The notes under the pieces were generated by a model that was not told the origin of the DNA, searched no databases, and was given only the letters and a program-made list of their open reading frames with translations. Positions 1-64,000 of a DNA stretch of 64,000 nucleotides are shown here, one piece after another (within the stretch, counting starts at the first letter, position 1; every line of letters starts with the position of its first letter). Source of the DNA: Pseudochrobactrum kiredjianiae. Its GTDB lineage: Bacteria > Pseudomonadota > Alphaproteobacteria > Rhizobiales > Rhizobiaceae. The translations under genes were made by a program, and so were the position numbers. The stretch is taken from the NCBI RefSeq assembly GCF_030362795.1, contig NZ_JAUCBM010000001.1, positions 1,054,001 to 1,118,000 on the forward strand, given 5' to 3'.

Positions 1-906
1 TTCGGTTACATAAAGCCCCGGAATGCCGATATTTCCCGCTGCGCGGGTAATCTCCATCATCTGATTGAGGACGATTGCCGGTTGCTCGCCGCCTGCATGG
101 CCGCGTGCTTCAAAGCCCACGGCATCAATGGCACTGTCGACTTCATTGCTGCCGGTAATATCGGCAATCAGATCACCAAGACGGTCAGAAGCAGAGAGAT
201 CGACCGGCTCAAAACCGACTTTCTTGGCATGTGCCAGACGTTCTTTGTTAAAGTCACCGATCATCACCACGGCTGCACCGAGAATACGGGCAGAAGCTGC
301 AGCTGCCAGACCAACAGGGCCTGCACCAGCCACATAAACGATCGAGCCAACGCCGACACCGGCTTTAACTGCGCCGTGGAAGCCGGTTGGCAGAATGTCG
401 GACAGCATGGTCAGATCACGGATTTTGGCCAGCGCGCGGTCACGATCCGGAATTTTCAGCAGGTTAAAATCTGCATAAGGAATGGTGACATATTTGGCCT
501 GACCACCGATCCAGCCGCCCATATCCACATAGCCATAGGCACCACCCGCGCGCGACGGATTAACGGTGAGGCACACGCCGGTATCCTGTGCGCGGCAGGT
601 GCGGCAGCGGCCGCAGGCCACGTTGAACGGAACGGAGACGATATCGCCCACTTCCAGCATCTCAACATCCGAGCCTTTTTCAATCACTTCGCCGGTGATT
701 TCATGGCCGAGAACCAGCCCTGCTTCTGCGCTGGTGCGGCCGCGCACCATATGCTGATCGGAGCCGCAAATATTGGTGGTAATGACTTTGAGGATGACCG
801 CATGTTCGATCTTGCGCCCTGACGGGTCGGCAAAAACCGGATCTGCGATATTCTGTACTTCAACCTGTCCCGGACCCGTATAAACGACACCACGGTTACT
901 GCGCAT
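1..906 (-). CDS. fdhA: Glutathione-independent formaldehyde dehydrogenase, 3' end outside window
   Basis: Zinc- and NAD-dependent medium-chain dehydrogenase that would oxidise formaldehyde to formate in the cytoplasm without glutathione. The first 302 codons are present and the gene runs off the left edge. Visible motifs: the catalytic-zinc Cys in NICGSDQH, GHEITGEV, the structural-zinc cluster CGRCRTC with a fourth Cys shortly after, and the Rossmann motif GAGPVG. The text follows the Pseudomonas putida enzyme closely as I remember it (for example FNVACGRCR and GGAYGYVDMG). The start is set by GGGAGGAAAA just upstream of the ATG. The closest alternative is another class of zinc alcohol dehydrogenase, which the near-identical blocks make unlikely. 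Confidence 0.9.
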   Translation of the reverse strand, partial: MRSNRGVVYTGPGQVEVQNIADPVFADPSGRKIEHAVILKVITTNICGSDQHMVRGRTSAEAGLVLGHEITGEVIEKGSDVEMLEVGDIVSVPFNVACGRCRTCRAQDTGVCLTVNPSRAGGAYGYVDMGGWIGGQAKYVTIPYADFNLLKIPDRDRALAKIRDLTMLSDILPTGFHGAVKAGVGVGSIVYVAGAGPVGLAAAASARILGAAVVMIGDFNKERLAHAKKVGFEPVDLSASDRLGDLIADITGSNEVDSAIDAVGFEARGHAGGEQPAIVLNQMMEITRAAGNIGIPGLYVTE

Positions 907-1061
907 GGATTTTCCTCCCAGATAAATCACCAGATGAATAAATATGTGAATGCTGTGCTGAAGATGAAGGCAATGCTATGCAAAGCATATGCCAAGTTTG
1001 TCGAGATGTCGTTCTGGACGCGACATCTGTTGTGGTGAATGGGCAGGCTGATGATTTGAAG

Positions 1062-1421
1062 TCAAGCCAGCACGCGTTCATGATGAAACACGCGACTATC
1101 CTGTGGTGCCTGTATGCGGTCATTCAATCCGTAATCGCGGATGACGCTCGCCACACGCAACCGGTAATCGGCGAAAACACCACTGCGCCCTGCCGCCTGT
1201 GCTGAGCGATGCATGAAAAGCGTACGCCAGTTTTTCACAGCCTCTTCATCACGGAAAAAGGAGAGAGACAGGATTTTGTCCGGATCACTCAGGCTCTGAA
1301 AACGCTCAACGGATATAAAGCCGTCAATTTTATGCAGTTCTGCTTTCAGATCAGCGGCAATGTCCAGATAGGTGTTTTTCTGCCCGCGAGCGGGAAGAAC
1401 TTCAAAGATAACGGCGATCAT
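1062..1421 (-). CDS. Antibiotic biosynthesis monooxygenase (ABM) domain protein
   Basis: A 119-residue protein of the dimeric ferredoxin-like ABM fold, a family of small cofactor-free oxygenases or haem-binding proteins. The N-terminal beta strand (IAVIFEVLPA), the FISVERFQSL segment and the LSFFRDEEAVKNWR helix are typical. The substrate cannot be told from sequence. AAGGAG lies about eight bases before the ATG. It is divergent from an ArsR-type regulator beginning about 75 bp away, and this pairing recurs in Brucellaceae as I recall, so the regulator probably controls it. The C-terminal ~20 residues extend beyond the usual domain. Confidence 0.8.
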   Translation of the reverse strand: MIAVIFEVLPARGQKNTYLDIAADLKAELHKIDGFISVERFQSLSDPDKILSLSFFRDEEAVKNWRTLFMHRSAQAAGRSGVFADYRLRVASVIRDYGLNDRIQAPQDSRVFHHERVLA

Positions 1422-1497
1422 GGGGAGGCTCCTTATTCTGTTTCAGAGCAGGAGATAGTCTATTGTGATGCGGCAATGTTTCGGTTATCATCGAACT

Positions 1498-2181
1498 ATG
1501 AAAGATGGCCCTGTCATAGCTTCTGTCGCCGCGCTGATCGGTGACCCCGCCCGCGCAAATATCCTCACTGCGCTGATGGATGGTCGTGCTTTGACGGTCA
1601 GTGAACTGGCAGGTGTGGCCGGTGTTACTGTGCAGACCGCCAGCGGACATCTCACCAAATTAAGTGAAGCCGGATTGCTCATTGCAGAAAAACAGGGGCG
1701 GCATCGTTATTTCCGCCTGTCTGGTGCGGATGTAGCGCAGGTGCTGGAAGCCCTGATGGGGCTGGCACAACGCACCGGTGCAGTACGTGTTCGCACGGGG
1801 CCTAAAGATGTGGCGATGCGTGAGGCGCGGATTTGCTACGATCATCTGGCAGGCGAGGCGGGTGTTGCGCTGTTCAACGGGCTGACAACGCGCAATTACC
1901 TCGAAGTTTCAGAGCAGGATGCACTTCAGCTGACCTCAGAGGGGCGGGAATTTTTCAATGGAATCGGACTTGATCCGCAGCCACTGGAAAACAAGCGCCG
2001 TCCGCTGTGTTTGCATTGTCTGGACTGGAGCGAGCGCCGCCATCATCTCGGTGGTGCGCTTGGTGCGGCACTATTGGATATGATGCTGGAGCAGCAATGG
2101 CTGCGCCGCGAACAAGGCCGTGCCTTGCACTTTACACCGGCTGGACGGCAGGCGTTTAACCATCACTTTAGCTGTCAGTGA
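1498..2181 (+). CDS. ArsR-family winged-helix transcriptional regulator
   Basis: A 227-residue DNA-binding regulator. Residues 1–75 form an ArsR/SmtB-like winged helix (GDPARANILTALMDGRALTV, then recognition helix VTVQTASGHLTKLSEAGLL and wing KQGRHRYFRL). The longer C-terminal half has Cys residues (ICYDHLAG; RRPLCLHCLDW) that could bind metal or sense redox state; this part is typical of a larger ArsR subfamily rather than the ~100-residue metal sensors. The start at 1498 fits family length, but a Shine-Dalgarno-like GGAG at about 1451 better serves GTG 1465 or ATG 1468, which would add 10–11 residues. It probably regulates the divergent ABM gene. Confidence 0.82.
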   Translation: MKDGPVIASVAALIGDPARANILTALMDGRALTVSELAGVAGVTVQTASGHLTKLSEAGLLIAEKQGRHRYFRLSGADVAQVLEALMGLAQRTGAVRVRTGPKDVAMREARICYDHLAGEAGVALFNGLTTRNYLEVSEQDALQLTSEGREFFNGIGLDPQPLENKRRPLCLHCLDWSERRHHLGGALGAALLDMMLEQQWLRREQGRALHFTPAGRQAFNHHFSCQ

Positions 2182-2228
2182 CTTTTGCAAGATAAGATTT
2201 GGGGCATTTGTAAATCAAAATCCGGTAA

Positions 2229-3860
<1,632 letters not shown>

Positions 3861-3867
3861 GACGAAT

Positions 3868-3897
3868 AAAAAAGGCCGGTTTAACCGGCCTTTTTTA
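3868..3897 (+). terminator. Rho-independent terminator of guaB
   Basis: AAAAGGCCGG and its complement CCGGCCTTTT flank a short loop and are followed by a T-run. It is directly downstream of the guaB stop codon. Confidence 0.9.
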
Positions 3898-3921
3898 TTG
3901 CCCGCAATAGAGGAGGAGTTG

Positions 3922-4140
3922 ATGGCAATTGTTCCTGATCTGCTCCAGATCAAAGCGACTGTTGAGCGCATGGAGAAACGGTATTCTGCTCAGAATGGTG
4001 ATGTAGCTCAGGTGTTGTGGGCGGCTTATGTAAAGGTTAAGGTACGTTTTGAAACTGATCTCTCTGATGAGCGCGATATATGGCTGAGCAGAGCTGCGGC
4101 ACTGATGCTGCTTAAATATCAATTGGAGGTATCGAAGTAG
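3922..4140 (+). CDS. Small hypothetical protein
   Basis: 72 residues starting MAIVPDLLQIK after a very strong AGGAGGAG ribosome-binding site. No signal peptide or membrane segment; the text is mostly helical with mixed charge (ATVERMEKRYSAQNGDV; AAYVKVKVRFETDLSDERD). I do not recognise a family. It lies after the guaB terminator and ends tail to tail with oxyR, only 5 bp apart. The strong Shine-Dalgarno and coding-like composition make it a credible gene. Confidence 0.6.
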   Translation: MAIVPDLLQIKATVERMEKRYSAQNGDVAQVLWAAYVKVKVRFETDLSDERDIWLSRAAALMLLKYQLEVSK

Positions 4141-4145
4141 GCAGT

Positions 4146-5093
4146 TCAGTTGAAATCTCTATTGTTATTGAGCAATTTATCAAGCTCATCGGATTGGAGC
4201 ATAATTTTTTCTGCACTCTGCTGCACACAAGAGGCCAATGCTTTGAAATCAGCAAGTCTCAGGCTCTGCTTGCGCCAGAACAGGCCGATCTGACGTTTAG
4301 GCGAACCATCCGAAAACGGCACGATACGAATATTCTTGTGCGGAACTTCTGAGCGGATGGCGATTTCCGGTATCAGCGTCAGCCCCATATCATTGCTGAC
4401 CATTTGCAGCAGCGTGGCCATGCTGGTCGCGCCGAAATTTACTAATGTTCGTTCTCGCGGAATAGCGCAGACTTCCAGCGCCTGATCGCGCAGGCAGTGG
4501 CCTTCTTCCAGCAGCAATAGTTTTTCCAATGCCGCATTGCCTTGTGTGAGTGGTGAGGGCAGCACATCATTATTATTAGCGGATGTTGCGATCAAAAACC
4601 GGTCATCAAAAAGATGCTGGCCGGTCAGATAAGGGTCATGCACCGGCATAGCGGCAATCACCGCATCCAGTTCACCATTGCGCAACTCTTCCAGCAGTCT
4701 GTCAGTCAGGGCTTCCCGCAGTTCCAGCGTCAGAACTGGATATTGCTTTTTGAGCGCCTGTATCAGATCGGGCAGCAAATAGGGGGCAATGGTTGGGATG
4801 ATGCCAAGTCGCAGTCGGGATTGTAAAATACCGCTTTTTTGCTCGGTCAGTTCTTCCAGCGCTCGGATTTCCTGCAAAATTATCTTGATGCGCGGCCAGA
4901 GAATATGCCCGAGTTCAGTTAGCAGAACTGTTTTATTGGCGCGCTCGAACAGTGGGCTGCCTGCAAGGTTTTCCATTTCCGCAATCTGTGCGGACAAAGC
5001 AGGTTGAGAGACAAACACACTTTCCGCGGCTTTGCGGAAGTGCAGATGAGTGGCGAGCGCATCAAAATAGCGCATTTGCTTGACTGTAAACAT
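4146..5093 (-). CDS. oxyR: Hydrogen peroxide-responsive LysR-family activator OxyR
   Basis: A 315-residue LysR regulator: N-terminal helix-turn-helix (residues 1–60, FRKAAESVFVSQPALSAQI) and a periplasmic-binding-protein-like sensor domain. The redox cysteines are in place: C200 in LLLEEGHCLRDQ and C209 in ALEVCAI, matching the peroxide-sensing Cys pair of E. coli OxyR in both context and spacing. It is divergent from katA across a 269-bp gap, the classic arrangement in which oxidised OxyR activates catalase and controls its own promoter. Length and start are normal. Confidence 0.95.
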   Translation of the reverse strand: MFTVKQMRYFDALATHLHFRKAAESVFVSQPALSAQIAEMENLAGSPLFERANKTVLLTELGHILWPRIKIILQEIRALEELTEQKSGILQSRLRLGIIPTIAPYLLPDLIQALKKQYPVLTLELREALTDRLLEELRNGELDAVIAAMPVHDPYLTGQHLFDDRFLIATSANNNDVLPSPLTQGNAALEKLLLLEEGHCLRDQALEVCAIPRERTLVNFGATSMATLLQMVSNDMGLTLIPEIAIRSEVPHKNIRIVPFSDGSPKRQIGLFWRKQSLRLADFKALASCVQQSAEKIMLQSDELDKLLNNNRDFN

Positions 5094-5145
5094 GATAAGA
5101 AAAACCTATCAATAATCTCAAGAAATACAATTGGAAATTATAGTT

Positions 5146-5161
5146 AGAATAGTTCTATTCT
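5146..5161. promoter_or_regulatory. Candidate OxyR operator between oxyR and katA
   Basis: A perfect inverted repeat, AGAATAG and CTATTCT separated by TT, with a further ATAG tetrad at 5140–5143 and CTAT at 5106–5109. OxyR sites are built from spaced ATAG/CTAT tetrads, although the spacing here is not the textbook one. It lies 53 bp from the oxyR start, as expected for autoregulation. Confidence 0.55.
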
Positions 5162-5180
5162 GAAGTCAGGGCATGAATGT

Positions 5181-5238
5181 GCAATTTCAAAGCCGCTCAG
5201 TTGAATGTCTACAGGCAGAATTAACGGCTTGAAATTGC
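5181..5238 (+). repeat. Long inverted repeat upstream of katA
   Basis: GCAATTTCAAAGCCG (5181–5195) is mirrored by CGGCTTGAAATTGC (5225–5238), one base shorter, with a 29-base interior. It lies 125 bp before the katA start. It could form an RNA hairpin in a katA leader or be a protein-binding dyad; there is no T-run, so it is not an obvious terminator. Confidence 0.5.
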
Positions 5239-5362
5239 AGCATAAACGCATGTTATGACTGGTTCCGGCGCCTCGTGGCAATTCTGAACTCGTCATCATT
5301 TTGTCATGCCGAATTTTTTATAATGGCTCAAACCAGAGCCTATAATTCAAGGGAGTGCTAAA

Positions 5363-6862
5363 ATGGCCGATCGTCCGATTATGACTACCAGTGCCGGTTC
5401 ACCGATACCGGATAATCAGAATTCCCTGACCGCCGGTGAGCGCGGTCCGGTCTTAATGACCGATTATCAGCTGATTGAAAAGCTGGCGCATCAGAACCGC
5501 GAGCGTATTCCGGAGCGTGCAGTGCATGCCAAAGGCTGGGGCGCTCATGGTACGCTGACCATCACCGGTGATATTTCCAAATATACCAAAGCCAAAGCCT
5601 TACAGCCGGGTGCCAAGACCCCGATGATCGCTCGTTTTTCCACTGTTGCCGGTGAGGCCGGTGCGGCAGATGCTGAGCGTGACGTGCGCGGCTTCTCGCT
5701 CAAATTCTATACAGAGGAAGGCAACTGGGATCTGGTTGGTAATAATACGCCGGTCTTCTTCGTGCGTGATCCGGTGAAGTTCCCGGACTTCATTCATACC
5801 CAGAAACGCCACCCGAAAACCAATATGCGTTCCGCCACAGCAATGTGGGATTTCTGGTCGCTGTCACCGGAAAGCCTGCATCAGGTGACTATTCTGATGT
5901 CTGACCGTGGCCTCCCAACCGATGTGCGCCACATTAATGGTTACGGTTCGCATACTTATTCGTTCTGGAATGATGCCGGTGAGCGTTACTGGGTGAAGTT
6001 CCACTTCAAGACCCTGCAGGGTCATAAGCACTGGACGAATGCAGAGGCCGAAAAAATTGTCGGTCAGACTCGTGAATCGACACAGGCTGACCTGTTTGGC
6101 GCGATTGAAAAAGGTGAGTTCCCGCGCTGGAAGGTGCAGGTTCAGATCATGCCTGAACTTGATGCTGATAAGACAACCTATAACCCGTTCGATCTGACCA
6201 AAGTCTGGCCGCATGCGGATTATCCGGTGATGGATATCGGTATTCTGGAACTGAACCGTAATGCTGATAATTACTTTGCGGAAATCGAACAGGCTGCATT
6301 CTCGCCGTCGAATATCGTGCCGGGTATCGGCTATTCTCCTGACAAGATGTTGCAGGCACGTGTGTTCTCTTATGCGGATGCGCATCGCCATCGTCTCGGT
6401 ACGCATTATGAGCAAATTCCGGTCAATAAGCCTACTTGCCCTGTGCATCACTACCATCGCGATGGTCAGATGAACACATTTGGCGGTATCGCAACCGGTA
6501 ATTCTGATGCTTATTACGAGCCGAATTCCTTCAATGGTCCGGTTGAGCAGCCATCAGCCAAAGAGCCGCCATTGCGTCTTTCCGGTGATGCAGCGCGTTT
6601 TGACCATCGTATCGGCAATGATGATTATTCACAGCCACGCGCTTTGTTTAATCTGTTTGATGCTGGTGAGAAAAGCCGTTTATTCTCGAATATTGCTGCG
6701 GCAATGGGTGGGGTTCCGGGCTTTATCATCGAGCGCCAGCTTGGCCACTTCAAACTGATCCATCCGGATTATGAAGCCGGTGTGCGTGCGGCGCTCAAAG
6801 CTGCCCATGGCTATGAGGCGAATACAATTTCCAACGAGGAAAAACAGACTGCTGCCGAGTAA
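5363..6862 (+). CDS. katA: Monofunctional haem catalase
   Basis: Dismutates hydrogen peroxide to water and oxygen. 499 residues, the size of small-subunit (clade 3-like) catalases. The distal haem residues are H55 in [12 protein letters not shown] and N128 in [12 protein letters not shown], and the proximal haem ligand is Y337 in [14 protein letters not shown]. The AAGGGAG ribosome-binding site sits well before the ATG. Divergent from oxyR with candidate operator dyads between them, so peroxide induction through OxyR is very likely. There is no signal peptide, so it is a cytoplasmic enzyme. A GC-rich hairpin follows the stop. Confidence 0.96.
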
Positions 6863-6881
6863 ATAATTATAATAAAAGAAC

Positions 6882-6916
6882 AAATGCCGCCGGATGTCAT
6901 GTCCGGCGGCATTTGA
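6882..6916 (+). terminator. Hairpin terminator after katA
   Basis: AAATGCCGCCGGA pairs with TCCGGCGGCATTT around a 7-base loop. The following T-rich stretch is interrupted, so termination may be partial. Confidence 0.7.
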
Positions 6917-6989
6917 TTTATTTGCCGTAGAATTGACCTTTACAGCCAGTGTGCTGAAATGCCGGACAATAAAGCAGAGGTCAAACCCT

Positions 6990-7163
6990 ATGATGTTCGT
7001 AATCTTTCTTTTTATGTTCCTTGCATTAGCTCTGGGATTGTTCGGCTGGCGGACACTCGCGCTGATCTGTGTTGCTCTCAGTCTGGGATTGGCGGCCAAA
7101 GAGTTCCTTTGGGAAATTCACAGCGCTGAATATGGCTACAGCATGCCGTGGCTCGACCTGTAA
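6990..7163 (+). CDS. DUF5993-type small membrane protein
   Basis: 57 residues beginning MMFVIFLFMFLALALGLFGW: two hydrophobic segments (about 3–17 and 22–38) and a polar tail. It resembles DUF5993 proteins, which as I recall occur next to DsbB homologues. That is the case here: the dsbB-like gene begins 34 bp downstream, so the two are probably co-transcribed. Function unknown; a partner in disulfide formation is an inference from position only. Confidence 0.65.
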   Translation: MMFVIFLFMFLALALGLFGWRTLALICVALSLGLAAKEFLWEIHSAEYGYSMPWLDL

Positions 7164-7197
7164 AATACGCTTTTGCTGAATTTTTAGGAGACTTTGC

Positions 7198-7806
7198 ATG
7201 GTCAGTCATACGCAGCAAACAATAATACCAGATCCATCGCAGCGGCTGTTGTGGATGCAACTGCATTTTCTATATCTGCTGGCAATGATGGCGATGATTG
7301 CCACTATTTTGACAACGGCAATGGTCTATCAATATGCCGATGGCGAATTGCCGTGTCCGCTATGTTTGTTGCAGCGCCTTGCGATGTTCGGTGTTTGCTT
7401 TGGTCTGGTTCTGCAATTTCGCTATGGGGCTAGTTTTCAAAACTCCGGTATCAGTTTGTTCTTCGCTATTTTTCTGCTGATTGTTTCTGTGCGCCAGACT
7501 TTACTCGATATTTATACCCGAGCGGGACATGAATATATCGGCTCTACAGTTTTCGGGCTGCATATGCCGGTCTGGTCGGTGCTGATCGCATTGGCGCTGA
7601 TTACTGCTTTTGCTGCCCAGATGTTGCTTTGGGGCGATACGCGCCATAACAGGCGCGTATCACTGAGAAAATTTCCTGTGTTGCGTTCCGTAGCTGTTGT
7701 TTTAAGCCTCTATGTTGTGCTGATCGTTGCGATCAATACCGTTTCAGTTGCTGTGCAGTGCGGTCTGGGGCAATGCCATACAACGGGCTATGCCCTGTTG
7801 AAATAA
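7198..7806 (+). CDS. DsbB-family disulfide bond formation protein
   Basis: Inner-membrane thiol oxidase of the DsbB type, expected to pass electrons from a periplasmic DsbA-like protein to quinone. 202 residues with about five hydrophobic segments. The first redox pair is C53/C56 in CPLCLLQR, the family signature. The usual second pair in the second periplasmic loop is missing (that loop, TRAGHEYIGSTVFG, has no Cys); instead C188 and C193 lie at the extreme C-terminus (VQCGLGQCH). AGGAGA lies before the ATG. Preceded by a DUF5993 gene and katA, so it sits in an oxidative/thiol neighbourhood. Confidence 0.85.
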   Translation: MVSHTQQTIIPDPSQRLLWMQLHFLYLLAMMAMIATILTTAMVYQYADGELPCPLCLLQRLAMFGVCFGLVLQFRYGASFQNSGISLFFAIFLLIVSVRQTLLDIYTRAGHEYIGSTVFGLHMPVWSVLIALALITAFAAQMLLWGDTRHNRRVSLRKFPVLRSVAVVLSLYVVLIVAINTVSVAVQCGLGQCHTTGYALLK

Positions 7807-7919
7807 GCTGTTTTTTGCAGCCAAATCTGGTCGTGCCTTTGTGTCGCGTGTGATTTATGTTGCCATTTGCTGTCGCACAGGGTTATGCGATGCAGAACAG
7901 TTATGGCAAAGGAATGATA

Positions 7920-9212
7920 ATGCGGGTTGGCGGACGGTTGCAGGCAGCAATAGAAGTGCTGGAAGATATTGAGCGCCAGAGCCGTGCTGCTTCCGATGCG
8001 TTGAAAGACTGGGGCGCTGCGCACCGCTTTGCGGGGGCTGGCGACCGCGCCGTGATCGGCAATATTGTTTATGATGTACTGCGTCGAAAATTATCACTTG
8101 GCTGGCGCATGGATGCGCAAGATGCCCATGCGCTGGTTCACGCCTCGGTTTTGAGCGATCCGGATATGGGTGCTGAATGGCTGGAAGCCAATCTCGCCGG
8201 TGATAAATTCGCACCTGCGCCTATGAGCGCTGAGCAGTTGCAGGCATGGGAAAGCCGCGATCTGGCTGATGCGCCGGATTATGTCCGCGCTGATATTGCC
8301 GAGAGCTGGGTGCCGGAGTTTTCAGAATTGTTCGGCGAGGGCTGGGTCGAGCAGGCGGCAGCTCTTGCGACGCGCCCGCCGGTTGATTTGCGCGTTAATA
8401 CACTGAAAACCAATCGCGATAAGGTATTAGCCGCGCTCGAAGGTCTGAAAAATGCCGGGGCAGAAGCCGCGCCTTATCTGACGGATGCTGTGCGTATTCC
8501 GCCTTTGCGCGCTCTTGGCCGCCATCCGAATGTGCAGACGGAGCAGGCCTTTCTCGATGGCTGGTATGAGGTTCAGGATTTAGGTTCGCAACTGGCTGCC
8601 AAGTTAGTCGGCGCACAGCCTGGTCTTCAGGTGATGGATTATTGCGCCGGTGCGGGTGGTAAGACACTGGCACTTGCCGCTGCGATGCAGAATAAAGGGC
8701 AGATTCATGCCTATGATGCCGAGCGTTCGCGCCTCAACCCGATCCATGAGCGTTTGAGCCGCGCCGGTGTGCGTAATACACAGGTGCATAACCGACCGGA
8801 AAATCTGGAGCCTTACAAAGATCTGATGGATATTGTGCTGACCGATGCGCCTTGCACCGGCTCCGGTACATGGCGCCGTCGCCCTGATGCTAAATGGCGC
8901 TTGACGGATGTGCAGCTTGAGCGTCGTGTGGCCGATCAGCAGGACGTACTGGAAGCGGCAAAACATTATGTCAAACCTGGCGGTCGTCTGGTTTATGTGA
9001 CCTGTTCGCTGTTTGCTTCTGAGAATAACCGTCAGATTTCCCGTTTTCTGGAAGAGAATCCTGACTATACAGCACTGCCAATGGCAGAGCTGTGGAACGG
9101 CATAACCGATCAGGCGCAACCGCATTATCCTGATTTTGGCGCCGTGTTCTCGCCGCTTTCCACCGATACAGACGGGTTTTATATTGCTGTGTTGCAAAAT
9201 CAGGCGGTTTAA
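7920..9212 (+). CDS. RsmB/NOP-family RNA (cytosine-5)-methyltransferase
   Basis: A 430-residue SAM-dependent m5C methyltransferase of the RsmB/Nop2/Sun class, most likely acting on rRNA. An N-terminal NusB-like helical region (residues 1–120) precedes the Rossmann methyltransferase domain with the SAM motif MDYCAGAGGKTLALAA. Both family cysteines are present: the PCT motif in TDAPCTGSGTWRRRPD and the TCS motif in VYVTCSLFASEN. The longer open frame starts at 7857, but AAAGGA places the start at MRVGGRLQAA. The position between guaB and guaA is typical of Brucellaceae as I recall. Whether it is true RsmB (C967) cannot be settled from sequence alone. Confidence 0.9.
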   Translation: MRVGGRLQAAIEVLEDIERQSRAASDALKDWGAAHRFAGAGDRAVIGNIVYDVLRRKLSLGWRMDAQDAHALVHASVLSDPDMGAEWLEANLAGDKFAPAPMSAEQLQAWESRDLADAPDYVRADIAESWVPEFSELFGEGWVEQAAALATRPPVDLRVNTLKTNRDKVLAALEGLKNAGAEAAPYLTDAVRIPPLRALGRHPNVQTEQAFLDGWYEVQDLGSQLAAKLVGAQPGLQVMDYCAGAGGKTLALAAAMQNKGQIHAYDAERSRLNPIHERLSRAGVRNTQVHNRPENLEPYKDLMDIVLTDAPCTGSGTWRRRPDAKWRLTDVQLERRVADQQDVLEAAKHYVKPGGRLVYVTCSLFASENNRQISRFLEENPDYTALPMAELWNGITDQAQPHYPDFGAVFSPLSTDTDGFYIAVLQNQAV

Positions 9213-9507
9213 AACATTTGCGAGCCAAAAGTGGTAATCGCTCTAAGCGCGCTGTTTTTCTGATTCCGATAACAATGTTGAAAATTTACCGGCTTTAGAG
9301 GCTTTAAAGCTGGTATTTTTTTCTGTTTGCGCTATTAGCTAAGCTTGAAAAGCAGTATCCGATATAAATATATGTCTATGAGCGCATATCTGCCAATCTG
9401 TTTAGTATAGTCCATGCTTTATGCAGGTCGGTGGTTGGAATAGGTTCGCAAGACTGTTATGCAGGCGCCATAAAACTGACATTCAGTGTACAAGGCTGAG
9501 GGATATT

Positions 9508-9963
9508 ATGGCAGTACCGAGAATAGCAGAACCGGACTTCAAAGAACGGGTTGAGCAAAGTTTCGCACGTCAGGCTGTGATGAAACTGATTGGCGCGCAA
9601 TTGACCCGTTGCGAACCGGGGGTGGTTGAAGTGGAGCTGCCGTTTCGCGCAGACCTGACGCAGCAGCATGGCTTTTTGCATGCGGGTATTGTGTCAACGG
9701 CGCTGGATTCGGTTTGTGCCTATTCTGCGCTGACAATGATGCCAGCGGATGCAGCGGTTTTGACTATTGAGTTCAAGGTCAATCTGCTTGCGCCCGGTAA
9801 AGGCGACCATTTTCTGTTCCTCGGTAATGTGACCAAGCAGGGACGCACGATTATGGTGAGCGACGGACAGGCATTTGCCGTCGGCGAAACCGAAGTGAAA
9901 CTGATCGCCACGATGACAGCGACGCTGATGGTGGTCAAAGATCGCGAAGATTTGCAGGACTAG
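9508..9963 (+). CDS. PaaI-family hot-dog thioesterase
   Basis: 151 residues of the hot-dog fold, acting on acyl-CoA thioesters of unknown acyl type. The signature HGFLHAGIVSTALDSVCAYSA contains the His/Gly and the Asp expected in the catalytic helix. The open frame extends upstream to 9421, but GAGGGA before ATG 9508 and normal family length favour this start. It sits alone between the RNA methyltransferase and the nucleosidase on the same strand, with gaps of about 295 bp upstream and 160 bp downstream. No features are visible in the 295-bp upstream gap, which is AT-rich. Confidence 0.85.
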   Translation: MAVPRIAEPDFKERVEQSFARQAVMKLIGAQLTRCEPGVVEVELPFRADLTQQHGFLHAGIVSTALDSVCAYSALTMMPADAAVLTIEFKVNLLAPGKGDHFLFLGNVTKQGRTIMVSDGQAFAVGETEVKLIATMTATLMVVKDREDLQD

Positions 9964-10123
9964 GTTATTCTCTGAGCACCTGTCCTGAATGTGCTGTTTA
10001 TAGAACGTCTTCTGTAAGCAGCTTTTTGATTTGAACCTCGCGCGGATTTATTCCAAGGCTCCGCGCAAGTCCGAATAAAAGGGTGTGCCACATTACTTAG
10101 TATGGGTGGCCTCAGGTGTTAGA

Positions 10124-10894
10124 ATGACCAAGATTATGTCCACGCCGGTACAGGGTGCTTCTGAAGATGCGATGTCGATGCTGCAATATGTGCATGATTT
10201 CGGCGGCAAAAAAGTGCTGTTTGTTATGGCGTCGCCTTCGGAATACGGCCCGCATTTGAAAGCTATGTTCAATCCGCTGATCACCGGTATCGGCCCTGTT
10301 GAGGCGGCGATTGTTGTCTCCGCTGTGCTGGCAGATTTGTCGATGCGCGGTGCTTTACCGGATCTGGTTGTGTCGCTTGGCTCTGCCGGTTCGGCGAAGC
10401 TGGTGCAAACCGAGATTTATCAGGCTGTCAATGTCGGCTATCGTGATATGGATGCATCGGCTCTGGGCTATGCCAAAGGGCAGACGCCATCAGCAGATTT
10501 CCCGATCATTATTCCGCTGCCTTACCATGTGCCGGGCATTGCCAGCGCTTCTTTATCCACAGGTGCCAATATCGTTACCGGTTCGGCCTATGATGCTATT
10601 GATGCGGATATGGTGGATATGGAGAGCTTTGCAATCCTGCGTACCTGCCAGCGCTTTGCAGTGCCGTTGATTGGTCTGCGTGGTATTTCTGACGGTGACG
10701 AAGCAGTTAAGCAAGTGTCTGACTGGACACGCTATCTGCATATTATTGATGAGAAACTTGCGCAGTCGGTACGCCTGATTGAGGCTGCTTTGTTGCAGGG
10801 CAATCTGGTTAAAACCACCGGTCATCCTGATCCGGGGCTTTACAAGGCTGATCTGGAGCGTACAGTGCCGCTGACGGTAAAGTCTGGCGACTAA
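10124..10894 (+). CDS. mtnN: 5'-methylthioadenosine/S-adenosylhomocysteine nucleosidase
   Basis: Hydrolyses MTA and SAH to adenine plus the thioribose moiety, recycling methylation by-products. Nucleoside-phosphorylase-like fold: GIGPVEAAIVVSAVL near the N-terminus, SLGSAGSA, the ribose-binding glutamate in VDMESFAI, and the catalytic aspartate region GISDGDEAV. The start is uncertain: 10085, 10124, 10136 and 10172 are all possible. The ATG at 10124 has AGG about eight bases upstream and is used here; homology would also permit the shorter start near VHDFGGKKVLFVMA. Upstream of guaA on the same strand with about 90 bp between. Confidence 0.82.
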   Translation: MTKIMSTPVQGASEDAMSMLQYVHDFGGKKVLFVMASPSEYGPHLKAMFNPLITGIGPVEAAIVVSAVLADLSMRGALPDLVVSLGSAGSAKLVQTEIYQAVNVGYRDMDASALGYAKGQTPSADFPIIIPLPYHVPGIASASLSTGANIVTGSAYDAIDADMVDMESFAILRTCQRFAVPLIGLRGISDGDEAVKQVSDWTRYLHIIDEKLAQSVRLIEAALLQGNLVKTTGHPDPGLYKADLERTVPLTVKSGD

Positions 10895-10982
10895 TCGCTC
10901 TCCACTATTTTGTGCCCTAATATATTGTCGCGGGTTTCGATTCCGGCTTGCAACGATCAACATAATTCTTTAGATGCTGCCC

Positions 10983-12542
10983 ATGAGCACCACCCATCCC
11001 GATACTATCCTTATCATTGACTTTGGCAGTCAGGTCACGCAGCTGATAGCGCGGCGTGTGCGTGAGGCCGGCGTCTATTCCGAAATCGTACCGTTCCAGC
11101 TGGCGGATGAAGCGTTTAAACGCATCAATCCTAAAGCAGTGATCTTGTCCGGCAGCCCGCATTCGACCACCGATATCGGTAGTCCGCGCGCACCACAGGC
11201 AGTGTTTGAAGCCGGTATTCCGGTTATGGGCATTTGCTACGGTCAGCAGACCATGTGCGAGCAGCTGGGCGGCAAGGTCGAGAGCGGTCATGACCGTGAA
11301 TTCGGCCGTGCATTCCTTGAAGTAAACGAAGACAGCGCCCTGTTTGCCGGCGTCTGGGCCAAAGGCACCCGCCATCAGGTCTGGATGAGCCACGGCGACC
11401 GTGTAACCGCGCTGCCTGAAGGCTTCAAAGTTGTCGGTACATCACCGAATGCACCATTCGCAGCGATTGCTGATGAAAAGCGCAAATATTTTGCAGTGCA
11501 GTTTCATCCGGAAGTGGTTCACACGCCGGATGGTGCAAAGCTTCTGCAGAATTTCGTCCATAATATTGCCGGTATCAAACCGGACTGGACAATGTCCGCT
11601 TACCGCGAACAGGCTGTTGAAGCGATCCGTAAACAGGTCGGCAAAGGCAAAGTTATTTGCGCGCTTTCCGGCGGTGTGGATTCTTCAGTTGCAGCATTGC
11701 TTATCCATGAAGCCGTTGGCGATCAGCTGACCTGTATTCTGGTTGATCACGGTCTGATGCGCAAAGATGAAGCAGCTCAGGTTGTTACAATGTTCAAAGA
11801 ACATTACAATCTGCCGCTGATCCTCGTGAATGCACAGGATCGTTTTATCGGCGCTCTTGAAGGTGAAACTGATCCTGAGAAGAAGCGTAAGACCATTGGC
11901 CGTCTCTTCATTGAAGTATTTGAAGAAGAAGCAGCTAAGCTCGGTGGTGCAGACTTCCTCGCACAGGGTACACTCTATCCTGACGTGATCGAAAGTGTGT
12001 CTTTCACCGGAGGCCCTTCGGTGACAATCAAGTCGCACCACAATGTGGGCGGTCTGCCTGAGCGCATGAATATGCAGCTGGTGGAACCATTGCGCGAACT
12101 CTTCAAAGATGAAGTGCGCGTACTGGGTAAAGAACTCGGTCTGCCGGATTCATTCATCGGCCGTCATCCGTTCCCGGGTCCAGGTCTGGCAATTCGTTGC
12201 CCGGGTGGTATCACCCGTGAGAAACTGGAAATCCTGCGTGAAGCTGATGCCGTCTATCTGGACGAAATCCGTAAAGCCGGTCTCTATGATGTGATCTGGC
12301 AGGCATTCGCAGTATTGCTACCGGTACAGACCGTTGGTGTTATGGGCGATGGCCGTACATATGAATTTGTATGTGCGCTGCGTGCGGTAACATCTGTTGA
12401 CGGTATGACCGCTGATTTCTACCATTACGATATGGACTTCCTTGCCAAGGCAGCGACCCGTATTATCAATGAAGTGCGCGGCATCAATCGCGTGGTCTAT
12501 GATATTACCTCGAAGCCTCCGGGCACCATTGAGTGGGAATAA
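10983..12542 (+). CDS. guaA: GMP synthase (glutamine-hydrolysing)
   Basis: Converts XMP, glutamine and ATP to GMP. 519 residues with the expected order: class I glutamine amidotransferase domain (nucleophile C85 in GICYGQQ, His in FHPEVVHT), ATP-pyrophosphatase domain with PP-loop [12 protein letters not shown], then the C-terminal dimerisation domain ending in [10 protein letters not shown]. An ATG nine bases upstream (10974) is an alternative start; neither has a strong Shine-Dalgarno. It is followed at once by a strong terminator and a repeat, so the guanine branch ends here. Confidence 0.97.
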
Positions 12543-12551
12543 GTTGAAGAT

Positions 12552-12580
12552 CAATGCGCCAATCGGCGCATTGTTTTTTC
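12552..12580 (+). terminator. Rho-independent terminator of guaA
   Basis: CAATGCGCC pairs with GGCGCATTG around the loop AATC and is followed by a run of six T. It begins 9 bases after the guaA stop. Confidence 0.92.
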
Positions 12581-12581
12581 T

Positions 12582-12651
12582 GGAGCATTTCACAGTCAAG
12601 TTGGAATGGTTTGACGTCGGGATAATGCGACAAACTAAAGAATCCAGAGCG
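12582..12651. repeat. Candidate RIME-like intergenic repeat, copy 1
   Basis: The segment opens with GGAGCATTTC, contains GGAATGGTTTGACGTCGGGA and AATGCGACAAAC, and ends with CCAGAGCG. This AGAGCAT…GGAA..GGTTT…AATGCG.AAAAC…AGAGCG layout is, from memory, a dispersed intergenic element common in Rhizobiales. A related block occurs at 30876–30985. Assignment rests on layout only. Confidence 0.5.
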
Positions 12652-12723
12652 AGCACTGCGACCCAGATGAACGTAAGCCGCTCTAGAGATATAATCAGCG
12701 CATAAGCTTTAGCGAGTAAACGA

Positions 12724-13434
12724 ATGAACAGCAGCGAAAAGATTTATTCCGGCAAGACAAAAGACCTCTATGCCTTGGCCAATGGCAACATTCTTTTGGT
12801 GTTCAAGGACGACGTGACTGGTGCTGACGGCATTATCGATCCGGGTGCAAATACCGTTATCGGTCAGGTTGAAGGCAAGGGTCGCAAATCTCTTGGCATG
12901 ACGGATTACTTCTTCAAGCGTCTTCACTCTGCCGGTGTTCCTACCCACTTGGTCAATCTTGATCTTGAAAAGGGCACGATGGAAGTTCGTCGCGGCGAGC
13001 CGCTGGGCAAGGATATTAACGGCGCAGGCGGCTTTGAGTTTGTCTGCCGCACTCGTCCTTGGGGCAGTTTCATCCGCCGTTACCAGCAATACATTCGTGA
13101 CGCCGAGCAAAAGCTCGACTATCTCGTTGAGATCACTGTTAAAGACGATGAGCGTGGCGACCCGCTTATCAATGATGATAGCATCGTTACCCTTGGTCTG
13201 CTAACTCCGGCTCACCTTGAGCAGGCAAAGCAACTTACCCGCCATGTGTGCCGCATTGTAGAAGCCGACCTATCTGAGAAGGGTCTTACCCTGATCGATA
13301 TGAAGATCGAAATCGGCCTTGTCGACGGAGAGATTGTTGTCATCGATGAAATCTCCGCTGATGCAATGCGTGTCATGGATGATGCGGGAAAAGTGCTGGA
13401 ACATAGCACTGTGTATGAAAGACTGGTCGGTTAG
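12724..13434 (+). CDS. purC: Atypical SAICAR synthetase (PurC-like)
   Basis: 236 residues of the phosphoribosylaminoimidazole-succinocarboxamide synthase family, which joins aspartate to CAIR in purine synthesis. N-terminal KIYSGKTKDLY, the R…GS element in FVCRTRPWGSFIRRY, the signature LIDMKIEIG and metal/nucleotide-binding VIDEISADAMRVMD are recognisable. It ends shortly after the last motif, lacking the C-terminal helices of E. coli PurC. Leucine codons are unusual: about 11 of 24 are CTT, while neighbours use mostly CTG. The Shine-Dalgarno is weak. It lies alone between guaA and an L,D-transpeptidase, bounded by terminators. It may be a second, acquired copy; the canonical alphaproteobacterial purC is not in this window. 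Confidence 0.82.
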   Translation: MNSSEKIYSGKTKDLYALANGNILLVFKDDVTGADGIIDPGANTVIGQVEGKGRKSLGMTDYFFKRLHSAGVPTHLVNLDLEKGTMEVRRGEPLGKDINGAGGFEFVCRTRPWGSFIRRYQQYIRDAEQKLDYLVEITVKDDERGDPLINDDSIVTLGLLTPAHLEQAKQLTRHVCRIVEADLSEKGLTLIDMKIEIGLVDGEIVVIDEISADAMRVMDDAGKVLEHSTVYERLVG

Positions 13435-13490
13435 TACGTTCTGGCAAAGCTTCGTAAAGCGGCCATGGTACTTTCTAGGTTGTTAAGATA

Positions 13491-13532
13491 AAAAAGGCCG
13501 CCGCAGTTTTGAAGACTGCGGCGGTCTTTTTA
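13491..13532 (+). terminator. Rho-independent terminator of the purC-like gene
   Basis: GGCCGCCGCAGT pairs with ACTGCGGCGGTC around a 7-base loop, preceded by an A-run and followed by TTTTTATTT. Confidence 0.9.
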
Positions 13533-13545
13533 TTTGGAATATTCA

Positions 13546-13582
13546 ATTCAGCCCCGAAGATATTTGGTCTTCGGGGCTGAAT
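13546..13582 (-). terminator. Perfect 15-bp hairpin downstream of the L,D-transpeptidase
   Basis: ATTCAGCCCCGAAGA pairs perfectly with TCTTCGGGGCTGAAT around a 7-base loop, 10 bp past the stop of the minus-strand gene. There is no good T-run on either strand, so it may act as an mRNA 3'-end stabiliser as much as a terminator. Confidence 0.65.
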
Positions 13583-13592
13583 TACAGAAGGT

Positions 13593-14339
13593 TTATTTCA
13601 CAACGATGCGTGCGCCCGGCTTAACACGGGAATGCAGGTCGATAATGTCCTGATTGATCAGGCGGATGCAACCGGCAGAAACACCCTTGCCGATAGAGGA
13701 CGGGTTGTTCGTTCCATGCACGCGGTAATAGGTATCAATACCATCTTTATGCATATAAAGCGCACGGGCACCCATCGGATTGCGCGGGCCACCGTCAACG
13801 CCGTCTTTGCTGCGCAGATATTGTGCAGGATTACGCTTGATCATGCTTGGCGTCGGTGTCCAGCGTGGCCATGAAGCCTTGCGGGCAATCACTGCGTCAC
13901 CACCATTAAAGCCGCGCGCTGCCGGACCAACGCCAACAGCGTAGCGGATGGCTTTGCCTTCCGGTTGTACCAGATAGAGATAGCGGGCAGGCTGATCGAC
14001 AATGATAGTACCCGGTTTTTCGCTGGTCTTGTAGTTGACGACTTTACGGCGATGTTCCGGCTTGAGTTTTGCCAGATCAATTGCAGGGATCTGGAAATTC
14101 TGGTCGCTCATTGCGCGATACATATAAGTGGCATCGCCATCAATCGAAGCGGTTTCTACTACAGCTGGCTCTGCTTTGGCGACCGGCTCGGGGGCGAGGG
14201 CAGGGGCTGGTTCGGCAACAGTTGTATTAATAACCGGAACAGAATTTTGAACAGTCGTACAGGCTGAAAGGGCGAGGGCAAAACCTGCAAATAATGCTGA
14301 TTTCAGCAGCGGGGCATATAGTGGGGGTAAGACAGACAA
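13593..14339 (-). CDS. L,D-transpeptidase lipoprotein (YkuD domain)
   Basis: Envelope enzyme that forms 3-3 peptidoglycan cross-links or attaches proteins to peptidoglycan. 248 residues: signal peptide with lipobox LALSAC (C27), a Pro/Ala-rich linker (about 35–65), then the YkuD catalytic domain (about 110–247) with the motif HGTNNPSSIG…SAGCIR; catalytic H208 and C224. The lipobox suggests anchoring to a membrane; outer membrane is plausible since no Asp follows the Cys. Single gene, transcribed toward the purC-like gene; a perfect hairpin lies just past its stop. Confidence 0.92.
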   Translation of the reverse strand: MSVLPPLYAPLLKSALFAGFALALSACTTVQNSVPVINTTVAEPAPALAPEPVAKAEPAVVETASIDGDATYMYRAMSDQNFQIPAIDLAKLKPEHRRKVVNYKTSEKPGTIIVDQPARYLYLVQPEGKAIRYAVGVGPAARGFNGGDAVIARKASWPRWTPTPSMIKRNPAQYLRSKDGVDGGPRNPMGARALYMHKDGIDTYYRVHGTNNPSSIGKGVSAGCIRLINQDIIDLHSRVKPGARIVVK

Positions 14340-14580
14340 AGCCGGCTCCAGTTTCTGGCGGATGAAGACTGTTTGCTCACCCGCGATGCTTAAGGTTTTC
14401 TTAAGCGTCTACAAAGAGTTTGCCGTTTGATCAATTATCTTTACAGAGAGTGTCGAATTGTCAGGGTGATGGTGTCTTTTTGGCAACGGTTATGGTTAAC
14501 GGAGCGCGACTTTGAGGGGCTTGCTGATTTCAAGCAGGTGTCGTGCCAAGGAAAATCCCCGAACTTTTGCAATCATTAGA

Positions 14581-16149
14581 CTACTGTGCGTTAGACGGTT
14601 GCTCAGGGTGTTTATTGATTATGGCTTCAAACACATCAATCGGTTGTGGCTTTGAAAAACAATAGCCTTGCAGATATTCCACGCCTTTTTCCTGCAAATA
14701 ATTGGCTTGCGCAAGTGTCTCGATCCCCTCGGCAATAACCTTGAGTTTCAGCTGTCTGGCGAGGTCAATGATGCTCTGTAAAACATGGCAGGACAAATCA
14801 TTGTTACCGATACCGGTGATGAAACCACGGTCGATTTTGAGAATATCTGCCTGAAATTCTTGCAGATAGTTGAGATTGGAATGTCCGACGCCGAAATCAT
14901 CCAGTGCGATTAATATACCTTCCTGACGCAGCGTCCGGATTTGCTCCAGCAGCGCTTCCGTCGGTACAATTGCTTCACGTTCGGTCAGCTCCAGCACCAA
15001 CCGGATTTTACCAGTTGCGAATTGCTGAAAGAATTGTTTGCATGTTGCAATGAGTTCCGGATCAGCGAGAAAATCTGCCGAAATATTGATGCTGACGTGA
15101 AAATTATCCGGCAGAATATCCTGCAATGGTACCAGTTCTCTGGCGGCGCGCCGGATCAATGCGGTTGTCATCGGAATGATGAGGCCGGAACGCTCCATAA
15201 AAGGAATGAAACTATTAGGCGGAATCAATCCTTCTAACGGATGTTCCCAGCGGCTTAAAACTTCTGCGCCCACGCATTGATGTGTATCAGCACGGATAAT
15301 CGGTTGATAATAGGGAACAAACTCGTCATTTTTGATCGCGCGCCTGCTCTCAGCAGAAATATTGCGCGCATTCATGGCCATGCGATGCGTTGCGAAAGCA
15401 CTGATGCCGCCGAAGACCAGCAGCAGGCCGAAGATCGGCGTATAGCGCGCAAAGACATAGTCGCGCAGATCCCCTGGCTCAAAACCGGTCTCAACTTTGA
15501 ACGGATATTTGGTTGAAGTATCGACGGTGCAGACCTTGCCTTTTTCATCTGTGTCATTGGCTCTGATCAGACCGTTGCGCCCGATACGCTGATCGCCGAT
15601 AACAACCGTTGAAATGGGCGTCATCTCAATATTGTTGAGCAGCTGCGTGATATATTCGCCATTGATGCTGGCCAAAATTGAAGCCGAGTTTTTCTCTGTG
15701 CGATACATTAGAACCGGACGATCAGGAAGAATGCTGTTGCCTTGCACTAGCGCCAGCTTGTCCTGATAGAAATTCGGTATATCCAGCGGTTTCGGACTGT
15801 TGCCGTAAATCGTGCTGCATCGCACAATATCGCGGTCAGAGACGGCCAGCGATTGCACAAAAGAGGTGGACGCCGTCTGCAGGCGCAATTTTTCGATGAT
15901 CTCTGAACACGGCCTGTCGACCATTGTCGCCGTTTCATCGGTCAATGTTTTGGCATCATCAAGGATGGTGTTGAGCTGGTCGATGATCGTGCGACTGGCG
16001 GCATCAGATTTTTTATAAAGGGTTTTTTCCGCCTGCCAGAATATCAGTGGCGTGCCTAACAGCAGGGGGGTAAAAAATGCCAGTAGGACAATTAAAACAT
16101 GACCTGCTGTATACTTCTTTTTCCGAAATTTAAATTTATGGTGCCACAT
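14581..16149 (-). CDS. Membrane c-di-GMP phosphodiesterase, CSS-motif sensor plus EAL domain
   Basis: 522 residues. Order: cytoplasmic N-terminus, transmembrane segment (about 19–41), periplasmic CSS-type sensor domain with paired cysteines (DRPCSEII and DIVRCSTIYG), second transmembrane segment (about 232–255), then a C-terminal EAL domain. The EAL signature is EVLSRW rather than EALxRW, a tolerated variant; the metal-site DDFGVGHSN and the catalytic-base region KVIAEGIET are intact, so hydrolysis of c-di-GMP to pGpG is expected. CSS-EAL proteins are known to be switched by the periplasmic disulfide (DsbA/DsbB-linked), which is of interest given the DsbB homologue in this window. Monocistronic. 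Confidence 0.93.
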   Translation of the reverse strand: MWHHKFKFRKKKYTAGHVLIVLLAFFTPLLLGTPLIFWQAEKTLYKKSDAASRTIIDQLNTILDDAKTLTDETATMVDRPCSEIIEKLRLQTASTSFVQSLAVSDRDIVRCSTIYGNSPKPLDIPNFYQDKLALVQGNSILPDRPVLMYRTEKNSASILASINGEYITQLLNNIEMTPISTVVIGDQRIGRNGLIRANDTDEKGKVCTVDTSTKYPFKVETGFEPGDLRDYVFARYTPIFGLLLVFGGISAFATHRMAMNARNISAESRRAIKNDEFVPYYQPIIRADTHQCVGAEVLSRWEHPLEGLIPPNSFIPFMERSGLIIPMTTALIRRAARELVPLQDILPDNFHVSINISADFLADPELIATCKQFFQQFATGKIRLVLELTEREAIVPTEALLEQIRTLRQEGILIALDDFGVGHSNLNYLQEFQADILKIDRGFITGIGNNDLSCHVLQSIIDLARQLKLKVIAEGIETLAQANYLQEKGVEYLQGYCFSKPQPIDVFEAIINKHPEQPSNAQ

Positions 16150-16889
16150 TGCCGAGACAGGTTTTCACAAAGGAGTTGTTATCTATTCCTTACATGTAAA
16201 GCTGGTAGATGCAGTATAAGAATTGGTCTTTAAAATTAACATATTCTGATATTCTTACTTATATAGACAGTAAAACCGGACAAACGCATAATTTGCAGAT
16301 GAAAAAACAAAAATTGCAATTTTTTGATCAGGTTTCAGCACTTATAAAAATGACAAGAAGCAAGTGCGTTTGAGGAAGGTTGTGTAGTCTTTCAACATGT
16401 TAAAATGCCTTGAATATGGGCTCTTGACTTCAACTGAGGGTGCTGTCTTTATCAGTATTGCGGCGACGCTGAAAAACAGATTCCGCCGCGCTTTTTTCGT
16501 TACAAAGTTGATATGACAGGGCCGAGATTGCTGACTTTTTTTGTCGTTAATCACATGATGGAACATTTCTCAGGACTCGACATCGGCTAGTTTTTCCGAT
16601 GCGGGGCTGATGCCCTTTCTGCACGTTTAATTCTCAATCATTCTGCTATGCCGCCAGAGCGTTTTTTGGCCACAGGCGCATTGCGTCCTGATTTTATCCG
16701 GTTGTCCGTTTTGCTGACGGATTGCCGGACTGAATGGTTTTGATCCCGTGCCGTCTGCAGCAGAGGCTTAGCCCGCAGTCATCGTTATTTTTCAAACAGG
16801 CTCACTGTATTCCTCACTGGTTTACCGATGCATCGGTATGCCGTGCGATTTGCTGCGCCTGTGTTTTCCCAAAATCCAAGGAGCAAAAA
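16150..16889. other. 740-bp intergenic region upstream of the urease genes
   Basis: AT-rich near the EAL gene, more balanced near urease. It contains a perfect 16-bp palindrome AAAAATTGCAATTTTT (16309–16324) and an imperfect dyad between TATAAG… at about 16216 and …CTTATA at about 16255. A 74-codon minus-strand frame (16342–16566) has no ribosome-binding site or recognisable text and is not called. Promoter and control of the urease operon probably lie here, but no known regulator site was recognised. Confidence 0.5.
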
Positions 16890-17651
16890 TTGCATCTTAC
16901 ACCTCATGAAACTGACAAGCTGATGCTTGTTACCACCGGTCAGCTGGCGCAGCGTCGTCTCGCCCGCGGCTTGCGTCTGAATTATCCGGAAGCCGTGGCT
17001 CTGATCTCACTGGTGATGTTGGAGCTGATCCGCGATGGTCAGCATTCAGTTGCGCAGCTGATGCATCTTGGCGGAACAATTCTCGGCAAACGCGAAGTGA
17101 TGTCCGGCGTGGCTGAGATGATTGAAGATGTGCAGATTGAAGGCACCTTTAGAGATGGCACAAAACTGGTTGCCGTACGTACGCCAATCAGCGCTGACAA
17201 AGGCGACATGAAACTTGCACTCTATGGCAGCTTTCTGCCGGTTCCGGAGAAAATGCAGGATGATGAAGAGATCGGTATTGCCGGTCAGGTTGTCTGTGCA
17301 GAGGGTGATATTGCGCTCAATGAAGGGCGGGAAACTGTTACGATCAGCGTTACCAATACCGACAGCCGTCCGGTACAGATCGGCAGTCACTTCAATTTTG
17401 TTGAAACCAATCCGCGCCTGAAATTCGACCGTGAAGCAGCCTATGGCAAGCGTCTGGATATTCCGGCGGGACTGGCTGTGCGCTTTGAGCCGGGTGAAAC
17501 AAAGGACGTTACACTGGTTGCAATTTCCGGCAATCAGATCATTCGCGGCGGCAATAATCTGGTCGATGGTGCTGTGGATGCAGGCAATAAAGCACGCACG
17601 CTTTCCCGCGTGAATGAGCGGGCTTTTGCCGACAGCCGCAACGCTGAGTGA
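16890..17651 (+). CDS. ureAB: Fused urease gamma-beta subunit, TTG start
   Basis: 253-residue small structural subunit of urease in which gamma (about 1–100, [12 protein letters not shown]…[11 protein letters not shown]) and beta (about 130–253, [49 protein letters not shown]) are joined, as in Helicobacter UreA. Urease hydrolyses urea to ammonia and carbamate. The open frame reaches back to 16734, but family alignment requires the start at TTG 16890, which has AAGGAG six bases upstream; the protein then begins [10 protein letters not shown]. It is followed 90 bp later by the alpha subunit. No ureD, E, F, G or H is found on either side. Confidence 0.93.
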
Positions 17652-17741
17652 GCGTGTTTCTCACAGGTTTCAAACAATAATTTAAGCTTGCAGAGTGCCG
17701 GATATGCTTTTCGCATCGCGCTCTGCCGATAAGGATAAAAC

Positions 17742-19457
17742 ATGGTCTATAAAATAACCCGTGCAGATTACGCCAAGTTTTTCGGCCCGACCAAGGGCGA
17801 TAAAGTTCGTCTGGGCGATACCAATCTCTATGCGGAAGTCGAGCATGATTACACGGTCTATGGTGATGAGTGCATCTTCGGCTCCGGTAAGGTCATCCGT
17901 GATGGTATGGGGCAGGCCACCGGTGTCAGCAGTGACAAGGCGCTGGATTGCATCATCACAAATGCGCTGATCATTGATTATACCGGCATTGTTAAAGCCG
18001 ATATTGGTATCAAGGACGGTAAAATCGCCGGTATCGGCAAAGCCGGTAATCCGGATGTTATGGCTGGTGTGCATCCTGATCTGGTGATCGGGGTCAATAC
18101 AGAGGTGATCTCGGCTGAGGGGTGTATCATCACCGCTGGTGGTATTGATACCCACTTCCATTATATCACGCCGTCACAGCCGATTACCTCGATTGCCAGC
18201 GGGCTGACCACTGTGCTTGGCGGCGGTACCGGACCTGCAACCGGCTCAATGGCAACAACCTGCACGCCAAACCCGAATTATCTGCATAATATGATGCAGG
18301 CGACCGATGATCTACCACTCAATGTGATCTTCACCGGTCGCGGCAGCTCTTCCCGTCCTGAAGGTATGCGCGAGCAGGTGCTGGCCGGTGCGGCAGGCTT
18401 GAAGCTCCATGAAGACTGGGGCACAACACCGGCTGCCATTGCAACCTGTATGGACATGGCCGACGAATATGACATTCAGGTCACCATTCATATGGATTCA
18501 GTCAATGAAAGCTGCACGGTGGAAGATTCCATCAAAGCTTTTGGCGGTCGCTCTATCCATGCCTATCATGCAGAAGGTGCGGGCGGCGGTCATGCACCCG
18601 ATCTGATGCGTATCTGTGCTGAAGCCAATGTGCTGACCAGTTCCACCACGCCCACGCTGCCTTACACTGTGAATACGGTGGAAGAGCATCTCGATATGCT
18701 GATGGTTTGCCATCATCTGGATAAGAATATCCCGGAAGATGTGGCGTTCGCGGCAAGCCGTATCCGCGCCAATACGATTGCTGCGGAAGGCGTATTGCAT
18801 GATATCGGTGCGATTTCCATGATGACCTCTGACAGTCAGGCAATGGGACGTGGTGGTGAGGTGATTATGCGGACATGGCAGGTCGCCGATCAGATGAAAG
18901 CGCAGCGCGGAAGCTTGCCGCAGGATGGTGCAGGAAATGATAATTTCCGTATCAAGCGCTATATCGCCAAATATACCATCAATCCGGCAATTGCCCATGG
19001 TATCAGCCATCTCATCGGTTCGGTTGAGGCCGGAAAAGTTGCTGATCTGGTGCTGTGGAAGCCGGCATTCTTCGGCCAGCGTCCTGAGCTGGTGATGAAA
19101 AGCGGTTTCATTGCTTATGCTCAGATCGGCGATGCCAATGCATCTATCCCGACACCGCAGCCGGTGATTATGCGTCCGATGTTCGGTGCCCTGTCTTCCG
19201 GTATTGGCAAGACTTCAATCCTGTTCGTCAGTCAGGCATCGCTCAATGATGGCAATGTGCTGAATCTCGGTCTGAGGAAGCGCATTGAGCCGGTGGTTAA
19301 ATGCCGTGGTCTGACCAAGGCCGATATGAAGCTCAATGATGCATTGCCGCAAATCACCGTTGATCCGAAGACTTATAAAGTCAGCGTTGATGGTGCGGAA
19401 ATCGGGGCAGAGCCGGTTTCAGTCGTGCCGCTTGCACAGCGTTATAATCTGTTCTGA
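17742..19457 (+). CDS. ureC: Urease alpha (catalytic) subunit
   Basis: 571 residues, full length. Every active-site residue is present with a constant +4 offset from the Klebsiella numbering: H138/H140 (GGIDTHFH), carbamylated K221 and H223 (GLKLHEDWG), H250, H276 ([10 protein letters not shown]), flap C323/H324 (MVCHHLD) and D364 (TSDSQAMGR). The metal centre is therefore complete; it is expected to be di-nickel, although an iron form is known for some maturation-independent Helicobacter ureases. AAGGA precedes the ATG. Maturation proteins must come from elsewhere if needed. The next gene is a purine permease, suggesting a role in using purine-derived or host urea. Confidence 0.95.
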
Positions 19458-19806
19458 TCCTCTCAAAACACACGCGTCGCATCTTCTTATGCGGCGTGTG
19501 CCCCGACTTGTCTTGTGCCTTATTTGCCCGCAATCGGTTGTGATCTGTTCGGCGAAAATAGTTTTTCCTGCGAGATTCAGTGCATAAAACCTATGGAATG
19601 TGGGAAAACCGGGCTGGTGGATTTACGCCAGCCCGCTAATCTGATAATGGCAAAAATGTGGCATTGTTATGAATCGTCTGAATGGCGATCAATAACAGGT
19701 CGTCTCCCGCAGCCTGTCACCGCTTTTGGGTGTCGGAATTTGTGAGGGGGCAATTTATCTGCAGACGTCAGGACGCCTTCTCAAAAAAGACTGACAGGGA
19801 GCAACC
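19458..19806 (+). other. 349-bp leader/intergenic with hairpins before the purine permease
   Basis: Three structures are visible: an imperfect hairpin CACACGC…GCGTGTG just after ureC (about 19468–19500), with no T-run; a 10-bp GC-rich hairpin CGGGCTGGTG/CGCCAGCCCG (19610–19635); and a weaker ACAGG…CCTGT pair near 19695–19720. The permease has GACAGGGAG as ribosome-binding site. A structured 5' leader is possible, but I find no match to purine, guanidine or other riboswitch cores I know. Confidence 0.4.
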
Positions 19807-21096
19807 ATGCTGGAAAAATTCTTCAAGTTACAGGAACACAAAACCAATGTGCGCACAGAAGTGCTCGCTGGTCTGACAACGTTCCTGACGATGTCCTATA
19901 TCATTTTTGTTAATCCGGACATTCTGTCCTCCACCGGTATGGACCGGAATGCGATTTTCGTCGCAACCTGTCTTGCCGCTGCGCTCGGTTCAATCGTCAT
20001 GGCATTTGTTGCCAACTGGCCGATTGGTATGGCGCCGGGTATGGGCCTGAATGCGTTTTTCGCTTTCACCGTTGTTGGTGCCATGGGCTTTACATGGCAA
20101 CAAGCGCTGGGTGCGGTTTTCATCTCCGGCGTTATCTTCTTCATCCTGACAGTTTCCGGCATCCGCAGCTGGCTGGTTGATGGCATTCCGAGATCCCTGC
20201 GCAGTGCAATTGCCGTCGGTATCGGCATGTTCCTCGCGCTGGTCGGCATGAAAAGCTCCGGCATTATTGTCGGTAGCGAAGCAACCTTCATCACCCTCGG
20301 CGATCTGACCAAAACCGGTCCGCTGCTGGCGATTTTCGGTTTCTTCATCATGGCTGTTCTGGATGCGCTGAAAGTTCGCGGTTCGATCCTGATCGGTATT
20401 CTGGTTGTGACCGTTCTGTCGATTATGCTCGGCGTAAGCCAGTTTCAGGGCGTATTCTCCGCACCGCCAAGCCTGATGCCAACATTTATGCAGCTCGATG
20501 TTATGGGCGCTCTGCATGTGGGCTTCCTGCAGGTTATTCTGGTTTTCGTGCTGGTTGAAGTTTTCGATGCGACCGGTACACTGATCGGTGTGAGCAAGCG
20601 CGCAGGTCTTATTCCTGAAGGCAAGCCAAACCGTCTGAACCGCGCTTTGTTTGCAGACAGCACCGCGATTATCGGTGGCTCCATCATCGGTACCAGCTCG
20701 ACAACTGCTTATGTTGAAAGCGCTTCGGGTGTACAGGCCGGTGGTCGTACAGGTTTGACAGCTCTGGTTGTTGCACTCCTGTTCCTCGCAGCTCTGTTCA
20801 TTGCACCGCTGGCTGGTTCCGTACCTGCTTATGCTACTGCACCGGCTCTGATTTACGTCGCTTGTCTGATGATGCGCGAAATGTCGGAAATCGAGTGGGA
20901 TGATGTAACCGAAGCTGCACCGGCTGCGCTGACTGCACTCGGCATTCCGTTCACCTATTCGATCGCAAACGGTCTGGCATTCGGCTTTATCAGCTATGTT
21001 GTTCTGAAAGCTGGTTCGGGTAAATGGCGCGTCATTCATCCGGCAACGTGGATTGTTGCGGCTCTGTTTGTCATCCGCTTTGCTTATGTTCACTAA
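19807..21096 (+). CDS. NCS2-family (AzgA-like) adenine/guanine/hypoxanthine permease
   Basis: 429 residues with about 13–14 hydrophobic segments. The AzgA/PurP clade is indicated by the N-terminal HKTNVRTEVLAGLTTFLTMSY, GMGLNAFFAF, EVFDATGTLIG and the C-terminal signature GTSSTTAYVESASG. It should import purine bases by proton symport in the inner membrane. It follows the urease structural genes on the same strand after a 349-bp gap with hairpins, and ends at a strong terminator. Purine catabolism yields urea in some pathways, which could link the neighbours, but no ureide-degrading genes are in view. Confidence 0.92.
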   Translation: MLEKFFKLQEHKTNVRTEVLAGLTTFLTMSYIIFVNPDILSSTGMDRNAIFVATCLAAALGSIVMAFVANWPIGMAPGMGLNAFFAFTVVGAMGFTWQQALGAVFISGVIFFILTVSGIRSWLVDGIPRSLRSAIAVGIGMFLALVGMKSSGIIVGSEATFITLGDLTKTGPLLAIFGFFIMAVLDALKVRGSILIGILVVTVLSIMLGVSQFQGVFSAPPSLMPTFMQLDVMGALHVGFLQVILVFVLVEVFDATGTLIGVSKRAGLIPEGKPNRLNRALFADSTAIIGGSIIGTSSTTAYVESASGVQAGGRTGLTALVVALLFLAALFIAPLAGSVPAYATAPALIYVACLMMREMSEIEWDDVTEAAPAALTALGIPFTYSIANGLAFGFISYVVLKAGSGKWRVIHPATWIVAALFVIRFAYVH

Positions 21097-21124
21097 GGAC
21101 TAAGTAGCGTTCAATAAAGATCTG

Positions 21125-21170
21125 GTTGAGCCGCGAAGCAGAACAGCTTCGCGGCTCAACTCATTTTATT
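21125..21170 (+). terminator. Rho-independent terminator of the purine permease
   Basis: GTTGAGCCGCGAAGC pairs perfectly with GCTTCGCGGCTCAAC around a 6-base loop, then TCATTTTATT. Confidence 0.9.
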
Positions 21171-21369
21171 GTCATATGAGATCACACTCGATCTTCATCA
21201 ATGGTCATGATACAGCATGGTATTGACTTACAGACAGCGGCTTTATTCGTCCGGCTTTCGTCTGATCTTATACCACATCAAAATAAGAGTGTTTTCCTGA
21301 GGTTTCAGGCCGGAAAATACTTTGTACACGCCGGTTCGCTGGTGAAAAGCTGTCGGGAGGCGGCTGATT

Positions 21370-22761
21370 ATGACTGCAATGACGCAGACACAAACGGGTA
21401 GTCGCTGGGGCAGGGAGATTGTCTCTTCTTTCAAGCTTGGCTGGCCGCTGATCTTTACTAATCTTTCGCAGGCTGCACTGACCGCCACGGACGTGATCCT
21501 GATTGGCCGTCTTGGCGCCGATACGCTGGCGGCTGCCGTGCTGACCACCAGTTTTTATCATTCGATGATGATCTTCTGTATGGGGCTGGTTTCTGCGACA
21601 TTGCCGATGATGGCGATGGCGCTTGGCCGCAACCGTCACTCGGTACGCGATGTGCGTCGCACAGTGCGTCAGGGTTTCTGGACAGCGATCATTATCTGTA
21701 TTCCGTTCTGGATATTGCTCTGGAACGCGGAATCCGTTTTCCTGTTTATGGGGCAGAGGCCGGACATTGCCGCGCATTCCGTGCAGATGATGCATACGCT
21801 GCAATGGGCAATGCTGCCATATCTCGGCTATATTGGTCTGCGTTCATTTTTGGCGGCAATGGAGCGTCCGCTCTGGACATTGCTGATTGCGGCTTTCGCC
21901 ATCGTGTTCAATGCGATTGCTGCTTATGGCCTGATTTTCGGTAAGTTTGGTTTGCCGGAACTGGGCATTCGCGGTGCGGGTATTGCAACAACAGCCTCCA
22001 GCTGGATGATGTTTATCGGTCTGGTTGTGGTTGTCTGTACCCATAAGAAATTCCGCCGCTATCGCCTTTTCGGTCGCTTCTGGCGTCCTGACTGGCCGCG
22101 CTTTATCGAGCTGTGGCGCATTGGTCTGCCAATGGCACTGACCTTCGCGTTTGAAACCACGATTTTCTACGCGGCTGTGCTGATGATGGGTAAAATCAGC
22201 CCGACATCGCTCGCGGCTCATGCCGTTGCAATGCAGATCGCGTCTCTGAGTTTCATGGTGCCGCTCGGCTTCGGGCAGGTAGCGACGGTGCGTGTTGGTC
22301 GTGCTTATGGCGCGGGTAATCGTGAGGCAGTCGCCTATGCCGGTTGGAGTGCCTATGCGCTGGGTGTTGGTTTCATGGGCTTTATGGGCTTGATGATGAT
22401 CCTGATGCCGAAGGTCTTTATCAGTGCGTTTCTGGATATTAACGATCCGGCCAATGCCGAGGTAATCGGGCTTTGCGTATCATTCCTCGCTTTTGCCGCG
22501 CTGTTTCAGATTGTTGACGGGGCGCAGGCCGTGGCTGCCGGTATGTTGCGTGGTTTACGCGATACGCGCATCCCGATGTTCTTGGCTCTGCTCGGCTATT
22601 GGGGCGTTGGTCTGCCGCTTGGTGCGCTGCTTGCCTTTACCTTTAAATTTGAGGGCGTTGGCGTGTGGATCGGTCTGGCCAGCGGTCTGGCGATTGTTGC
22701 GGTGCTGATGACGCAGCGCTGGCTGCGGCGCGATAAACTCAGCAATGTGATCTATGTCTGA
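21370..22761 (+). CDS. MATE-family multidrug efflux transporter
   Basis: 463 residues, twelve predicted membrane segments in two homologous halves (FTNLSQAALTATDVILIGRLGADTLAAAVLTT in the first; ISPTSLAAHAVAMQIASLSFMVPLGFGQVATVRVGRAYG in the second). NorM-type proteins export cationic drugs or metabolites with sodium or protons. GGGAGG stands before the ATG. Monocistronic: a terminator precedes the gene by 200 bp and another follows directly. The substrate cannot be inferred. Confidence 0.93.
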   Translation: MTAMTQTQTGSRWGREIVSSFKLGWPLIFTNLSQAALTATDVILIGRLGADTLAAAVLTTSFYHSMMIFCMGLVSATLPMMAMALGRNRHSVRDVRRTVRQGFWTAIIICIPFWILLWNAESVFLFMGQRPDIAAHSVQMMHTLQWAMLPYLGYIGLRSFLAAMERPLWTLLIAAFAIVFNAIAAYGLIFGKFGLPELGIRGAGIATTASSWMMFIGLVVVVCTHKKFRRYRLFGRFWRPDWPRFIELWRIGLPMALTFAFETTIFYAAVLMMGKISPTSLAAHAVAMQIASLSFMVPLGFGQVATVRVGRAYGAGNREAVAYAGWSAYALGVGFMGFMGLMMILMPKVFISAFLDINDPANAEVIGLCVSFLAFAALFQIVDGAQAVAAGMLRGLRDTRIPMFLALLGYWGVGLPLGALLAFTFKFEGVGVWIGLASGLAIVAVLMTQRWLRRDKLSNVIYV

Positions 22762-22762
22762 T

Positions 22763-22807
22763 AAAAAGGCCGCGGAACGTATCAGTTCCGCGGTCTTCTC
22801 ATTTTTA
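22763..22807. terminator. Terminator after the MATE gene, probably bidirectional
   Basis: GGCCGCGGAAC pairs with GTTCCGCGGTC around GTATCA, with A-run before and TCTTCTCATTTTT after. It also lies just past the stop of the convergent isochorismatase-like gene. Confidence 0.88.
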
Positions 22808-22811
22808 ATAA

Positions 22812-23501
22812 TTATTTACGCATTGAGTCCAAAACTTCGTGATTAGTCGCAACGTCCTGTGCTTTCGCATAGCTTTCCATCAGCAACTGGTAGTGCGGGA
22901 AAATAAGAGTGTAGACTTTCGCCCATTCAAGCGCATCTTCGCGGTTCCATGTGCGCTGGATTTCCGAGGCAACGGCTGCGGTATCCATAGGGATAACACC
23001 TGCCTGAGTGATACGAGCCAGCGTGATTTCCTGCGCCATTTTGGAATAAGTGCCGGAAGCATCAACAACGGCAAAAACTTTATAACCGTCATATACAGCG
23101 GAGATCGACGGGAAGGCCATGCAAACGCTGGTGATTGTACCGGCGATAATCAGGGTTTTGCGGCCTGTTCCCTTAACCGCGGCAACAAAATCCGGATTGT
23201 CCCATGCATTGATCTCGCCTTTACGGGCAACATATTGAGCATGCGGTGCACTTTCATGAATTTCCGGAATCAGCGGGCCGTTCGGGCCCTGCGGCACGGA
23301 TGCCGTGGTGATAACCGGAATTTTGGCCAGTGTCGCAATTTTGGCGAGTGCTGTGGCACGGGCACGCAGTTCCGTCATTGGCATGTCGCCAACTGTCTGG
23401 AACAGGCCGCTCTGATGATCAATCAGCAGCATAACCGCATCTTCCGGATCAATAACCGGACGCTGGCCACCAAAATTCGCAATCGTTGTTGGAATATTCA
23501 T
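22812..23501 (-). CDS. Isochorismatase-like cysteine hydrolase
   Basis: 229 residues of the YcaC-like isochorismatase-hydrolase family. The catalytic Asp is in [12 protein letters not shown], a Lys candidate in [12 protein letters not shown], and the nucleophilic Cys in [13 protein letters not shown]. The substrate is unknown. The frame extends upstream to 23588, but AAGGAGA and family text set the start at [12 protein letters not shown]. It follows the pirin gene in the same direction with a 100-bp gap, and both are divergent from a LysR gene, so pirin–hydrolase probably form one operon under that regulator. Confidence 0.88.
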
Positions 23502-23602
23502 TGCATGTCTCCTTGAGGTTAAGAGGGGGGTATTCAACTCAACTGCCGGTTCCACAATGCTGGGGGCGATGTGAAACCGGCAGCGCATGGCCGGTCATCC
23601 GG

Positions 23603-24484
23603 TCATGAAACTGGTATGGTTCCGAAGCGTCCGCTCTGAAAGTCACGCAGAGCGGCGCTGATTTCCTGTGTGGTATTCATGACGAACGGACCATGTATAA
23701 CGACCGGCTCGTTAATCGGCTCTCCGCTGAGCACCAGAAATGAAGCATCATTGGCAGCTTCAATCCGTACATCGTCACCTTCGCGGTTCAGCAAGACGAG
23801 CTGAGCCTCGGTGGCCTGCTTGTCATTGTTGATTGTGATTGTTCCGCTGAGCACGACCAGCATAGCTGTGTGGCCTTCCGGAATATTCAGAGTGGTATTG
23901 CCGTTTTGTTTGAGCCACACATCCCAGAGATTAATAGGCGTGAAGGTGCGGGCAGGACCTTTGATCTTGCCAAACTGACCGGCGATGACCCGTAAACAGC
24001 CTGCTTTATCTGCCAGATCAACGACAGGAATGTCCGATTTGAGCAGGCTTTGATAACCGGGCTCTGCATTCTTGTTTTTGGCCGGAAGATTGACCCAGAG
24101 CTGAACCATTTGCAGGGTTCCTCCGGATTGCGTGAAGGCACGGGAGTGAAATTCTTCGTGCAATATGCCTTTGGCAGCCGTCATCCACTGCACATCACCG
24201 GCACCGATAATCCCGCCGTTGCCTGTTGAATCGCGGTGTTCTACTTCACCCTGATAAACAATGGTGACGGTTTCAAAACCACGATGTGGATGGATGCCGA
24301 CGCCGCGCCGGTGATCGGAACCTTTCTCGGCTGGTGGGAATTTCGCAGGGCCTGCATAGTCCAGCAGCAGAAACGGACTGACATGCTCGCCGTGGCTGGC
24401 ATGGGAAAACATCGAGCGCACAGGAAAGCCGTCGCCGACCCAGTGCGGGCGGGGGCTGCTGTAAACACCTAATACCTTTCTCAT
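23603..24484 (-). CDS. Pirin-family cupin protein
   Basis: 293 residues, two cupin barrels. The N-terminal metal site is visible in HPHRGFETVTIVYQGEVEHRDS with a further His-Glu (LHEEFHS). Some bacterial pirins have quercetinase-like dioxygenase activity or bind enzymes as regulators; the role here is unknown. AGGAG before MRKVLGVYSS sets the start, although the frame is open to 24556. First gene after a divergent LysR regulator about 190 bp away, followed by the isochorismatase-like hydrolase. Confidence 0.9.
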   Translation of the reverse strand: MRKVLGVYSSPRPHWVGDGFPVRSMFSHASHGEHVSPFLLLDYAGPAKFPPAEKGSDHRRGVGIHPHRGFETVTIVYQGEVEHRDSTGNGGIIGAGDVQWMTAAKGILHEEFHSRAFTQSGGTLQMVQLWVNLPAKNKNAEPGYQSLLKSDIPVVDLADKAGCLRVIAGQFGKIKGPARTFTPINLWDVWLKQNGNTTLNIPEGHTAMLVVLSGTITINNDKQATEAQLVLLNREGDDVRIEAANDASFLVLSGEPINEPVVIHGPFVMNTTQEISAALRDFQSGRFGTIPVS

Positions 24485-24672
24485 TGTCTGTCTCCTGTTG
24501 TCGCTTGCAGCAAATGCTGTGTGCGTGTTGATGACAGGAAGATATGAGTGAGACAAAAAATGCGGTAGTCAGCAAAAATGCACTACAATGTCTGAAATAT
24601 GAGACAATCATGTAGCGCTTTACGATAATACGATTATATTCCATTTCATGAATGATGACACAGGGAGTTTCC

Positions 24673-25599
24673 ATGCAGGATCTGAATGATCTGAGATTTT
24701 TTGTTGTTGTGGTCGAGCAGGGCGGGTTTGCTGCTGCCGCGCGTAAGCTGAATATGCCGCGCTCCCGTCTCAGCCGCCGTATCGGCCTGCTGGAAGAAAG
24801 TCTCGGCGTACGGCTAATTCAGCGCACCACCCGCCATTTCGCGGTTACAGATATTGGGCAGGAATATTATCGCCATTGTGTCGCCATGCTGGTGGAGGCG
24901 GAGGCCGCGCAGGAAGTCATCGACCGGATGCGCTCTGAACCACAGGGCGTGGTACGGGTGAGCTGCCCGTCATCAATGATCTATTTCCAGATCGGTGATT
25001 TGATAGCCCGCTTCATGAAAGAAAACCCCAAAGTTGATGTGCTGCTGGAAAGCACCAATCGTCGTGTGGATGTGTTGCGCGAAGGATTTGATCTGGCAAT
25101 CCGTGTCCGCTTCCCGCCGCTCGACGACAGTGATCTGGTGATCCGCAAACTGGCAGAAAGTCCGCAGCGGCTTGTCGCCAGCCCTTCGGTGATTGCTGAT
25201 ATCAACCGGCCATTGGTGCCTGCCGATCTGGCAGAATTGCCAAGTTTGGCGTGGGATCCGCAGCGTGCCGATCATGAATGGTGTCTTGAAAAAGCAGATG
25301 GTGCGACTGCCAGAGTGCATCACAAACCGCGCCTGATTACGGAAGACATGGTGGCATTGCGCATGGCCGCACTGCATGGCGTTGGTGTGTGCCAGTTGCC
25401 GACAATGGTCATCCGTGAGGATTTACGCGAGGGACGCCTGGTGGATGTGCTGCCGGAATGGGCGCCGCGTACCGGTATTCTTCATGCGGCTTTTCCGTCG
25501 CGTCGCGGCTTGTTGCCATCAGTGCGTTCGTTGCTGGATTTCCTTGGAAATGAATATACGAAACTGGCGCGGGAAGAAACCGATTACAGCCTGACTTAA
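24673..25599 (+). CDS. LysR-family transcriptional regulator
   Basis: 308 residues. N-terminal winged helix-turn-helix (LNDLRFFVVVVEQGGFAAAA, recognition region MPRSRLSRRIGLLEESLGVRL) and an effector-binding domain. It belongs to the group with RTTRHFAVTDIG that usually controls divergent oxidoreductase or pirin genes. GGGAG before ATG 24673. Divergent from pirin/hydrolase, its likely targets. The short C-terminal extension (AREETDYSLT) is not unusual. Confidence 0.92.
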   Translation: MQDLNDLRFFVVVVEQGGFAAAARKLNMPRSRLSRRIGLLEESLGVRLIQRTTRHFAVTDIGQEYYRHCVAMLVEAEAAQEVIDRMRSEPQGVVRVSCPSSMIYFQIGDLIARFMKENPKVDVLLESTNRRVDVLREGFDLAIRVRFPPLDDSDLVIRKLAESPQRLVASPSVIADINRPLVPADLAELPSLAWDPQRADHEWCLEKADGATARVHHKPRLITEDMVALRMAALHGVGVCQLPTMVIREDLREGRLVDVLPEWAPRTGILHAAFPSRRGLLPSVRSLLDFLGNEYTKLAREETDYSLT

Positions 25600-25630
25600 G
25601 CTCTCTGCGGAGCTAAAGATCATAGCTGAT

Positions 25631-25655
25631 GCTGCCCGGAAAACGGCTGGGCAGC
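25631..25655 (-). terminator. Hairpin between convergent genes
   Basis: GCTGCCC pairs with GGGCAGC around an 11-base loop between the ends of the LysR gene and the membrane protein gene. No T-run, so termination is uncertain. Confidence 0.4.
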
Positions 25656-25657
25656 AA

Positions 25658-26209
25658 TCATATAGAAAGCAATTGGCGGGAGATGTAGATCAACACGATG
25701 GCGATCTGAATCTTAGGATGTTTAAAGAAGGCCGCAAGCGCACATAAACTCAGTGTAACTGATGCGTGAAGCAGCAGAGTTGAGCTGATATTACCTCCGG
25801 CAACAATGGCTTTGGAAATATCTATAATCCAGGTCAGAGCCAGAAGCGTAAAAAACCAATATCGGCGTTGAATGAAAAAGTCCTGATAGCCTTTATATTC
25901 TGCAATATCGTCAGGAAATAACAGTGCAGTCATCAGAAACAGCGTAATCGCATAACTAATTTGGAATGCAAACGCTACGAAAGTCCATTCAACGTCTTTA
26001 CCAAGCCGGACACCCCACCACCAAAACAAAATAAGTTCCAGCAGCATGGAAAAGACCCACAGCAAATGAAGTACTGAAATTCGATTTCGCTTTGGATGCT
26101 GTAGAAATCTGGCTACGCCGGATAAGATACGCGCTATTGAGAGACTTATGATCATCGCAATCAGAATGCGGACATGCGTGAAGATCTCAATAAACTGCGT
26201 TGCTTCCAT
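25658..26209 (-). CDS. Hypothetical multi-pass membrane protein
   Basis: 183 residues with about five hydrophobic segments (near 12–32, 46–66, 77–97, 116–134 and 145–180) and short basic loops such as HPKRNR and RRYW. I do not recognise a family. No clear partner: it is flanked by convergent LysR and co-directional zntA terminator regions. The surrounding 230 bp upstream is AT-rich. It is a plausible gene from length, hydrophobic periodicity and lack of overlap, but no function can be given. Confidence 0.6.
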   Translation of the reverse strand: MEATQFIEIFTHVRILIAMIISLSIARILSGVARFLQHPKRNRISVLHLLWVFSMLLELILFWWWGVRLGKDVEWTFVAFAFQISYAITLFLMTALLFPDDIAEYKGYQDFFIQRRYWFFTLLALTWIIDISKAIVAGGNISSTLLLHASVTLSLCALAAFFKHPKIQIAIVLIYISRQLLSI

Positions 26210-26401
26210 TAAAAGATATCTAACCTTCTGAGGCCATTTGAATGTATTTAGGCAGCCGTTTTAAAGGCAATATTAAAAGCGTTGATCGCTATAGCCTAAA
26301 TCAAATGATTGCCAAACGCCAATACTGAATAAGCGTTATCCATTGAGTATTCTTTGTTGCAGAAACCGCGCTGCCATGATGCAAGTTGCAGAGGTTCATA
26401 A

Positions 26402-26431
26402 TAAAAAAAGGGCACCATATGATGCCCTTTT
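26402..26431 (-). terminator. Rho-independent terminator of the zinc P-type ATPase
   Basis: On the minus strand AAAAGGGCA pairs with TGCCCTTTT and is followed by a run of T. It begins just past the ATPase stop codon. Confidence 0.88.
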
Positions 26432-26442
26432 CGTCCTCAAAG

Positions 26443-28752
26443 TTATGCCGGTTTCCATCGCAGCAGGCGCATGGCATTGGCGGTTACCAGAACTGTCGCA
26501 CCGGTATCTGCCAGAATGGCTGGCCACAGACCGGTAATGCCAAGAATTGTGGTGATGAGGAACACCACTTTCAGACCAATGGCGAGCGTAATATTCTGCT
26601 TGATATTCGCCATCGTGCTTTTCGACAGGTCAATCATATTGGCGACATCGGTTACGCGGCCATGCATGATCGCAGCATCTGCAGTTTCCAGCGCCACATC
26701 AGTGCCGCCGCCCATAGCGATGCCAAGATCAGCTGCGGCGAGAGCAGGAGCATCATTGATGCCATCGCCGATCTTGGCAACGATTTGCTTATTCGCCTTC
26801 AGTTCACCAACCACACGGCGTTTGTCTTCTGGCATCATTTCCGCATGGACTTCCATGCCGAGATCACGGCCGATTGCTTCAGCAGTGCGGCGGTTATCAC
26901 CGGTCAGCATGATGGTGCGGATACCCTGCGCTTGCAAAGCTTTGATACCCTGACGTGCATCTTCACGCGGCTCATCTCGCATGGCGATACCACCGGCAAG
27001 CTGCTCGCCGATCATCAGCAGGGAGACAGTCTTGCCCTGATCATTCATATCGGCAATGCGCTTCTGGTCAGCATCCGATATGCTGGTCTTGGCGGCAATT
27101 GCTTTCGGCGAGGCCAACAAAATGGCTTTACCGTCAACGGTGCCGGATACGCCTTTACCGCCAAGTGCTGCGCCGTCATGCATTTGCGGCAGGGCGATTT
27201 TGCGATCTTCCGCAGCCTTGAGAATGGCAACAGCGAGCGGATGGCTTGAGCCCTGTTCAACGGCTGCCGCATAGCGCAGAACGTCTTCTTCCGTGCTTCC
27301 AAAGGCAATAATGTCTGTGACAACTGGCTTGCCTTCTGTCAGCGTGCCGGTTTTGTCAAAAGCAGCCGCGGTCACATGGCCTGCACTTTCCAGCACTGCG
27401 CCACCCTTCATCAGCAGGCCGCGGCGCGCACCGGAAGAAAGACCGGCAGCAATCGCGGCAGGTGTCGAAATAACCAGAGCGCAAGGACAGCCGATCAGCA
27501 GAATAGCAAGACCTTTATAGACCCACTCATTCCAGTCACCACCGGCAACAAGCGGCGGGATGACTGCCACCAAAGCGGCGAGAACCATGACCGCTGGCGT
27601 GTACCAGACCGAGAACCGGTCGATAAAACGCTCAGTCGGGGCTTTGGATTCCTGTGCTTCTTCAACCTGCGCGATAATGCGGGCAATGGTGTTGTTCTGC
27701 GCCGTGGCCGTGACCTTAACGCGTAGCACCGCATCAGCATTGATGGTGCCTGCAAAAACCTTGTCGCCCGGTTCTTTGTTTTTCGGTGTACTTTCACCGG
27801 TCACAGGAGCCTCATCAACCGCACTGTTGCCGCTGATCACTTCACCATCCGCTGCAATCCGGTCACCCGGACGCACCAGAATAATCGCACCAAGGGCAAC
27901 ACTTGCCGCATCCTGTTCAATAATCTGACCGTCTTTTTCGACGCGGGCAGTTTTTGGTACCAGATCAGCAAGACCACGAATGGAGTTGCGCGCACGCCGC
28001 GCTGCAACACCTTCGAGAAGCTCACCGATCAGAAACAGGAAGACAACCATCGCGGCTTCTTCCACCGCACCGATAAACAGCGCGCCAACAGCGGCAACGG
28101 TCATCAGTGTTTCAATAGAGAATGGCGTGCCGAAACGGGCGCCGGCCAAAGCGCGGCGGGCAATCGGCACCAGCCCCACCAACATCGCAGCGGAGAAAAT
28201 ATAGAGCGCATATTGCGGTACGAAATGACCGATAATATAGGCGGCAACCAGTGCCGTACCTGCCGCAATGGTCAGCTTGGCCTTGCCCTGCTGCCACCAT
28301 GGCTTGTTGTCTTCATCGGTGCCGTGATCATGCATATGCAGCGGTGAGGTTTCTTTGATTTTCTCTTGCTTCTGCTCGTGCGAATGATCGTGGCTGTGGG
28401 TTTTATGATCATGTGCGCTGTGGTCATGTCCTGCATGGTCATGGTTGTGATGGCTATGATCGTGGTCATGATCGCCGGAGCAGGCATGAGCCTCGGTTTC
28501 CGGTTCTGCAACTGCTGCGCCTTGACTGGCACCCATATAGCTGGATTTATAACCGAGTTTCTTCAACTGGCCGGTAATGGCATCGGCCTCTATACCATTA
28601 TGGGTAACAGTCATCGTGCCTTTGGTCACAGAGACACTGACGTCACTGATCTGGTTGCCAAGGCGGCGCACGGCTGTATCAATTTTCATGGCGCAGGAGG
28701 CGCAATCCATGCCTTCAACGCGGAATTTATCCTGACGGACGGGACCGGACAT
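26443..28752 (-). CDS. zntA: Zn/Cd/Pb-exporting P1B-type ATPase with His-rich N-terminus
   Basis: 769 residues. Order: N-terminal HMA domain with metal-binding GMDCASC (C17, C20), a long His/Asp-rich stretch at about 89–132 (repeated HDHD, HSHH, HDHAGHDHS), eight membrane segments with the transport motif CPC, actuator motif TGES, phosphorylation site DKTGTLTEG, SSHPLA, and GDGINDAPAL. The CPC and C-terminal membrane region match the zinc/cadmium/lead clade rather than copper. The start at ATG 28752 is favoured by AAAAGGAA; an ATG at 28776 would add 8 residues. Divergent from a MerR-type regulator with a dyad operator in the 75-bp gap. Confidence 0.94.
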   Translation of the reverse strand: MSGPVRQDKFRVEGMDCASCAMKIDTAVRRLGNQISDVSVSVTKGTMTVTHNGIEADAITGQLKKLGYKSSYMGASQGAAVAEPETEAHACSGDHDHDHSHHNHDHAGHDHSAHDHKTHSHDHSHEQKQEKIKETSPLHMHDHGTDEDNKPWWQQGKAKLTIAAGTALVAAYIIGHFVPQYALYIFSAAMLVGLVPIARRALAGARFGTPFSIETLMTVAAVGALFIGAVEEAAMVVFLFLIGELLEGVAARRARNSIRGLADLVPKTARVEKDGQIIEQDAASVALGAIILVRPGDRIAADGEVISGNSAVDEAPVTGESTPKNKEPGDKVFAGTINADAVLRVKVTATAQNNTIARIIAQVEEAQESKAPTERFIDRFSVWYTPAVMVLAALVAVIPPLVAGGDWNEWVYKGLAILLIGCPCALVISTPAAIAAGLSSGARRGLLMKGGAVLESAGHVTAAAFDKTGTLTEGKPVVTDIIAFGSTEEDVLRYAAAVEQGSSHPLAVAILKAAEDRKIALPQMHDGAALGGKGVSGTVDGKAILLASPKAIAAKTSISDADQKRIADMNDQGKTVSLLMIGEQLAGGIAMRDEPREDARQGIKALQAQGIRTIMLTGDNRRTAEAIGRDLGMEVHAEMMPEDKRRVVGELKANKQIVAKIGDGINDAPALAAADLGIAMGGGTDVALETADAAIMHGRVTDVANMIDLSKSTMANIKQNITLAIGLKVVFLITTILGITGLWPAILADTGATVLVTANAMRLLRWKPA

Positions 28753-28797
28753 CACCAATTTCCTTTTCACTTGCATCTTTTAAAAAACACCCTAAAT

Positions 28798-28817
28798 GCT
28801 CTAGTGGCTATAGGAGC
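28798..28817 (-). promoter_or_regulatory. MerR-type operator/promoter of zntA
   Basis: An imperfect dyad with outer arms GCTC and GAGC separated by 12 bases. On the minus strand TTGCTC could be the -35 and TTAGGGT region the -10, giving a 19–20-bp spacer as is typical for MerR-activated promoters. Confidence 0.6.
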
Positions 28818-28827
28818 AAGCGGTTAA

Positions 28828-29277
28828 ATGGATAAAAAAGGTTATACGATTGGCAAGGTTGCGGAACGCAGCGGTGTTAAAGTGCCAACCATCCGTTTTT
28901 ATGAGCAAATCGGGCTGATACGCGAGCCGGAACGCACGGAGAATCAGCGGCGGGAATATGGCGCGGAAGATATTAAGCGCCTGTCCTTTATCCGTCATGC
29001 ACGCGATCTCGGCTTTGAAATTAATGATATCCGTGAATTGCTGGCTATGACCGAGACGCCTAACGCCTCCTGTCACGAGGCAGATTCGATTGCGCGACGT
29101 CACCTTGATGAGATTGAAGACAGGATTGAGCGGCTGTCAGCCTTGCGTGATGAATTGCGCCGCATGGTGAGTGAGTGCGATCACGGGCGCTTATGTGAAT
29201 GCAGGGTCATTCAGATTCTGGAAGATCACGGTCAGTGCGGCCACGATCACGATCATCCGGTGACAACGCTTAAATAA
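28828..29277 (+). CDS. MerR-family metal-responsive regulator (ZntR-like)
   Basis: 149 residues. N-terminal MerR winged helix (YTIGKVAERSGVKVPTIRFYEQIGLI), long dimerisation helix, and a C-terminal metal-binding set: Cys in NASCHEAD and CDHGRLCECR, as in ZntR/CadR-type sensors, then a His-rich tail (CGHDHDH). It should activate the divergent P-type ATPase on zinc, cadmium or lead. AGGAG lies about 11 bases before the ATG, inside the operator region. About 20 bp downstream starts an ArsC/Spx-like gene that may be co-transcribed. Confidence 0.92.
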   Translation: MDKKGYTIGKVAERSGVKVPTIRFYEQIGLIREPERTENQRREYGAEDIKRLSFIRHARDLGFEINDIRELLAMTETPNASCHEADSIARRHLDEIEDRIERLSALRDELRRMVSECDHGRLCECRVIQILEDHGQCGHDHDHPVTTLK

Positions 29278-29296
29278 CGAATTGAATGAGAGAGGA

Positions 29297-29650
29297 ATGG
29301 ACGTGACTGTAACCATTTACGGCATTAAAAATTGTGACACTATGCGTAAAGCGCAGGACTGGCTGAGCGAACAGAATATCGCTTTCGATTTTCATGATTA
29401 TAAGAAGGTTGGTCTGGATCGTGCCAAGCTGGAAAACTGGTGCGAAAAGCTGGGCTGGGAAACGGTGATTAATCGCGCAGGCCAGACATTCCGCAAACTT
29501 GATGATGCACAGAAACAGGATCTGACAGAAGCCAAGGCCATTGAGCTGATGCTCGGCAATCTGTCGATGATCAAACGCCCGGTTTTGGAAAAAGACGGCA
29601 AATTACTGGCTGGTTTTAAACCGGAGATTTATGCTGAATTTTTTGCATGA
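29297..29650 (+). CDS. ArsC/Spx-family thioredoxin-fold protein (YffB-like)
   Basis: 117 residues. TIYGIKNCDTMRKAQDW gives the N-terminal Cys (NCDT) of the ArsC/Spx/YffB fold, and IKRPVLEKDGKLLAGF carries the RPV motif with the conserved Arg. The family is often annotated arsenate reductase, but the YffB-type members lack proven arsenate activity. Start options: 29282, 29297 or GTG 29303; GAGAGGA best suits GTG 29303, so the N-terminus is uncertain by a few residues. It follows the metal-responsive regulator directly. Confidence 0.82.
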   Translation: MDVTVTIYGIKNCDTMRKAQDWLSEQNIAFDFHDYKKVGLDRAKLENWCEKLGWETVINRAGQTFRKLDDAQKQDLTEAKAIELMLGNLSMIKRPVLEKDGKLLAGFKPEIYAEFFA

Positions 29651-29669
29651 ATTTTATTGAGCACAGGTA

Positions 29670-29800
29670 AGGGTCTGAAAAGAAAAGTCTCAGACCGTGG
29701 CGAAAATGGTGATTTTGAGAACCGGAACGCAATGTACTTATAGGTACGTGAGTACCGGAAGCGCAGAAACTGCCATTTGTAGCCCGGTATGTGGCTTTTA
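29670..29800. repeat. Structured intergenic segment, candidate dispersed repeat
   Basis: A hairpin GGTCTGA…TCAGACC (29671–29697) is followed by two related blocks, AACCGGAACGCAATGTAC and GAGTACCGGAAGCGCAG, around a GTAC…GTAC centre, bounded by AAAATGG and CCATTT arms. The layout recalls short dispersed elements I have seen near gene ends in Brucellaceae, but only one copy is in this window. Confidence 0.4.
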
Positions 29801-29809
29801 GTTCAGAGC

Positions 29810-30829
29810 TTATAGAGCAGCTGGCCGCTTGTTCAGCTCCGGCTCCGCCAGATAATCATGATAGCTGACGCAGCGCACGTCATTGCGCTTGCAGACATCA
29901 CGGGCAAAGCGCTCCAGTGCATTCCAGTAAGCGCCATTATTCATCAGCACAAAATGAAAGCCCATTTGGAGCGGAATACGCTGGCCGTTATATTGCTTGT
30001 TGAAGGCATTGATAAAGGCATCATAGCTGCGTTGTTCAAAAAGCGCAGCCTGTTCCGGTTTCTCTTTGCCGCCTGAATGGCGCACATAGAGATTGTAATC
30101 CATCGCAATCACCGGCCGTGCGGAAGGGCCTTCCGGTATCAGCGGCAGACCAAAGCTTTTTAATCCGGCGAAATTTTTCGGCAATTCAGGGCCTGAGGTC
30201 ACGCCGCTGGCCTGATAGGTGAAGCCGCTGTCGCGCAAAGCTGTTTGCACCGGTTTATCATCAGAGAGATAGGGCGCGCGAAAACCGGTGATCTTGTTGT
30301 AAACAAGGTTTTTCCAGCCTTCCGGTTCGCCGTCGATTTTATTGGCCTTCCAGGCATTACCGACAATATTGCGGAACGCCTGAATTTCCTGCGCCCATTC
30401 TTTTGCCGTCCAGCTTTTGCCATCGAAATGGCCGCAGCCGTGACTGGCGATTTCATGACCTTCCAGATTGGCTTTCCACACCTGATCGAGGCGTGTGGCA
30501 ATTTCTGCTTTATCCTGTGCAAAGCCGACATTGGAGCGGCCTGCTTTCATCCGTGGTGGCTGATATTGCGTGCGGTCTGCGCGTTCCAGATAAAAGACGC
30601 AGGAGAGAAAATAGGTAAAACGCGCACCGGTTTCCTGCCCCAAGGCGCGGCTACGCTGCCAAAGCTTATTATCATGTGCCCCGTCGAAAGAGATTATCAC
30701 CACCTGTTTCGGGCGGCTGTCATTTGTCTCTGTTCTTTGAGGCTGAGACGTTGCCAGATCCGGCATAGCCTGTGCAGTCGTTGCAAAGCACAGAAAAGCG
30801 GCAAAACCGGCGGCAATAAGTTTTTGCAT
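29810..30829 (-). CDS. Secreted polysaccharide deacetylase-family protein
   Basis: 339 residues with a clear signal peptide (LIAAGFAAFLCFATTAQA, cleavage near residue 21), so periplasmic. NodB-homology features: ISFDGAHDN (catalytic Asp), EIASHGCGHFDG (metal His pair), GFRAPYLSDD and a C-terminal MGFHF. It belongs to a group with a long insertion and is expected to remove acetyl groups from a carbohydrate, target unknown. Monocistronic, ending toward the ArsC-like gene. Confidence 0.85.
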   Translation of the reverse strand: MQKLIAAGFAAFLCFATTAQAMPDLATSQPQRTETNDSRPKQVVIISFDGAHDNKLWQRSRALGQETGARFTYFLSCVFYLERADRTQYQPPRMKAGRSNVGFAQDKAEIATRLDQVWKANLEGHEIASHGCGHFDGKSWTAKEWAQEIQAFRNIVGNAWKANKIDGEPEGWKNLVYNKITGFRAPYLSDDKPVQTALRDSGFTYQASGVTSGPELPKNFAGLKSFGLPLIPEGPSARPVIAMDYNLYVRHSGGKEKPEQAALFEQRSYDAFINAFNKQYNGQRIPLQMGFHFVLMNNGAYWNALERFARDVCKRNDVRCVSYHDYLAEPELNKRPAAL

Positions 30830-30875
30830 AAAGACAGGCTCATGTGGTGGTGGGAAGGGGTGGAAGTACAGTGAT

Positions 30876-30985
30876 TAGAGCATTTCCAGTAAAAGTGCGA
30901 AGCACCTCCGCAGGGAAATCAGTTCGCCGGACTGATTTCTTTTCCTGCTGCGATACGCCGGATAATGCGTAAAACAAACAATTAC
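30876..30985. repeat. Candidate RIME-like intergenic repeat, copy 2, with inserted hairpin
   Basis: Starts TAGAGCATTTCCAG, contains a 9-bp hairpin GAAATCAGT/ACTGATTTC (30915–30939), a larger GCAGGGAAA…TTTCCTGC enclosure, and ends GATAATGCGTAAAACAAAC. The outer parts share the AGAGCAT…GATAATGCG…AAAC layout with 12582–12651. It occupies much of the 409-bp gap 30830–31238; the rest of that gap shows nothing I can assign. Confidence 0.5.
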
Positions 30986-31238
30986 AGGGGTTCCAACGAT
31001 TTAGTCTTAACTGGAACCGCTGTAAGGATGAAATGTGGCAAAGGACAGGCATATTATCGTAATAAATCCGCTGTTCAGGTGCAGGATTAAGGAATTATGC
31101 AGGAAATCACAATCGGGGCTACCATCTGCCGCCGATTCCGACTAAAAGCCGGATAGGTGTTTTTAATGGCTGGTCAGCTCGTGCTGTCAGGTCTATTGAT
31201 GCATATTCAATTTTGTTACAGGGTTTCACAGGGTATCC

Positions 31239-31910
31239 ATGACAGACGACAGCTTTATCCGCGAAGTCAACGAAGAGCTCCGCTCCGAACAGGTGCGCGC
31301 TGTATGGCGGCGTTTCGGTCCGATTTTGATCGGCGGCGCGGTGGCAGTTGTTATCGGTACGGCCGGTTATGTCGGTTATGAATACTGGCGTGAGAGCAAG
31401 GCAGCCGTGTCGGGCGACCAGTTTCTGGCAGCGCTTGATTTGGCTGGCGAAAATAAAAATGATGAAGCTCTGAGCGCTTTGAAGACACTGGAAACAGAAG
31501 GTGCCGGTGCTTATCCTTTGCTGGCACAGTTGCGCTCTGCCACCTTGCTTGAGCAGAAGAAAGACATGGCCGGTGCAGTCAGCGCTTTTGATGCTGTTGC
31601 GGAAGATAGCAAAGCACCTGCTGCGCTGCGTGATGTTGCAAAGCTGCGTGCGGCCTATATTCTGGTTGATACCGGTTCCTATGACGATGTTGCCAAACGC
31701 GCAGAAACACTGAGCGCCGATGGTAATCCGATGCGCGGTTCTGCCCGTGAAGTGCTGGGGCTGGCTGCTTACAAAGCAGGGCGTGCAGATGATGCCCGCA
31801 AACTGTTCCAGCAAAATGCAGACGATGCGGCAATTCCTGCCAATCTTCGTCAGCGTGCCAATACAATGCTCGATCTGATGCGCAGCACTGAGGCTGCCGC
31901 AAAGAATTAA
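31239..31910 (+). CDS. Membrane-anchored tetratricopeptide repeat protein (YfgM-like)
   Basis: 223 residues. A cytoplasmic N-terminus (DDSFIREVNEELRSEQVRAVWRRFG) precedes one membrane segment (PILIGGAVAVVIGTAGYVGY, about 28–48) and a periplasmic helical TPR-like domain. The family (YfgM/DUF2133-like) is linked to envelope protein quality control, and its gene commonly precedes der, as it does here with an 87-bp gap. Start ATG after an A/G-poor leader; the N-terminal text is the family start. Confidence 0.86.
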   Translation: MTDDSFIREVNEELRSEQVRAVWRRFGPILIGGAVAVVIGTAGYVGYEYWRESKAAVSGDQFLAALDLAGENKNDEALSALKTLETEGAGAYPLLAQLRSATLLEQKKDMAGAVSAFDAVAEDSKAPAALRDVAKLRAAYILVDTGSYDDVAKRAETLSADGNPMRGSAREVLGLAAYKAGRADDARKLFQQNADDAAIPANLRQRANTMLDLMRSTEAAAKN

Positions 31911-31945
31911 GACGTTTCATTCTGAAACGCATAAAAACAAAAAGA

Positions 31946-31990
31946 TAGAGCGTTTTCCGCCTTCGGAGACTGCTCTATAAGACGGAAAAC
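31946..31990. repeat. Small inverted repeat between the TPR gene and der
   Basis: GTTTTCCG is mirrored by CGGAAAAC about 30 bases on, with an inner AGAGCG…GCTCT pairing. It ends immediately before the der start, so any RNA structure would lie in the der ribosome-binding region. Confidence 0.4.
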
Positions 31991-31997
31991 AAGCTGA

Positions 31998-33437
31998 ATG
32001 AGCTTTACACTCGCAATTATCGGACGTCCGAATGTCGGCAAGTCCACACTGTTTAACCGTATTGTCGGGCGCAAACTGGCGCTGGTCGATGATACGCCGG
32101 GTGTTACCCGTGACCGCCGTATTCACGACGGCAAGCTCTATGATCTGCACTTCAAAGTTATTGATACTGCGGGGCTGGAAATTGCCGAAGCCAGTACGCT
32201 GGAAGGCCGTATGCGCGCGCAGACCGAAGCCGCGATTGACGAGGCCGATGCGGTTCTGTTCGTGATTGATGCCAAAGCCGGTCTGACACCGACAGATATT
32301 GAATTCGCGCAATTGGTGCGCAAATTCAGCAAGCCGATTATATTGGTTGCCAATAAATCGGAAGCGCGTGGCTCCGATGCCGGTTTGTATGATGCATACC
32401 GCTTAGGTCTTGGCGAGCCTTGCCCGATTTCCGCCGAGCATGGTCAGGGTCTGCCTGATCTGCGCGATGCGATTGTGGAAGTGATCGGGAAGGAAAAAGC
32501 TTTCGCGGAAGAAGAGGCTTCGGAAGCCTTCACGCCGGAAACGATTGGCGCGCTGGTTGGTGAAGATGTAAGTGATGAGGATGATGAAGTCATTCCGGCT
32601 TACGACGACACCAAGCCTTTGCAGATTGCCATTGTGGGTCGCCCGAATGCTGGTAAATCCACTCTGATCAATACTATGCTCGGTCAGGATCGTCTGCTGA
32701 CAGGGCCTGAAGCCGGTATCACGCGTGATTCTATTTCCGTTGAGTGGGAATGGCGTGGCCGCAGCGTGAAATTGTTTGATACTGCTGGTCTGCGCCGTAA
32801 AGCACGCGTGCAGGAAAAGCTGGAAAAGCTCTCCGTTGCTGATGGTCTGCGTGCTATTCGCTTTGCGGAAGTGGTGATTATCGTTCTTGATGCAACGATT
32901 CCTTTTGAAAAGCAGGATTTGCAGATCATTGATCTGATTATTCGTGAAGGCCGTGCGCCGATCATTGCTTTCAATAAATGGGATCTGATCGAAGACCGTC
33001 AGGCATTGCTGGCGGATCTGCGTGAAAAGACCGAGCGCTTGCTACCGCAGGTTCGTGGTATCCGTGCTGTGCCGATTTCCGGTGAAACCGGCCACGGTAT
33101 TGATAAGCTGATGGAAAGCGTTGAGCTGACACATCGTATCTGGAATTCGCGTATTTCCACAGGACGCCTGAATCGTTGGCTCGAAGGTGTGATTACCCAT
33201 CATCCGCCGCCGGCTGTTTCCGGTCGTCGCCTTAAAGTCAAATATATGACACAGGTTAAGACACGTCCGCCGGGCTTTATGGTGTCCTGCTCGCGTCCTG
33301 ATGTGATGCCGCAATCTTATGTGCGTTATCTCATCAATGGTCTGCGTGAGACATTCGAAATGCCGGGCGTGCCAATTCGCTTGTCGCTGCGCACTTCGGA
33401 AAATCCTTTTGCCGGTCGTGCAAAAAAGAAGCGCTGA
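31998..33437 (+). CDS. der: Ribosome biogenesis GTPase Der (EngA)
   Basis: Essential double-GTPase for 50S subunit assembly. 479 residues with two G domains in tandem, each with P-loop ([12 protein letters not shown] and [12 protein letters not shown]), DTAG, and NKSE/NKWD-type G4 motifs, separated by an acidic linker ([11 protein letters not shown]), then the KH-like C-terminal domain ending in basic AKKKR. The preceding TPR gene and the following terminator suggest a small two-gene unit. Confidence 0.97.
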
Positions 33438-33460
33438 TGTCATCTTAATGATGTAGTCTC

Positions 33461-33497
33461 AAAACCCTGCCGGAAGTGTTTCGGCAGGGTTTTTTTG
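33461..33497 (+). terminator. Rho-independent terminator of der
   Basis: AAAACCCTGCCG pairs with CGGCAGGGTTTT around a 9-base loop and is followed by a T-run. Confidence 0.93.
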
Positions 33498-33517
33498 TTA
33501 TGCATGAGTAAGTTGAG

Positions 33518-34100
33518 ATGCAGTTGATCTTCCTCAGTCATCCGCAGGTTATTATCGATCCGGCAGTGCCGGTTGAACGCTGGTGTTTATCTCCGCTGGG
33601 CAGGGCGACATTACAGTGCTTTCTTGAGCGCGGTATCTGGCCGGCTCCGGATGTTATCTGGAGTAGCATGGAAACCAAAGCGCAGGAGACAGCTGAGTTG
33701 CTGGTTGCGCATTTTAACTGCACTGCACAAAGCGACATTCGGCTGGGCGAAAATGACCGTTCAGCAACAGGGTTTTTACCTGTTGCTGAATTTGAAAACG
33801 TTGCTGATCAGTTTTTTTGCGCAACCGGATTGTTCTGTACGTGGTTGGGAAAGTGCGGCAGATGCACAAGCGAGAATTTGTGCTGTTATGAATGAAATTA
33901 TAGCGGAGAGCGCCAAGGCTCAGCATAAAACAGTGGTAATTTGCGGTCATGGAGCAACCGGAACGCTGCTTTATTGTGCATTGGCGGGTGTGCCAATCTC
34001 CCGTCATTACGATCAGTCTTCGCAAGGCCATTATTGGTGCTATGACACTGTGAGAAAACAGATGTTGCACCATTGGCGGAACATCGCCGAATTCACTTGA
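33518..34100 (+). pseudogene. Histidine phosphatase family gene, frameshifted at a T7 tract
   Basis: The first 100 codons (MQLIFLSHPQVIIDP…FENVADQFF) and the remainder (AQPDCSVRGWESAADAQAR…VVICGHGATGTLLYCALAG) are in different frames and join precisely at a run of seven T (33812–33818). Removing one T yields a continuous ~193-residue histidine phosphatase with SHP as the N-terminal catalytic motif and CGHGATG as the second His motif. As given, the ribosome would read CATGLFCTWLG and stop at about 33895. It may be a real mutation, a phase-variable tract or a sequencing error. Located downstream of der, as in relatives as I recall. Confidence 0.8.
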
Positions 34101-34202
34101 TAATGATTACAGTCTTGCATCACCTTTCATGGTTCTGTAGTCAGAGGATATGCAGGTCCTGACAGTGCTGCCAGCTTGCAGAAAATTGCAGGAGAGTGCG
34201 GC

Positions 34203-35165
34203 ATGGCACAAATTATTTCCACGGATGTTTCTTCTTTAAAACTGGCTGCTGAGGTATTGGGCGCAGGCAAACTTGCTGCCTTGCCGACAGAGACTGTCTA
34301 CGGGCTGGCGGCGGATGCCACCAATGGCAGTGCGGTTGCCGGTATTTTTTCTGCCAAGGGACGGCCGCATTTCAATCCGCTGATTGCCCATATGGCGACA
34401 CTTGATATGGCTGAGCGCTATGTGGTGTTTGATGATCTCTCCCGTAAACTTGCAGAGAAATTCTGGCCGGGGCCGCTGACACTGGTATTACCTCTGCGTG
34501 AAGGCGCTGCAATTCATCCGCTGGTAACCGCGGGTCTCACAACTCTCGCCATTCGTATGCCGCGCGGGCCGATTGCTGAAATCATTGCCGCGCTTGATCG
34601 CCCGCTGGCAGCACCGAGCGCCAATAGCTCTGGTCGTATCAGTGCCACTTCGGCACAGGCGGTGCAGGATGATCTGGGCGCTAAGCTTGATCTGATTGTT
34701 GATGGCGGTGCTTGTGTTGTCGGGCTGGAATCCACCATTGTTAAAATTGAAAATGGTCAGGCCTATCTGCTGCGTCCGGGCGGGTTGGCGGCAGAAGAGA
34801 TTGAGGCTTTCATTGGTGAGCCGCTGCATCGTCTGGATCAGCGTGCGGCTATTCAGGCGCCGGGGATGATGGCGTCACATTATGCACCAGATGCCGCGAT
34901 GCGGTTGAATATTTCGGAAGTGTATGAAGGCGAAGCGCTACTTGCCTTTGGAGCGCAGCGAGCAACCGGTGCTGACAAAGCCGTTGCTGTTTTGAATTTA
35001 AGTCCTTCGGGCGATCTGCATGAAGCTGCCGTGCATTTGTTCGATTATATGAAGCGGCTGGATGCAGCAGGCGCGAAAACAATCGCCGTTGAGCCGGTGC
35101 CGCATCATGGCTTGGGCGAAGCAATTAATGATCGACTATCGCGCGCGGCTGCGCCGCGCGATTAG
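34203..35165 (+). CDS. L-threonylcarbamoyladenylate synthase (Sua5/YrdC type)
   Basis: 320 residues. Makes threonylcarbamoyl-AMP from threonine, bicarbonate and ATP for tRNA t6A modification. The N-terminal YrdC domain shows the basic pocket and SxN motif (LPTETVYGLAADA, KGRPHFNPLIAH, PSANSSGRIS), and the C-terminal Sua5 domain (about 220–320) begins at APGMMASHYAPDA. AGGAG before ATG 34203 sets the start; the frame is open to 34176. The last seven codons and stop are the first unit of a tandem repeat. The FAD oxidase follows 51 bp later. Confidence 0.93.
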   Translation: MAQIISTDVSSLKLAAEVLGAGKLAALPTETVYGLAADATNGSAVAGIFSAKGRPHFNPLIAHMATLDMAERYVVFDDLSRKLAEKFWPGPLTLVLPLREGAAIHPLVTAGLTTLAIRMPRGPIAEIIAALDRPLAAPSANSSGRISATSAQAVQDDLGAKLDLIVDGGACVVGLESTIVKIENGQAYLLRPGGLAAEEIEAFIGEPLHRLDQRAAIQAPGMMASHYAPDAAMRLNISEVYEGEALLAFGAQRATGADKAVAVLNLSPSGDLHEAAVHLFDYMKRLDAAGAKTIAVEPVPHHGLGEAINDRLSRAAAPRD

Positions 35166-35206
35166 TTGAATTTGGGCGGCTGCACCGCGTGACTAATTAG
35201 ATTTGG
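35145..35206 (+). repeat. Two-copy 31-bp tandem repeat of the Sua5 gene tail
   Basis: Copy 1 (from 35145) encodes AAAPRD plus stop TAG; copy 2 (from 35176) again encodes AAAPRD plus stop TAA in another frame. The four differences inside the coded part all fall at third codon positions and are synonymous. Both copies continue into TTxxATTTGG. Copy 2 lies in the gap before the FAD oxidase. Confidence 0.85.
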
Positions 35207-35216
35207 ACGGAAACAG

Positions 35217-36632
35217 ATGATGATGTCAGATGATTTGATTGCGCGTTTCACGGCAATTGTCGGTGAGAGAAACGCACTGCACGATCCGGTCGATCAGATT
35301 TCCTATTTGAGCGAGCCGCGTGATCTGTTTCATGGCCGCGCCGCTTTGGTTCTGCGCCCTGCAACGGTGGAGGAAGTCTCTGCCATTATGAAGCTGGCCT
35401 ATGAGACAGCAACACCTGTGGTGCCGCAGGGCGGCAATACCGGACTTGTCGGTGCGCAGCAGCCGGATACCAGCGGACGAGCCGTTATTCTCTCGCTGTC
35501 GCGGCTCAATCAAATCCGCAATATTGACACGACCGGCAATCTCGTCACGGTTGAAGCCGGTGTTATCCTGCAAAATTTGCAAGATGCTGTGCAGGATGCA
35601 GGACGGTTGTTTCCGTTGTCCTTGGGTGCAGAAGGTTCCTGCCAGATTGGCGGTAATCTCTCATCCAATGCGGGAGGCACGGCTGTGCTTGCCTATGGCA
35701 ATATGCGCGAATTATGCCTTGGTCTCGAAGTGGTGTTGCCTGACGGTCAGGTGCTGAACGACTTGCGCCGCGTGAAAAAAGACAATACCGGCTATGACCT
35801 GCGTGATCTGTTTATCGGAGCAGAAGGCACGCTTGGTGTTATCACTGCGGCGGTGCTGAAAATTCATCCGCAGCCGAAAGGCAAGGCGGTCGCCTATGTT
35901 GGATTGCAGTCGGTGCAAGATGTGGTGCAGCTTTTCCGTTTGGCGACCGATCAGGCAGGGCAGGCACTGACCGGTTTTGAACTGATGCCGCGTATTGGTA
36001 TGGAATTTATTCTGCGCCATATTGCGGAAGCACGTGACCCGCTGGAAAAGACCTATCCTTGGTATGTGCTGGCGGAGATTTCTTCTGCTCGTTCTGAGGC
36101 AGACGCACTGGAAATGCTGGAAGCAATCCTGAGTGAAGGTTTCGAGAGCGGAATGGTGCAAGATGCCGCCATTGCACAAAATGGTGCGCAGGCTGATCTG
36201 TTCTGGAAAATGCGCGAAGAGATGTCTCCGGCTCAGAAGCCGGAAGGCGGCTCAATCAAACATGATATCTCGGTACCTGTTGCCTCCATCCCTGCTTTCA
36301 TTGCAGAAGCCGCAGTGGCGGTTGAAGAGATGATCCCGTCGGCGCGTGTCGTTTGTTTCGGCCATATTGGCGATGGCAATTTGCATTATAATGTTTCGCA
36401 GCCGGTTGGTGCGGATAAGCAGGCTTTTCTGGGACGCTGGCACGAGCTGAACCACCGTATCCATACTATTGTCATGCGCTATAATGGCTCGATCTCCGCG
36501 GAGCATGGCATCGGCGCGTTAAAGCGTGAAGAATTGCGCGCGTTTAAACAGCCGCTGGCATTAGAACTGATGCGCCGTATTAAACAGGCTTTTGACCCGA
36601 AGAATATTATGAATCCGGACAAGCTGCTTTGA
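35217..36632 (+). CDS. FAD-linked 2-hydroxyacid oxidase/dehydrogenase (GlcD/D-2-HGDH-like)
   Basis: 471 residues of the vanillyl-alcohol oxidase superfamily. FAD-binding PCMH domain (about 35–215; VVPQGGNTGLVGAQQPD, LGAEGSCQIGGNLSSNAGG), then the FAD-oxidase C-terminal domain with GHIGDGNLHYNVSQP and SAEHGIGALKREEL, where the His residues sit at the flavin. Likely substrates are D-2-hydroxyglutarate, D-lactate or glycolate. Three ATGs in a row (35217, 35220, 35223) can start it. It follows the Sua5-type gene, as in other Brucellaceae as I recall, and ends at a hairpin. Confidence 0.9.
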   Translation: MMMSDDLIARFTAIVGERNALHDPVDQISYLSEPRDLFHGRAALVLRPATVEEVSAIMKLAYETATPVVPQGGNTGLVGAQQPDTSGRAVILSLSRLNQIRNIDTTGNLVTVEAGVILQNLQDAVQDAGRLFPLSLGAEGSCQIGGNLSSNAGGTAVLAYGNMRELCLGLEVVLPDGQVLNDLRRVKKDNTGYDLRDLFIGAEGTLGVITAAVLKIHPQPKGKAVAYVGLQSVQDVVQLFRLATDQAGQALTGFELMPRIGMEFILRHIAEARDPLEKTYPWYVLAEISSARSEADALEMLEAILSEGFESGMVQDAAIAQNGAQADLFWKMREEMSPAQKPEGGSIKHDISVPVASIPAFIAEAAVAVEEMIPSARVVCFGHIGDGNLHYNVSQPVGADKQAFLGRWHELNHRIHTIVMRYNGSISAEHGIGALKREELRAFKQPLALELMRRIKQAFDPKNIMNPDKLL

Positions 36633-36668
36633 GCTGAGCCTTGTTTCGATCTTTAAGATTTTAAACGC

Positions 36669-36702
36669 TGAGCCGTCGTTTCGTTAAGAAGCGGCGGCTC
36701 AA
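36669..36702 (+). terminator. Hairpin terminator after the FAD oxidase
   Basis: TGAGCCGTCG pairs, with G-T wobbles, with GCGGCGGCTCA around a T/A-rich loop. The following sequence AATTGTTAAG is only weakly T-rich. Confidence 0.7.
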
Positions 36703-37208
36703 TTGTTAAGATGAGCCCGTGTTACGCACCGCTCATCATAAACGAGCGGTAAATATCCACATTTTGAACCGGAAAATTGCGGTTAGCAAAAGATTGATAC
36801 GCAACAAGCGTGTTTAATGCGGATTTAATGTCCACAGGCGCAGCCTTAACAACTGGTTGCTGGGCTACAGCGAATTTCAGAGAATATTCAGAAATGAGAG
36901 CCTTTGCCTAAGTAAAAAGGCTCTGAAAAGGTACAAGCACCTCAGTTTGTTTAGCTCTTGTTAAAAATCATAAATATTTACCGGTTTGGTACGGTTAAGC
37001 TGTGTTTACCGGCCTTGCTGAAGTCTTAACTGTGGTTGGAATCTGTAAACCATTTTGCCAAAGACCGAAGTATTAACCCTGTCATTTAAGCAGATTGGTG
37101 ACTTGCATCAGCTATTCTTGCATTCAACGAGACCACAAAGGTCCGATAGAAAAAAAGAACCGACAGTAAAACAATAACAGCGGTTCTCAGAAGGTACAGG
37201 GCAAGAAA
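36703..37208. other. Intergenic region between the FAD oxidase and DUF6101 genes
   Basis: About 500 bp. On the minus strand a stop-to-stop frame of 61 codons (36725–36907, stop TAA at 36722–36724) has coding-like text (for example VVKAAPVDIKSALNTLVAYQ) but no ATG until four residues before its stop; only CTG, GTG or ATT could start it. A hairpin AGAGCCTTT/AAAGGCTCT lies at about 36896–36921. The rest is AT-rich and probably holds the promoter of the DUF6101 gene. Confidence 0.4.
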
Positions 37209-37787
37209 ATGATGAACCAGATGCTGGAAAAACAGGACAAACCAGTTTGGGCGAGCAGAGAGATCCGTCTCGATCCTTCGCAGTTCCCGCAGAGCATTTC
37301 TTATGCTTCAACGGGCGAGCAGGACGATGTGACCTTCACGATCAATGAACGTGGCGCAGTATTGCGACGTGTTCTGCCATCAAGCGGTTTGCCAATGTCT
37401 GTAGCGCTGCCAGCGCATGTATTTCTGGGCGTAACAGCGCGTGCAGTTGAGGATGAGAACGGTTTGATTACCGTGACACTGGAACTGATGCACGAAGACC
37501 CGCAAATGTCTGTGCCGCTGCTGGTTGCACATGATCTGGATGATGTGGCCGCAGATTGGCATGCATGGGCAAATGCCTACAAACTGCCGATGCTGCTGGT
37601 TGAAGCTGATGGTGTTGCGCGTCCGGTGCATGACACAATCGGCGGTGTGGCAGCTTCGGCCAGCACAGAGCGTCGTCAGGGACAGGAGCAGCGCCGTCGT
37701 CGCCCGCGCTTTCTGGCGCGACGTAAAACCGGTTCGCTGGGCGTGACTTTAAAGATTTCCGGCCGTGAGATTATCTCACGTGTTTAA
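37209..37787 (+). CDS. DUF6101-family protein
   Basis: 192 residues matching the alphaproteobacterial DUF6101 family as I remember it: REIRLDPSQFP near the start, a central VALPAHVFLGVTAR block, DDVAADWHAWANAYKLPMLLVEADG, and a basic C-terminus (RRQGQEQRRRRPRFLARRKTG). No signal peptide or membrane segment. The basic tail would suit nucleic-acid or polyanion contact, but no function is known. The last codons (GREIISRV plus stop) form the first unit of a decaying 29–30-bp tandem repeat that continues past the gene. Confidence 0.8.
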   Translation: MMNQMLEKQDKPVWASREIRLDPSQFPQSISYASTGEQDDVTFTINERGAVLRRVLPSSGLPMSVALPAHVFLGVTARAVEDENGLITVTLELMHEDPQMSVPLLVAHDLDDVAADWHAWANAYKLPMLLVEADGVARPVHDTIGGVAASASTERRQGQEQRRRRPRFLARRKTGSLGVTLKISGREIISRV

Positions 37788-37940
37788 TAAACCGGAGATT
37801 ATTGCTCGCGTTTGAAAAAAAGCTGAGATTATTGCGCGGGTTTGAAAAAGCGGAATAATTGTTCGCGGGTGAACGACATTGAAATCACTGCTCGCGGGAA
37901 TGTGAATGGCCGTAATAGTGCTGCAGGTATAAAAATTAAG
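37761..37940 (+). repeat. Decaying 29–30-bp tandem repeat of the DUF6101 gene tail
   Basis: Unit 1 (37761–37790) is the end of the gene and encodes REIISRV plus TAA. Units 2 and 3 (from 37791 and 37821) encode PEIIARV and AEIIARV, each with TGA, in one common alternative frame. Units 4 and 5 (from about 37851 and 37880) keep the TTCGCGGG/CTCGCGGG core but have lost the reading frame, and a possible sixth is barely recognisable. Most differences between the first three are synonymous. Confidence 0.85.
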
Positions 37941-37994
37941 AATATTACGCGAAAGTGCGAATTGAATATGTGATCTCCAGTCACAGAACATGCG

Positions 37995-38033
37995 AAGACC
38001 GTATATCTGCGAAGATATACGGTCTTTTTTTAT
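37995..38033 (+). terminator. Rho-independent terminator after DUF6101
   Basis: AAGACCGTATATC pairs with GATATACGGTCTT around TGCGAA and is followed by a T-run. The convergent enoyl-CoA hydratase gene ends right at its edge. Confidence 0.92.
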
Positions 38034-38792
38034 TCATTTTTTGCGGGAGAGGAATGCGCCGACGGCCTGCGCGGTTTCTGCTGATTTCAGACGTTCTGCA
38101 AAAATCTGCGCTTCACGATCAATACGCTCGGTTAGCGGTTCAGGCTGGCTTTTCAGCAATTTACGGGTCAGTTGCAGAGCTGTTGGCGGGCGTGCTGCCA
38201 GCTTCTGCGCAGCGTTCAACACTTCAGATTCCAGCGCATCTTCCGCCACAATACGCCAGACAAGACCGGCTTCAAGCGCCTGTTCAGCGCTCATAGCTTC
38301 TCCCATTGCCAGCAGAGCAAAGGCACGCTGATGACCCATGATTCCGGGAGCAAGCAGTGTTGAACCTGCCTCCGGTACCAGTCCGAGATCAACAAACGGG
38401 GTGTGGAAAACAGCGCGCGGCGTAGCAAAAGTCAGGTCGCAATGCAGATTTAGCGTCGTGCCAACGCCAATCGCCAGACCATCAACGCCTGAAATCAGAG
38501 GTTTGCGGGATTGGGATAATGTGTGCAGGAAGTCGACAATTTCGCCGCCGAGACTACCCTGAGACAAAGCCGCAGTCATAAAGTCCTGCATATCATTACC
38601 GGATGAGAATGCACCGGGCAGACCGAAAATTACGTTGACGCGGATATTGTCATCGCTGTCAGCCTGTTTCAAAGCCTCGGCAATGCCGTGATACATGTCA
38701 CGTGTGATGGCGTTTTTCTTATCCGGACGGTTCATACGGATAATCTGCACGGCATCGTGGCGTTCTGTTTTAATAAAGTCGCTCATCGTCAA
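38034..38792 (-). CDS. Enoyl-CoA hydratase/isomerase family protein
   Basis: 252 residues of the crotonase fold. MNRPDKKNAITRDMY near the N-terminus; the oxyanion-hole segment GAFSSGNDMQDF; and KPLISGVDGLAIGVGTTL with the second oxyanion glycine. The usual catalytic glutamates are not both obvious, so hydratase versus isomerase is open. It overlaps the upstream acyl-CoA dehydrogenase gene by 4 bp, so the two are translationally coupled and probably act in sequence on the same acyl-CoA. Confidence 0.88.
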   Translation of the reverse strand: MTMSDFIKTERHDAVQIIRMNRPDKKNAITRDMYHGIAEALKQADSDDNIRVNVIFGLPGAFSSGNDMQDFMTAALSQGSLGGEIVDFLHTLSQSRKPLISGVDGLAIGVGTTLNLHCDLTFATPRAVFHTPFVDLGLVPEAGSTLLAPGIMGHQRAFALLAMGEAMSAEQALEAGLVWRIVAEDALESEVLNAAQKLAARPPTALQLTRKLLKSQPEPLTERIDREAQIFAERLKSAETAQAVGAFLSRKK

Positions 38793-40555
38793 ATATCCTG
38801 CAGAAGCTTGGTTGCATATGTGAGGTTGGCCGCGCCATCAAGAACAACCTGTTTCAGCCCTGCTGTTTCCTGCAAGGTATTTTGCGCAAAGAAGGCAGCC
38901 AGTGCGGCTGAATTATCGTCATGCAATCCTGCTTTGGTCAGATAGAGTGCGCCGACAGTGAGTGAAAGCAGACGTTGATAGGCTGTGGCACCGCAAAGCG
39001 CCGTCTGATTGTCACCTTTGACAATGCAGTCCTGCAAGAAGCGTGTGGCTTCTTCTGCTGTGTTCAAGGCGAGTTCAAGCTGCGGTGCGATAATCTTGAG
39101 TGTATCGGATGCTTTTGCCTGTTCGGTAATGTCTCGTAATTCTTGCAAAAATCCATGAATATGACCGCCATTTTCCAATGGCAGTTTACGCATCACCAGA
39201 TCAATGGCCTGAATGCCGTTGGTGCCTTCATAAATCGGGAGGATACGAGCGTCGCGCAGTAATTGGGCAGCGCCGGTTTCTTCAATATAGCCCATGCCGC
39301 CATGCACCTGAATGCCGAGTGAGGCGACATCTACGCCGCTATCGGTAGAGAAAGCTTTGGCGAGCGGGGTCAGCAGGCTGGCGCGGTTTGCCCAGAATGT
39401 GCCATTGGCATGATCGGCCTTTGCCATATCGAGTGCCTGTGCGGTCGCATAGCAGATAGAGCGCGAGGCTTGTGTCAGTCCCTTCATGGTCAGCAACATG
39501 CGCGCTACATCCGGATGCTCGATGATCGGGCTCATCCCTGCACCTTTGGCTGCATTTAAAGAACGCCCTTGTCGGCGTTCTGCTGCATAGGCGCGGGCTT
39601 TTTGATAGGCTGCTTCTGCTACAGCCACACCCTGAATGCCAACCAGCAGGCGGGCATTGTTCATCATGGTGAACATGCAGGCGAGACCCTTATGCTCTTC
39701 GCCGATCAGATAGCCGACAGCGCCTTTTTCACCGGTATCACCAAAGCCGTCACCATAAATCATGGTGCAGGTTGGTGAAGCGTGAAGACCGAGCTTTTCT
39801 TCCAGCCCTGCGCAAAACACATCATTGCGTGCGCCAAGTGAACCATCTTCATTGACCAGATATTTCGGCACCAGAAACAATGAAATTCCCTTAGTACCTG
39901 CCGGTGCATCGGGTAGACGTGCCAGTACCAGATGCACGATATTGTCGGTCAGATCATGCTCACCATAGGTGATGAAAATTTTCTGCCCGAAAATCCGGTA
40001 GCTGCCGTCATCTGCCCGTTCAGCGCGGCTGCGCAAAGCACCAAGATCAGAACCGGCTTGCGGCTCGGTGAGGTTCATGGTGCCGGACCATTCACCGGAG
40101 ATCAGTTTCTCAAGATAGGTGTTTTTCAGCGCATCACTGGCATGGTGCTCCAGTGCTTCCACTGCACCCATGGTCAGGGTGGAGGCAATGGCAAAACCGA
40201 GTGAGCCGGAATTCCACATTTCCGCAACAGCAACCGAAAGTAAGGTTGGTAACCCCTGACCACCATAGGCGGTATCGCCGGTCAGCGCGTTCCATCCGCC
40301 ATCTGTCCAGTCTTTATAGAGCGCCTTCCAGCCCTCTGTCGTTGTAACTTCTGCATTTTTGAGTGTGGCGCCTTGCTGGTCGCCTTTGGTGCGTAGCGGC
40401 GTGATGCGCGTCTCACTGAATCTGGCAGCTTCCTGCAAAATCGCGTCGATAATATCCGGTGAAAGCTCAGAGAAAAGCTCTGTTTTTAAAAGCTCCGGCA
40501 GGCCTGCAACCTGATTGAGTGTCTGGCTGATCTGATTCAGTGGTGCGCGATACAT
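38789..40555 (-). CDS. Large acyl-CoA dehydrogenase (DmdC/FadE-like)
   Basis: 588 residues, the size of the long acyl-CoA dehydrogenase group that carries an extra C-terminal domain (includes DmdC, acting on 3-methylmercaptopropionyl-CoA, and FadE5-like enzymes). FAD-dependent alpha,beta-dehydrogenation of acyl-CoA. Motifs: MNLTEPQAGSDLG, GIQVHGGMGYIEE, and YEGTNGIQAIDL, the region of the catalytic base. The frame runs to 40594, but GGAGGAAC sets ATG 40555. Substrate unassigned; no other dmd genes are present. Confidence 0.88.
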   Translation of the reverse strand: MYRAPLNQISQTLNQVAGLPELLKTELFSELSPDIIDAILQEAARFSETRITPLRTKGDQQGATLKNAEVTTTEGWKALYKDWTDGGWNALTGDTAYGGQGLPTLLSVAVAEMWNSGSLGFAIASTLTMGAVEALEHHASDALKNTYLEKLISGEWSGTMNLTEPQAGSDLGALRSRAERADDGSYRIFGQKIFITYGEHDLTDNIVHLVLARLPDAPAGTKGISLFLVPKYLVNEDGSLGARNDVFCAGLEEKLGLHASPTCTMIYGDGFGDTGEKGAVGYLIGEEHKGLACMFTMMNNARLLVGIQGVAVAEAAYQKARAYAAERRQGRSLNAAKGAGMSPIIEHPDVARMLLTMKGLTQASRSICYATAQALDMAKADHANGTFWANRASLLTPLAKAFSTDSGVDVASLGIQVHGGMGYIEETGAAQLLRDARILPIYEGTNGIQAIDLVMRKLPLENGGHIHGFLQELRDITEQAKASDTLKIIAPQLELALNTAEEATRFLQDCIVKGDNQTALCGATAYQRLLSLTVGALYLTKAGLHDDNSAALAAFFAQNTLQETAGLKQVVLDGAANLTYATKLLQDI

Positions 40556-40663
40556 TGTTCCTCCACATTCTGACCGTGAAAGGTCATCTCCCAAAGCTTG
40601 CCCATGTGCTGTCAGTACTGAGCAGGGCTCTTCCGGTTGTTTGGATTAAAAGCTATCGGCTTA

Positions 40664-41098
40664 TTACGTAAACGTCAATCTTTCTTGATGTTTTTCCTTT
40701 GGCTGCTGAGAATGATGATATCTCCATTCTTGCGTGAAGCCACCATATCCATATGCATCAGCGCGTACGTCGAAAATATGAATATAACTTTCTTCATGCA
40801 AGTTGCTGAAAAGCTTAGAAAAGCCTTCAAAAGCTTTATGGATATAAAGCGCTTTTTCGTCTTTAGTGTTCGTCTCATCAGTTATTCTGATGTCAAAATA
40901 GATGCTTGTTTTGTTTATTTCATGCAGTGACATGCCAGCGATATACCAGTCTTGTGGATGCACGTAATCAATAGCAATAGATGTTAATGAGGGGTCTTTT
41001 TTAAGAATTTTGCTCGTCAAACTGAGTAATAAAGTAACGATTTTACGGGTCAGTTCTTCAGATCTTGGAGCGCTGACTTTGACATTGAGAATGGGCAT
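40664..41098 (-). CDS. Tautomerase-superfamily protein (4-oxalocrotonate tautomerase-like)
   Basis: 144 residues. After Met removal the protein begins with Pro (PILNVKVSAPRSEELTRKI), the catalytic proline of tautomerases, and has the second conserved strand LTSIAIDYVHPQDWYIAG. Length suggests the longer monomer group of about 130 residues. AAGGAGAAG before the ATG. A MarR gene lies 42 bp upstream in the same direction, and an 18-bp operator-like sequence sits between them, so this enzyme is probably induced by a small aromatic or electrophilic compound. Confidence 0.82.
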   Translation of the reverse strand: MPILNVKVSAPRSEELTRKIVTLLLSLTSKILKKDPSLTSIAIDYVHPQDWYIAGMSLHEINKTSIYFDIRITDETNTKDEKALYIHKAFEGFSKLFSNLHEESYIHIFDVRADAYGYGGFTQEWRYHHSQQPKEKHQERLTFT

Positions 41099-41110
41099 AT
41101 TCTTCTCCTT

Positions 41111-41128
41111 AGTTAGCTATGCAACTAT
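41111..41128. promoter_or_regulatory. MarR-type operator 2, before the tautomerase gene
   Basis: TAGTTAGCTATGCAACTA matches the core of the perfect palindrome upstream of marR (TAGTTGCGTATGCAACTA) at 15 of 18 positions, and lies immediately before the tautomerase ribosome-binding site. Confidence 0.75.
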
Positions 41129-41140
41129 TTAATTTGAAAA

Positions 41141-41557
41141 TTAATCAAGTTTATCGGCAATTATTCTGGCTTGAGTTACAAAAGACGAAAACTCCTGCGA
41201 GCCGAGTTTGGCTTTCAAGGCCGCAGTGACGTCTTGACTGGCTTGGTTTAGTCTGTCTTTCAACAACTGTGCAGCGGCAGTTGGATGGATTTCGCATTCG
41301 CGCCCGTCCTTAGGAGAGCTGCGTCGTTCCAGAAATTTACGTGTTTCCAGCGTATCAATTGTACGGGTAGCCGTTGCCCGTGCAATATTCAAAGTTGCGG
41401 CAAGCTCACTTTGTAATATCGCTGGACGCGCAAGAGTGACACGCAGCATAAAGGCTTGAGATGGCGTCAGATCAAATGGTTTGAATGCCTTTGACCAAAT
41501 GCGATCCAGCTGTCTACTCAGTGCTGCTGTGTTGAAATAAATACAGCTATCAAACAT
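41141..41557 (-). CDS. MarR-family transcriptional regulator
   Basis: 138 residues. Winged helix with LTPSQAFMLRVTLARPAILQ, recognition region LNIARATATRTIDTLETRKFL and wing RRSSPKDGRECEIHPT. A Cys at position 5 (MFDSCIYF) could serve as a redox sensor as in some MarR proteins. The frame is open to 41593, but that start would place it inside the operator; ATG 41557 is chosen. Flanked by two near-identical palindromic operators, so autorepression and repression of the downstream tautomerase are likely. Confidence 0.9.
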   Translation of the reverse strand: MFDSCIYFNTAALSRQLDRIWSKAFKPFDLTPSQAFMLRVTLARPAILQSELAATLNIARATATRTIDTLETRKFLERRSSPKDGRECEIHPTAAAQLLKDRLNQASQDVTAALKAKLGSQEFSSFVTQARIIADKLD

Positions 41558-41569
41558 GATATATACGCT

Positions 41570-41605
41570 AACACAACCTAGTTGCGTATGCAACTAGGTT
41601 GTGTT
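41570..41605. promoter_or_regulatory. MarR-type operator 1, perfect 16-bp arms
   Basis: AACACAACCTAGTTGC and GCAACTAGGTTGTGTT form a perfect inverted repeat around GTAT, 13 bp upstream of the marR start and 27 bp past the purD stop. The arms are longer than a minimal MarR site, so two dimers or a hairpin are possible. Confidence 0.85.
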
Positions 41606-41632
41606 CTATCATTCAGTTACGGTTATATGAAA

Positions 41633-42940
41633 TTATTGCCGTTCACGCTCAATGGCACGCCAGCCGATATCTTTACGGCAGAAGCCTTCCGGCCAGTCGA
41701 TTTTGGAAACAGCCTGATAGGCTTTTGCCTGTGCCTCGGAAACTGTTTTACCGGTGGCGGTAACATTGAGAACGCGACCGCCATTGGCTAGCAAGTCGCC
41801 GTCTTTATGCTCGGTTCCGGCGTGAAACACCTTCACATCCGGCAGAGCATCGGCCTCTTCAACACCCTTGATGACTGTGCCTTTGCGCGGGGAGGCCGGA
41901 TAGCCTTCTGCTGCCATAACAACAGTGAGGGCTGCCTCATCGCTCCAGCGGATTGAAAGCTGGTTCAGCATATTATTGGCCGCTGCCAGCATAATCACCA
42001 GCAGGTCGTCTTTGAGGCGGGTCATCAGCACCTGACATTCAGGGTCGCCGAAACGTGTGTTATATTCGATGAGTTTCGGGCCGTCTTTGCCGATCATAAG
42101 GCCGGCAAACAACACGCCGCTGAAAGGTGCGCCGATTTCAGCCATGCCACGCATGGTTGGCTCAATCAGTTCCCTCATCACGCGTGCCGTCATGGCTTCA
42201 TCCATGATCGGGGCAGGGGAATAGGCGCCCATACCGCCGGTATTGGCGCCGGTATCGCCGTCGCCGACACGCTTGTGATCCTGTGCGCTGCCGAAAGGCA
42301 AAGCGGTTGTGCCATCGCAAATGCAGAAGAAGCTGGCTTCTTCACCATCGAGAAACTCTTCAACCACAACTTCGGCACCGGCATCGCCGAAATGACCTTC
42401 GAAACAGGCATCCACGGCATCCAGCGCGTCTTCCAAAGTCATAGCAACAACCACGCCTTTGCCTGCGGCCAGACCATCGGCTTTAACGACAATCGGCGCA
42501 CCCTGTTCACGGATATAAGCCTTGGCCTTTGGGGCATTGTTGAAGCGACCATAGCTGCCGGTCGGAATATCAAAGCGGGCGCAAAGATCTTTGGTGAAGC
42601 CTTTGGAGCCTTCCAGCTGTGCGGCGGCCTGTGAAGGGCCGAAGACTTTAATGCCGGCTTTCAGCAACGGGTCGGTAATGCCGGCGACCAGTGGTGCTTC
42701 AGGGCCGACAACGACCAGATCGATTTCAAAGCTGTGGCAGAAAGCAATCACGGCGTCATGATCGTCAATGTCGAGATCAATCAGTGTGGCATGATCTGCA
42801 ATGCCCGGATTGCCCGGTGTGCAGTAGAGTGTGCCGAGCAGCGGGGAAGCTGCCAGTTTCCAGCTAAGAGCGTGTTCGCGGCCACCGGAGCCGATGAGCA
42901 GAACTTTAAGAGCTTCTGAGGAAGACGTGGTCACAGGCAT
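41633..42940 (-). CDS. purD: Phosphoribosylamine–glycine ligase (GAR synthetase)
   Basis: Second step of de novo purine synthesis: phosphoribosylamine, glycine and ATP to GAR. 435 residues with an ATP-grasp fold: [47 protein letters not shown], the signature [14 protein letters not shown]. The ATG at 42940 lies head to head with the ubiA region. Complements guaB/guaA elsewhere in the window but is not in an operon with other pur genes. Confidence 0.96.
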
Positions 42941-43054
42941 TTCTCCATGATGTACTTCAGGCTTGGATGTGCTTCAGGCTTGCTCCTCCTTTACGAAATC
43001 GTTAGAGAATTTGAAAGCATTTATAAGAATGCAACTGCGAAAGGTTTGCATAAA

Positions 43055-44038
43055 ATGGTTCAGGTTCAGGCACGCGGCCAAACAGGCAAAGTTATGGACG
43101 CTCCGTCCGGCCATTGGGTCTATCGTTTGCTGCCGCCGAGCCTGTGGCCTTATGCACAGCTTGCGCGTTGGGATCGGCCGATTGGCTGGCAATTGCTGCT
43201 CTGGCCATGTCTGTGGTCTGCGGCGATGGTTGCGAGTGCCGGTGCGAAAGCAGGCGATGATGTCTGGACGGTTTTACCGTCCCTTTGGCATTTGCTGCTA
43301 TTTCTGATTGGTGCCATTGCCATGCGCGGTGCAGGCTGCACGCTCAATGATCTGGCCGATCAGGATATTGACGATCAGGTTGCGCGTACGCGTTCCCGTC
43401 CGCTGCCGTCCGGTCAGGTGAGCCGCAAACAGGCATGGGTGTTTTTAGGTCTGCAATGTCTGGTCGGGCTTGCTGTAGTGTTGCAATTCAACTGGTTCAC
43501 GGTTGCGTTGAGCTTTGCATCGCTGGTGATTGTTGCTGCCTATCCGTTTATGAAGCGCATTACCGACTGGCCACAACTGGTGCTGGGCATGGCTTTCTCA
43601 TGGGGTGCATTGGTGGCATGGTCGGCGCAGGCTGGTTCTTTGTCGCTGGCGCCGGTGCTGCTCTATGTTGGCGCGATCATGTGGACGATTGGCTATGACA
43701 CGATCTATGCACATCAGGACAAAGAAGACGATGCGCTGGTTGGTGTGCGCTCAACGGCGCGGCTATTCGGCTCGAAAACCAAACCGGCACTGATGCTGCT
43801 CTATGGCGGCGCGTTGATTTGTTTTGCTTGGGCCTTTGCTTCAGCTGAAGTGCCGATGCCGGCACTCGCTGGTTTGCTGGCCGCCGGTGTGCATCTGTAT
43901 CGCCAGATCATCGTGCTGGATATTGATAATCCTGAACAGTGCCTGCGTCTGTTCCGCTCTAACAATATTGTCGGCTGGCTGATTTTTGCCGGTCTGGTGC
44001 TTGGCTCCCTGTGGGTGGTAATCAAACCAGTGATTTGA
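43055..44038 (+). CDS. ubiA: 4-hydroxybenzoate polyprenyltransferase
   Basis: 327 residues, about nine membrane segments. Attaches the polyprenyl chain to 4-hydroxybenzoate in ubiquinone synthesis at the inner membrane. Both prenyl-diphosphate/Mg motifs are present: NDLADQDIDDQVARTRSRPLPSG and DTIYAHQDKEDD. The frame is open from 42947; the ATG at 43055 with AAAGG upstream gives the usual length. Divergent from purD; ends at a bidirectional terminator shared with pdxH. Confidence 0.93.
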   Translation: MVQVQARGQTGKVMDAPSGHWVYRLLPPSLWPYAQLARWDRPIGWQLLLWPCLWSAAMVASAGAKAGDDVWTVLPSLWHLLLFLIGAIAMRGAGCTLNDLADQDIDDQVARTRSRPLPSGQVSRKQAWVFLGLQCLVGLAVVLQFNWFTVALSFASLVIVAAYPFMKRITDWPQLVLGMAFSWGALVAWSAQAGSLSLAPVLLYVGAIMWTIGYDTIYAHQDKEDDALVGVRSTARLFGSKTKPALMLLYGGALICFAWAFASAEVPMPALAGLLAAGVHLYRQIIVLDIDNPEQCLRLFRSNNIVGWLIFAGLVLGSLWVVIKPVI

Positions 44039-44056
44039 TCCAAGTCATATTCGCAA

Positions 44057-44092
44057 ATAAAAAAGCCGCGTCTCAGACGCGGCTTTTTTATT
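44057..44092. terminator. Bidirectional terminator between ubiA and pdxH
   Basis: AAAAAGCCGCGTCT pairs with AGACGCGGCTTTTT around a single-base loop, with A-run before and T-run after, serving both converging genes. Confidence 0.93.
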
Positions 44093-44094
44093 AT

Positions 44095-44706
44095 TTATGG
44101 ATAGAATTTCTGAGTTGTCCAATCGCCTTCCGGCGTATCGCGCTTGAAGATCAGGCGATCATGCAGACGGAACGGACGATCGTGCCAGAACTCAATATAG
44201 GTTGGCTTGATGCGGAAACCCGACCAGTGATCAGGACGGGGAATTTCACCGATTGCAAAGCGCGCAGTATATTCGGCAACAGCTTTTTCCAGTGCGAAGC
44301 GGCTTTCCAGCGGACGGGATTGTTTGGATGCCCATGCACCAATGCGGCTACCACGCGGGCGCGACTGGTAATAGACATCAGCTTCTTCAGCGCTTACCTG
44401 CTCAACTGGGCCGCGCACACGGATTTGACGGCGCAGGGATTTCCAATGGAAACACATGGCCGCTTTTCCGGCAGACAGAATTTCCTGCCCCTTCTGGCTT
44501 TCATAATTGGTATAGAAAACAAAGCCGTGTTCGTCGAAATCTTTCAGCAGAACCATACGCACATTTGGCAGGCCGCTTTCGTCGACTGTGGCAACAGCAA
44601 CGGCATTCGGGTCGTTTGGTTCGGATTTGGTTGCATCCTGCATCCATTCTGCAAACAGGCGGAAAGGTTCGGTCGCAGCGGTGAAATCATCAGCGGATGT
44701 TGTCAT
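44095..44706 (-). CDS. pdxH: Pyridoxamine/pyridoxine 5'-phosphate oxidase
   Basis: FMN-dependent last step of pyridoxal 5'-phosphate synthesis. 203 residues, normal length. FMN-binding [28 protein letters not shown]-site [16 protein letters not shown], and the C-terminal signature [13 protein letters not shown]…DWTTQKFYP (in two visible parts). Single gene facing ubiA across a shared terminator. Confidence 0.96.
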
Positions 44707-45112
44707 ATCGGTCTGTTCACTTGAATTTTAAAAGCAGAAGGCTTCGTCCGGTTTGGCCAAAGCGCTGCTATGATAGCCATCATTATAACATGCACACCTT
44801 ACATGGCTGTCCGTGCTTGTGAAGTCCCGCAAATTTAATATTCTGCGAAAAACTGGCATAGAGTATCCGTTGTCGACTTCAGAAATATCTGCAAAAAACG
44901 CGAAAAATTATACTGCGATGCAAAGGATATGCGTAAACGCTCTGAATTGCTGTGCAACTGCTGGCCGGAGCCTTTGACGATGGGTAATGATTTGTTTACC
45001 CTTTGCACACACTGCTTGTTAACGCGGATTAGTTCATAACAAATGTCTGATTTACATTAATACGGGATGATCTTATACGATAGTTCCGTTTCCAGCCGGT
45101 CAGGACGATCAT
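44707..45112. other. 406-bp intergenic between pdxH and the lipoprotein gene
   Basis: Divergent promoter region, AT-rich. A small hairpin GGGTAA…TTTACCC is seen near 44981–45001. No regulator site was recognised. Confidence 0.35.
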
Positions 45113-45595
45113 TTGCCAGTCACGAAGACGACAACAGAATTACGGAAAAATCACTTCTTGCAGTTGATGCAGGGTGTTTCATGCCGGTTTCTGGTGGTTG
45201 TTGGCACAGTTGCGCTATTGTCCGGTTGTGCAATGTCCGGCTTTGATCTTCAAAAAGCTGCGCCGGATAAAAATACCATTACCGGTTCGGTGAATAAGCA
45301 GCCTGCTGTTACTGAAGTCACGGATAGCAGCAGAGTGTCGGATCAGAATACGATCCGCAATGTCGTCTCGGCATTGAATTTTACCCAATGGGGCAAGACG
45401 CCTATTCCTTGGGCTAATCCCGATACTGGTAGCCAGGGCACAATCACCACGGTTGCTGAGAAGCAGACTGATGCCGGTCTTTGTCGCGAATTTCAAACCT
45501 CGCGTGAGGCTTTTGACGGCGCAGCGCTCTATCGCGGACAAGCCTGTATGGCGCAGGGTGGCGCGTGGGCGCTGACCTCTTTTGCCCAGCTCTGA
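45113..45595 (+). CDS. RT0821/Lpp0805-type surface lipoprotein, probable TTG start
   Basis: 160 residues if started at TTG 45113 (AGGA six bases upstream), or 142 from ATG 45167. Signal sequence FLVVVGTVALLSGCAMSG with lipobox LSGC. The C-terminal half (VVSALNFTQWGKTPIPWANPDTGSQGTITT, CREFQTSREAFDG, YRGQACMAQGGAWAL) matches the small rickettsial-type surface antigen family as I recall, including the two conserved Cys. Outer-membrane lipoprotein of unknown role, followed by a DnaJ-class gene. Confidence 0.8.
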   Translation: MPVTKTTTELRKNHFLQLMQGVSCRFLVVVGTVALLSGCAMSGFDLQKAAPDKNTITGSVNKQPAVTEVTDSSRVSDQNTIRNVVSALNFTQWGKTPIPWANPDTGSQGTITTVAEKQTDAGLCREFQTSREAFDGAALYRGQACMAQGGAWALTSFAQL

Positions 45596-45848
45596 GTGCC
45601 CAAACTGGTCTGAACCCTCTGATTTATAAAACTATTGTACTATTTCGCTGCGCGTCTCTGGAAAAATTGCGTGCTGATACGCATATTGCATAGGAACAGC
45701 ATGCCGGTATCTATCCCAGATGGCTGTCGCTTTTCATAAAGCAGATCAGTTATTTAATCTTTCGGATAAGTGCGCCGGATGCGCTATGATTTGGTACAAT
45801 TGACTGGTGATTCCCGTTTTGCAATCACCACAACGATAAAGGAATACT

Positions 45849-46790
45849 ATGCGCGATCCCTACAGCGTATTGGGCGTCGCTAAAACGGCGAAGCCTGAAG
45901 AAATAAAATCTGCTTTTCGTAAACTGGCCAAGAAATATCACCCTGACCAAAATCAGGATGATCCGAAGGCGCAGGAGAAATTTGCCGAAATTAATCAGGC
46001 CTATGAAATCGTCGGTGACAAAGACAAACGCGGCCAGTTCGACCGTGGTGAAATTGATGCGGAAGGTAAGCCTGCAGGTTTTGGCGGCCATGGATTTGGC
46101 GGGCATGGATTTGGCGGGCAGGGCTATGGCGGCCAGCAAGGTGATCCTTTCGCTGGTTTCCGGCGTGGTGGTTCCGGTGGCGGACAGGCTGGCGGTTTCC
46201 AGCAGGGTGGCTTTGATGGTGCAGAAGATATTCTGAGCAGCATTTTTGGTGGTAGTTTTGCAGGCGGCGGTCGTACACGCAGTCGCGCACCATCCAAAGC
46301 GCCGGATCTGAAGGCATCAATCGCTGTGACGCTCGAACAGGCTGCCGGTGCTGAAAAAGTTGAAGCTGTTTTTCCGAACGGTAAGAAACTGTCGATCAAA
46401 CTGCCAGCCTATGTTGAAGACGGCCAGACCATTCGGCTCAAGGGGCAGGGGGAGACAATTCCCGGCGCCGTTGACGGCGATGCACTGGTGACGATCAACT
46501 TCAGGAAGCATCCGCGTTTCCGTTTGGACGGGCGCGATCTGCATCTTGATCTGCCGGTGCAGCTGAGCGATGCCGTGCTGGGTTCCCGTGCGGAAATTGA
46601 GACTTTGAACGGACGCGTGGCCGTGCGTATTCCGGCATGGTCAAGTTCGGATAAAATCCTGCGTCTGAAAGGCAAGGGCTTGCCGAATAAAACCGGAGAT
46701 GCCGGCGATCTGTTTGTTCATATCCAGATTATGTTGCCGGAAGAAGGGGATGAGCAGCTCGAATCACTGCTGCGTTCCCGCGCTGGGTGA
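45849..46790 (+). CDS. DnaJ-class (CbpA-like) J-domain co-chaperone
   Basis: 313 residues. J domain at 1–66 with the HPD motif (KKYHPDQNQ), a Gly/Phe-rich region at about 75–145 that contains imperfect 15-bp DNA repeats encoding [10 protein letters not shown], and C-terminal substrate-binding beta domains ([38 protein letters not shown]). The zinc-finger CxxCxGxG repeats of true DnaJ are absent, so it is a type II, CbpA-like protein that would stimulate a DnaK partner. Upstream 250 bp shows no assignable element. Confidence 0.92.
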
Positions 46791-47071
46791 TCTGCTATAT
46801 TCGCGGATTGGCTGCGATTTTGTGCGCGCATAAAGGGCATGATTTGCATTGAAGAGCAAAATAAGGTGATTTGCGGGTGGAATCGCGCCCGCAAATACTG
46901 CTTCCTATTCTCGGGCAGAACCGTTACATAATAGAAACAATCAGCTTATATCTGCATTGAAACAGCCGCTTTCAAGGGGACGGAAGACAAAATTTACCGT
47001 CCTTGCTTGAAGCTGCCGCTGTGCTATGCGATAGGCAGCTATTCAGATGATATTTTTATGAGGTATGGTGC

Positions 47072-47890
47072 ATGACCACCAAATCCGGTTTGTTGCAAGG
47101 AAAACGCGGGCTGATCTTGGGTCTGGCCAACAACCGCTCAATCGCTTGGGGTATTGCCAAGTCTGCACGGGATGCCGGCGCAGAGATTGCTTTGACCTAT
47201 CAGGGCGATGCAATGAAAAAACGCGTCGAGCCACTCGCCGCTGAATTGGACGCACTGCTTTGCGGCCATTGCGATGTGACTGATGATGCGTCCATGGATG
47301 CAGTTTTTGCTTTGATCGAAAAAGAATGGGGCAAGCTGGACTTCCTCGTTCACGCCATTGGTTTCTCCGATAAGGATGAACTGACCGGCCGTTATGTCGA
47401 TACGTCGGCAGAAAATTTCACCAATACAATGCTGATCTCGGTTTATTCCTTTACAGCGCTGGCCAAGCGCGCGGAAAAACTGATGACAGATGGCGGCTCT
47501 ATGCTGACGCTCACCTATTATGGTGCAGAAAAAGTTATGCCGAACTACAATGTCATGGGCGTTGCTAAGGCTGCTCTTGAAGCCAGCGTTAAATATCTGG
47601 CCGTTGATCTTGGTCCGCAGAATATTCGTGTTAACGCGATTTCCGCTGGTCCGATCAAGACTTTGGCAGCTTCAGGCATCGGCGATTTCCGCTATATTCT
47701 GAAATGGAATGAGTATAACGCACCACTGCGTCGCACTGTGACCATTGATGAGGTTGGTGATTCCGGCCTGTATTTCCTCTCTGACCTGTCCCGCTCTGTA
47801 ACCGGTGAAGTGCATCACGTTGACAGCGGCTATCATACGATTGGTATGAAGGCTGTGGATGCGCCGGATATTTCGGTCATTAAGGACTAA
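47072..47890 (+). CDS. fabI: Enoyl-[acyl-carrier-protein] reductase (NADH)
   Basis: Last reduction of each fatty-acid elongation cycle. 272 residues of the SDR fold with the FabI-type nucleotide motif GLANNRSIAWGIAK and the Tyr-x6-Lys catalytic pair in YYGAEKVMPNYNVMGVAKAAL. The family is the target of triclosan; nothing in the visible active-site text suggests resistance or otherwise. A phosphatase gene begins 10 bp after its stop, so they are likely one operon. Confidence 0.95.
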   Translation: MTTKSGLLQGKRGLILGLANNRSIAWGIAKSARDAGAEIALTYQGDAMKKRVEPLAAELDALLCGHCDVTDDASMDAVFALIEKEWGKLDFLVHAIGFSDKDELTGRYVDTSAENFTNTMLISVYSFTALAKRAEKLMTDGGSMLTLTYYGAEKVMPNYNVMGVAKAALEASVKYLAVDLGPQNIRVNAISAGPIKTLAASGIGDFRYILKWNEYNAPLRRTVTIDEVGDSGLYFLSDLSRSVTGEVHHVDSGYHTIGMKAVDAPDISVIKD

Positions 47891-47900
47891 GGTGAATAAT

Positions 47901-48500
47901 ATGGCACGGGAAATCATTTACTTCTCGCGTCATGGCGAGACTGACTGGAATGTCTCGCAGCGTGTGCAGGGGCAGATGGACATTGATATCAATGCCCATG
48001 GCCGCACACAGGCTGACCGCAATGGCGATATGCTGAAATCGCTGATCGGAACCGCAGAAGGATTTGACTTTGTTGCAAGCCCTCTGCGCCGTACCCGTGA
48101 GACGATGGAGCGTATCCGCACCCGTATGGGGCTTGATCCGCTGGCCTACCGCACCGACCCTTTATTGATGGAAGTGCATTTTGGCGACTGGCAAGGTCAC
48201 ATGATGGAAGAGTTCGCTGCTGCCGGTGTCGGTAATGCAGGGCTCTTGCAGCAGCGTGAGTGTGATAAGTGGAATTTTATACCGCCGGGTGAACATGCTG
48301 AAAGCTATATGGGACTTTCAAAACGTATTGCTCAATGGCTTGAAACGGTTCAGGGCAAGACGGTTTGCGTTACCCATGGCGGTTGTATCCGTACGCTGTT
48401 CTATCTGATTGAGGGTATGAGCGGTCAGGATGCAGCGCATCTCTCTGTGCCGCAGGACAAGCTCTTAAAGCTTGAAAATAATCGCCTTGAGTGGGTTTAA
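47901..48500 (+). CDS. Histidine phosphatase family protein (phosphoglycerate mutase-like)
   Basis: 199 residues. YFSRHGETDWN gives the phosphohistidine RHG motif, SPLRRTRETMERI the second Arg, EVHFGDWQGHMMEE the family glutamate, and VTHGGCIRTLFY the second His. Broad substrate possibilities (sugar phosphates, nucleotides); true phosphoglycerate mutase is not implied. Start at ATG 47901 with AAGGTG. Directly after fabI. Confidence 0.9.
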   Translation: MAREIIYFSRHGETDWNVSQRVQGQMDIDINAHGRTQADRNGDMLKSLIGTAEGFDFVASPLRRTRETMERIRTRMGLDPLAYRTDPLLMEVHFGDWQGHMMEEFAAAGVGNAGLLQQRECDKWNFIPPGEHAESYMGLSKRIAQWLETVQGKTVCVTHGGCIRTLFYLIEGMSGQDAAHLSVPQDKLLKLENNRLEWV

Positions 48501-48507
48501 CTCAATT

Positions 48508-48611
48508 AGAGCGCCGTGCGCCCTCTTGGGCGCACAAAGGTCGCTCTAAAATTTTATATTTACAGCATAATTTCACCTTAAACTGATTCAAGTTTAAGGA
48601 ATTATGCTGTA
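48508..48611 (+). repeat. 104-bp Bru-RS-like palindromic repeat, copy 1
   Basis: Two hairpins in a row: AGAGCG…CGCTCT with an inner GTGCGCCC/GGGCGCAC stem, then TACAGCATAATT…AATTATGCTGTA with inner CTTAAACT/AGTTTAAG. It matches the reverse complement of 49017–49120 at roughly 9 of 10 positions. Size and structure recall the Bru-RS repeats of Brucella, which can serve as insertion targets. Confidence 0.85.
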
Positions 48612-48640
48612 AAAAAAGCGCCGTTTCCGGCGCTTTTTTT
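48611..48640. terminator. Bidirectional terminator abutting the repeat
   Basis: AAAAAAAGCGCC pairs with GGCGCTTTTTTT around GTTTCC. It serves the fabI–phosphatase unit and the converging DUF1344 gene. Confidence 0.93.
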
Positions 48641-48660
48641 ATGCTTGCAATCGGGGCAGA

Positions 48661-48918
48661 TCAGCCACCGTCTGCTTCGTCTATATTGCTGATATAGCGA
48701 ACATTATCAACGAGGTCATAGGTGATAATAACCTTCATGCCTTTTTCGATGGCGCTATAGTCGAACTCTCCGGGCAAACGGTAATCCTTGCCGTTATCCA
48801 GCGTAATGGATTCTGCATCTTCATTGATTTTTGTGATTTTGCCCTCAGCATCATCTGCCAGAGCGGTTCCGGCAAAAAATGGTGTGAGTAACAATGTAAG
48901 AATGGCCAAAATACGCAT
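48661..48918 (-). CDS. DUF1344-family small periplasmic protein
   Basis: 85 residues: signal peptide (MRILAILTLLLTPFFAGTALA) followed by an OB-like small domain EGKITKINEDAESITLDNGKDYRLPGEF and IEKGMKVIITYDLVDNVRYI, which is the DUF1344 pattern. Exported, function unknown. The start at 48918 gives the normal signal peptide; the frame is open to 48954. The gene and its terminator are bracketed by two inverted copies of a 104-bp repeat. Confidence 0.85.
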   Translation of the reverse strand: MRILAILTLLLTPFFAGTALADDAEGKITKINEDAESITLDNGKDYRLPGEFDYSAIEKGMKVIITYDLVDNVRYISNIDEADGG

Positions 48919-49016
48919 GAGAGATCCTTGTGCGTGGTAAAATCCGTTGCTCAAAGCTGCAGGTTAATTATGGCATTTGAACGGCCTGCATAGCGAAAGC
49001 TGCTTTAGATGAAGGC

Positions 49017-49120
49017 TACAGCATAATTCCTTAAACTTGAAACAGTTTAAGGTAAAATCACGCTGTAAATATAAAATGTTAGAGCAACCTTTGTGCGCTC
49101 AAGAGGGCGCGCGGTGCTCT
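49017..49120 (-). repeat. 104-bp Bru-RS-like palindromic repeat, copy 2 (inverted)
   Basis: Reverse-complement copy of 48508–48611, same length, with scattered substitutions. It lies in the 394-bp gap between the DUF1344 start and aroC and may contain or disturb the DUF1344 promoter. The rest of that gap shows nothing assignable. Confidence 0.85.
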
Positions 49121-49312
49121 AGAACATATCAACGGATTTGTGCAGTATTTCAAACTTCGCGGCGCAGTTAAGCGGAATAGCGTTAATTGCGTTGGTTTTT
49201 TGTGTGCCGGTCTCTCTGCTGTTTGACCACTGCTTAAAAGACGAATAGAAACAGATCACCAATTTGAAATTAAAATGAACCGCACAGAACCGGTTCAATC
49301 TTGGGGTTTTCT

Positions 49313-50404
49313 ATGTCGCATAACAGCTTTGGCCATCTTTTCCGTGTGACGACCTGGGGCGAAAGTCACGGTCCGGCACTCGGTTGCATTATTGATGGCT
49401 GCCCTCCGGGTATTCAATTCACCGAAGCTGAAATTCAGACCTATCTTGATAAGCGCAAGCCAGGTCAGTCGAAATATACCACGCAGCGTCGCGAACCGGA
49501 TCAGGTACGGGTGCTGTCCGGTGTGCTCACCAGTGAAGATGGTGTGATGACCACGACCGGTACGCCGATTTCTATGATGATTGAGAACGTCGATCAGCGT
49601 TCCAAGGACTATGGCGAGATTGCCCGCCAATATCGTCCGGGTCATGCGGATTATGCTTACGATGTGAAATACGGCCTGCGTGATTATCGCGGCGGTGGTC
49701 GTTCTTCCGCGCGTGAGACCGCTGCTCGTGTGGCTGCCGGTGCCATTGCCCGCAAAGTTGTGCCGGGTCTGACCGTGCGCGCTGCATTGGTGGGGATGGG
49801 TATTCACAAGATTGATCGTTCCCGCTGGGATTGGGCAGAAGTGGATAATAATCCGTTCTTCACGCCGGATGCCGGTTCGGTCGAACTGTTTGCAGAATAT
49901 CTGGATGGTATCCGCAAAAGCGGTTCATCTATCGGTGCGGTTATTGAGGTTGTGGTCGAAGGTGTGCCTGCCGGTATCGGTGCGCCGCTTTATGCCAAGC
50001 TGGATCAGGATATTGCTTCACATCTGATGTCGATCCCCGCCGTTAAAGGCGTGGAAATCGGCAATGGTTTTGAGGCTGCAACGCTGACCGGTGAGCAGAA
50101 TGCCGATGAAATGCGCATTGATGCGGATGGTAATCCGGTGTTTCTGTCGAATAATGCCGGTGGTATTCTCGGCGGTATCGCAACCGGTGCGCCGATTGTT
50201 GCGCGTTTTGCCGTGAAGCCGACCTCGTCCATTCTCACCACGCGCCGTTCGATTGATGTGGATAAAAACGAGGTGGATGTGATGACCAAAGGCCGTCATG
50301 ACCCTTGCGTTGGCATTCGCGCTGTGCCGATCGGCGAAGCTATGCTGGCCTGCGCGATTGCAGACCACTACCTCAGGCACCGCGGCCAAACTGGCCGCGT
50401 CTAA
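49313..50404 (+). CDS. aroC: Chorismate synthase
   Basis: Last step of the shikimate pathway, EPSP to chorismate, with reduced FMN. 363 residues. Signatures [18 protein letters not shown] near the N-terminus, [18 protein letters not shown] in the middle and [13 protein letters not shown] near the end. Start at ATG 49313. The last six codons plus stop are the first unit of a 29-bp tandem repeat that runs into the gap before ribB. Confidence 0.97.
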
Positions 50405-50470
50405 AATAATACGGTCAGACTGGCCGCGTCTGAGAGTTATCATCTAAGCTGGCCGCGTCTGATATTGGTG
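50382..50470 (+). repeat. 29-bp tandem repeat of the aroC tail
   Basis: The core CTGGCCGCGTCTRA begins at 50391, 50420 and 50449. Unit 1 encodes GQTGRV plus TAA (the real end of aroC); unit 2 encodes GQTGRV plus TGA in another frame, with a synonymous Gln codon; unit 3 keeps only GRV plus TGA. A GGCCAGACC remnant follows. Confidence 0.88.
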
Positions 50471-50522
50471 CGGCCAGACCAGTTATATGCGATGTCCATT
50501 CGGTAATATTATGGAGTGAAGC

Positions 50523-51629
50523 ATGAGCTATAATCAGAAGCAGGTTGTTGATGCACTGCGCGCTTTTGAGCGCGGCGAAATCGTTGTTGTTATGGACGAT
50601 GACGGGCGCGAAAATGAAGGCGATCTGATTGTGGCGGCGGTGCATTGCACGGCGGAGAAAATGGCGTTTATCGTGCGCTATACATCCGGCATTGTTTGCA
50701 CACCGATGCCGAAAGAAGAGGCCAAGCGCCTTAACCTGACAGCAATGGTGGCAGAAAATGATGCGCCGCATTCTACTGCTTTCACTATTACCGTTGATTA
50801 CAAACACGGCACGACAACCGGCATCTCTGCTGATGACCGCACGCTGACTGTGCGCAATCTTGCAAACCCGAATGCAGGGCCTGCCGATTTTGTGCGGCCA
50901 GGTCATATTTTTCCGCTCGTTGCCCGTGAAGGCGGGGTGCTGATGCGCTCCGGCCATACGGAAGCCGCTGTTGATTTGTGCAAGCTCGCCAATCTGCCGC
51001 CGGTTGGCGTGATCTGCGAACTGGTGAATGATGACGGCACCGTCATGCGCGGCCCTCAGGTTACCGATTTTGCCGAGAAACATGGCCTGCATCGCATTAC
51101 TGTGGCTGATCTGATTGCCTATCGTCAGCGCAAGGAAACGCTGATTGTGCGCATGGGAGAAACTGAGGTGGAAACACTGGCCGGTCAGGCGCAGGCTTAC
51201 ACCTATCAGTTGCCATGGGAGCCGATGCAGCATGTGGCTCTAGTGTTCGGTGATATTCGCGATGGTGAGGATGTGCCGGTGCGTCTGCATCGTGAAGATG
51301 TACTGGCCGATACATTCGGCGCGAATTCCGGTCTTGATGCGGTTCTGAAGCGAATGGCCTCCGAGAAGCGTGGTGTGCTGGTTTATCTGCGTGAAGGCTC
51401 TGTGGGTGTGGGCAAAAGTGACAAGTCACGTCGCCATACCGAAAACCACGACAGGGAAGAGCATAAGGAAGCACAGGCGCGCGATGAAGAATGGCGCCAG
51501 ATTGGGCTGGGCGCGCAGATTTTGAAAGATCTGGGTATCAGTTCCATCCGCCTGCTGGCTTCCAAAGAGCGCCATTATGTCGGGCTGGAAGGTTTCGGTA
51601 TTAATATTCTTAAAACTGAAATCTTGTAA
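50523..51629 (+). CDS. ribB: 3,4-dihydroxy-2-butanone 4-phosphate synthase with degenerate GTP cyclohydrolase II-like domain
   Basis: 368 residues. The N-terminal RibB domain (about 1–205) is complete: DDDGRENEGDLIVAA, YTSGIVCTPM, NDAPHSTAFT, RPGHIFPLVA, GHTEAAVDL. It makes the four-carbon precursor of riboflavin from ribulose 5-phosphate. The C-terminal half follows the GTP cyclohydrolase II fold (RLHREDVLADTFGA, SSIRLLASKERHYVGLEGFG) but lacks the zinc cysteines, so that activity is not expected; this is the RibBX-type arrangement. It carries a charged insertion rich in Lys/His/Glu near residue 300–320. No FMN riboswitch is visible upstream. Confidence 0.92.
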   Translation: MSYNQKQVVDALRAFERGEIVVVMDDDGRENEGDLIVAAVHCTAEKMAFIVRYTSGIVCTPMPKEEAKRLNLTAMVAENDAPHSTAFTITVDYKHGTTTGISADDRTLTVRNLANPNAGPADFVRPGHIFPLVAREGGVLMRSGHTEAAVDLCKLANLPPVGVICELVNDDGTVMRGPQVTDFAEKHGLHRITVADLIAYRQRKETLIVRMGETEVETLAGQAQAYTYQLPWEPMQHVALVFGDIRDGEDVPVRLHREDVLADTFGANSGLDAVLKRMASEKRGVLVYLREGSVGVGKSDKSRRHTENHDREEHKEAQARDEEWRQIGLGAQILKDLGISSIRLLASKERHYVGLEGFGINILKTEIL

Positions 51630-51668
51630 CTTTATCCTGTTTGAATAAGCAGGCAGATACAGAGCACT

Positions 51669-52631
51669 ATGGCAACCAGACTTTATTCGCATCCGGTTTT
51701 TCTTGAGCATCTCACACCAGCCGGACACCCTGAGCGTCCGGATCGGTTGCGCGCTTTATTCAGCGTGTTGGAAGGCTATGATTATTATGCGCTGGATCAG
51801 GTGGAAGCACCTGTTGCTGATGAGGGCGCTTTAAGTCTGGTGCATCCGGCATCCTATCTCAACCGGATTAAAGCACAGATTCCCGAGCCTCTGGATGAAG
51901 AACAACTGGCCTCAGGTGTGGTACAGCCAATTGTTAATGTCGGGCAAGATACCTATGTCAGCCCGCAAAGCTGGCAGGCCGTTCTCACTGCAACCGGCGC
52001 TGCACTGGCAGCGGTAGAGGGTGTTTTTAAAGGGCAGGCGGATAATATTTTCATCGCTTCTCGTCCACCCGGTCATCATGCGACGGCAGATACTGCGATG
52101 GGCTTTTGCATTGCCAATACTGCCGCCGTTGCTGCCCGCTATGCGCAGAGCCATTTTGGTGCGGAGCGTGTGGCGATTATTGATTGGGATGTTCATCACG
52201 GTAACGGCACACAGGATATTTTTGCTGCAGATAAGAGCGTATTCTTTGGCTCAACGCATCAGGCGCAACTTTATCCGGGTACCGGTTTGGTGAAGGAGAC
52301 CGGTGTTGGTAATATTGTCAATGCGCCTTTGCTGGCCGATAGCGGCAGTCGCGAATTTCGTGAAGCATTTTCAACGCGTATTTTACCGGCGCTGGATAAT
52401 TTTCGTCCCGATCTGATCTTGATTTCAGCGGGCTTTGATGGTCATTATCTTGACCCGTTAGCTCAACTTAATTTGACCGAAGCCGACTATGATTGGGCGA
52501 CAGGGCAGGTGATGGAGCGCGCCGACCGGTTCTGCAATAACCGGCTGATCAGTTTTCTTGAAGGCGGATATGATTTGCAGGGCTTGTCCTTTTCCGCCGC
52601 AGCGCATATTACGCGTTTGATGAAAGGATAA
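51669..52631 (+). CDS. Histone deacetylase-like amidohydrolase
   Basis: 320 residues of the class II-type histone deacetylase/acetylpolyamine amidohydrolase family, zinc dependent. Motifs: HPERPDRLRAL, the His-His pair in RPPGHHATAD, zinc ligands in DWDVHHGNGTQ, and SAGFDGHYLDPL with the second Asp. In bacteria the substrates are acetylated small molecules or proteins; target unknown. xseB starts 3 bp after the stop, a conserved pairing in Rhizobiales as I recall. Confidence 0.92.
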   Translation: MATRLYSHPVFLEHLTPAGHPERPDRLRALFSVLEGYDYYALDQVEAPVADEGALSLVHPASYLNRIKAQIPEPLDEEQLASGVVQPIVNVGQDTYVSPQSWQAVLTATGAALAAVEGVFKGQADNIFIASRPPGHHATADTAMGFCIANTAAVAARYAQSHFGAERVAIIDWDVHHGNGTQDIFAADKSVFFGSTHQAQLYPGTGLVKETGVGNIVNAPLLADSGSREFREAFSTRILPALDNFRPDLILISAGFDGHYLDPLAQLNLTEADYDWATGQVMERADRFCNNRLISFLEGGYDLQGLSFSAAAHITRLMKG

Positions 52632-52634
52632 ATT

Positions 52635-52904
52635 ATGACCGAGCCGAACACCACCGGACAAGCTTCCAATGACGATATTGCTGTGATGAGCTTTGAGCAG
52701 GCACTCAAACAGCTGGAAACAATTGTTGATGATCTGGAACGCGGTGATGTGCCTCTGGAAAAATCGATCATGATTTATGAGCGTGGCGAAGCACTGAAAA
52801 ATCATTGCGAGAAATTGCTGCAATCGGCAGAGGATAAGGTTGAGAAGATCAAGCTCAACCGCGATGGTCAGCCAACCGGCACAGAGCCGCTCGATCCGGA
52901 ATAA
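52635..52904 (+). CDS. xseB: Exodeoxyribonuclease VII small subunit
   Basis: 89 residues. [45 protein letters not shown] (in overlapping parts) is the family's helical signature. Partner of XseA, which is not in the window, in single-strand DNA degradation. It is translationally close to the deacetylase-like gene and ends at a hairpin. Confidence 0.95.
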
Positions 52905-52930
52905 ATCTTTTCAAAATGGTTTCATTTCTC

Positions 52931-52965
52931 ATGCCTCATCCTCACCGATGAGGCATTGTTGTCTT
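52931..52965 (+). terminator. Terminator after xseB
   Basis: ATGCCTCATC pairs with GATGAGGCAT around CTCACC, then TGTTGTCTT. It overlaps the end of the converging SH3-like gene. Confidence 0.8.
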
Positions 52966-53302
52966 ATGAGAGATTTTTAAGAGGGACCCAGCCTTCATTG
53001 CCATCCTGCGAGCGGCACCATGCCCAGCCATGGGTGGTGTCAAAACTCTCCAGCACTTGTCCTGTCACACAGGATAGCTCCATTGCTGAATAATCTTTCT
53101 TGGCGAAACAACCTTCAGCTGTACGGCTGGCCAATGTTTCGGGAATCCAGCCGGTTTTGCCTTGTGTATTGATTGCCCAGAGCCACAAATGCCCGTCCCA
53201 ATCATATTCTTCCCCAGATAGCTCCAAGACATCGCCTTGTTTAACGCTGATCGGATCAGGATAGCTGGCTTCGTGGTCTGCGGTCACGGTTCTGCGGATC
53301 AT
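52964..53302 (-). CDS. Two-SH3-like-domain small protein
   Basis: 112 residues made of two SH3-like halves: ISVKQGDVLELSGEEYDWDGHLWLWAIN…GWIPETL and MELSCVTGQVLESFDTTHGWAWCRSQDG…GWVPLKNL. No signal peptide, so probably cytoplasmic; likely a protein- or peptide-binding module of unknown partner. Its start lies 10 bp past the DedA gene stop in the same direction, so they may be co-transcribed. Confidence 0.78.
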   Translation of the reverse strand: MIRRTVTADHEASYPDPISVKQGDVLELSGEEYDWDGHLWLWAINTQGKTGWIPETLASRTAEGCFAKKDYSAMELSCVTGQVLESFDTTHGWAWCRSQDGNEGWVPLKNLS

Positions 53303-53312
53303 GATTGTTTAC

Positions 53313-53810
53313 TTATAAAAGAGAGCGGAAAAAAGCGCTGAAATAATAAGGTCCTGCCCCCCAAACCAGTGTCCAGAGCGCTGCGCCGATAATATTGGCG
53401 GTGACAAATTTGAGCCAGTGCATTTTTAAAGTACCGGCCATTATACCGTTTAATTGCCGCAGAATGGCAAAAAACCGCGCGGTGATGACAATGCCGCTGC
53501 CGTATTTCTCAAACAGAGCTTCAAATCGCTCTAACCGCTCTGGCGTGAGTTTCATGTAAGGGCCAAAGCGGAGCAGGATTTTACGCCCGCCGAAGTGACC
53601 AATCAGATAGCCGGTGCTGTCGCCGAGAATAGCGGCGAGAAAAACAGCAATAAGCATCATCGGTAAAGATAAGGTTCCCTGCTGCGCCAGCAGTGAAGCG
53701 GCAATCAGAAGAGACTCTCCGGGCACCGGTGCGCCGAAGCTTTCAAAATAAATAATGATAAACAGCGCAATTGAGCCATAGGTGGCAATATATGGCTCAA
53801 TCCAATGCAT
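53313..53810 (-). CDS. DedA-family membrane protein
   Basis: 165 residues, at the short end of the family. FESFGAPVPGESLLIAASLLA and LGDSTGYLIGHFGG with RFFAILRQLNGIMAGTLKM are DedA signatures, including the membrane-embedded acidic residue and the conserved Arg. DedA proteins are thought to flip lipids such as undecaprenyl phosphate or phosphatidylethanolamine. Third gene of a minus-strand run with the stress-type membrane protein and SH3-like gene. Confidence 0.88.
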   Translation of the reverse strand: MHWIEPYIATYGSIALFIIIYFESFGAPVPGESLLIAASLLAQQGTLSLPMMLIAVFLAAILGDSTGYLIGHFGGRKILLRFGPYMKLTPERLERFEALFEKYGSGIVITARFFAILRQLNGIMAGTLKMHWLKFVTANIIGAALWTLVWGAGPYYFSAFFRSLL

Positions 53811-53828
53811 GCTGCTGGTCGCTTTGTT

Positions 53829-54089
53829 CTATCGTATTTGCTTTTTGCCACTGACTGCGTGGTACAAAAACAGTACCACCACAGCGCCGATAACAGAAAC
53901 AATCAGGCTGTAAATATTGAGGCCGGTGACACCAGCCGCGCCGAAGAAATTAAAAATAACGCCGCCGATAACGGCGCCGACAATGCCGAGGACAATATCC
54001 ATCAACATGCCCTGACCGCTTTTATTGACAATTTTGCTGCCGATAAAACCGGCAATGAGACCGAGAATAATCCAGCTGATCACTGACAT
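53829..54089 (-). CDS. GlsB/YeaQ/YmgE-family small membrane protein
   Basis: 86 residues with three hydrophobic helices: ISWIILGLIAGFIGSKIV, GMLMDIVLGIVGAVIGGVIF and NIYSLIVSVIGAVVVLFLYH. The family (transglycosylase-associated in old annotation) is stress-induced; its molecular role is unknown. The frame is open to 54233, but MSVISWIILG is the family start. First gene of the minus-strand group with DedA, divergent from the YidB-type gene. Confidence 0.9.
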   Translation of the reverse strand: MSVISWIILGLIAGFIGSKIVNKSGQGMLMDIVLGIVGAVIGGVIFNFFGAAGVTGLNIYSLIVSVIGAVVVLFLYHAVSGKKQIR

Positions 54090-54331
54090 TGTTGTTTCTC
54101 CGTGTCGCAAAAGCATTTTACAGTCTGGTGCAGATTTGAAGACTGCAAACATGCATAAATGATAAGGAACAGAGCAAATACTGCCGGTAAATATCTGACG
54201 TTTCGCTCTGGAAACTCTGCAAAACGCTCCCATATCAATGCATATTTGGCAAGTGGCAATCTTGCCAAGATGCTCTTTTTACGTAAAGCTGAGTATTATC
54301 CGGCATTTTGCAGGTTTGGAGGAAGTATAAA

Positions 54332-54964
54332 ATGGGCCTTTTTGGTGGTGACTCTTCTAATAACGAACCGGTACCGGGCGGCAGCCTGACCAAACCGGTT
54401 CTCATTGCATTGGGTGCATTGCTTGTCGGTCGCATGTTTAGCGGCAAATCCGATGAAAAAGAGCAGGCACAGGTACCGGATCAGGCATCAACCGGTGGCG
54501 GTCTTGGCGATCTGCTGGGCGGATTGCTTGGCGGCGGACAGGCTGCAAATCATCAGCAGGATAATGCACAGGCCGGTGGCCTTGGCGGCTTAGGCGGCGT
54601 ACTGGGTGGTTTGTTGGGCGGCGTATTGAGCGGCAGCTCTGCCGGACAAGCGGCACCAAATGCCGGTAGTGGTGGTTTGGGCGGCGGCTTGGGTGGCTTG
54701 CTTGAGCAGCTGACACAGGCCGGCCATGCCGATAAGGTTGAAAGCTGGGTAGGCGGTGGCAACAATGCGCCGATTGAACCGGATCAGCTCGGCAATGCGA
54801 TCGGCAAAAACACAATTTCGGATATTGCCCGTCAAACGGGTGTCAATGAACAGGATTTGCTGGCGGAACTTTCTGCGGCGCTCCCGGGCATTGTGGATAA
54901 GCTGACCGCTAATGGTCAGGTGCCTGATATGCAGCAATTGCTGAAAATGCTCGGCCAGAAATAA
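54332..54964 (+). CDS. YidB/DUF937-family glycine-rich protein
   Basis: 210 residues. A short N-terminus with a hydrophobic segment (PVLIALGALLVGRMF), then low-complexity Gly/Leu repeats (GGGLGDLLGGLLGG, GGLGGLGGVLGGLLGG, about 60–135), and a C-terminal helical domain LLEQLTQAGHADKVESWVGG…QLGNAIGKNTISDIARQTG as in YidB. Function unknown. GGAGG before ATG 54332. Ends at a strong terminator. Confidence 0.86.
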   Translation: MGLFGGDSSNNEPVPGGSLTKPVLIALGALLVGRMFSGKSDEKEQAQVPDQASTGGGLGDLLGGLLGGGQAANHQQDNAQAGGLGGLGGVLGGLLGGVLSGSSAGQAAPNAGSGGLGGGLGGLLEQLTQAGHADKVESWVGGGNNAPIEPDQLGNAIGKNTISDIARQTGVNEQDLLAELSAALPGIVDKLTANGQVPDMQQLLKMLGQK

Positions 54965-54993
54965 GCATTCAGTGACGGCTGACTGATTTGTGA

Positions 54994-55033
54994 TGGGATG
55001 TTGGGAAGCAAAGTTCCGAACATCCCATTTTTA
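54994..55033 (+). terminator. Terminator after the YidB-type gene
   Basis: TGGGATGTTGGGAA pairs with TTCCGAACATCCCA (one mismatch) around GCAAAG, then TTTTTAT. Confidence 0.88.
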
Positions 55034-55055
55034 TGATATGTTGGTTTACGTTATT

Positions 55056-55092
55056 AGAGCGCTATGTGCCAGACTTGGGCGCACGGCGCTCT
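55056..55092. repeat. Solo half of the Bru-RS-like repeat
   Basis: AGAGCGC…GCGCTCT with inner TGTGCC…GGGCGCAC resembles only the first hairpin of the 104-bp repeats; the second (ACAGCATAATT) hairpin is absent. Confidence 0.55.
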
Positions 55093-55122
55093 GGTGTCGG
55101 ATATTTCTGAAAGGGCAGCTTT

Positions 55123-56058
55123 GTGAGTTTTTTTCCTGGTCAGGATCCGGTTCCCGGTGATCTTCAGTCAATTGATGCCATTGAGACTTTGATTATTCCG
55201 CGCACCAGCGAAGTGGGCGGTTTGCAAGTTCGCCGTGCTTTGCCGACGTCCAAGCGCCGTCTTGTCGGGCCTTTCATTTTCTTTGACCGGATGGGGCCTG
55301 CTTTATTACGAGCAGGCGAGGCGCTGGATGTTGCACCGCATCCGCATATCGGTCTTTCAACAGTAACGTATTTGCTGGATGGGAATATTCGTCATCGCGA
55401 TAGTCTCGGCACTGAGCAGGTGATTAATCCGGGTGAAGTCAATCTGATGACAGCGGGGCGCGGGATTGTGCACTCAGAGCGCACACCAGAGGAAATGCGT
55501 GGGTCACCGCTTGGAATTTCCGGTGTGCAGACATGGGTTGCATTGCCGGAGCGTTATGAAAATATGGCGCCGGAGTTCAGCAATCATACGGTGCAGAAAC
55601 TGCCGTGGCTGCAGGAAAAAGAATTCCGCATGCGCCTGATGATTGGCGACATGCACGGGCTGAAGTCCAATGTGCCGGCTTATAGTGACACGCTTTATGC
55701 GGATGTTTTCATCGAGGCTGGCGGGAAGTTTTATTTACCTGCCGTGCAGGAAGAACGCGCGATTTATATCTTAAGCGGTGCAGTTCGTATTGCCGGTGAA
55801 GTGTTTACAGATAATCAGTTGCTGGCCTTCCGGCAGGGCGATGATATTGTGATTGAAGCTGTGCCGCAGAATTTTGCCGGTGAGGGCGCACAGATCATGG
55901 TTTTCGGTGGTGAGACAATGGATAGCCGCCGCTATATCTGGTGGAATTTCGTTTCATCATCAAAAGAACGTATTGAACAGGCAAAAGAAGAGTGGCGTAG
56001 CCGCCGCTTTGATATTGTTCCGGGGGATGCGGAGGAATTTATCCCGCTCCCTGAATAA
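55123..56058 (+). CDS. Pirin-family protein, GTG start
   Basis: 311 residues from GTG 55123, with AAGGGCAG upstream. Bicupin with metal-site text APHPHIGLSTVTYLLDGNIRHRDS and HSERTPEE. A second pirin paralogue in the window (the other is at 23603–24484), only distantly similar. Function unknown; some pirins act as quercetinases. It sits directly before dxs without a visible terminator, so read-through into dxs is possible. Confidence 0.88.
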   Translation: MSFFPGQDPVPGDLQSIDAIETLIIPRTSEVGGLQVRRALPTSKRRLVGPFIFFDRMGPALLRAGEALDVAPHPHIGLSTVTYLLDGNIRHRDSLGTEQVINPGEVNLMTAGRGIVHSERTPEEMRGSPLGISGVQTWVALPERYENMAPEFSNHTVQKLPWLQEKEFRMRLMIGDMHGLKSNVPAYSDTLYADVFIEAGGKFYLPAVQEERAIYILSGAVRIAGEVFTDNQLLAFRQGDDIVIEAVPQNFAGEGAQIMVFGGETMDSRRYIWWNFVSSSKERIEQAKEEWRSRRFDIVPGDAEEFIPLPE

Positions 56059-56163
56059 CTATTTGAAATAGTTGATTGCAAAACACAGGCGGATGGGAAA
56101 CAAAGCCTTTTATATATGTTTCCGTCTGCACTGAACTGTCCATAGAATAATAAGGTTTTCCAG

Positions 56164-58104
56164 ATGACCGGTTTTAATAACAAGCTGCACACGCCGTTGC
56201 TGGATCAGGTGCATTTACCGGAAGATTTGCGAAAGCTTGCGCCTGCACAATTACCGCAACTGGCTGATGAATTGCGCGCCGATCTGATTGATGTCGTGTC
56301 CCGCACCGGTGGCCATCTTGGTTCAAGTCTTGGTGTGGTCGAATTGACCGTGGCACTGCATTATCTGTTTGATACCCCGAATGATCGACTGATCTGGGAT
56401 GTCGGCCATCAGACCTATCCGCATAAAATTCTGACCGGTCGCCGTGAGCGTATGCCGACCATCCGTCAGGAAGGCGGTCTGTCCGGTTTTACCAAGCGTG
56501 CTGAAAGTGAATATGATGATTTTGGCACCGGCCATGCATCGACTTCGATTTCGGCTGGTCTTGGCATGTCGGTTGCGAGTGAACTCAAAGGCGAGAAGCG
56601 CAATGTGATTGCGGTGATCGGTGATGGTTCCATGTCTGCTGGTATGGCCTATGAGGCCATGAATAATGCCGGTGCGCTGGATGCCCGTCTGATCGTTATT
56701 CTCAATGATAATGATATGTCGATTGCACCGCCGACCGGTGCAATGAGTGCCTATCTGGCGCGTCTCGTGTCGGGGCCGACATACCGTAATTTGCGAAGTG
56801 CTGCCAAACAGGTCAGCAAAAAATTGCCAAAATTCTTTCAGGATAAAGCCCGTAAGACGGAAGAGTTTGCCCGTGGCTTTTGGGCTGGCGGCACTATGTT
56901 TGAAGAACTGGGCATGTATTATGTCGGCCCTGTGGACGGTCATAATCTCGATCATCTTTTGCCTGTGCTGACGAATATCCGCGATAATGTCGACGGGCCT
57001 GTTCTGGTGCATGTGGTGACCCAGAAGGGCAAAGGCTATGCCCCTGCGGAAGCCGCGGCAGATAAGTATCACGGCGTCAATAAATTCGATGTTATTACCG
57101 GCAAGCAGTCAAAGCCACCGGCAAATGCACCGAGCTATACAAAAGTTTTTGCCAATGCGCTGATTGAAGAAGCGCGTCATGACGAAAAGGTTGTGGCTGT
57201 GACTGCCGCTATGCCGGACGGAACCGGTCTGAACCTCTTTGGGCAGGCATTTCCAAAACGGACTTTCGATGTCGGCATGGCAGAGCAACATGCGGTGACT
57301 TTTGCTGCTGGTCTGGCTGCAGAAGGTTTGAAGCCGTTTGCAGCGATTTATTCCACCTTTCTGCAACGCGCTTATGATCAGGTAGTGCATGATGTGGCGA
57401 TTCAGCATCTGCCGGTACGCTTTGCAATTGACCGTGCCGGTGTCGTGGGTGCGGATGGTGCTACCCATGCGGGCAGTTTTGACACTGCCTTCCTGAGCAA
57501 TTTGCCGGGCTTTGTGGTTATGGCCGCATCGGATGAAGCAGAACTGGTGCATATGGTGCGCACCGCCGCGGAATATGAAGAAGGGCCGATCTCGTTCCGC
57601 TATCCGCGCGGTGACGGTGTGGGCGTGGATCTGCCGGAGCGCGGCACTGTGCTGGAAATCGGCAAAGGCCGGATTGTTCGCGAAGGCAGCAAGATCGCGA
57701 TTTTGAGCTTCGGTGCGCGTTTGCAGGAATGTCTGGCAGCAGCGGATGAGCTGGACGCAGCCGGTCTTTCCACCACTGTTGCAGATGCACGTTTTGCCAA
57801 GCCGCTGGATCATGATCTGATCCGTCGTCTTGCCAAAGAGCATCAGGTACTTCTCACAATTGAAGAGGGGGCTACCGGTGGCTTTGGTGCTCAGGTGCTG
57901 CATTATCTCAGCAATGAAGGGGCGCTGGATCATGGTCTGCGTGTTCGCACGCTGACTTTGCCGGATGCATTTCTGGATCATGCCAAACCTGAGGCTATGT
58001 ATGCCGGTGCTGGTTTGGATAGTGCAGGGATTGTGCGGGCGGCCTTTGCAGCGCTTGGCCGTGATGTGCTGACCGGTGAGGCGGGTGGCGGCCTGCGTGC
58101 CTGA
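56164..58104 (+). CDS. dxs: 1-deoxy-D-xylulose-5-phosphate synthase
   Basis: Thiamine-diphosphate enzyme making DXP from pyruvate and glyceraldehyde 3-phosphate, first step of the MEP isoprenoid pathway. 646 residues. [20 protein letters not shown] near the start, the ThDP motif [18 protein letters not shown]…[12 protein letters not shown] (parts), and [17 protein letters not shown] with the catalytic Glu in the pyrimidine domain. Supplies isoprenoids for UbiA-linked quinones. AAGG before the ATG. tlyA and an RNA methyltransferase follow. Confidence 0.97.
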
Positions 58105-58134
58105 TATCATCTGATAGATTGCTTTAAAATGTCG

Positions 58135-58166
58135 GAGCGCACGTGTCATTATGGATATGTGCGCTC
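58135..58166. repeat. Hairpin between dxs and tlyA
   Basis: GAGCGCAC pairs with GTGCGCTC around a 16-base loop, with no T-run. The sequence resembles the outer arms of the Bru-RS-like repeat but is too short for firm assignment. Confidence 0.45.
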
Positions 58167-58211
58167 TAATTACATCTTGCGCTCAAGCGCTGTCTCCTTC
58201 ATTGAGGCAGC

Positions 58212-58991
58212 ATGAATGAAAAGACAGATAAGATACGCCTAGATCAGGCGCTGGTGGAGCGCGGGCTGTTTGCCTCGCGTTCACGTGCCCGCGATGCGGT
58301 GGCGCGTGGTACTGTGCGCGTGAATGGTCAGGTGGTCACGAAAGCCGGTCAGATCGTGACGACACAGGCTGAACTGGCGGTGGATGATCCGGCGAGCCGT
58401 TTTGTCTCCCGTGCGGCGCTGAAACTGACGGCTGCGCTCGATCATTTCGGATTTGATGTGGCAGGCAAGACAGCACTGGATATCGGTGCATCTACCGGTG
58501 GTTTCACGCAAGTATTGCTGGAGCGCGGCGCAGAGCATGTGATCTGCGTGGATGTAGGTCATGACCAGTTGCATGAGACTTTGCGTGGTGACAAGCGCGT
58601 TACCAATCTCGAGGGGCTGAATGCTCGTGTGCTGGATGTAAGCCATCTGCAGGAACGCAAGATTGAGATTGTTGTCTCGGATGTCAGCTTTATCTCGTTG
58701 AAACTGGCGCTGCCCAATGCGCTTGCCTTTTGTGCGGATGGTGGCGGGTGTCTGCTGCTGGTGAAGCCGCAATTCGAGGCTGGACGCGAGGCAATCGGCA
58801 AAGGCGGCATTCTCAAAAACCCGTCGCAGGGTGAGAAGATTGCGCAGGATTTGCAGGCTTGGCTGAATGCTCAGTCCGGCTGGCAGGCTTTAGGATTTTG
58901 TGCCTCACCGATTACCGGTGGCGATGGCAATCAGGAATATATTTTAGCAGGCAGGAAAAACGAAATTTCTGCCGTGAAGGACGATGTTTGA
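58212..58991 (+). CDS. tlyA: TlyA-family rRNA 2'-O-methyltransferase
   Basis: 259 residues. An N-terminal S4 RNA-binding domain (about 6–65, IRLDQALVERGLFASRSRARD) and an FtsJ-like methyltransferase domain with SAM motif ALDIGASTGGFTQVLL, VVSDVSFISLKLAL and KPQFEAGREAIGKGG. The family methylates 16S/23S rRNA ribose and was first called haemolysin. Its stop overlaps the next gene's start by one base (TGATG), so they are coupled. Confidence 0.93.
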   Translation: MNEKTDKIRLDQALVERGLFASRSRARDAVARGTVRVNGQVVTKAGQIVTTQAELAVDDPASRFVSRAALKLTAALDHFGFDVAGKTALDIGASTGGFTQVLLERGAEHVICVDVGHDQLHETLRGDKRVTNLEGLNARVLDVSHLQERKIEIVVSDVSFISLKLALPNALAFCADGGGCLLLVKPQFEAGREAIGKGGILKNPSQGEKIAQDLQAWLNAQSGWQALGFCASPITGGDGNQEYILAGRKNEISAVKDDV

Positions 58992-60220
58992 TGAGTTTGC
59001 GTGTCACAATCAATGCGATGGGTGCCGGTGGTGATGGTGTTGCCCAGTTGCCGGATGGTCAGGTTTTTGTGCCATTTACCCTTCCGGGTGAAGTTGCCAA
59101 TGTTGCGCGGGATAAGAACCGCGCCAGCCTGATGGCGCTGCTGGAAACATCGGAGCAGCGTGTGGAACCTGCATGCAAGCATTTCGAAGATTGCGGTGGC
59201 TGTGCTTTGCAGCATTGGGAAATGTCTGCCTATCAGGAGTGGAAGCGTTCATTGGTCGCTAGCAGCCTTGATGGTCGCGGCTTGAAATATGAAATGGCTC
59301 CCCTGGTGCCTTGCGCGCCGCAGAGCCGCCGCCGAGCGACATTTGCCATCCGCAAAACCGAAGCCGGTTTGCTGCTTGGTTTTAACCGTCATCAGAGCCA
59401 TGAGCTGATTAATATTTCTGAATGTGCAGTGACCGTCCCGGCGATTATCTCGCGTCTGGATGACCTGCGCAAAGTCGCCATTCATCTGGCTGATGGTGCA
59501 AAGCCGTTCAAGCTGACTGTTACTGATACGGAATCCGGTCTTGATCTGGCCGCGAGCGGTTGCCCGAAACCTGAGGATGCAGCCCGTCGTATTCTTACAC
59601 CTTTGATGATGGATCTGGGCTTTGCCCGTCTTAGCATTGATGGTGAAATCATTCTGGAGCCAAAAAAGCCGCTGATTACGTTCGGCAAAGTGCCGGTGAA
59701 TATTCCGTCCGGGAGTTTCTTGCAGGCTACCATTGAAGCTGAAGAAGCTATGGTTGCGCTGGTAATCGGGCATTTCAAAAAAGTCAAAAAAGCGGCTGAC
59801 CTGTTTAGCGGTGTTGGTACTTTTGCTCTGCGTATTGCGGAGACAATGGCTGTCCATGCCGTAGAAAACGACGCACCGGCATTGGCTGCACTGGATCGTG
59901 GTATCCGCCATGTGCAGGGGCTGAAACCGGTCACACATGAGCGACGCGATCTGTTCCGCCGTCCGATCCTTTATAAAGATCTCAATGCCTATCAGGGCGT
60001 GGTTTTCGATCCGCCGCGTGCGGGTGCTGAAGAGCAGGCGATGCAGATTGCGAAATCATCTGTGCCTAAAGTCGCTGCCGTTTCCTGTAATCCGGTAACG
60101 CTGGCACGCGACCTCGCCATTCTGGTGAAGGGCGGCTACAAGATCGACAAGATCATCCCTGTCGATCAGTTCCTGTGGTCATCCCATGTGGAAACCGTGG
60201 CGCTGTTGTCGAAGAAATAA
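58991..60220 (+). CDS. TrmA/RumA-type RNA (uracil-5)-methyltransferase
   Basis: 409 residues. N-terminal TRAM-like region, a 4Fe-4S cluster-binding set C…CGGC (CKHFEDCGGCALQHW with a further Cys in ISECAV), SAM site DLFSGVGTFALRIAE, and the catalytic Cys/Glu region VSCNPVTLARDL and FLWSSHVETVALL. Likely methylates rRNA U1939 or U747 (RlmD/RlmC-like); which one is not decidable here. The start overlaps tlyA by one base, ruling for ATG 58991 over the longer frame. Confidence 0.9.
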   Translation: MSLRVTINAMGAGGDGVAQLPDGQVFVPFTLPGEVANVARDKNRASLMALLETSEQRVEPACKHFEDCGGCALQHWEMSAYQEWKRSLVASSLDGRGLKYEMAPLVPCAPQSRRRATFAIRKTEAGLLLGFNRHQSHELINISECAVTVPAIISRLDDLRKVAIHLADGAKPFKLTVTDTESGLDLAASGCPKPEDAARRILTPLMMDLGFARLSIDGEIILEPKKPLITFGKVPVNIPSGSFLQATIEAEEAMVALVIGHFKKVKKAADLFSGVGTFALRIAETMAVHAVENDAPALAALDRGIRHVQGLKPVTHERRDLFRRPILYKDLNAYQGVVFDPPRAGAEEQAMQIAKSSVPKVAAVSCNPVTLARDLAILVKGGYKIDKIIPVDQFLWSSHVETVALLSKK

Positions 60221-60238
60221 TCAAGAGAGGGCGGGTGT

Positions 60239-60988
60239 TCAGCCGAACAACCCGCCTTCATCCGTATCAATGGTGATTGAAGACAGAGTGATATGGCGCG
60301 GTCGGGTGATCGCAAACATCACCGCTTCACAAACATCGCGATTGGTTGCGCGCTCACCCTTGGCGCGCTCCGGAATGGCATCCCATTCCGCATCCGCTGG
60401 TGAAATATCGTCGAGATAGGGCGGGTGCACGCAGAGTGAGCGCACAGGTGTGCCGCGCAGCATTTGCTGCAAGCCTGTTGCTATCGCTGCCTGTGCATGT
60501 TTCGCAGCATAAAACGGTACCGCCACACTATGCAGCGGCGCGTTTGGCAATGCGCTGATAGAACCGATGGTCACAATATCCGGTCTTGCGGAGCGTTTCA
60601 GCAGTGGCAGCATGCCTTGCGTGAACAGAAAACTGCCGGTGACAGCGGCATTGATGGTGCCGAACACTTCCTGCTCGCTATGGGGCTCATCACTGGCCTC
60701 CAGCCACATTGCGCCATTATTAATCAGCAGATCAATCGTGTCATATTTTTCAGTGATCTGTGCGATCGCGCGGCCGATACTCGCATTATCGGCGAGATCA
60801 ACCACAACCTGATCAGGGCGCTGGCCAACGCGCTCTTCAATCTGACCGGCAACATCATTGAGTGCAGATTGATTGCGGGCGCAGAGCACAGTTTTGGAAC
60901 CGGCATCGGCCAGTATAATTGCCATTGCAGCGCCAAGACCACGGCCGGAACCGGTGATAACAGCGGTTAACCCATTCAAATTTTTCAT
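60239..60988 (-). CDS. Short-chain dehydrogenase/reductase
   Basis: 249 residues, classical SDR: TAVITGSGRGLGAAMA (nucleotide binding), LLINNGAMW, and the Tyr-x3-Lys pair in PFYAAKHAQAA. Substrate unknown. Its ATG lies 2 bp past the tldD stop in the same direction, so the two are an operon, although no functional link is known. Confidence 0.87.
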   Translation of the reverse strand: MKNLNGLTAVITGSGRGLGAAMAIILADAGSKTVLCARNQSALNDVAGQIEERVGQRPDQVVVDLADNASIGRAIAQITEKYDTIDLLINNGAMWLEASDEPHSEQEVFGTINAAVTGSFLFTQGMLPLLKRSARPDIVTIGSISALPNAPLHSVAVPFYAAKHAQAAIATGLQQMLRGTPVRSLCVHPPYLDDISPADAEWDAIPERAKGERATNRDVCEAVMFAITRPRHITLSSITIDTDEGGLFG

Positions 60989-60990
60989 GT

Positions 60991-62418
60991 TTAAACAGCC
61001 GTGCCGCCAACAGTCATCTGATCCATCCGCAGATGCGGCTGACCAACGCCAACCGGCACCCACTGGCCGCCTTTACCGCAATTGCCCGAGCCATTATCGA
61101 GCTTGCTGTCATTGCCGATCATCGACACGCGATGCATGGCATCAGGACCATTGCCGATCAGCATCGCACCTTTAACCGGTGCGCCGACTTTGCCGTCTTC
61201 GATCATATAAGCTTCGGTGCAACCAAACACGAATTTACCGGAGGTAATGTCCACCTGACCGCCGCCGAAAGACACCGCATAGATGCCTTTTTTAACAGAA
61301 GCGATGATTTCTTCCGGTGTTTTGTCGCCGGAGAGCATCATCGTATTGGTCATGCGCGGCATTGGTGCATGGGCATAAGATTCACGACGACCATTGCCGG
61401 TCGGCTGCATACCCATCAGACGGGCATTCTGGCGATCCTGCATATAATTGACCAGCTTGCCATCGTCGATCAGCACGGTGCTGTTGGTCGGCGTGCCTTC
61501 ATCATCAATGGTCAATGAGCCGCGACGGTCAGTAATGGTGCCGTCATCAACCACGGTTACGCCCTTGGCGGCAACCTGTTGCCCCAGCAATCCCGCGAAA
61601 GCCGAAAGTTTCTTGCGGTTGAAGTCCCCTTCAAGACCATGGCCGACAGCTTCATGCAGCATGACACCCGGCCAGCCATTGGATAGCACAATATCAAATG
61701 TACCTGCAGGGGCAGGGATAGCTTCGAGATTAACCAGAGCCTGACGCAGGGCTTCATCTGCCGCGTGCTGCCATGAACCGGTGGCGATAAAATCTTCAAA
61801 CAGACGGCGGCCGCCCATGGAGTAAGATCCGGATTCCTGACGGTCGCCCTGACCAGCCATCACGGAAATCGAGAGGCGCACCATCGGACGAATATCACGG
61901 ACGAAGTGGCCGTCTGCACGCAGAATTTCAACCTGCTGCCATGAGCCGCCAATACTGACACTGACCTGACGCACTTTGGTATCTTTGGCGCGCAAATATC
62001 CGTCAATCTGCTGGAGCAGCACGACTTTTTCATCGAAAGTCGGTGAGCCAAGCGGGTTCACATCGGTATAGAGATGGCGGTTTGTGCCATGCGGAGCCGC
62101 ACTATAGCTGCCTGTCGAGTTACGCGAAATCGCAGAGGCCGCATCAGCCGCACGCAATAAGGCGCTATGGGTCAACTCGCCTGAATGGGCGTAGCCGACC
62201 GTCTCACCGGACACACAACGCAGGCCAAAACCTTGTCCCTGATTGAAGGCACCGTTTTTCAATCGGCCATCATCAAAAACCAGAGATTCAGATTCCGCAT
62301 ATTCCAGATAAAGTTCACCGTCTTCACTGCCGTGGAGCGACTGAGCTACCAATTTTTCAACCTGGTCACGGCTGATATCAAATTCATCAATCAGGCTTCG
62401 GGAAGTCGTGGAACTCAT
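60991..62418 (-). CDS. tldD: Metalloprotease TldD
   Basis: 475 residues. TldD/PmbA family zinc protease with the HExxxH motif in MLHEAVGHGLEGDFNRK. TldD works with TldE (PmbA) in peptide maturation and toxin/antitoxin turnover in other bacteria; the partner gene is not in this window. Adjacent ialB-like and coxB genes agree with the Brucellaceae order as I recall. GGAG precedes the ATG. Confidence 0.95.
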   Translation of the reverse strand: MSSTTSRSLIDEFDISRDQVEKLVAQSLHGSEDGELYLEYAESESLVFDDGRLKNGAFNQGQGFGLRCVSGETVGYAHSGELTHSALLRAADAASAISRNSTGSYSAAPHGTNRHLYTDVNPLGSPTFDEKVVLLQQIDGYLRAKDTKVRQVSVSIGGSWQQVEILRADGHFVRDIRPMVRLSISVMAGQGDRQESGSYSMGGRRLFEDFIATGSWQHAADEALRQALVNLEAIPAPAGTFDIVLSNGWPGVMLHEAVGHGLEGDFNRKKLSAFAGLLGQQVAAKGVTVVDDGTITDRRGSLTIDDEGTPTNSTVLIDDGKLVNYMQDRQNARLMGMQPTGNGRRESYAHAPMPRMTNTMMLSGDKTPEEIIASVKKGIYAVSFGGGQVDITSGKFVFGCTEAYMIEDGKVGAPVKGAMLIGNGPDAMHRVSMIGNDSKLDNGSGNCGKGGQWVPVGVGQPHLRMDQMTVGGTAV

Positions 62419-62522
62419 AAAATTACTCCGGAACAGCGGCTGCGTCCTTAATCAGGACGATTATTGTTCTTTGTATATGGCGAGTTTGCGGCTTTGGGAC
62501 AAGCCGAGCAGCGGGATAAAAT

Positions 62523-62562
62523 AAAAACGCCGCCGTCAAAACATGAGCGGCGGCGTTTTAAT
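62523..62562 (-). terminator. Terminator after the ialB-like gene
   Basis: AAAACGCCGCCG pairs with CGGCGGCGTTTT around a 12-base loop. On the minus strand a T-run follows the stem, so it ends ialB-like transcription before tldD. Confidence 0.88.
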
Positions 62563-62575
62563 CAGATGAAACAGC

Positions 62576-63133
62576 TTATGGCAGCTTGTTGAAACCGTCG
62601 CTGAAACCCTGCAATTCCACAGGAATACCAACGCCTTCTTCTGGTGTCTGGAACACGATGAAGGTCGCGGCTTTGCCTTTGCGCAGTGTTTCGATCAGCG
62701 CGTCATCAAGGATAACCTCTGCATAGCAACCATCTTCAAAACAACGCACGAAATAAGCGCGGCCGATATCTTTGCCGTCCACATTGAGGCCGAGACCGTT
62801 TGGCAGCAGCACGCCGAGCGGTGCAAGAACACGCAGGATACGGGCTTTATTGTCAGCTGTTTTCAAAACCACAACCGAAAGGCCAAGCTCTGGGCGATCA
62901 GCGGCGATCACATTCTGGATCAGCGCGCATTGTTCAGTTTTCGCGCCGGCTGGCTTGTCGCATAGGATCGACCATGCGCCATGCTGTGAGCGCAGAGTGC
63001 CGTTTTTCTGTGATGCACCGGCCGCTGGCTGCGGAGCAGATTGAGCAAAACCAGCAGAAGCGGTTACAGCCATAAGGCCTGCACCGAGCAGAGCAGCGGC
63101 AATTTTACGGCTGACAGAGGAGAAGTGGCGCAT
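62576..63133 (-). CDS. Invasion-associated locus B (IalB) family protein
   Basis: 186 residues with a signal peptide (KIAAALLGAGLMAVTASAGFAQ, cleavage near residue 31). Mature domain: HGAWSILCDKPAGAKTEQCALIQ, GVLLPNGLGLNVDGKD, and RCFEDGCYAEVILDD, with four Cys likely forming two disulfides. Homologues are linked to erythrocyte invasion in Bartonella, but the family is common in non-pathogenic Rhizobiales, so no virulence role is implied. The frame is open to 63184; MRHFSS is the signal-peptide start. Confidence 0.9.
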   Translation of the reverse strand: MRHFSSVSRKIAAALLGAGLMAVTASAGFAQSAPQPAAGASQKNGTLRSQHGAWSILCDKPAGAKTEQCALIQNVIAADRPELGLSVVVLKTADNKARILRVLAPLGVLLPNGLGLNVDGKDIGRAYFVRCFEDGCYAEVILDDALIETLRKGKAATFIVFQTPEEGVGIPVELQGFSDGFNKLP

Positions 63134-63851
63134 ATTTATGGTACCTTTGGCGGCTCGGTAAACACTTCCGGCATACAGCCGCAAATATTCTTTGAAAGCA
63201 ATGATAAAGAGAAAGGCTTCACTGAAATTCCGGCATGCGGCAAATCAGAAGGCCATGCTTTGCAATCTGTGTACATGGAAAATGGCGGAATTTGAACCGC
63301 ATAAGGTAAAGTTTTAGTACAAATCAAATTGTAAACAGCATTCTGCGCTGTCTGCCTGTGGTCGAAGCGGCGTTTCCCGCGCTGATCTGTGAACGATTTT
63401 CATAAGGTGAATTTTTTATTCAAAGTGCCGGTATGTCTCATAGGCAGAGCTGGGCAGCTATCAAACTCATGGCTTGGTTTATTTGATCATGATCAATGCA
63501 AATATGATGAGCCTATGAACTGATTCTCTTTTGCGTCGTAAAAACAGGCGACTAGCTGCATATTTTAAATCTTGCTCAGCAGTAGCGATTTTCAATCATT
63601 TTTGAACTTTCAAAAAGGACAATTAAGATCAATAGAGGTGTATGAATTTCAACTCATTGATTTCAAATAATTATCTCGTTTTAGCTTTTTGAAGGACTCA
63701 GTTTTTGCCTTGCTTCTTGTAAAAAGCTGCAGGCATTTCCGGTTGAATTACGCGCAAAAATGCCGCACGGGAAAACCTTCGCCTTCTTGGTCTGGTATTA
63801 TACTGTGGGGTGAGTGCGGTGGGGGAACCGGACATTGGCTAGGGAAGAGCA
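63134..63851. other. 718-bp intergenic upstream of the probable coxB
   Basis: Divergent region between ialB-like and the partial gene at the right edge. AT-rich in the middle. It holds a perfect FNR/FixK-type box (63483–63496), a TATACT -10-like hexamer at about 63798, and a very short frame of 16 codons near 63642 preceded by AGAGG, which I do not call. Confidence 0.5.
63483..63496. promoter_or_regulatory. FNR/FixK-type operator
   Basis: TTGATCATGATCAA is a perfect match to the FNR/FixK consensus TTGAT-N4-ATCAA. A TATGAA hexamer about 18 bp further on could be the -10. It lies about 355 bp before the probable coxB start, so oxygen-linked control of the oxidase or of an unrecognised small transcript is possible. 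Confidence 0.7.
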
Positions 63852-64000
63852 ATGTCTGAAATGAACCGGCAAGACTATAATCGGGAGAAGATGCTGGTGG
63901 ATAGGGTTATTGCCACAAATAAAGCCGTTGCAGGCAAGGATTCTGCGATGAAAAAACATATTATGACCGGCAGCGCGGTGGTATTCGGCGCAATGTCCGG
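63852..64000 (+). CDS. Probable cytochrome c oxidase subunit II, 5' end only
   Basis: 49 codons before the window ends. AGGGAAG precedes ATG 63852. The last part, MKKHIMTGSAVVFGAMSG from an internal ATG at 63948, looks like the start of a signal peptide, so translation may begin there and the first 32 codons may be leader. Assignment to coxB rests on the tldD–ialB–coxB order I recall in Brucellaceae and on the signal-peptide text; no catalytic motif is in view. Confidence 0.5.
   Translation, partial: MSEMNRQDYNREKMLVDRVIATNKAVAGKDSAMKKHIMTGSAVVFGAMS

Follow-up and report, generated by a model that had tools for sequence, protein, structure and literature searches.

Why should a gene carry further copies of its own end behind its stop codon? 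In the window, by which we mean the whole 64,000-nucleotide stretch of Pseudochrobactrum kiredjianiae DNA analysed here, the last six codons of a DUF6101 gene and their stop codon are repeated at +28 and +58, and decayed repeats lie beyond (Table 1).

The DUF6101 gene and its repeated tail

The array is real. It is evident in the sequence itself, is picked up by TRF (37767-37867, period 28, 3.6 copies, score 93) and is recovered by an ungapped repeat search as five copies at spacings of 28, 30, 27 and 29. An earlier note on this DNA had described at least five units of 29-30 bp; the five copies stand, but the spacing has to be widened to 27-30 bp. Units 1 to 3 read REIISRV-TAA, PEIIARV-TGA and AEIIARV-TGA exactly as described there, and of the two further units that it called decayed, unit 5 is so and unit 4 only in part. 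The real tail and unit 2 differ by two synonymous and two non-synonymous bases (TCA/GCT) in addition to the change from TAA to TGA, so that the claim of nearly exclusively synonymous differences fails for this pair, whereas a third-position bias does appear over 16-18 loci (see below). The +1 frame of units 2 and 3 is indeed open from inside the gene, but only from 37753 onward. Because of the +1 stops at 37744 and 37750, unit 2 is accessible only to a slip within the last 11-12 codons, and the TGA of unit 2 in turn blocks access in +1 to unit 3.

The DUF6101 gene was found in six of seven Pseudochrobactrum genomes, the genome without a match being 61% complete, and all six carry tail copies, each with at least two units. 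With GIIVRG-stop of the window as the sole exception, the readable units in the six species conform to E-I-I-[SAVT]-R-V-stop, and all three spacing phases (0, 1 and 2) are present among them. Among 20 DUF6101 loci from other genera none has a tail copy at a score of at least 12, the best reaching 7.5. One DUF6101 locus is filed under the name Bacillus subtilis strain SK6B4 (JAHREI010000001.1); its protein is 98% identical to that of the Pseudochrobactrum window, and the name of the record is probably wrong.

The coding tail of the gene contains a perfect palindrome, which in relatives takes the form CGCGAGATTATCTCGCG or CGCGAAATTATTTCGCG, with paired changes. A scan for the pattern of intrinsic terminators flags this unit 1 hairpin, with TGTTTAATAA as its tail; the strong candidate is the separate hairpin at 37994-38027. 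A search of 34900-38200 against Rfam gave nothing at gathering score over the arrays. Outside them lies a sub-threshold match to the twister-P3 ribozyme (36938-37002, minus strand, 25.4 bits against a gathering score of 39.9).

Table 1. Tail arrays and neighbouring features in the window; offsets (+) count from the real tail
Feature	Position	Strand	Reading or remark	Basis
Sua5/threonylcarbamoyl-AMP synthase	34176..35165	+	second host gene; tail AAPRD-TAG at 35145-35165	Pfam
Palindrome at Sua5 tail	35142..35160	+	CGCGCGGC-TGC-GCCGCGCG	
Second Sua5 tail copy	35176..35196	+	AAPRD-TAA, +31; 3 codon differences, all synonymous; TAG -> TAA	
DUF6101 gene (PF19596)	37209..37787	+	array host	Pfam, 283.9 bits; ORF
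Palindrome within DUF6101 coding tail	37764..37780	+	perfect, CGTGAGA-TTA-TCTCACG	
DUF6101 unit 1	37767..37787	+	real tail, EIISRV-TAA	sequence
DUF6101 unit 2	37795..37815	+	EIIARV-TGA, +28, phase 1	sequence
DUF6101 unit 3	37825..37845	+	EIIARV-TGA, +58, phase 1	sequence
DUF6101 unit 4	37852..37872	+	GIIVRG-TGA, partly decayed, +85, phase 1	sequence
DUF6101 unit 5	37881..37896	+	decayed	repeat search family D1
Terminator-like hairpin with T run	37994..38027	+	separate, between two convergent genes	
Chorismate synthase	49301..50404	+	third host gene; tail GQTGRV-TAA at 50384-50404	Pfam
Second chorismate synthase tail copy	50413..50433	+	GQTGRV-TGA, +29; codon differences solely synonymous	
Third chorismate synthase tail copy	50442..50462	+	partial, ends AGRV-TGA, +58	letters

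Tail copies at gene ends across Pseudochrobactrum

The DUF6101 array belongs to a genus-wide class that goes beyond what the earlier note had described and that has two more members in the window, at the genes for Sua5 and chorismate synthase. We sampled 700 kb of the same genome (G000) plus the window, four sister species at 400 kb each and, as controls, two other genera and E. coli K-12 at 200 kb each, taking as genes the longest non-overlapping ORFs of at least 90 amino acids rather than annotation. At a spacing of 22-40 and a score of at least 14, tail copies follow 34 of 2054 gene ends in the five Pseudochrobactrum species (about 1.7%; 12/661 in the own genome and 5/349, 7/355, 5/344 and 5/345 in the others), counts that are not independent since orthologous loci recur across species. 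The same criterion finds copies at 3 of 2051 gene starts (2/660, 0/348, 0/355, 0/344 and 1/344) and at none of the 523 gene ends of the three control genomes (0/174, 0/165 and 0/184). When the scan is widened to spacings of 15-179 at the same score, one control genome (G039) yields a tail scoring 16 at spacing 17 (1/174) and another (G307) a start scoring 15.5 (1/163), with mid-gene controls at 0/503 in the own genome, 0/264 in the sister genome G002, 1/127 in G039 and 1/121 in G307. TRF arrays with a period of 22-40 number 20 at tails, one at a start, four lying wholly in the 284 kb of noncoding DNA of the five-species sample and 18 inside genes; in the controls there are one at a tail (G039) and seven inside genes.

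By Pfam the host genes include, besides Sua5 and chorismate synthase, those for signal peptidase II and prephenate dehydratase. The repeated span of the tail comprises 3 to 11 codons in the compared cases, and the number of copies varies across genomes, from 2 to 4 readable units at DUF6101 and from 2 to at least 5 at the chorismate synthase tail (partly counted by eye, with one genome per species). Units differ from gene to gene and form no dispersed family with a shared sequence. This, together with a distance between copies of 25-71 bp, too close for an insert, speaks against the earlier suggestion that they are remnants of 3'-end-targeting integration. At G000:C1:364890-366165 both genes of a convergent pair have a tail array, the two arrays sharing the 109 bp that separate the genes.

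As tandem repeats with a variable copy number the arrays are minisatellites in form, with head-to-tail units of about 30 bp whose number varies between genomes, as in a VNTR. What sets them apart is that they are concentrated at the 3' ends of genes, that each gene has its own unit spanning the stop codon, and that the units have diverged with a codon-position signature. Mycobacterial interspersed repetitive units (MIRUs) are intergenic tandem repeats that touch stop and start codons and form one dispersed family. The Pseudochrobactrum arrays likewise lie between genes and touch stop codons, but each is built from the tail of its own gene. The tandem repeats of the archaeal Borg elements resemble the arrays in their element-specific abundance. 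They have been described as perfect, as enriched in A and as lying inside ORFs in about half of cases (PMC9879509), and differ in this from the Pseudochrobactrum units, which are diverged, mainly by synonymous changes. Among the matches listed in our literature search (titles and beginnings of abstracts, with most subscription journals outside its coverage) there was no description of such arrays.

The codon signature of the spare units

If the spare units were idle DNA they should have drifted freely, and we compared them with the real tails codon by codon. In 16 loci the nearest spare differs from the real tail at 10 of 102 first, 6 of 102 second and 37 of 102 third codon positions (10%, 6% and 36%), at 6 of 48 stop-codon bases and at 38 of 96 of the first six bases after the stop (40%). 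These loci belong to a hand-compiled set of 18 pairs, one species per locus and with left ends trimmed at the aligned stretch, from which HRVSE and REA were omitted for the position count; at HRVSE unit 1 was compared with unit 3, as its units 1 and 2 are identical. Over all 18 loci, 36 of the 56 differences are synonymous and 20 non-synonymous, and all seven changed stop codons are still stops. In simulations in which the spare drifts freely while purifying selection on the real tail is perfect, the mean synonymous share was 0.30-0.36; none of the 400 runs at each transition weight (1, 2, 4 and 8) attained a share of 0.64, and between 0 and 2.25% of runs were without a stop-to-sense change. 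A neutrally drifting spare is thus rejected, which is the outcome of the comparison with a neutral duplication model that the earlier note had proposed.

Pooling the five species with orthologs kept gives 22, 13 and 78 differences at positions 1, 2 and 3, with 31 stops unchanged, nine changed to another stop and seven changed to sense. The last seven rows were not counted as tail copies: five (one per species) are the TTCACGTGAAACA motif, one is a 59-bp repeat and one is the DUF6101 array in the unit 2/3 register. The TTCACGTGAAACA stretch follows a gene stop and is repeated 49-50 bp on in all five sampled species (G000:C1:144466-145794 and orthologs), where it gave false tail echoes; a noncoding tandem repeat of 59 bp is found in two species in opposite orientation (L041 18141-18346; L115 2000-2163). 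Not every locus follows the trend. Counted as synonymous to non-synonymous differences, MRFAHDGV (0:5), EAASKPTK (2:3), DUF6101 (2:2), HRVSE (0:2), SGLA (1:2), QKCR (0:1), REA (0:1) and SQVLTSK (1:1) are against it or undecided.

The strongest case is the copy of the tail VDVIVRLRRKD of a Fur-family gene, with ratios of 6:1 in G000, 7:0 in G003 and 6:0 in G006; the copy has a one-base deletion in G001, is decayed in G004 and is absent from G002. Between G003 and G006 the second copy, noncoding wherever seen, differs at seven bases, all seven synonymous, and it lies 5-8 bases from every sampled real tail, those tails being 2-5 apart among themselves. At this locus (L136, L137, L139 and L141) an inverse complement of part of copy 1 was noticed by eye between copies 1 and 2 (GTGCGGT/ACCGCAC).

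A second property of the spares emerges between species. Of 16 loci compared (HRVSE and SGLA left aside), 9 have a spare unit that resembles another species' real tail more closely than the host's own tail does, which holds for 32 of 426 ordered species pairs. The comparison takes the best of 132 offsets, which makes small margins weak, and several margins amount to just 1-3 bases. Others are large. At a peptidase gene the last unit of G003 agrees with the real tail of G001 at 31/32 and with that of G006 at 32/32 positions, whereas the real tail of G003 shares only 15-16/32 with them; the ALADRL tail (28 against 10), Sua5 (30 against 23-26) and prephenate dehydratase (28 against 23) behave alike. 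In Sua5 the tail is single in G002, and in G006 and G004 the first unit ends in E and the second in D. Over 35 nt this second unit does not differ from the real tail of the window genome, although the surrounding 400 bp are only 84% and 80% identical to the window. Both the third-position bias and these matches bear out the earlier impression that the copies look like C-termini that were once selected, or were copied from selected ones.

Proposed turnover of tail units and its rivals

But how could a unit that is not translated look like one that is? The best reading of our data, and in our judgement the most likely one (probability roughly 0.55), is a birth and death of tail units in which the units exchange roles. 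A tandem copy of the last codons, the stop codon and some following bases would be invisible to the protein at birth, as it lies behind the stop. Units would be gained and lost by slippage, by template switching at the stop-codon hairpin or by unequal exchange, within the lineage or with DNA of related strains; we infer this mutational route, as we do the direction of change. Upon loss of the front unit the next one would become the true C-terminus, and a lineage would survive this event only if that unit still encoded a usable end and a stop. As a consequence, units would alternate in coding service and keep a coding signature, spares being preserved through their exposure by loss, and units long out of service would decay. 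The reason for the concentration at tails, the restriction to one genus among the sampled genomes and the period of about 30 bp lie outside this account. Two observations argue against it in its simple form: fast turnover predicts homogeneous units and many differ by about 20%, and the second Fur-family copy has undergone only synonymous change while noncoding. Such long-lived noncoding copies with purely synonymous change are the strangest point of the data. A stronger proposal, which we advance tentatively and consider clearly less probable than turnover as such, is that the arrays form a genome-wide reserve of replacement C-termini, whose untranslated spares would be under codon-level selection because front units are lost frequently. 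Of the ideas in the earlier note, spare tails and the serial capture of homologous 3' ends are both live.

The most serious rival starts from the hairpins that many units form around the stop codon. Of the 18 array loci, 9 have a perfect stem of at least 6 close to the stop, compared with 80 among the 661 ORF ends of the own genome (at least 5, 12/18 against 197/661; at least 4, 16/18 against 452/661); a search of genes at large gave no overall enrichment of stop-codon hairpins. In the AAE gene synonymous changes of the coding arm have counterparts in the arm downstream of the stop (GGAGCCGC/GCGGCTCC, GGTGCGGCAG/CTGCCGCACC, GGTGCTGCAG/CTGCAGCACC and GGTGCCGCA/TGCGGCACC), with the G001 stem partly broken. 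Among 10 hand-chosen AAE units and 8 hand-chosen DUF6101 units, units of other length being omitted, 85.3% and 85.7% of cells are paired, values equalled in 0 and 8 of 500 shuffles (5 and 6 of 500 for the covariation score); further pair types are not above shuffles and both-side pair changes not clearly so (43 and 202 of 500 as high). Related sequences can exceed shuffles in pairing without structure. One loop is inverted between species, GTAA in G000 and TTAC in G001, within the same arms. A loss of SbcD (TIGR00619) was considered as a cause of the arrays, but with 2 of 41 family genomes passing the cut-off and one weak match in the own genome, the matches across the family are too few to inform.

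Tandem stop-codon stem-loops may be selected as clusters that terminate transcription or protect mRNA, and the coding look would be a by-product of the coding tail serving as the left hairpin arm. Hairpin clusters have been reported to induce intrinsic termination, for which poly A/U trails are not necessary according to the part of that study we draw on (PMC8355165). We nevertheless hold such an RNA element to be an unlikely main cause. Structure gives no preference to third positions when noncoding units change; in the DUF6101 window array, units 2 and 3 lack most of the stem by eye and yet keep EIIARV-stop; half of the array loci have no stem of 6; and of 17 arrays listed for the own genome 11 have a gene in the same direction behind them, in eight cases within 51-136 bp, where a terminator would be odd. 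Hairpins, paired changes and inverted loops can be made and kept by template switching without any selection, as parts of two reports have it (PMC8794818, PMC8604942). The mutations described in those parts share with our loci the paired changes in both arms and the inversion of the loop, but they account for hairpins and not for tail-centred tandem copies or codon bias.

A somewhat weaker candidate still is the capture of 3' ends from other strains, in which unequal homologous recombination would set a diverged, selected tail beside the resident one, so that the synonymous differences would have arisen while both were real tails of different lineages. The matches of spares to real tails of other species agree with it, as does the identical 35-nt Sua5 unit in its far less similar surroundings, but vertical turnover gives the same data. 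Against it, the second Fur-family copy is remote from all sampled real tails, and an origin of this copy in another genus was rejected, as six relatives belonging to five other genera have real tails with a different end. RNA structure and capture are serious rivals, and both may act together with turnover.

Plain neutral slippage tolerated behind stop codons is improbable. A duplication across the stop does not alter the protein, the units of the window array are the more decayed the farther they lie from the gene, and template switching (PMC8794818, PMC8604942, in the parts cited above) can supply the hairpins, but the synonymous share and the retention of stops reject it, as do 20 arrays at tails against four in noncoding DNA. 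That the units are a backup end for ribosomes slipping frame near the gene end, as suggested by the +1 position of window units 2, 3 and 4, is hardly credible, given that spacings fall into phases 0, 1 and 2 at 4, 8 and 4 of 16 loci and into all three at DUF6101 itself.

Where noncoding copies evolve as coding sequence does, the usual rule that takes codon-position bias as a sign of current translation is broken. If the turnover of tail units holds, there would be measurable selection, in housekeeping genes, on what a sequence becomes after a recurrent mutation, and if the idea of a reserve is true, natural selection maintains the information for a protein in DNA that is at present untranslated. 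The arrays would also offer these bacteria a route by which a C-terminus can change in several residues at once.
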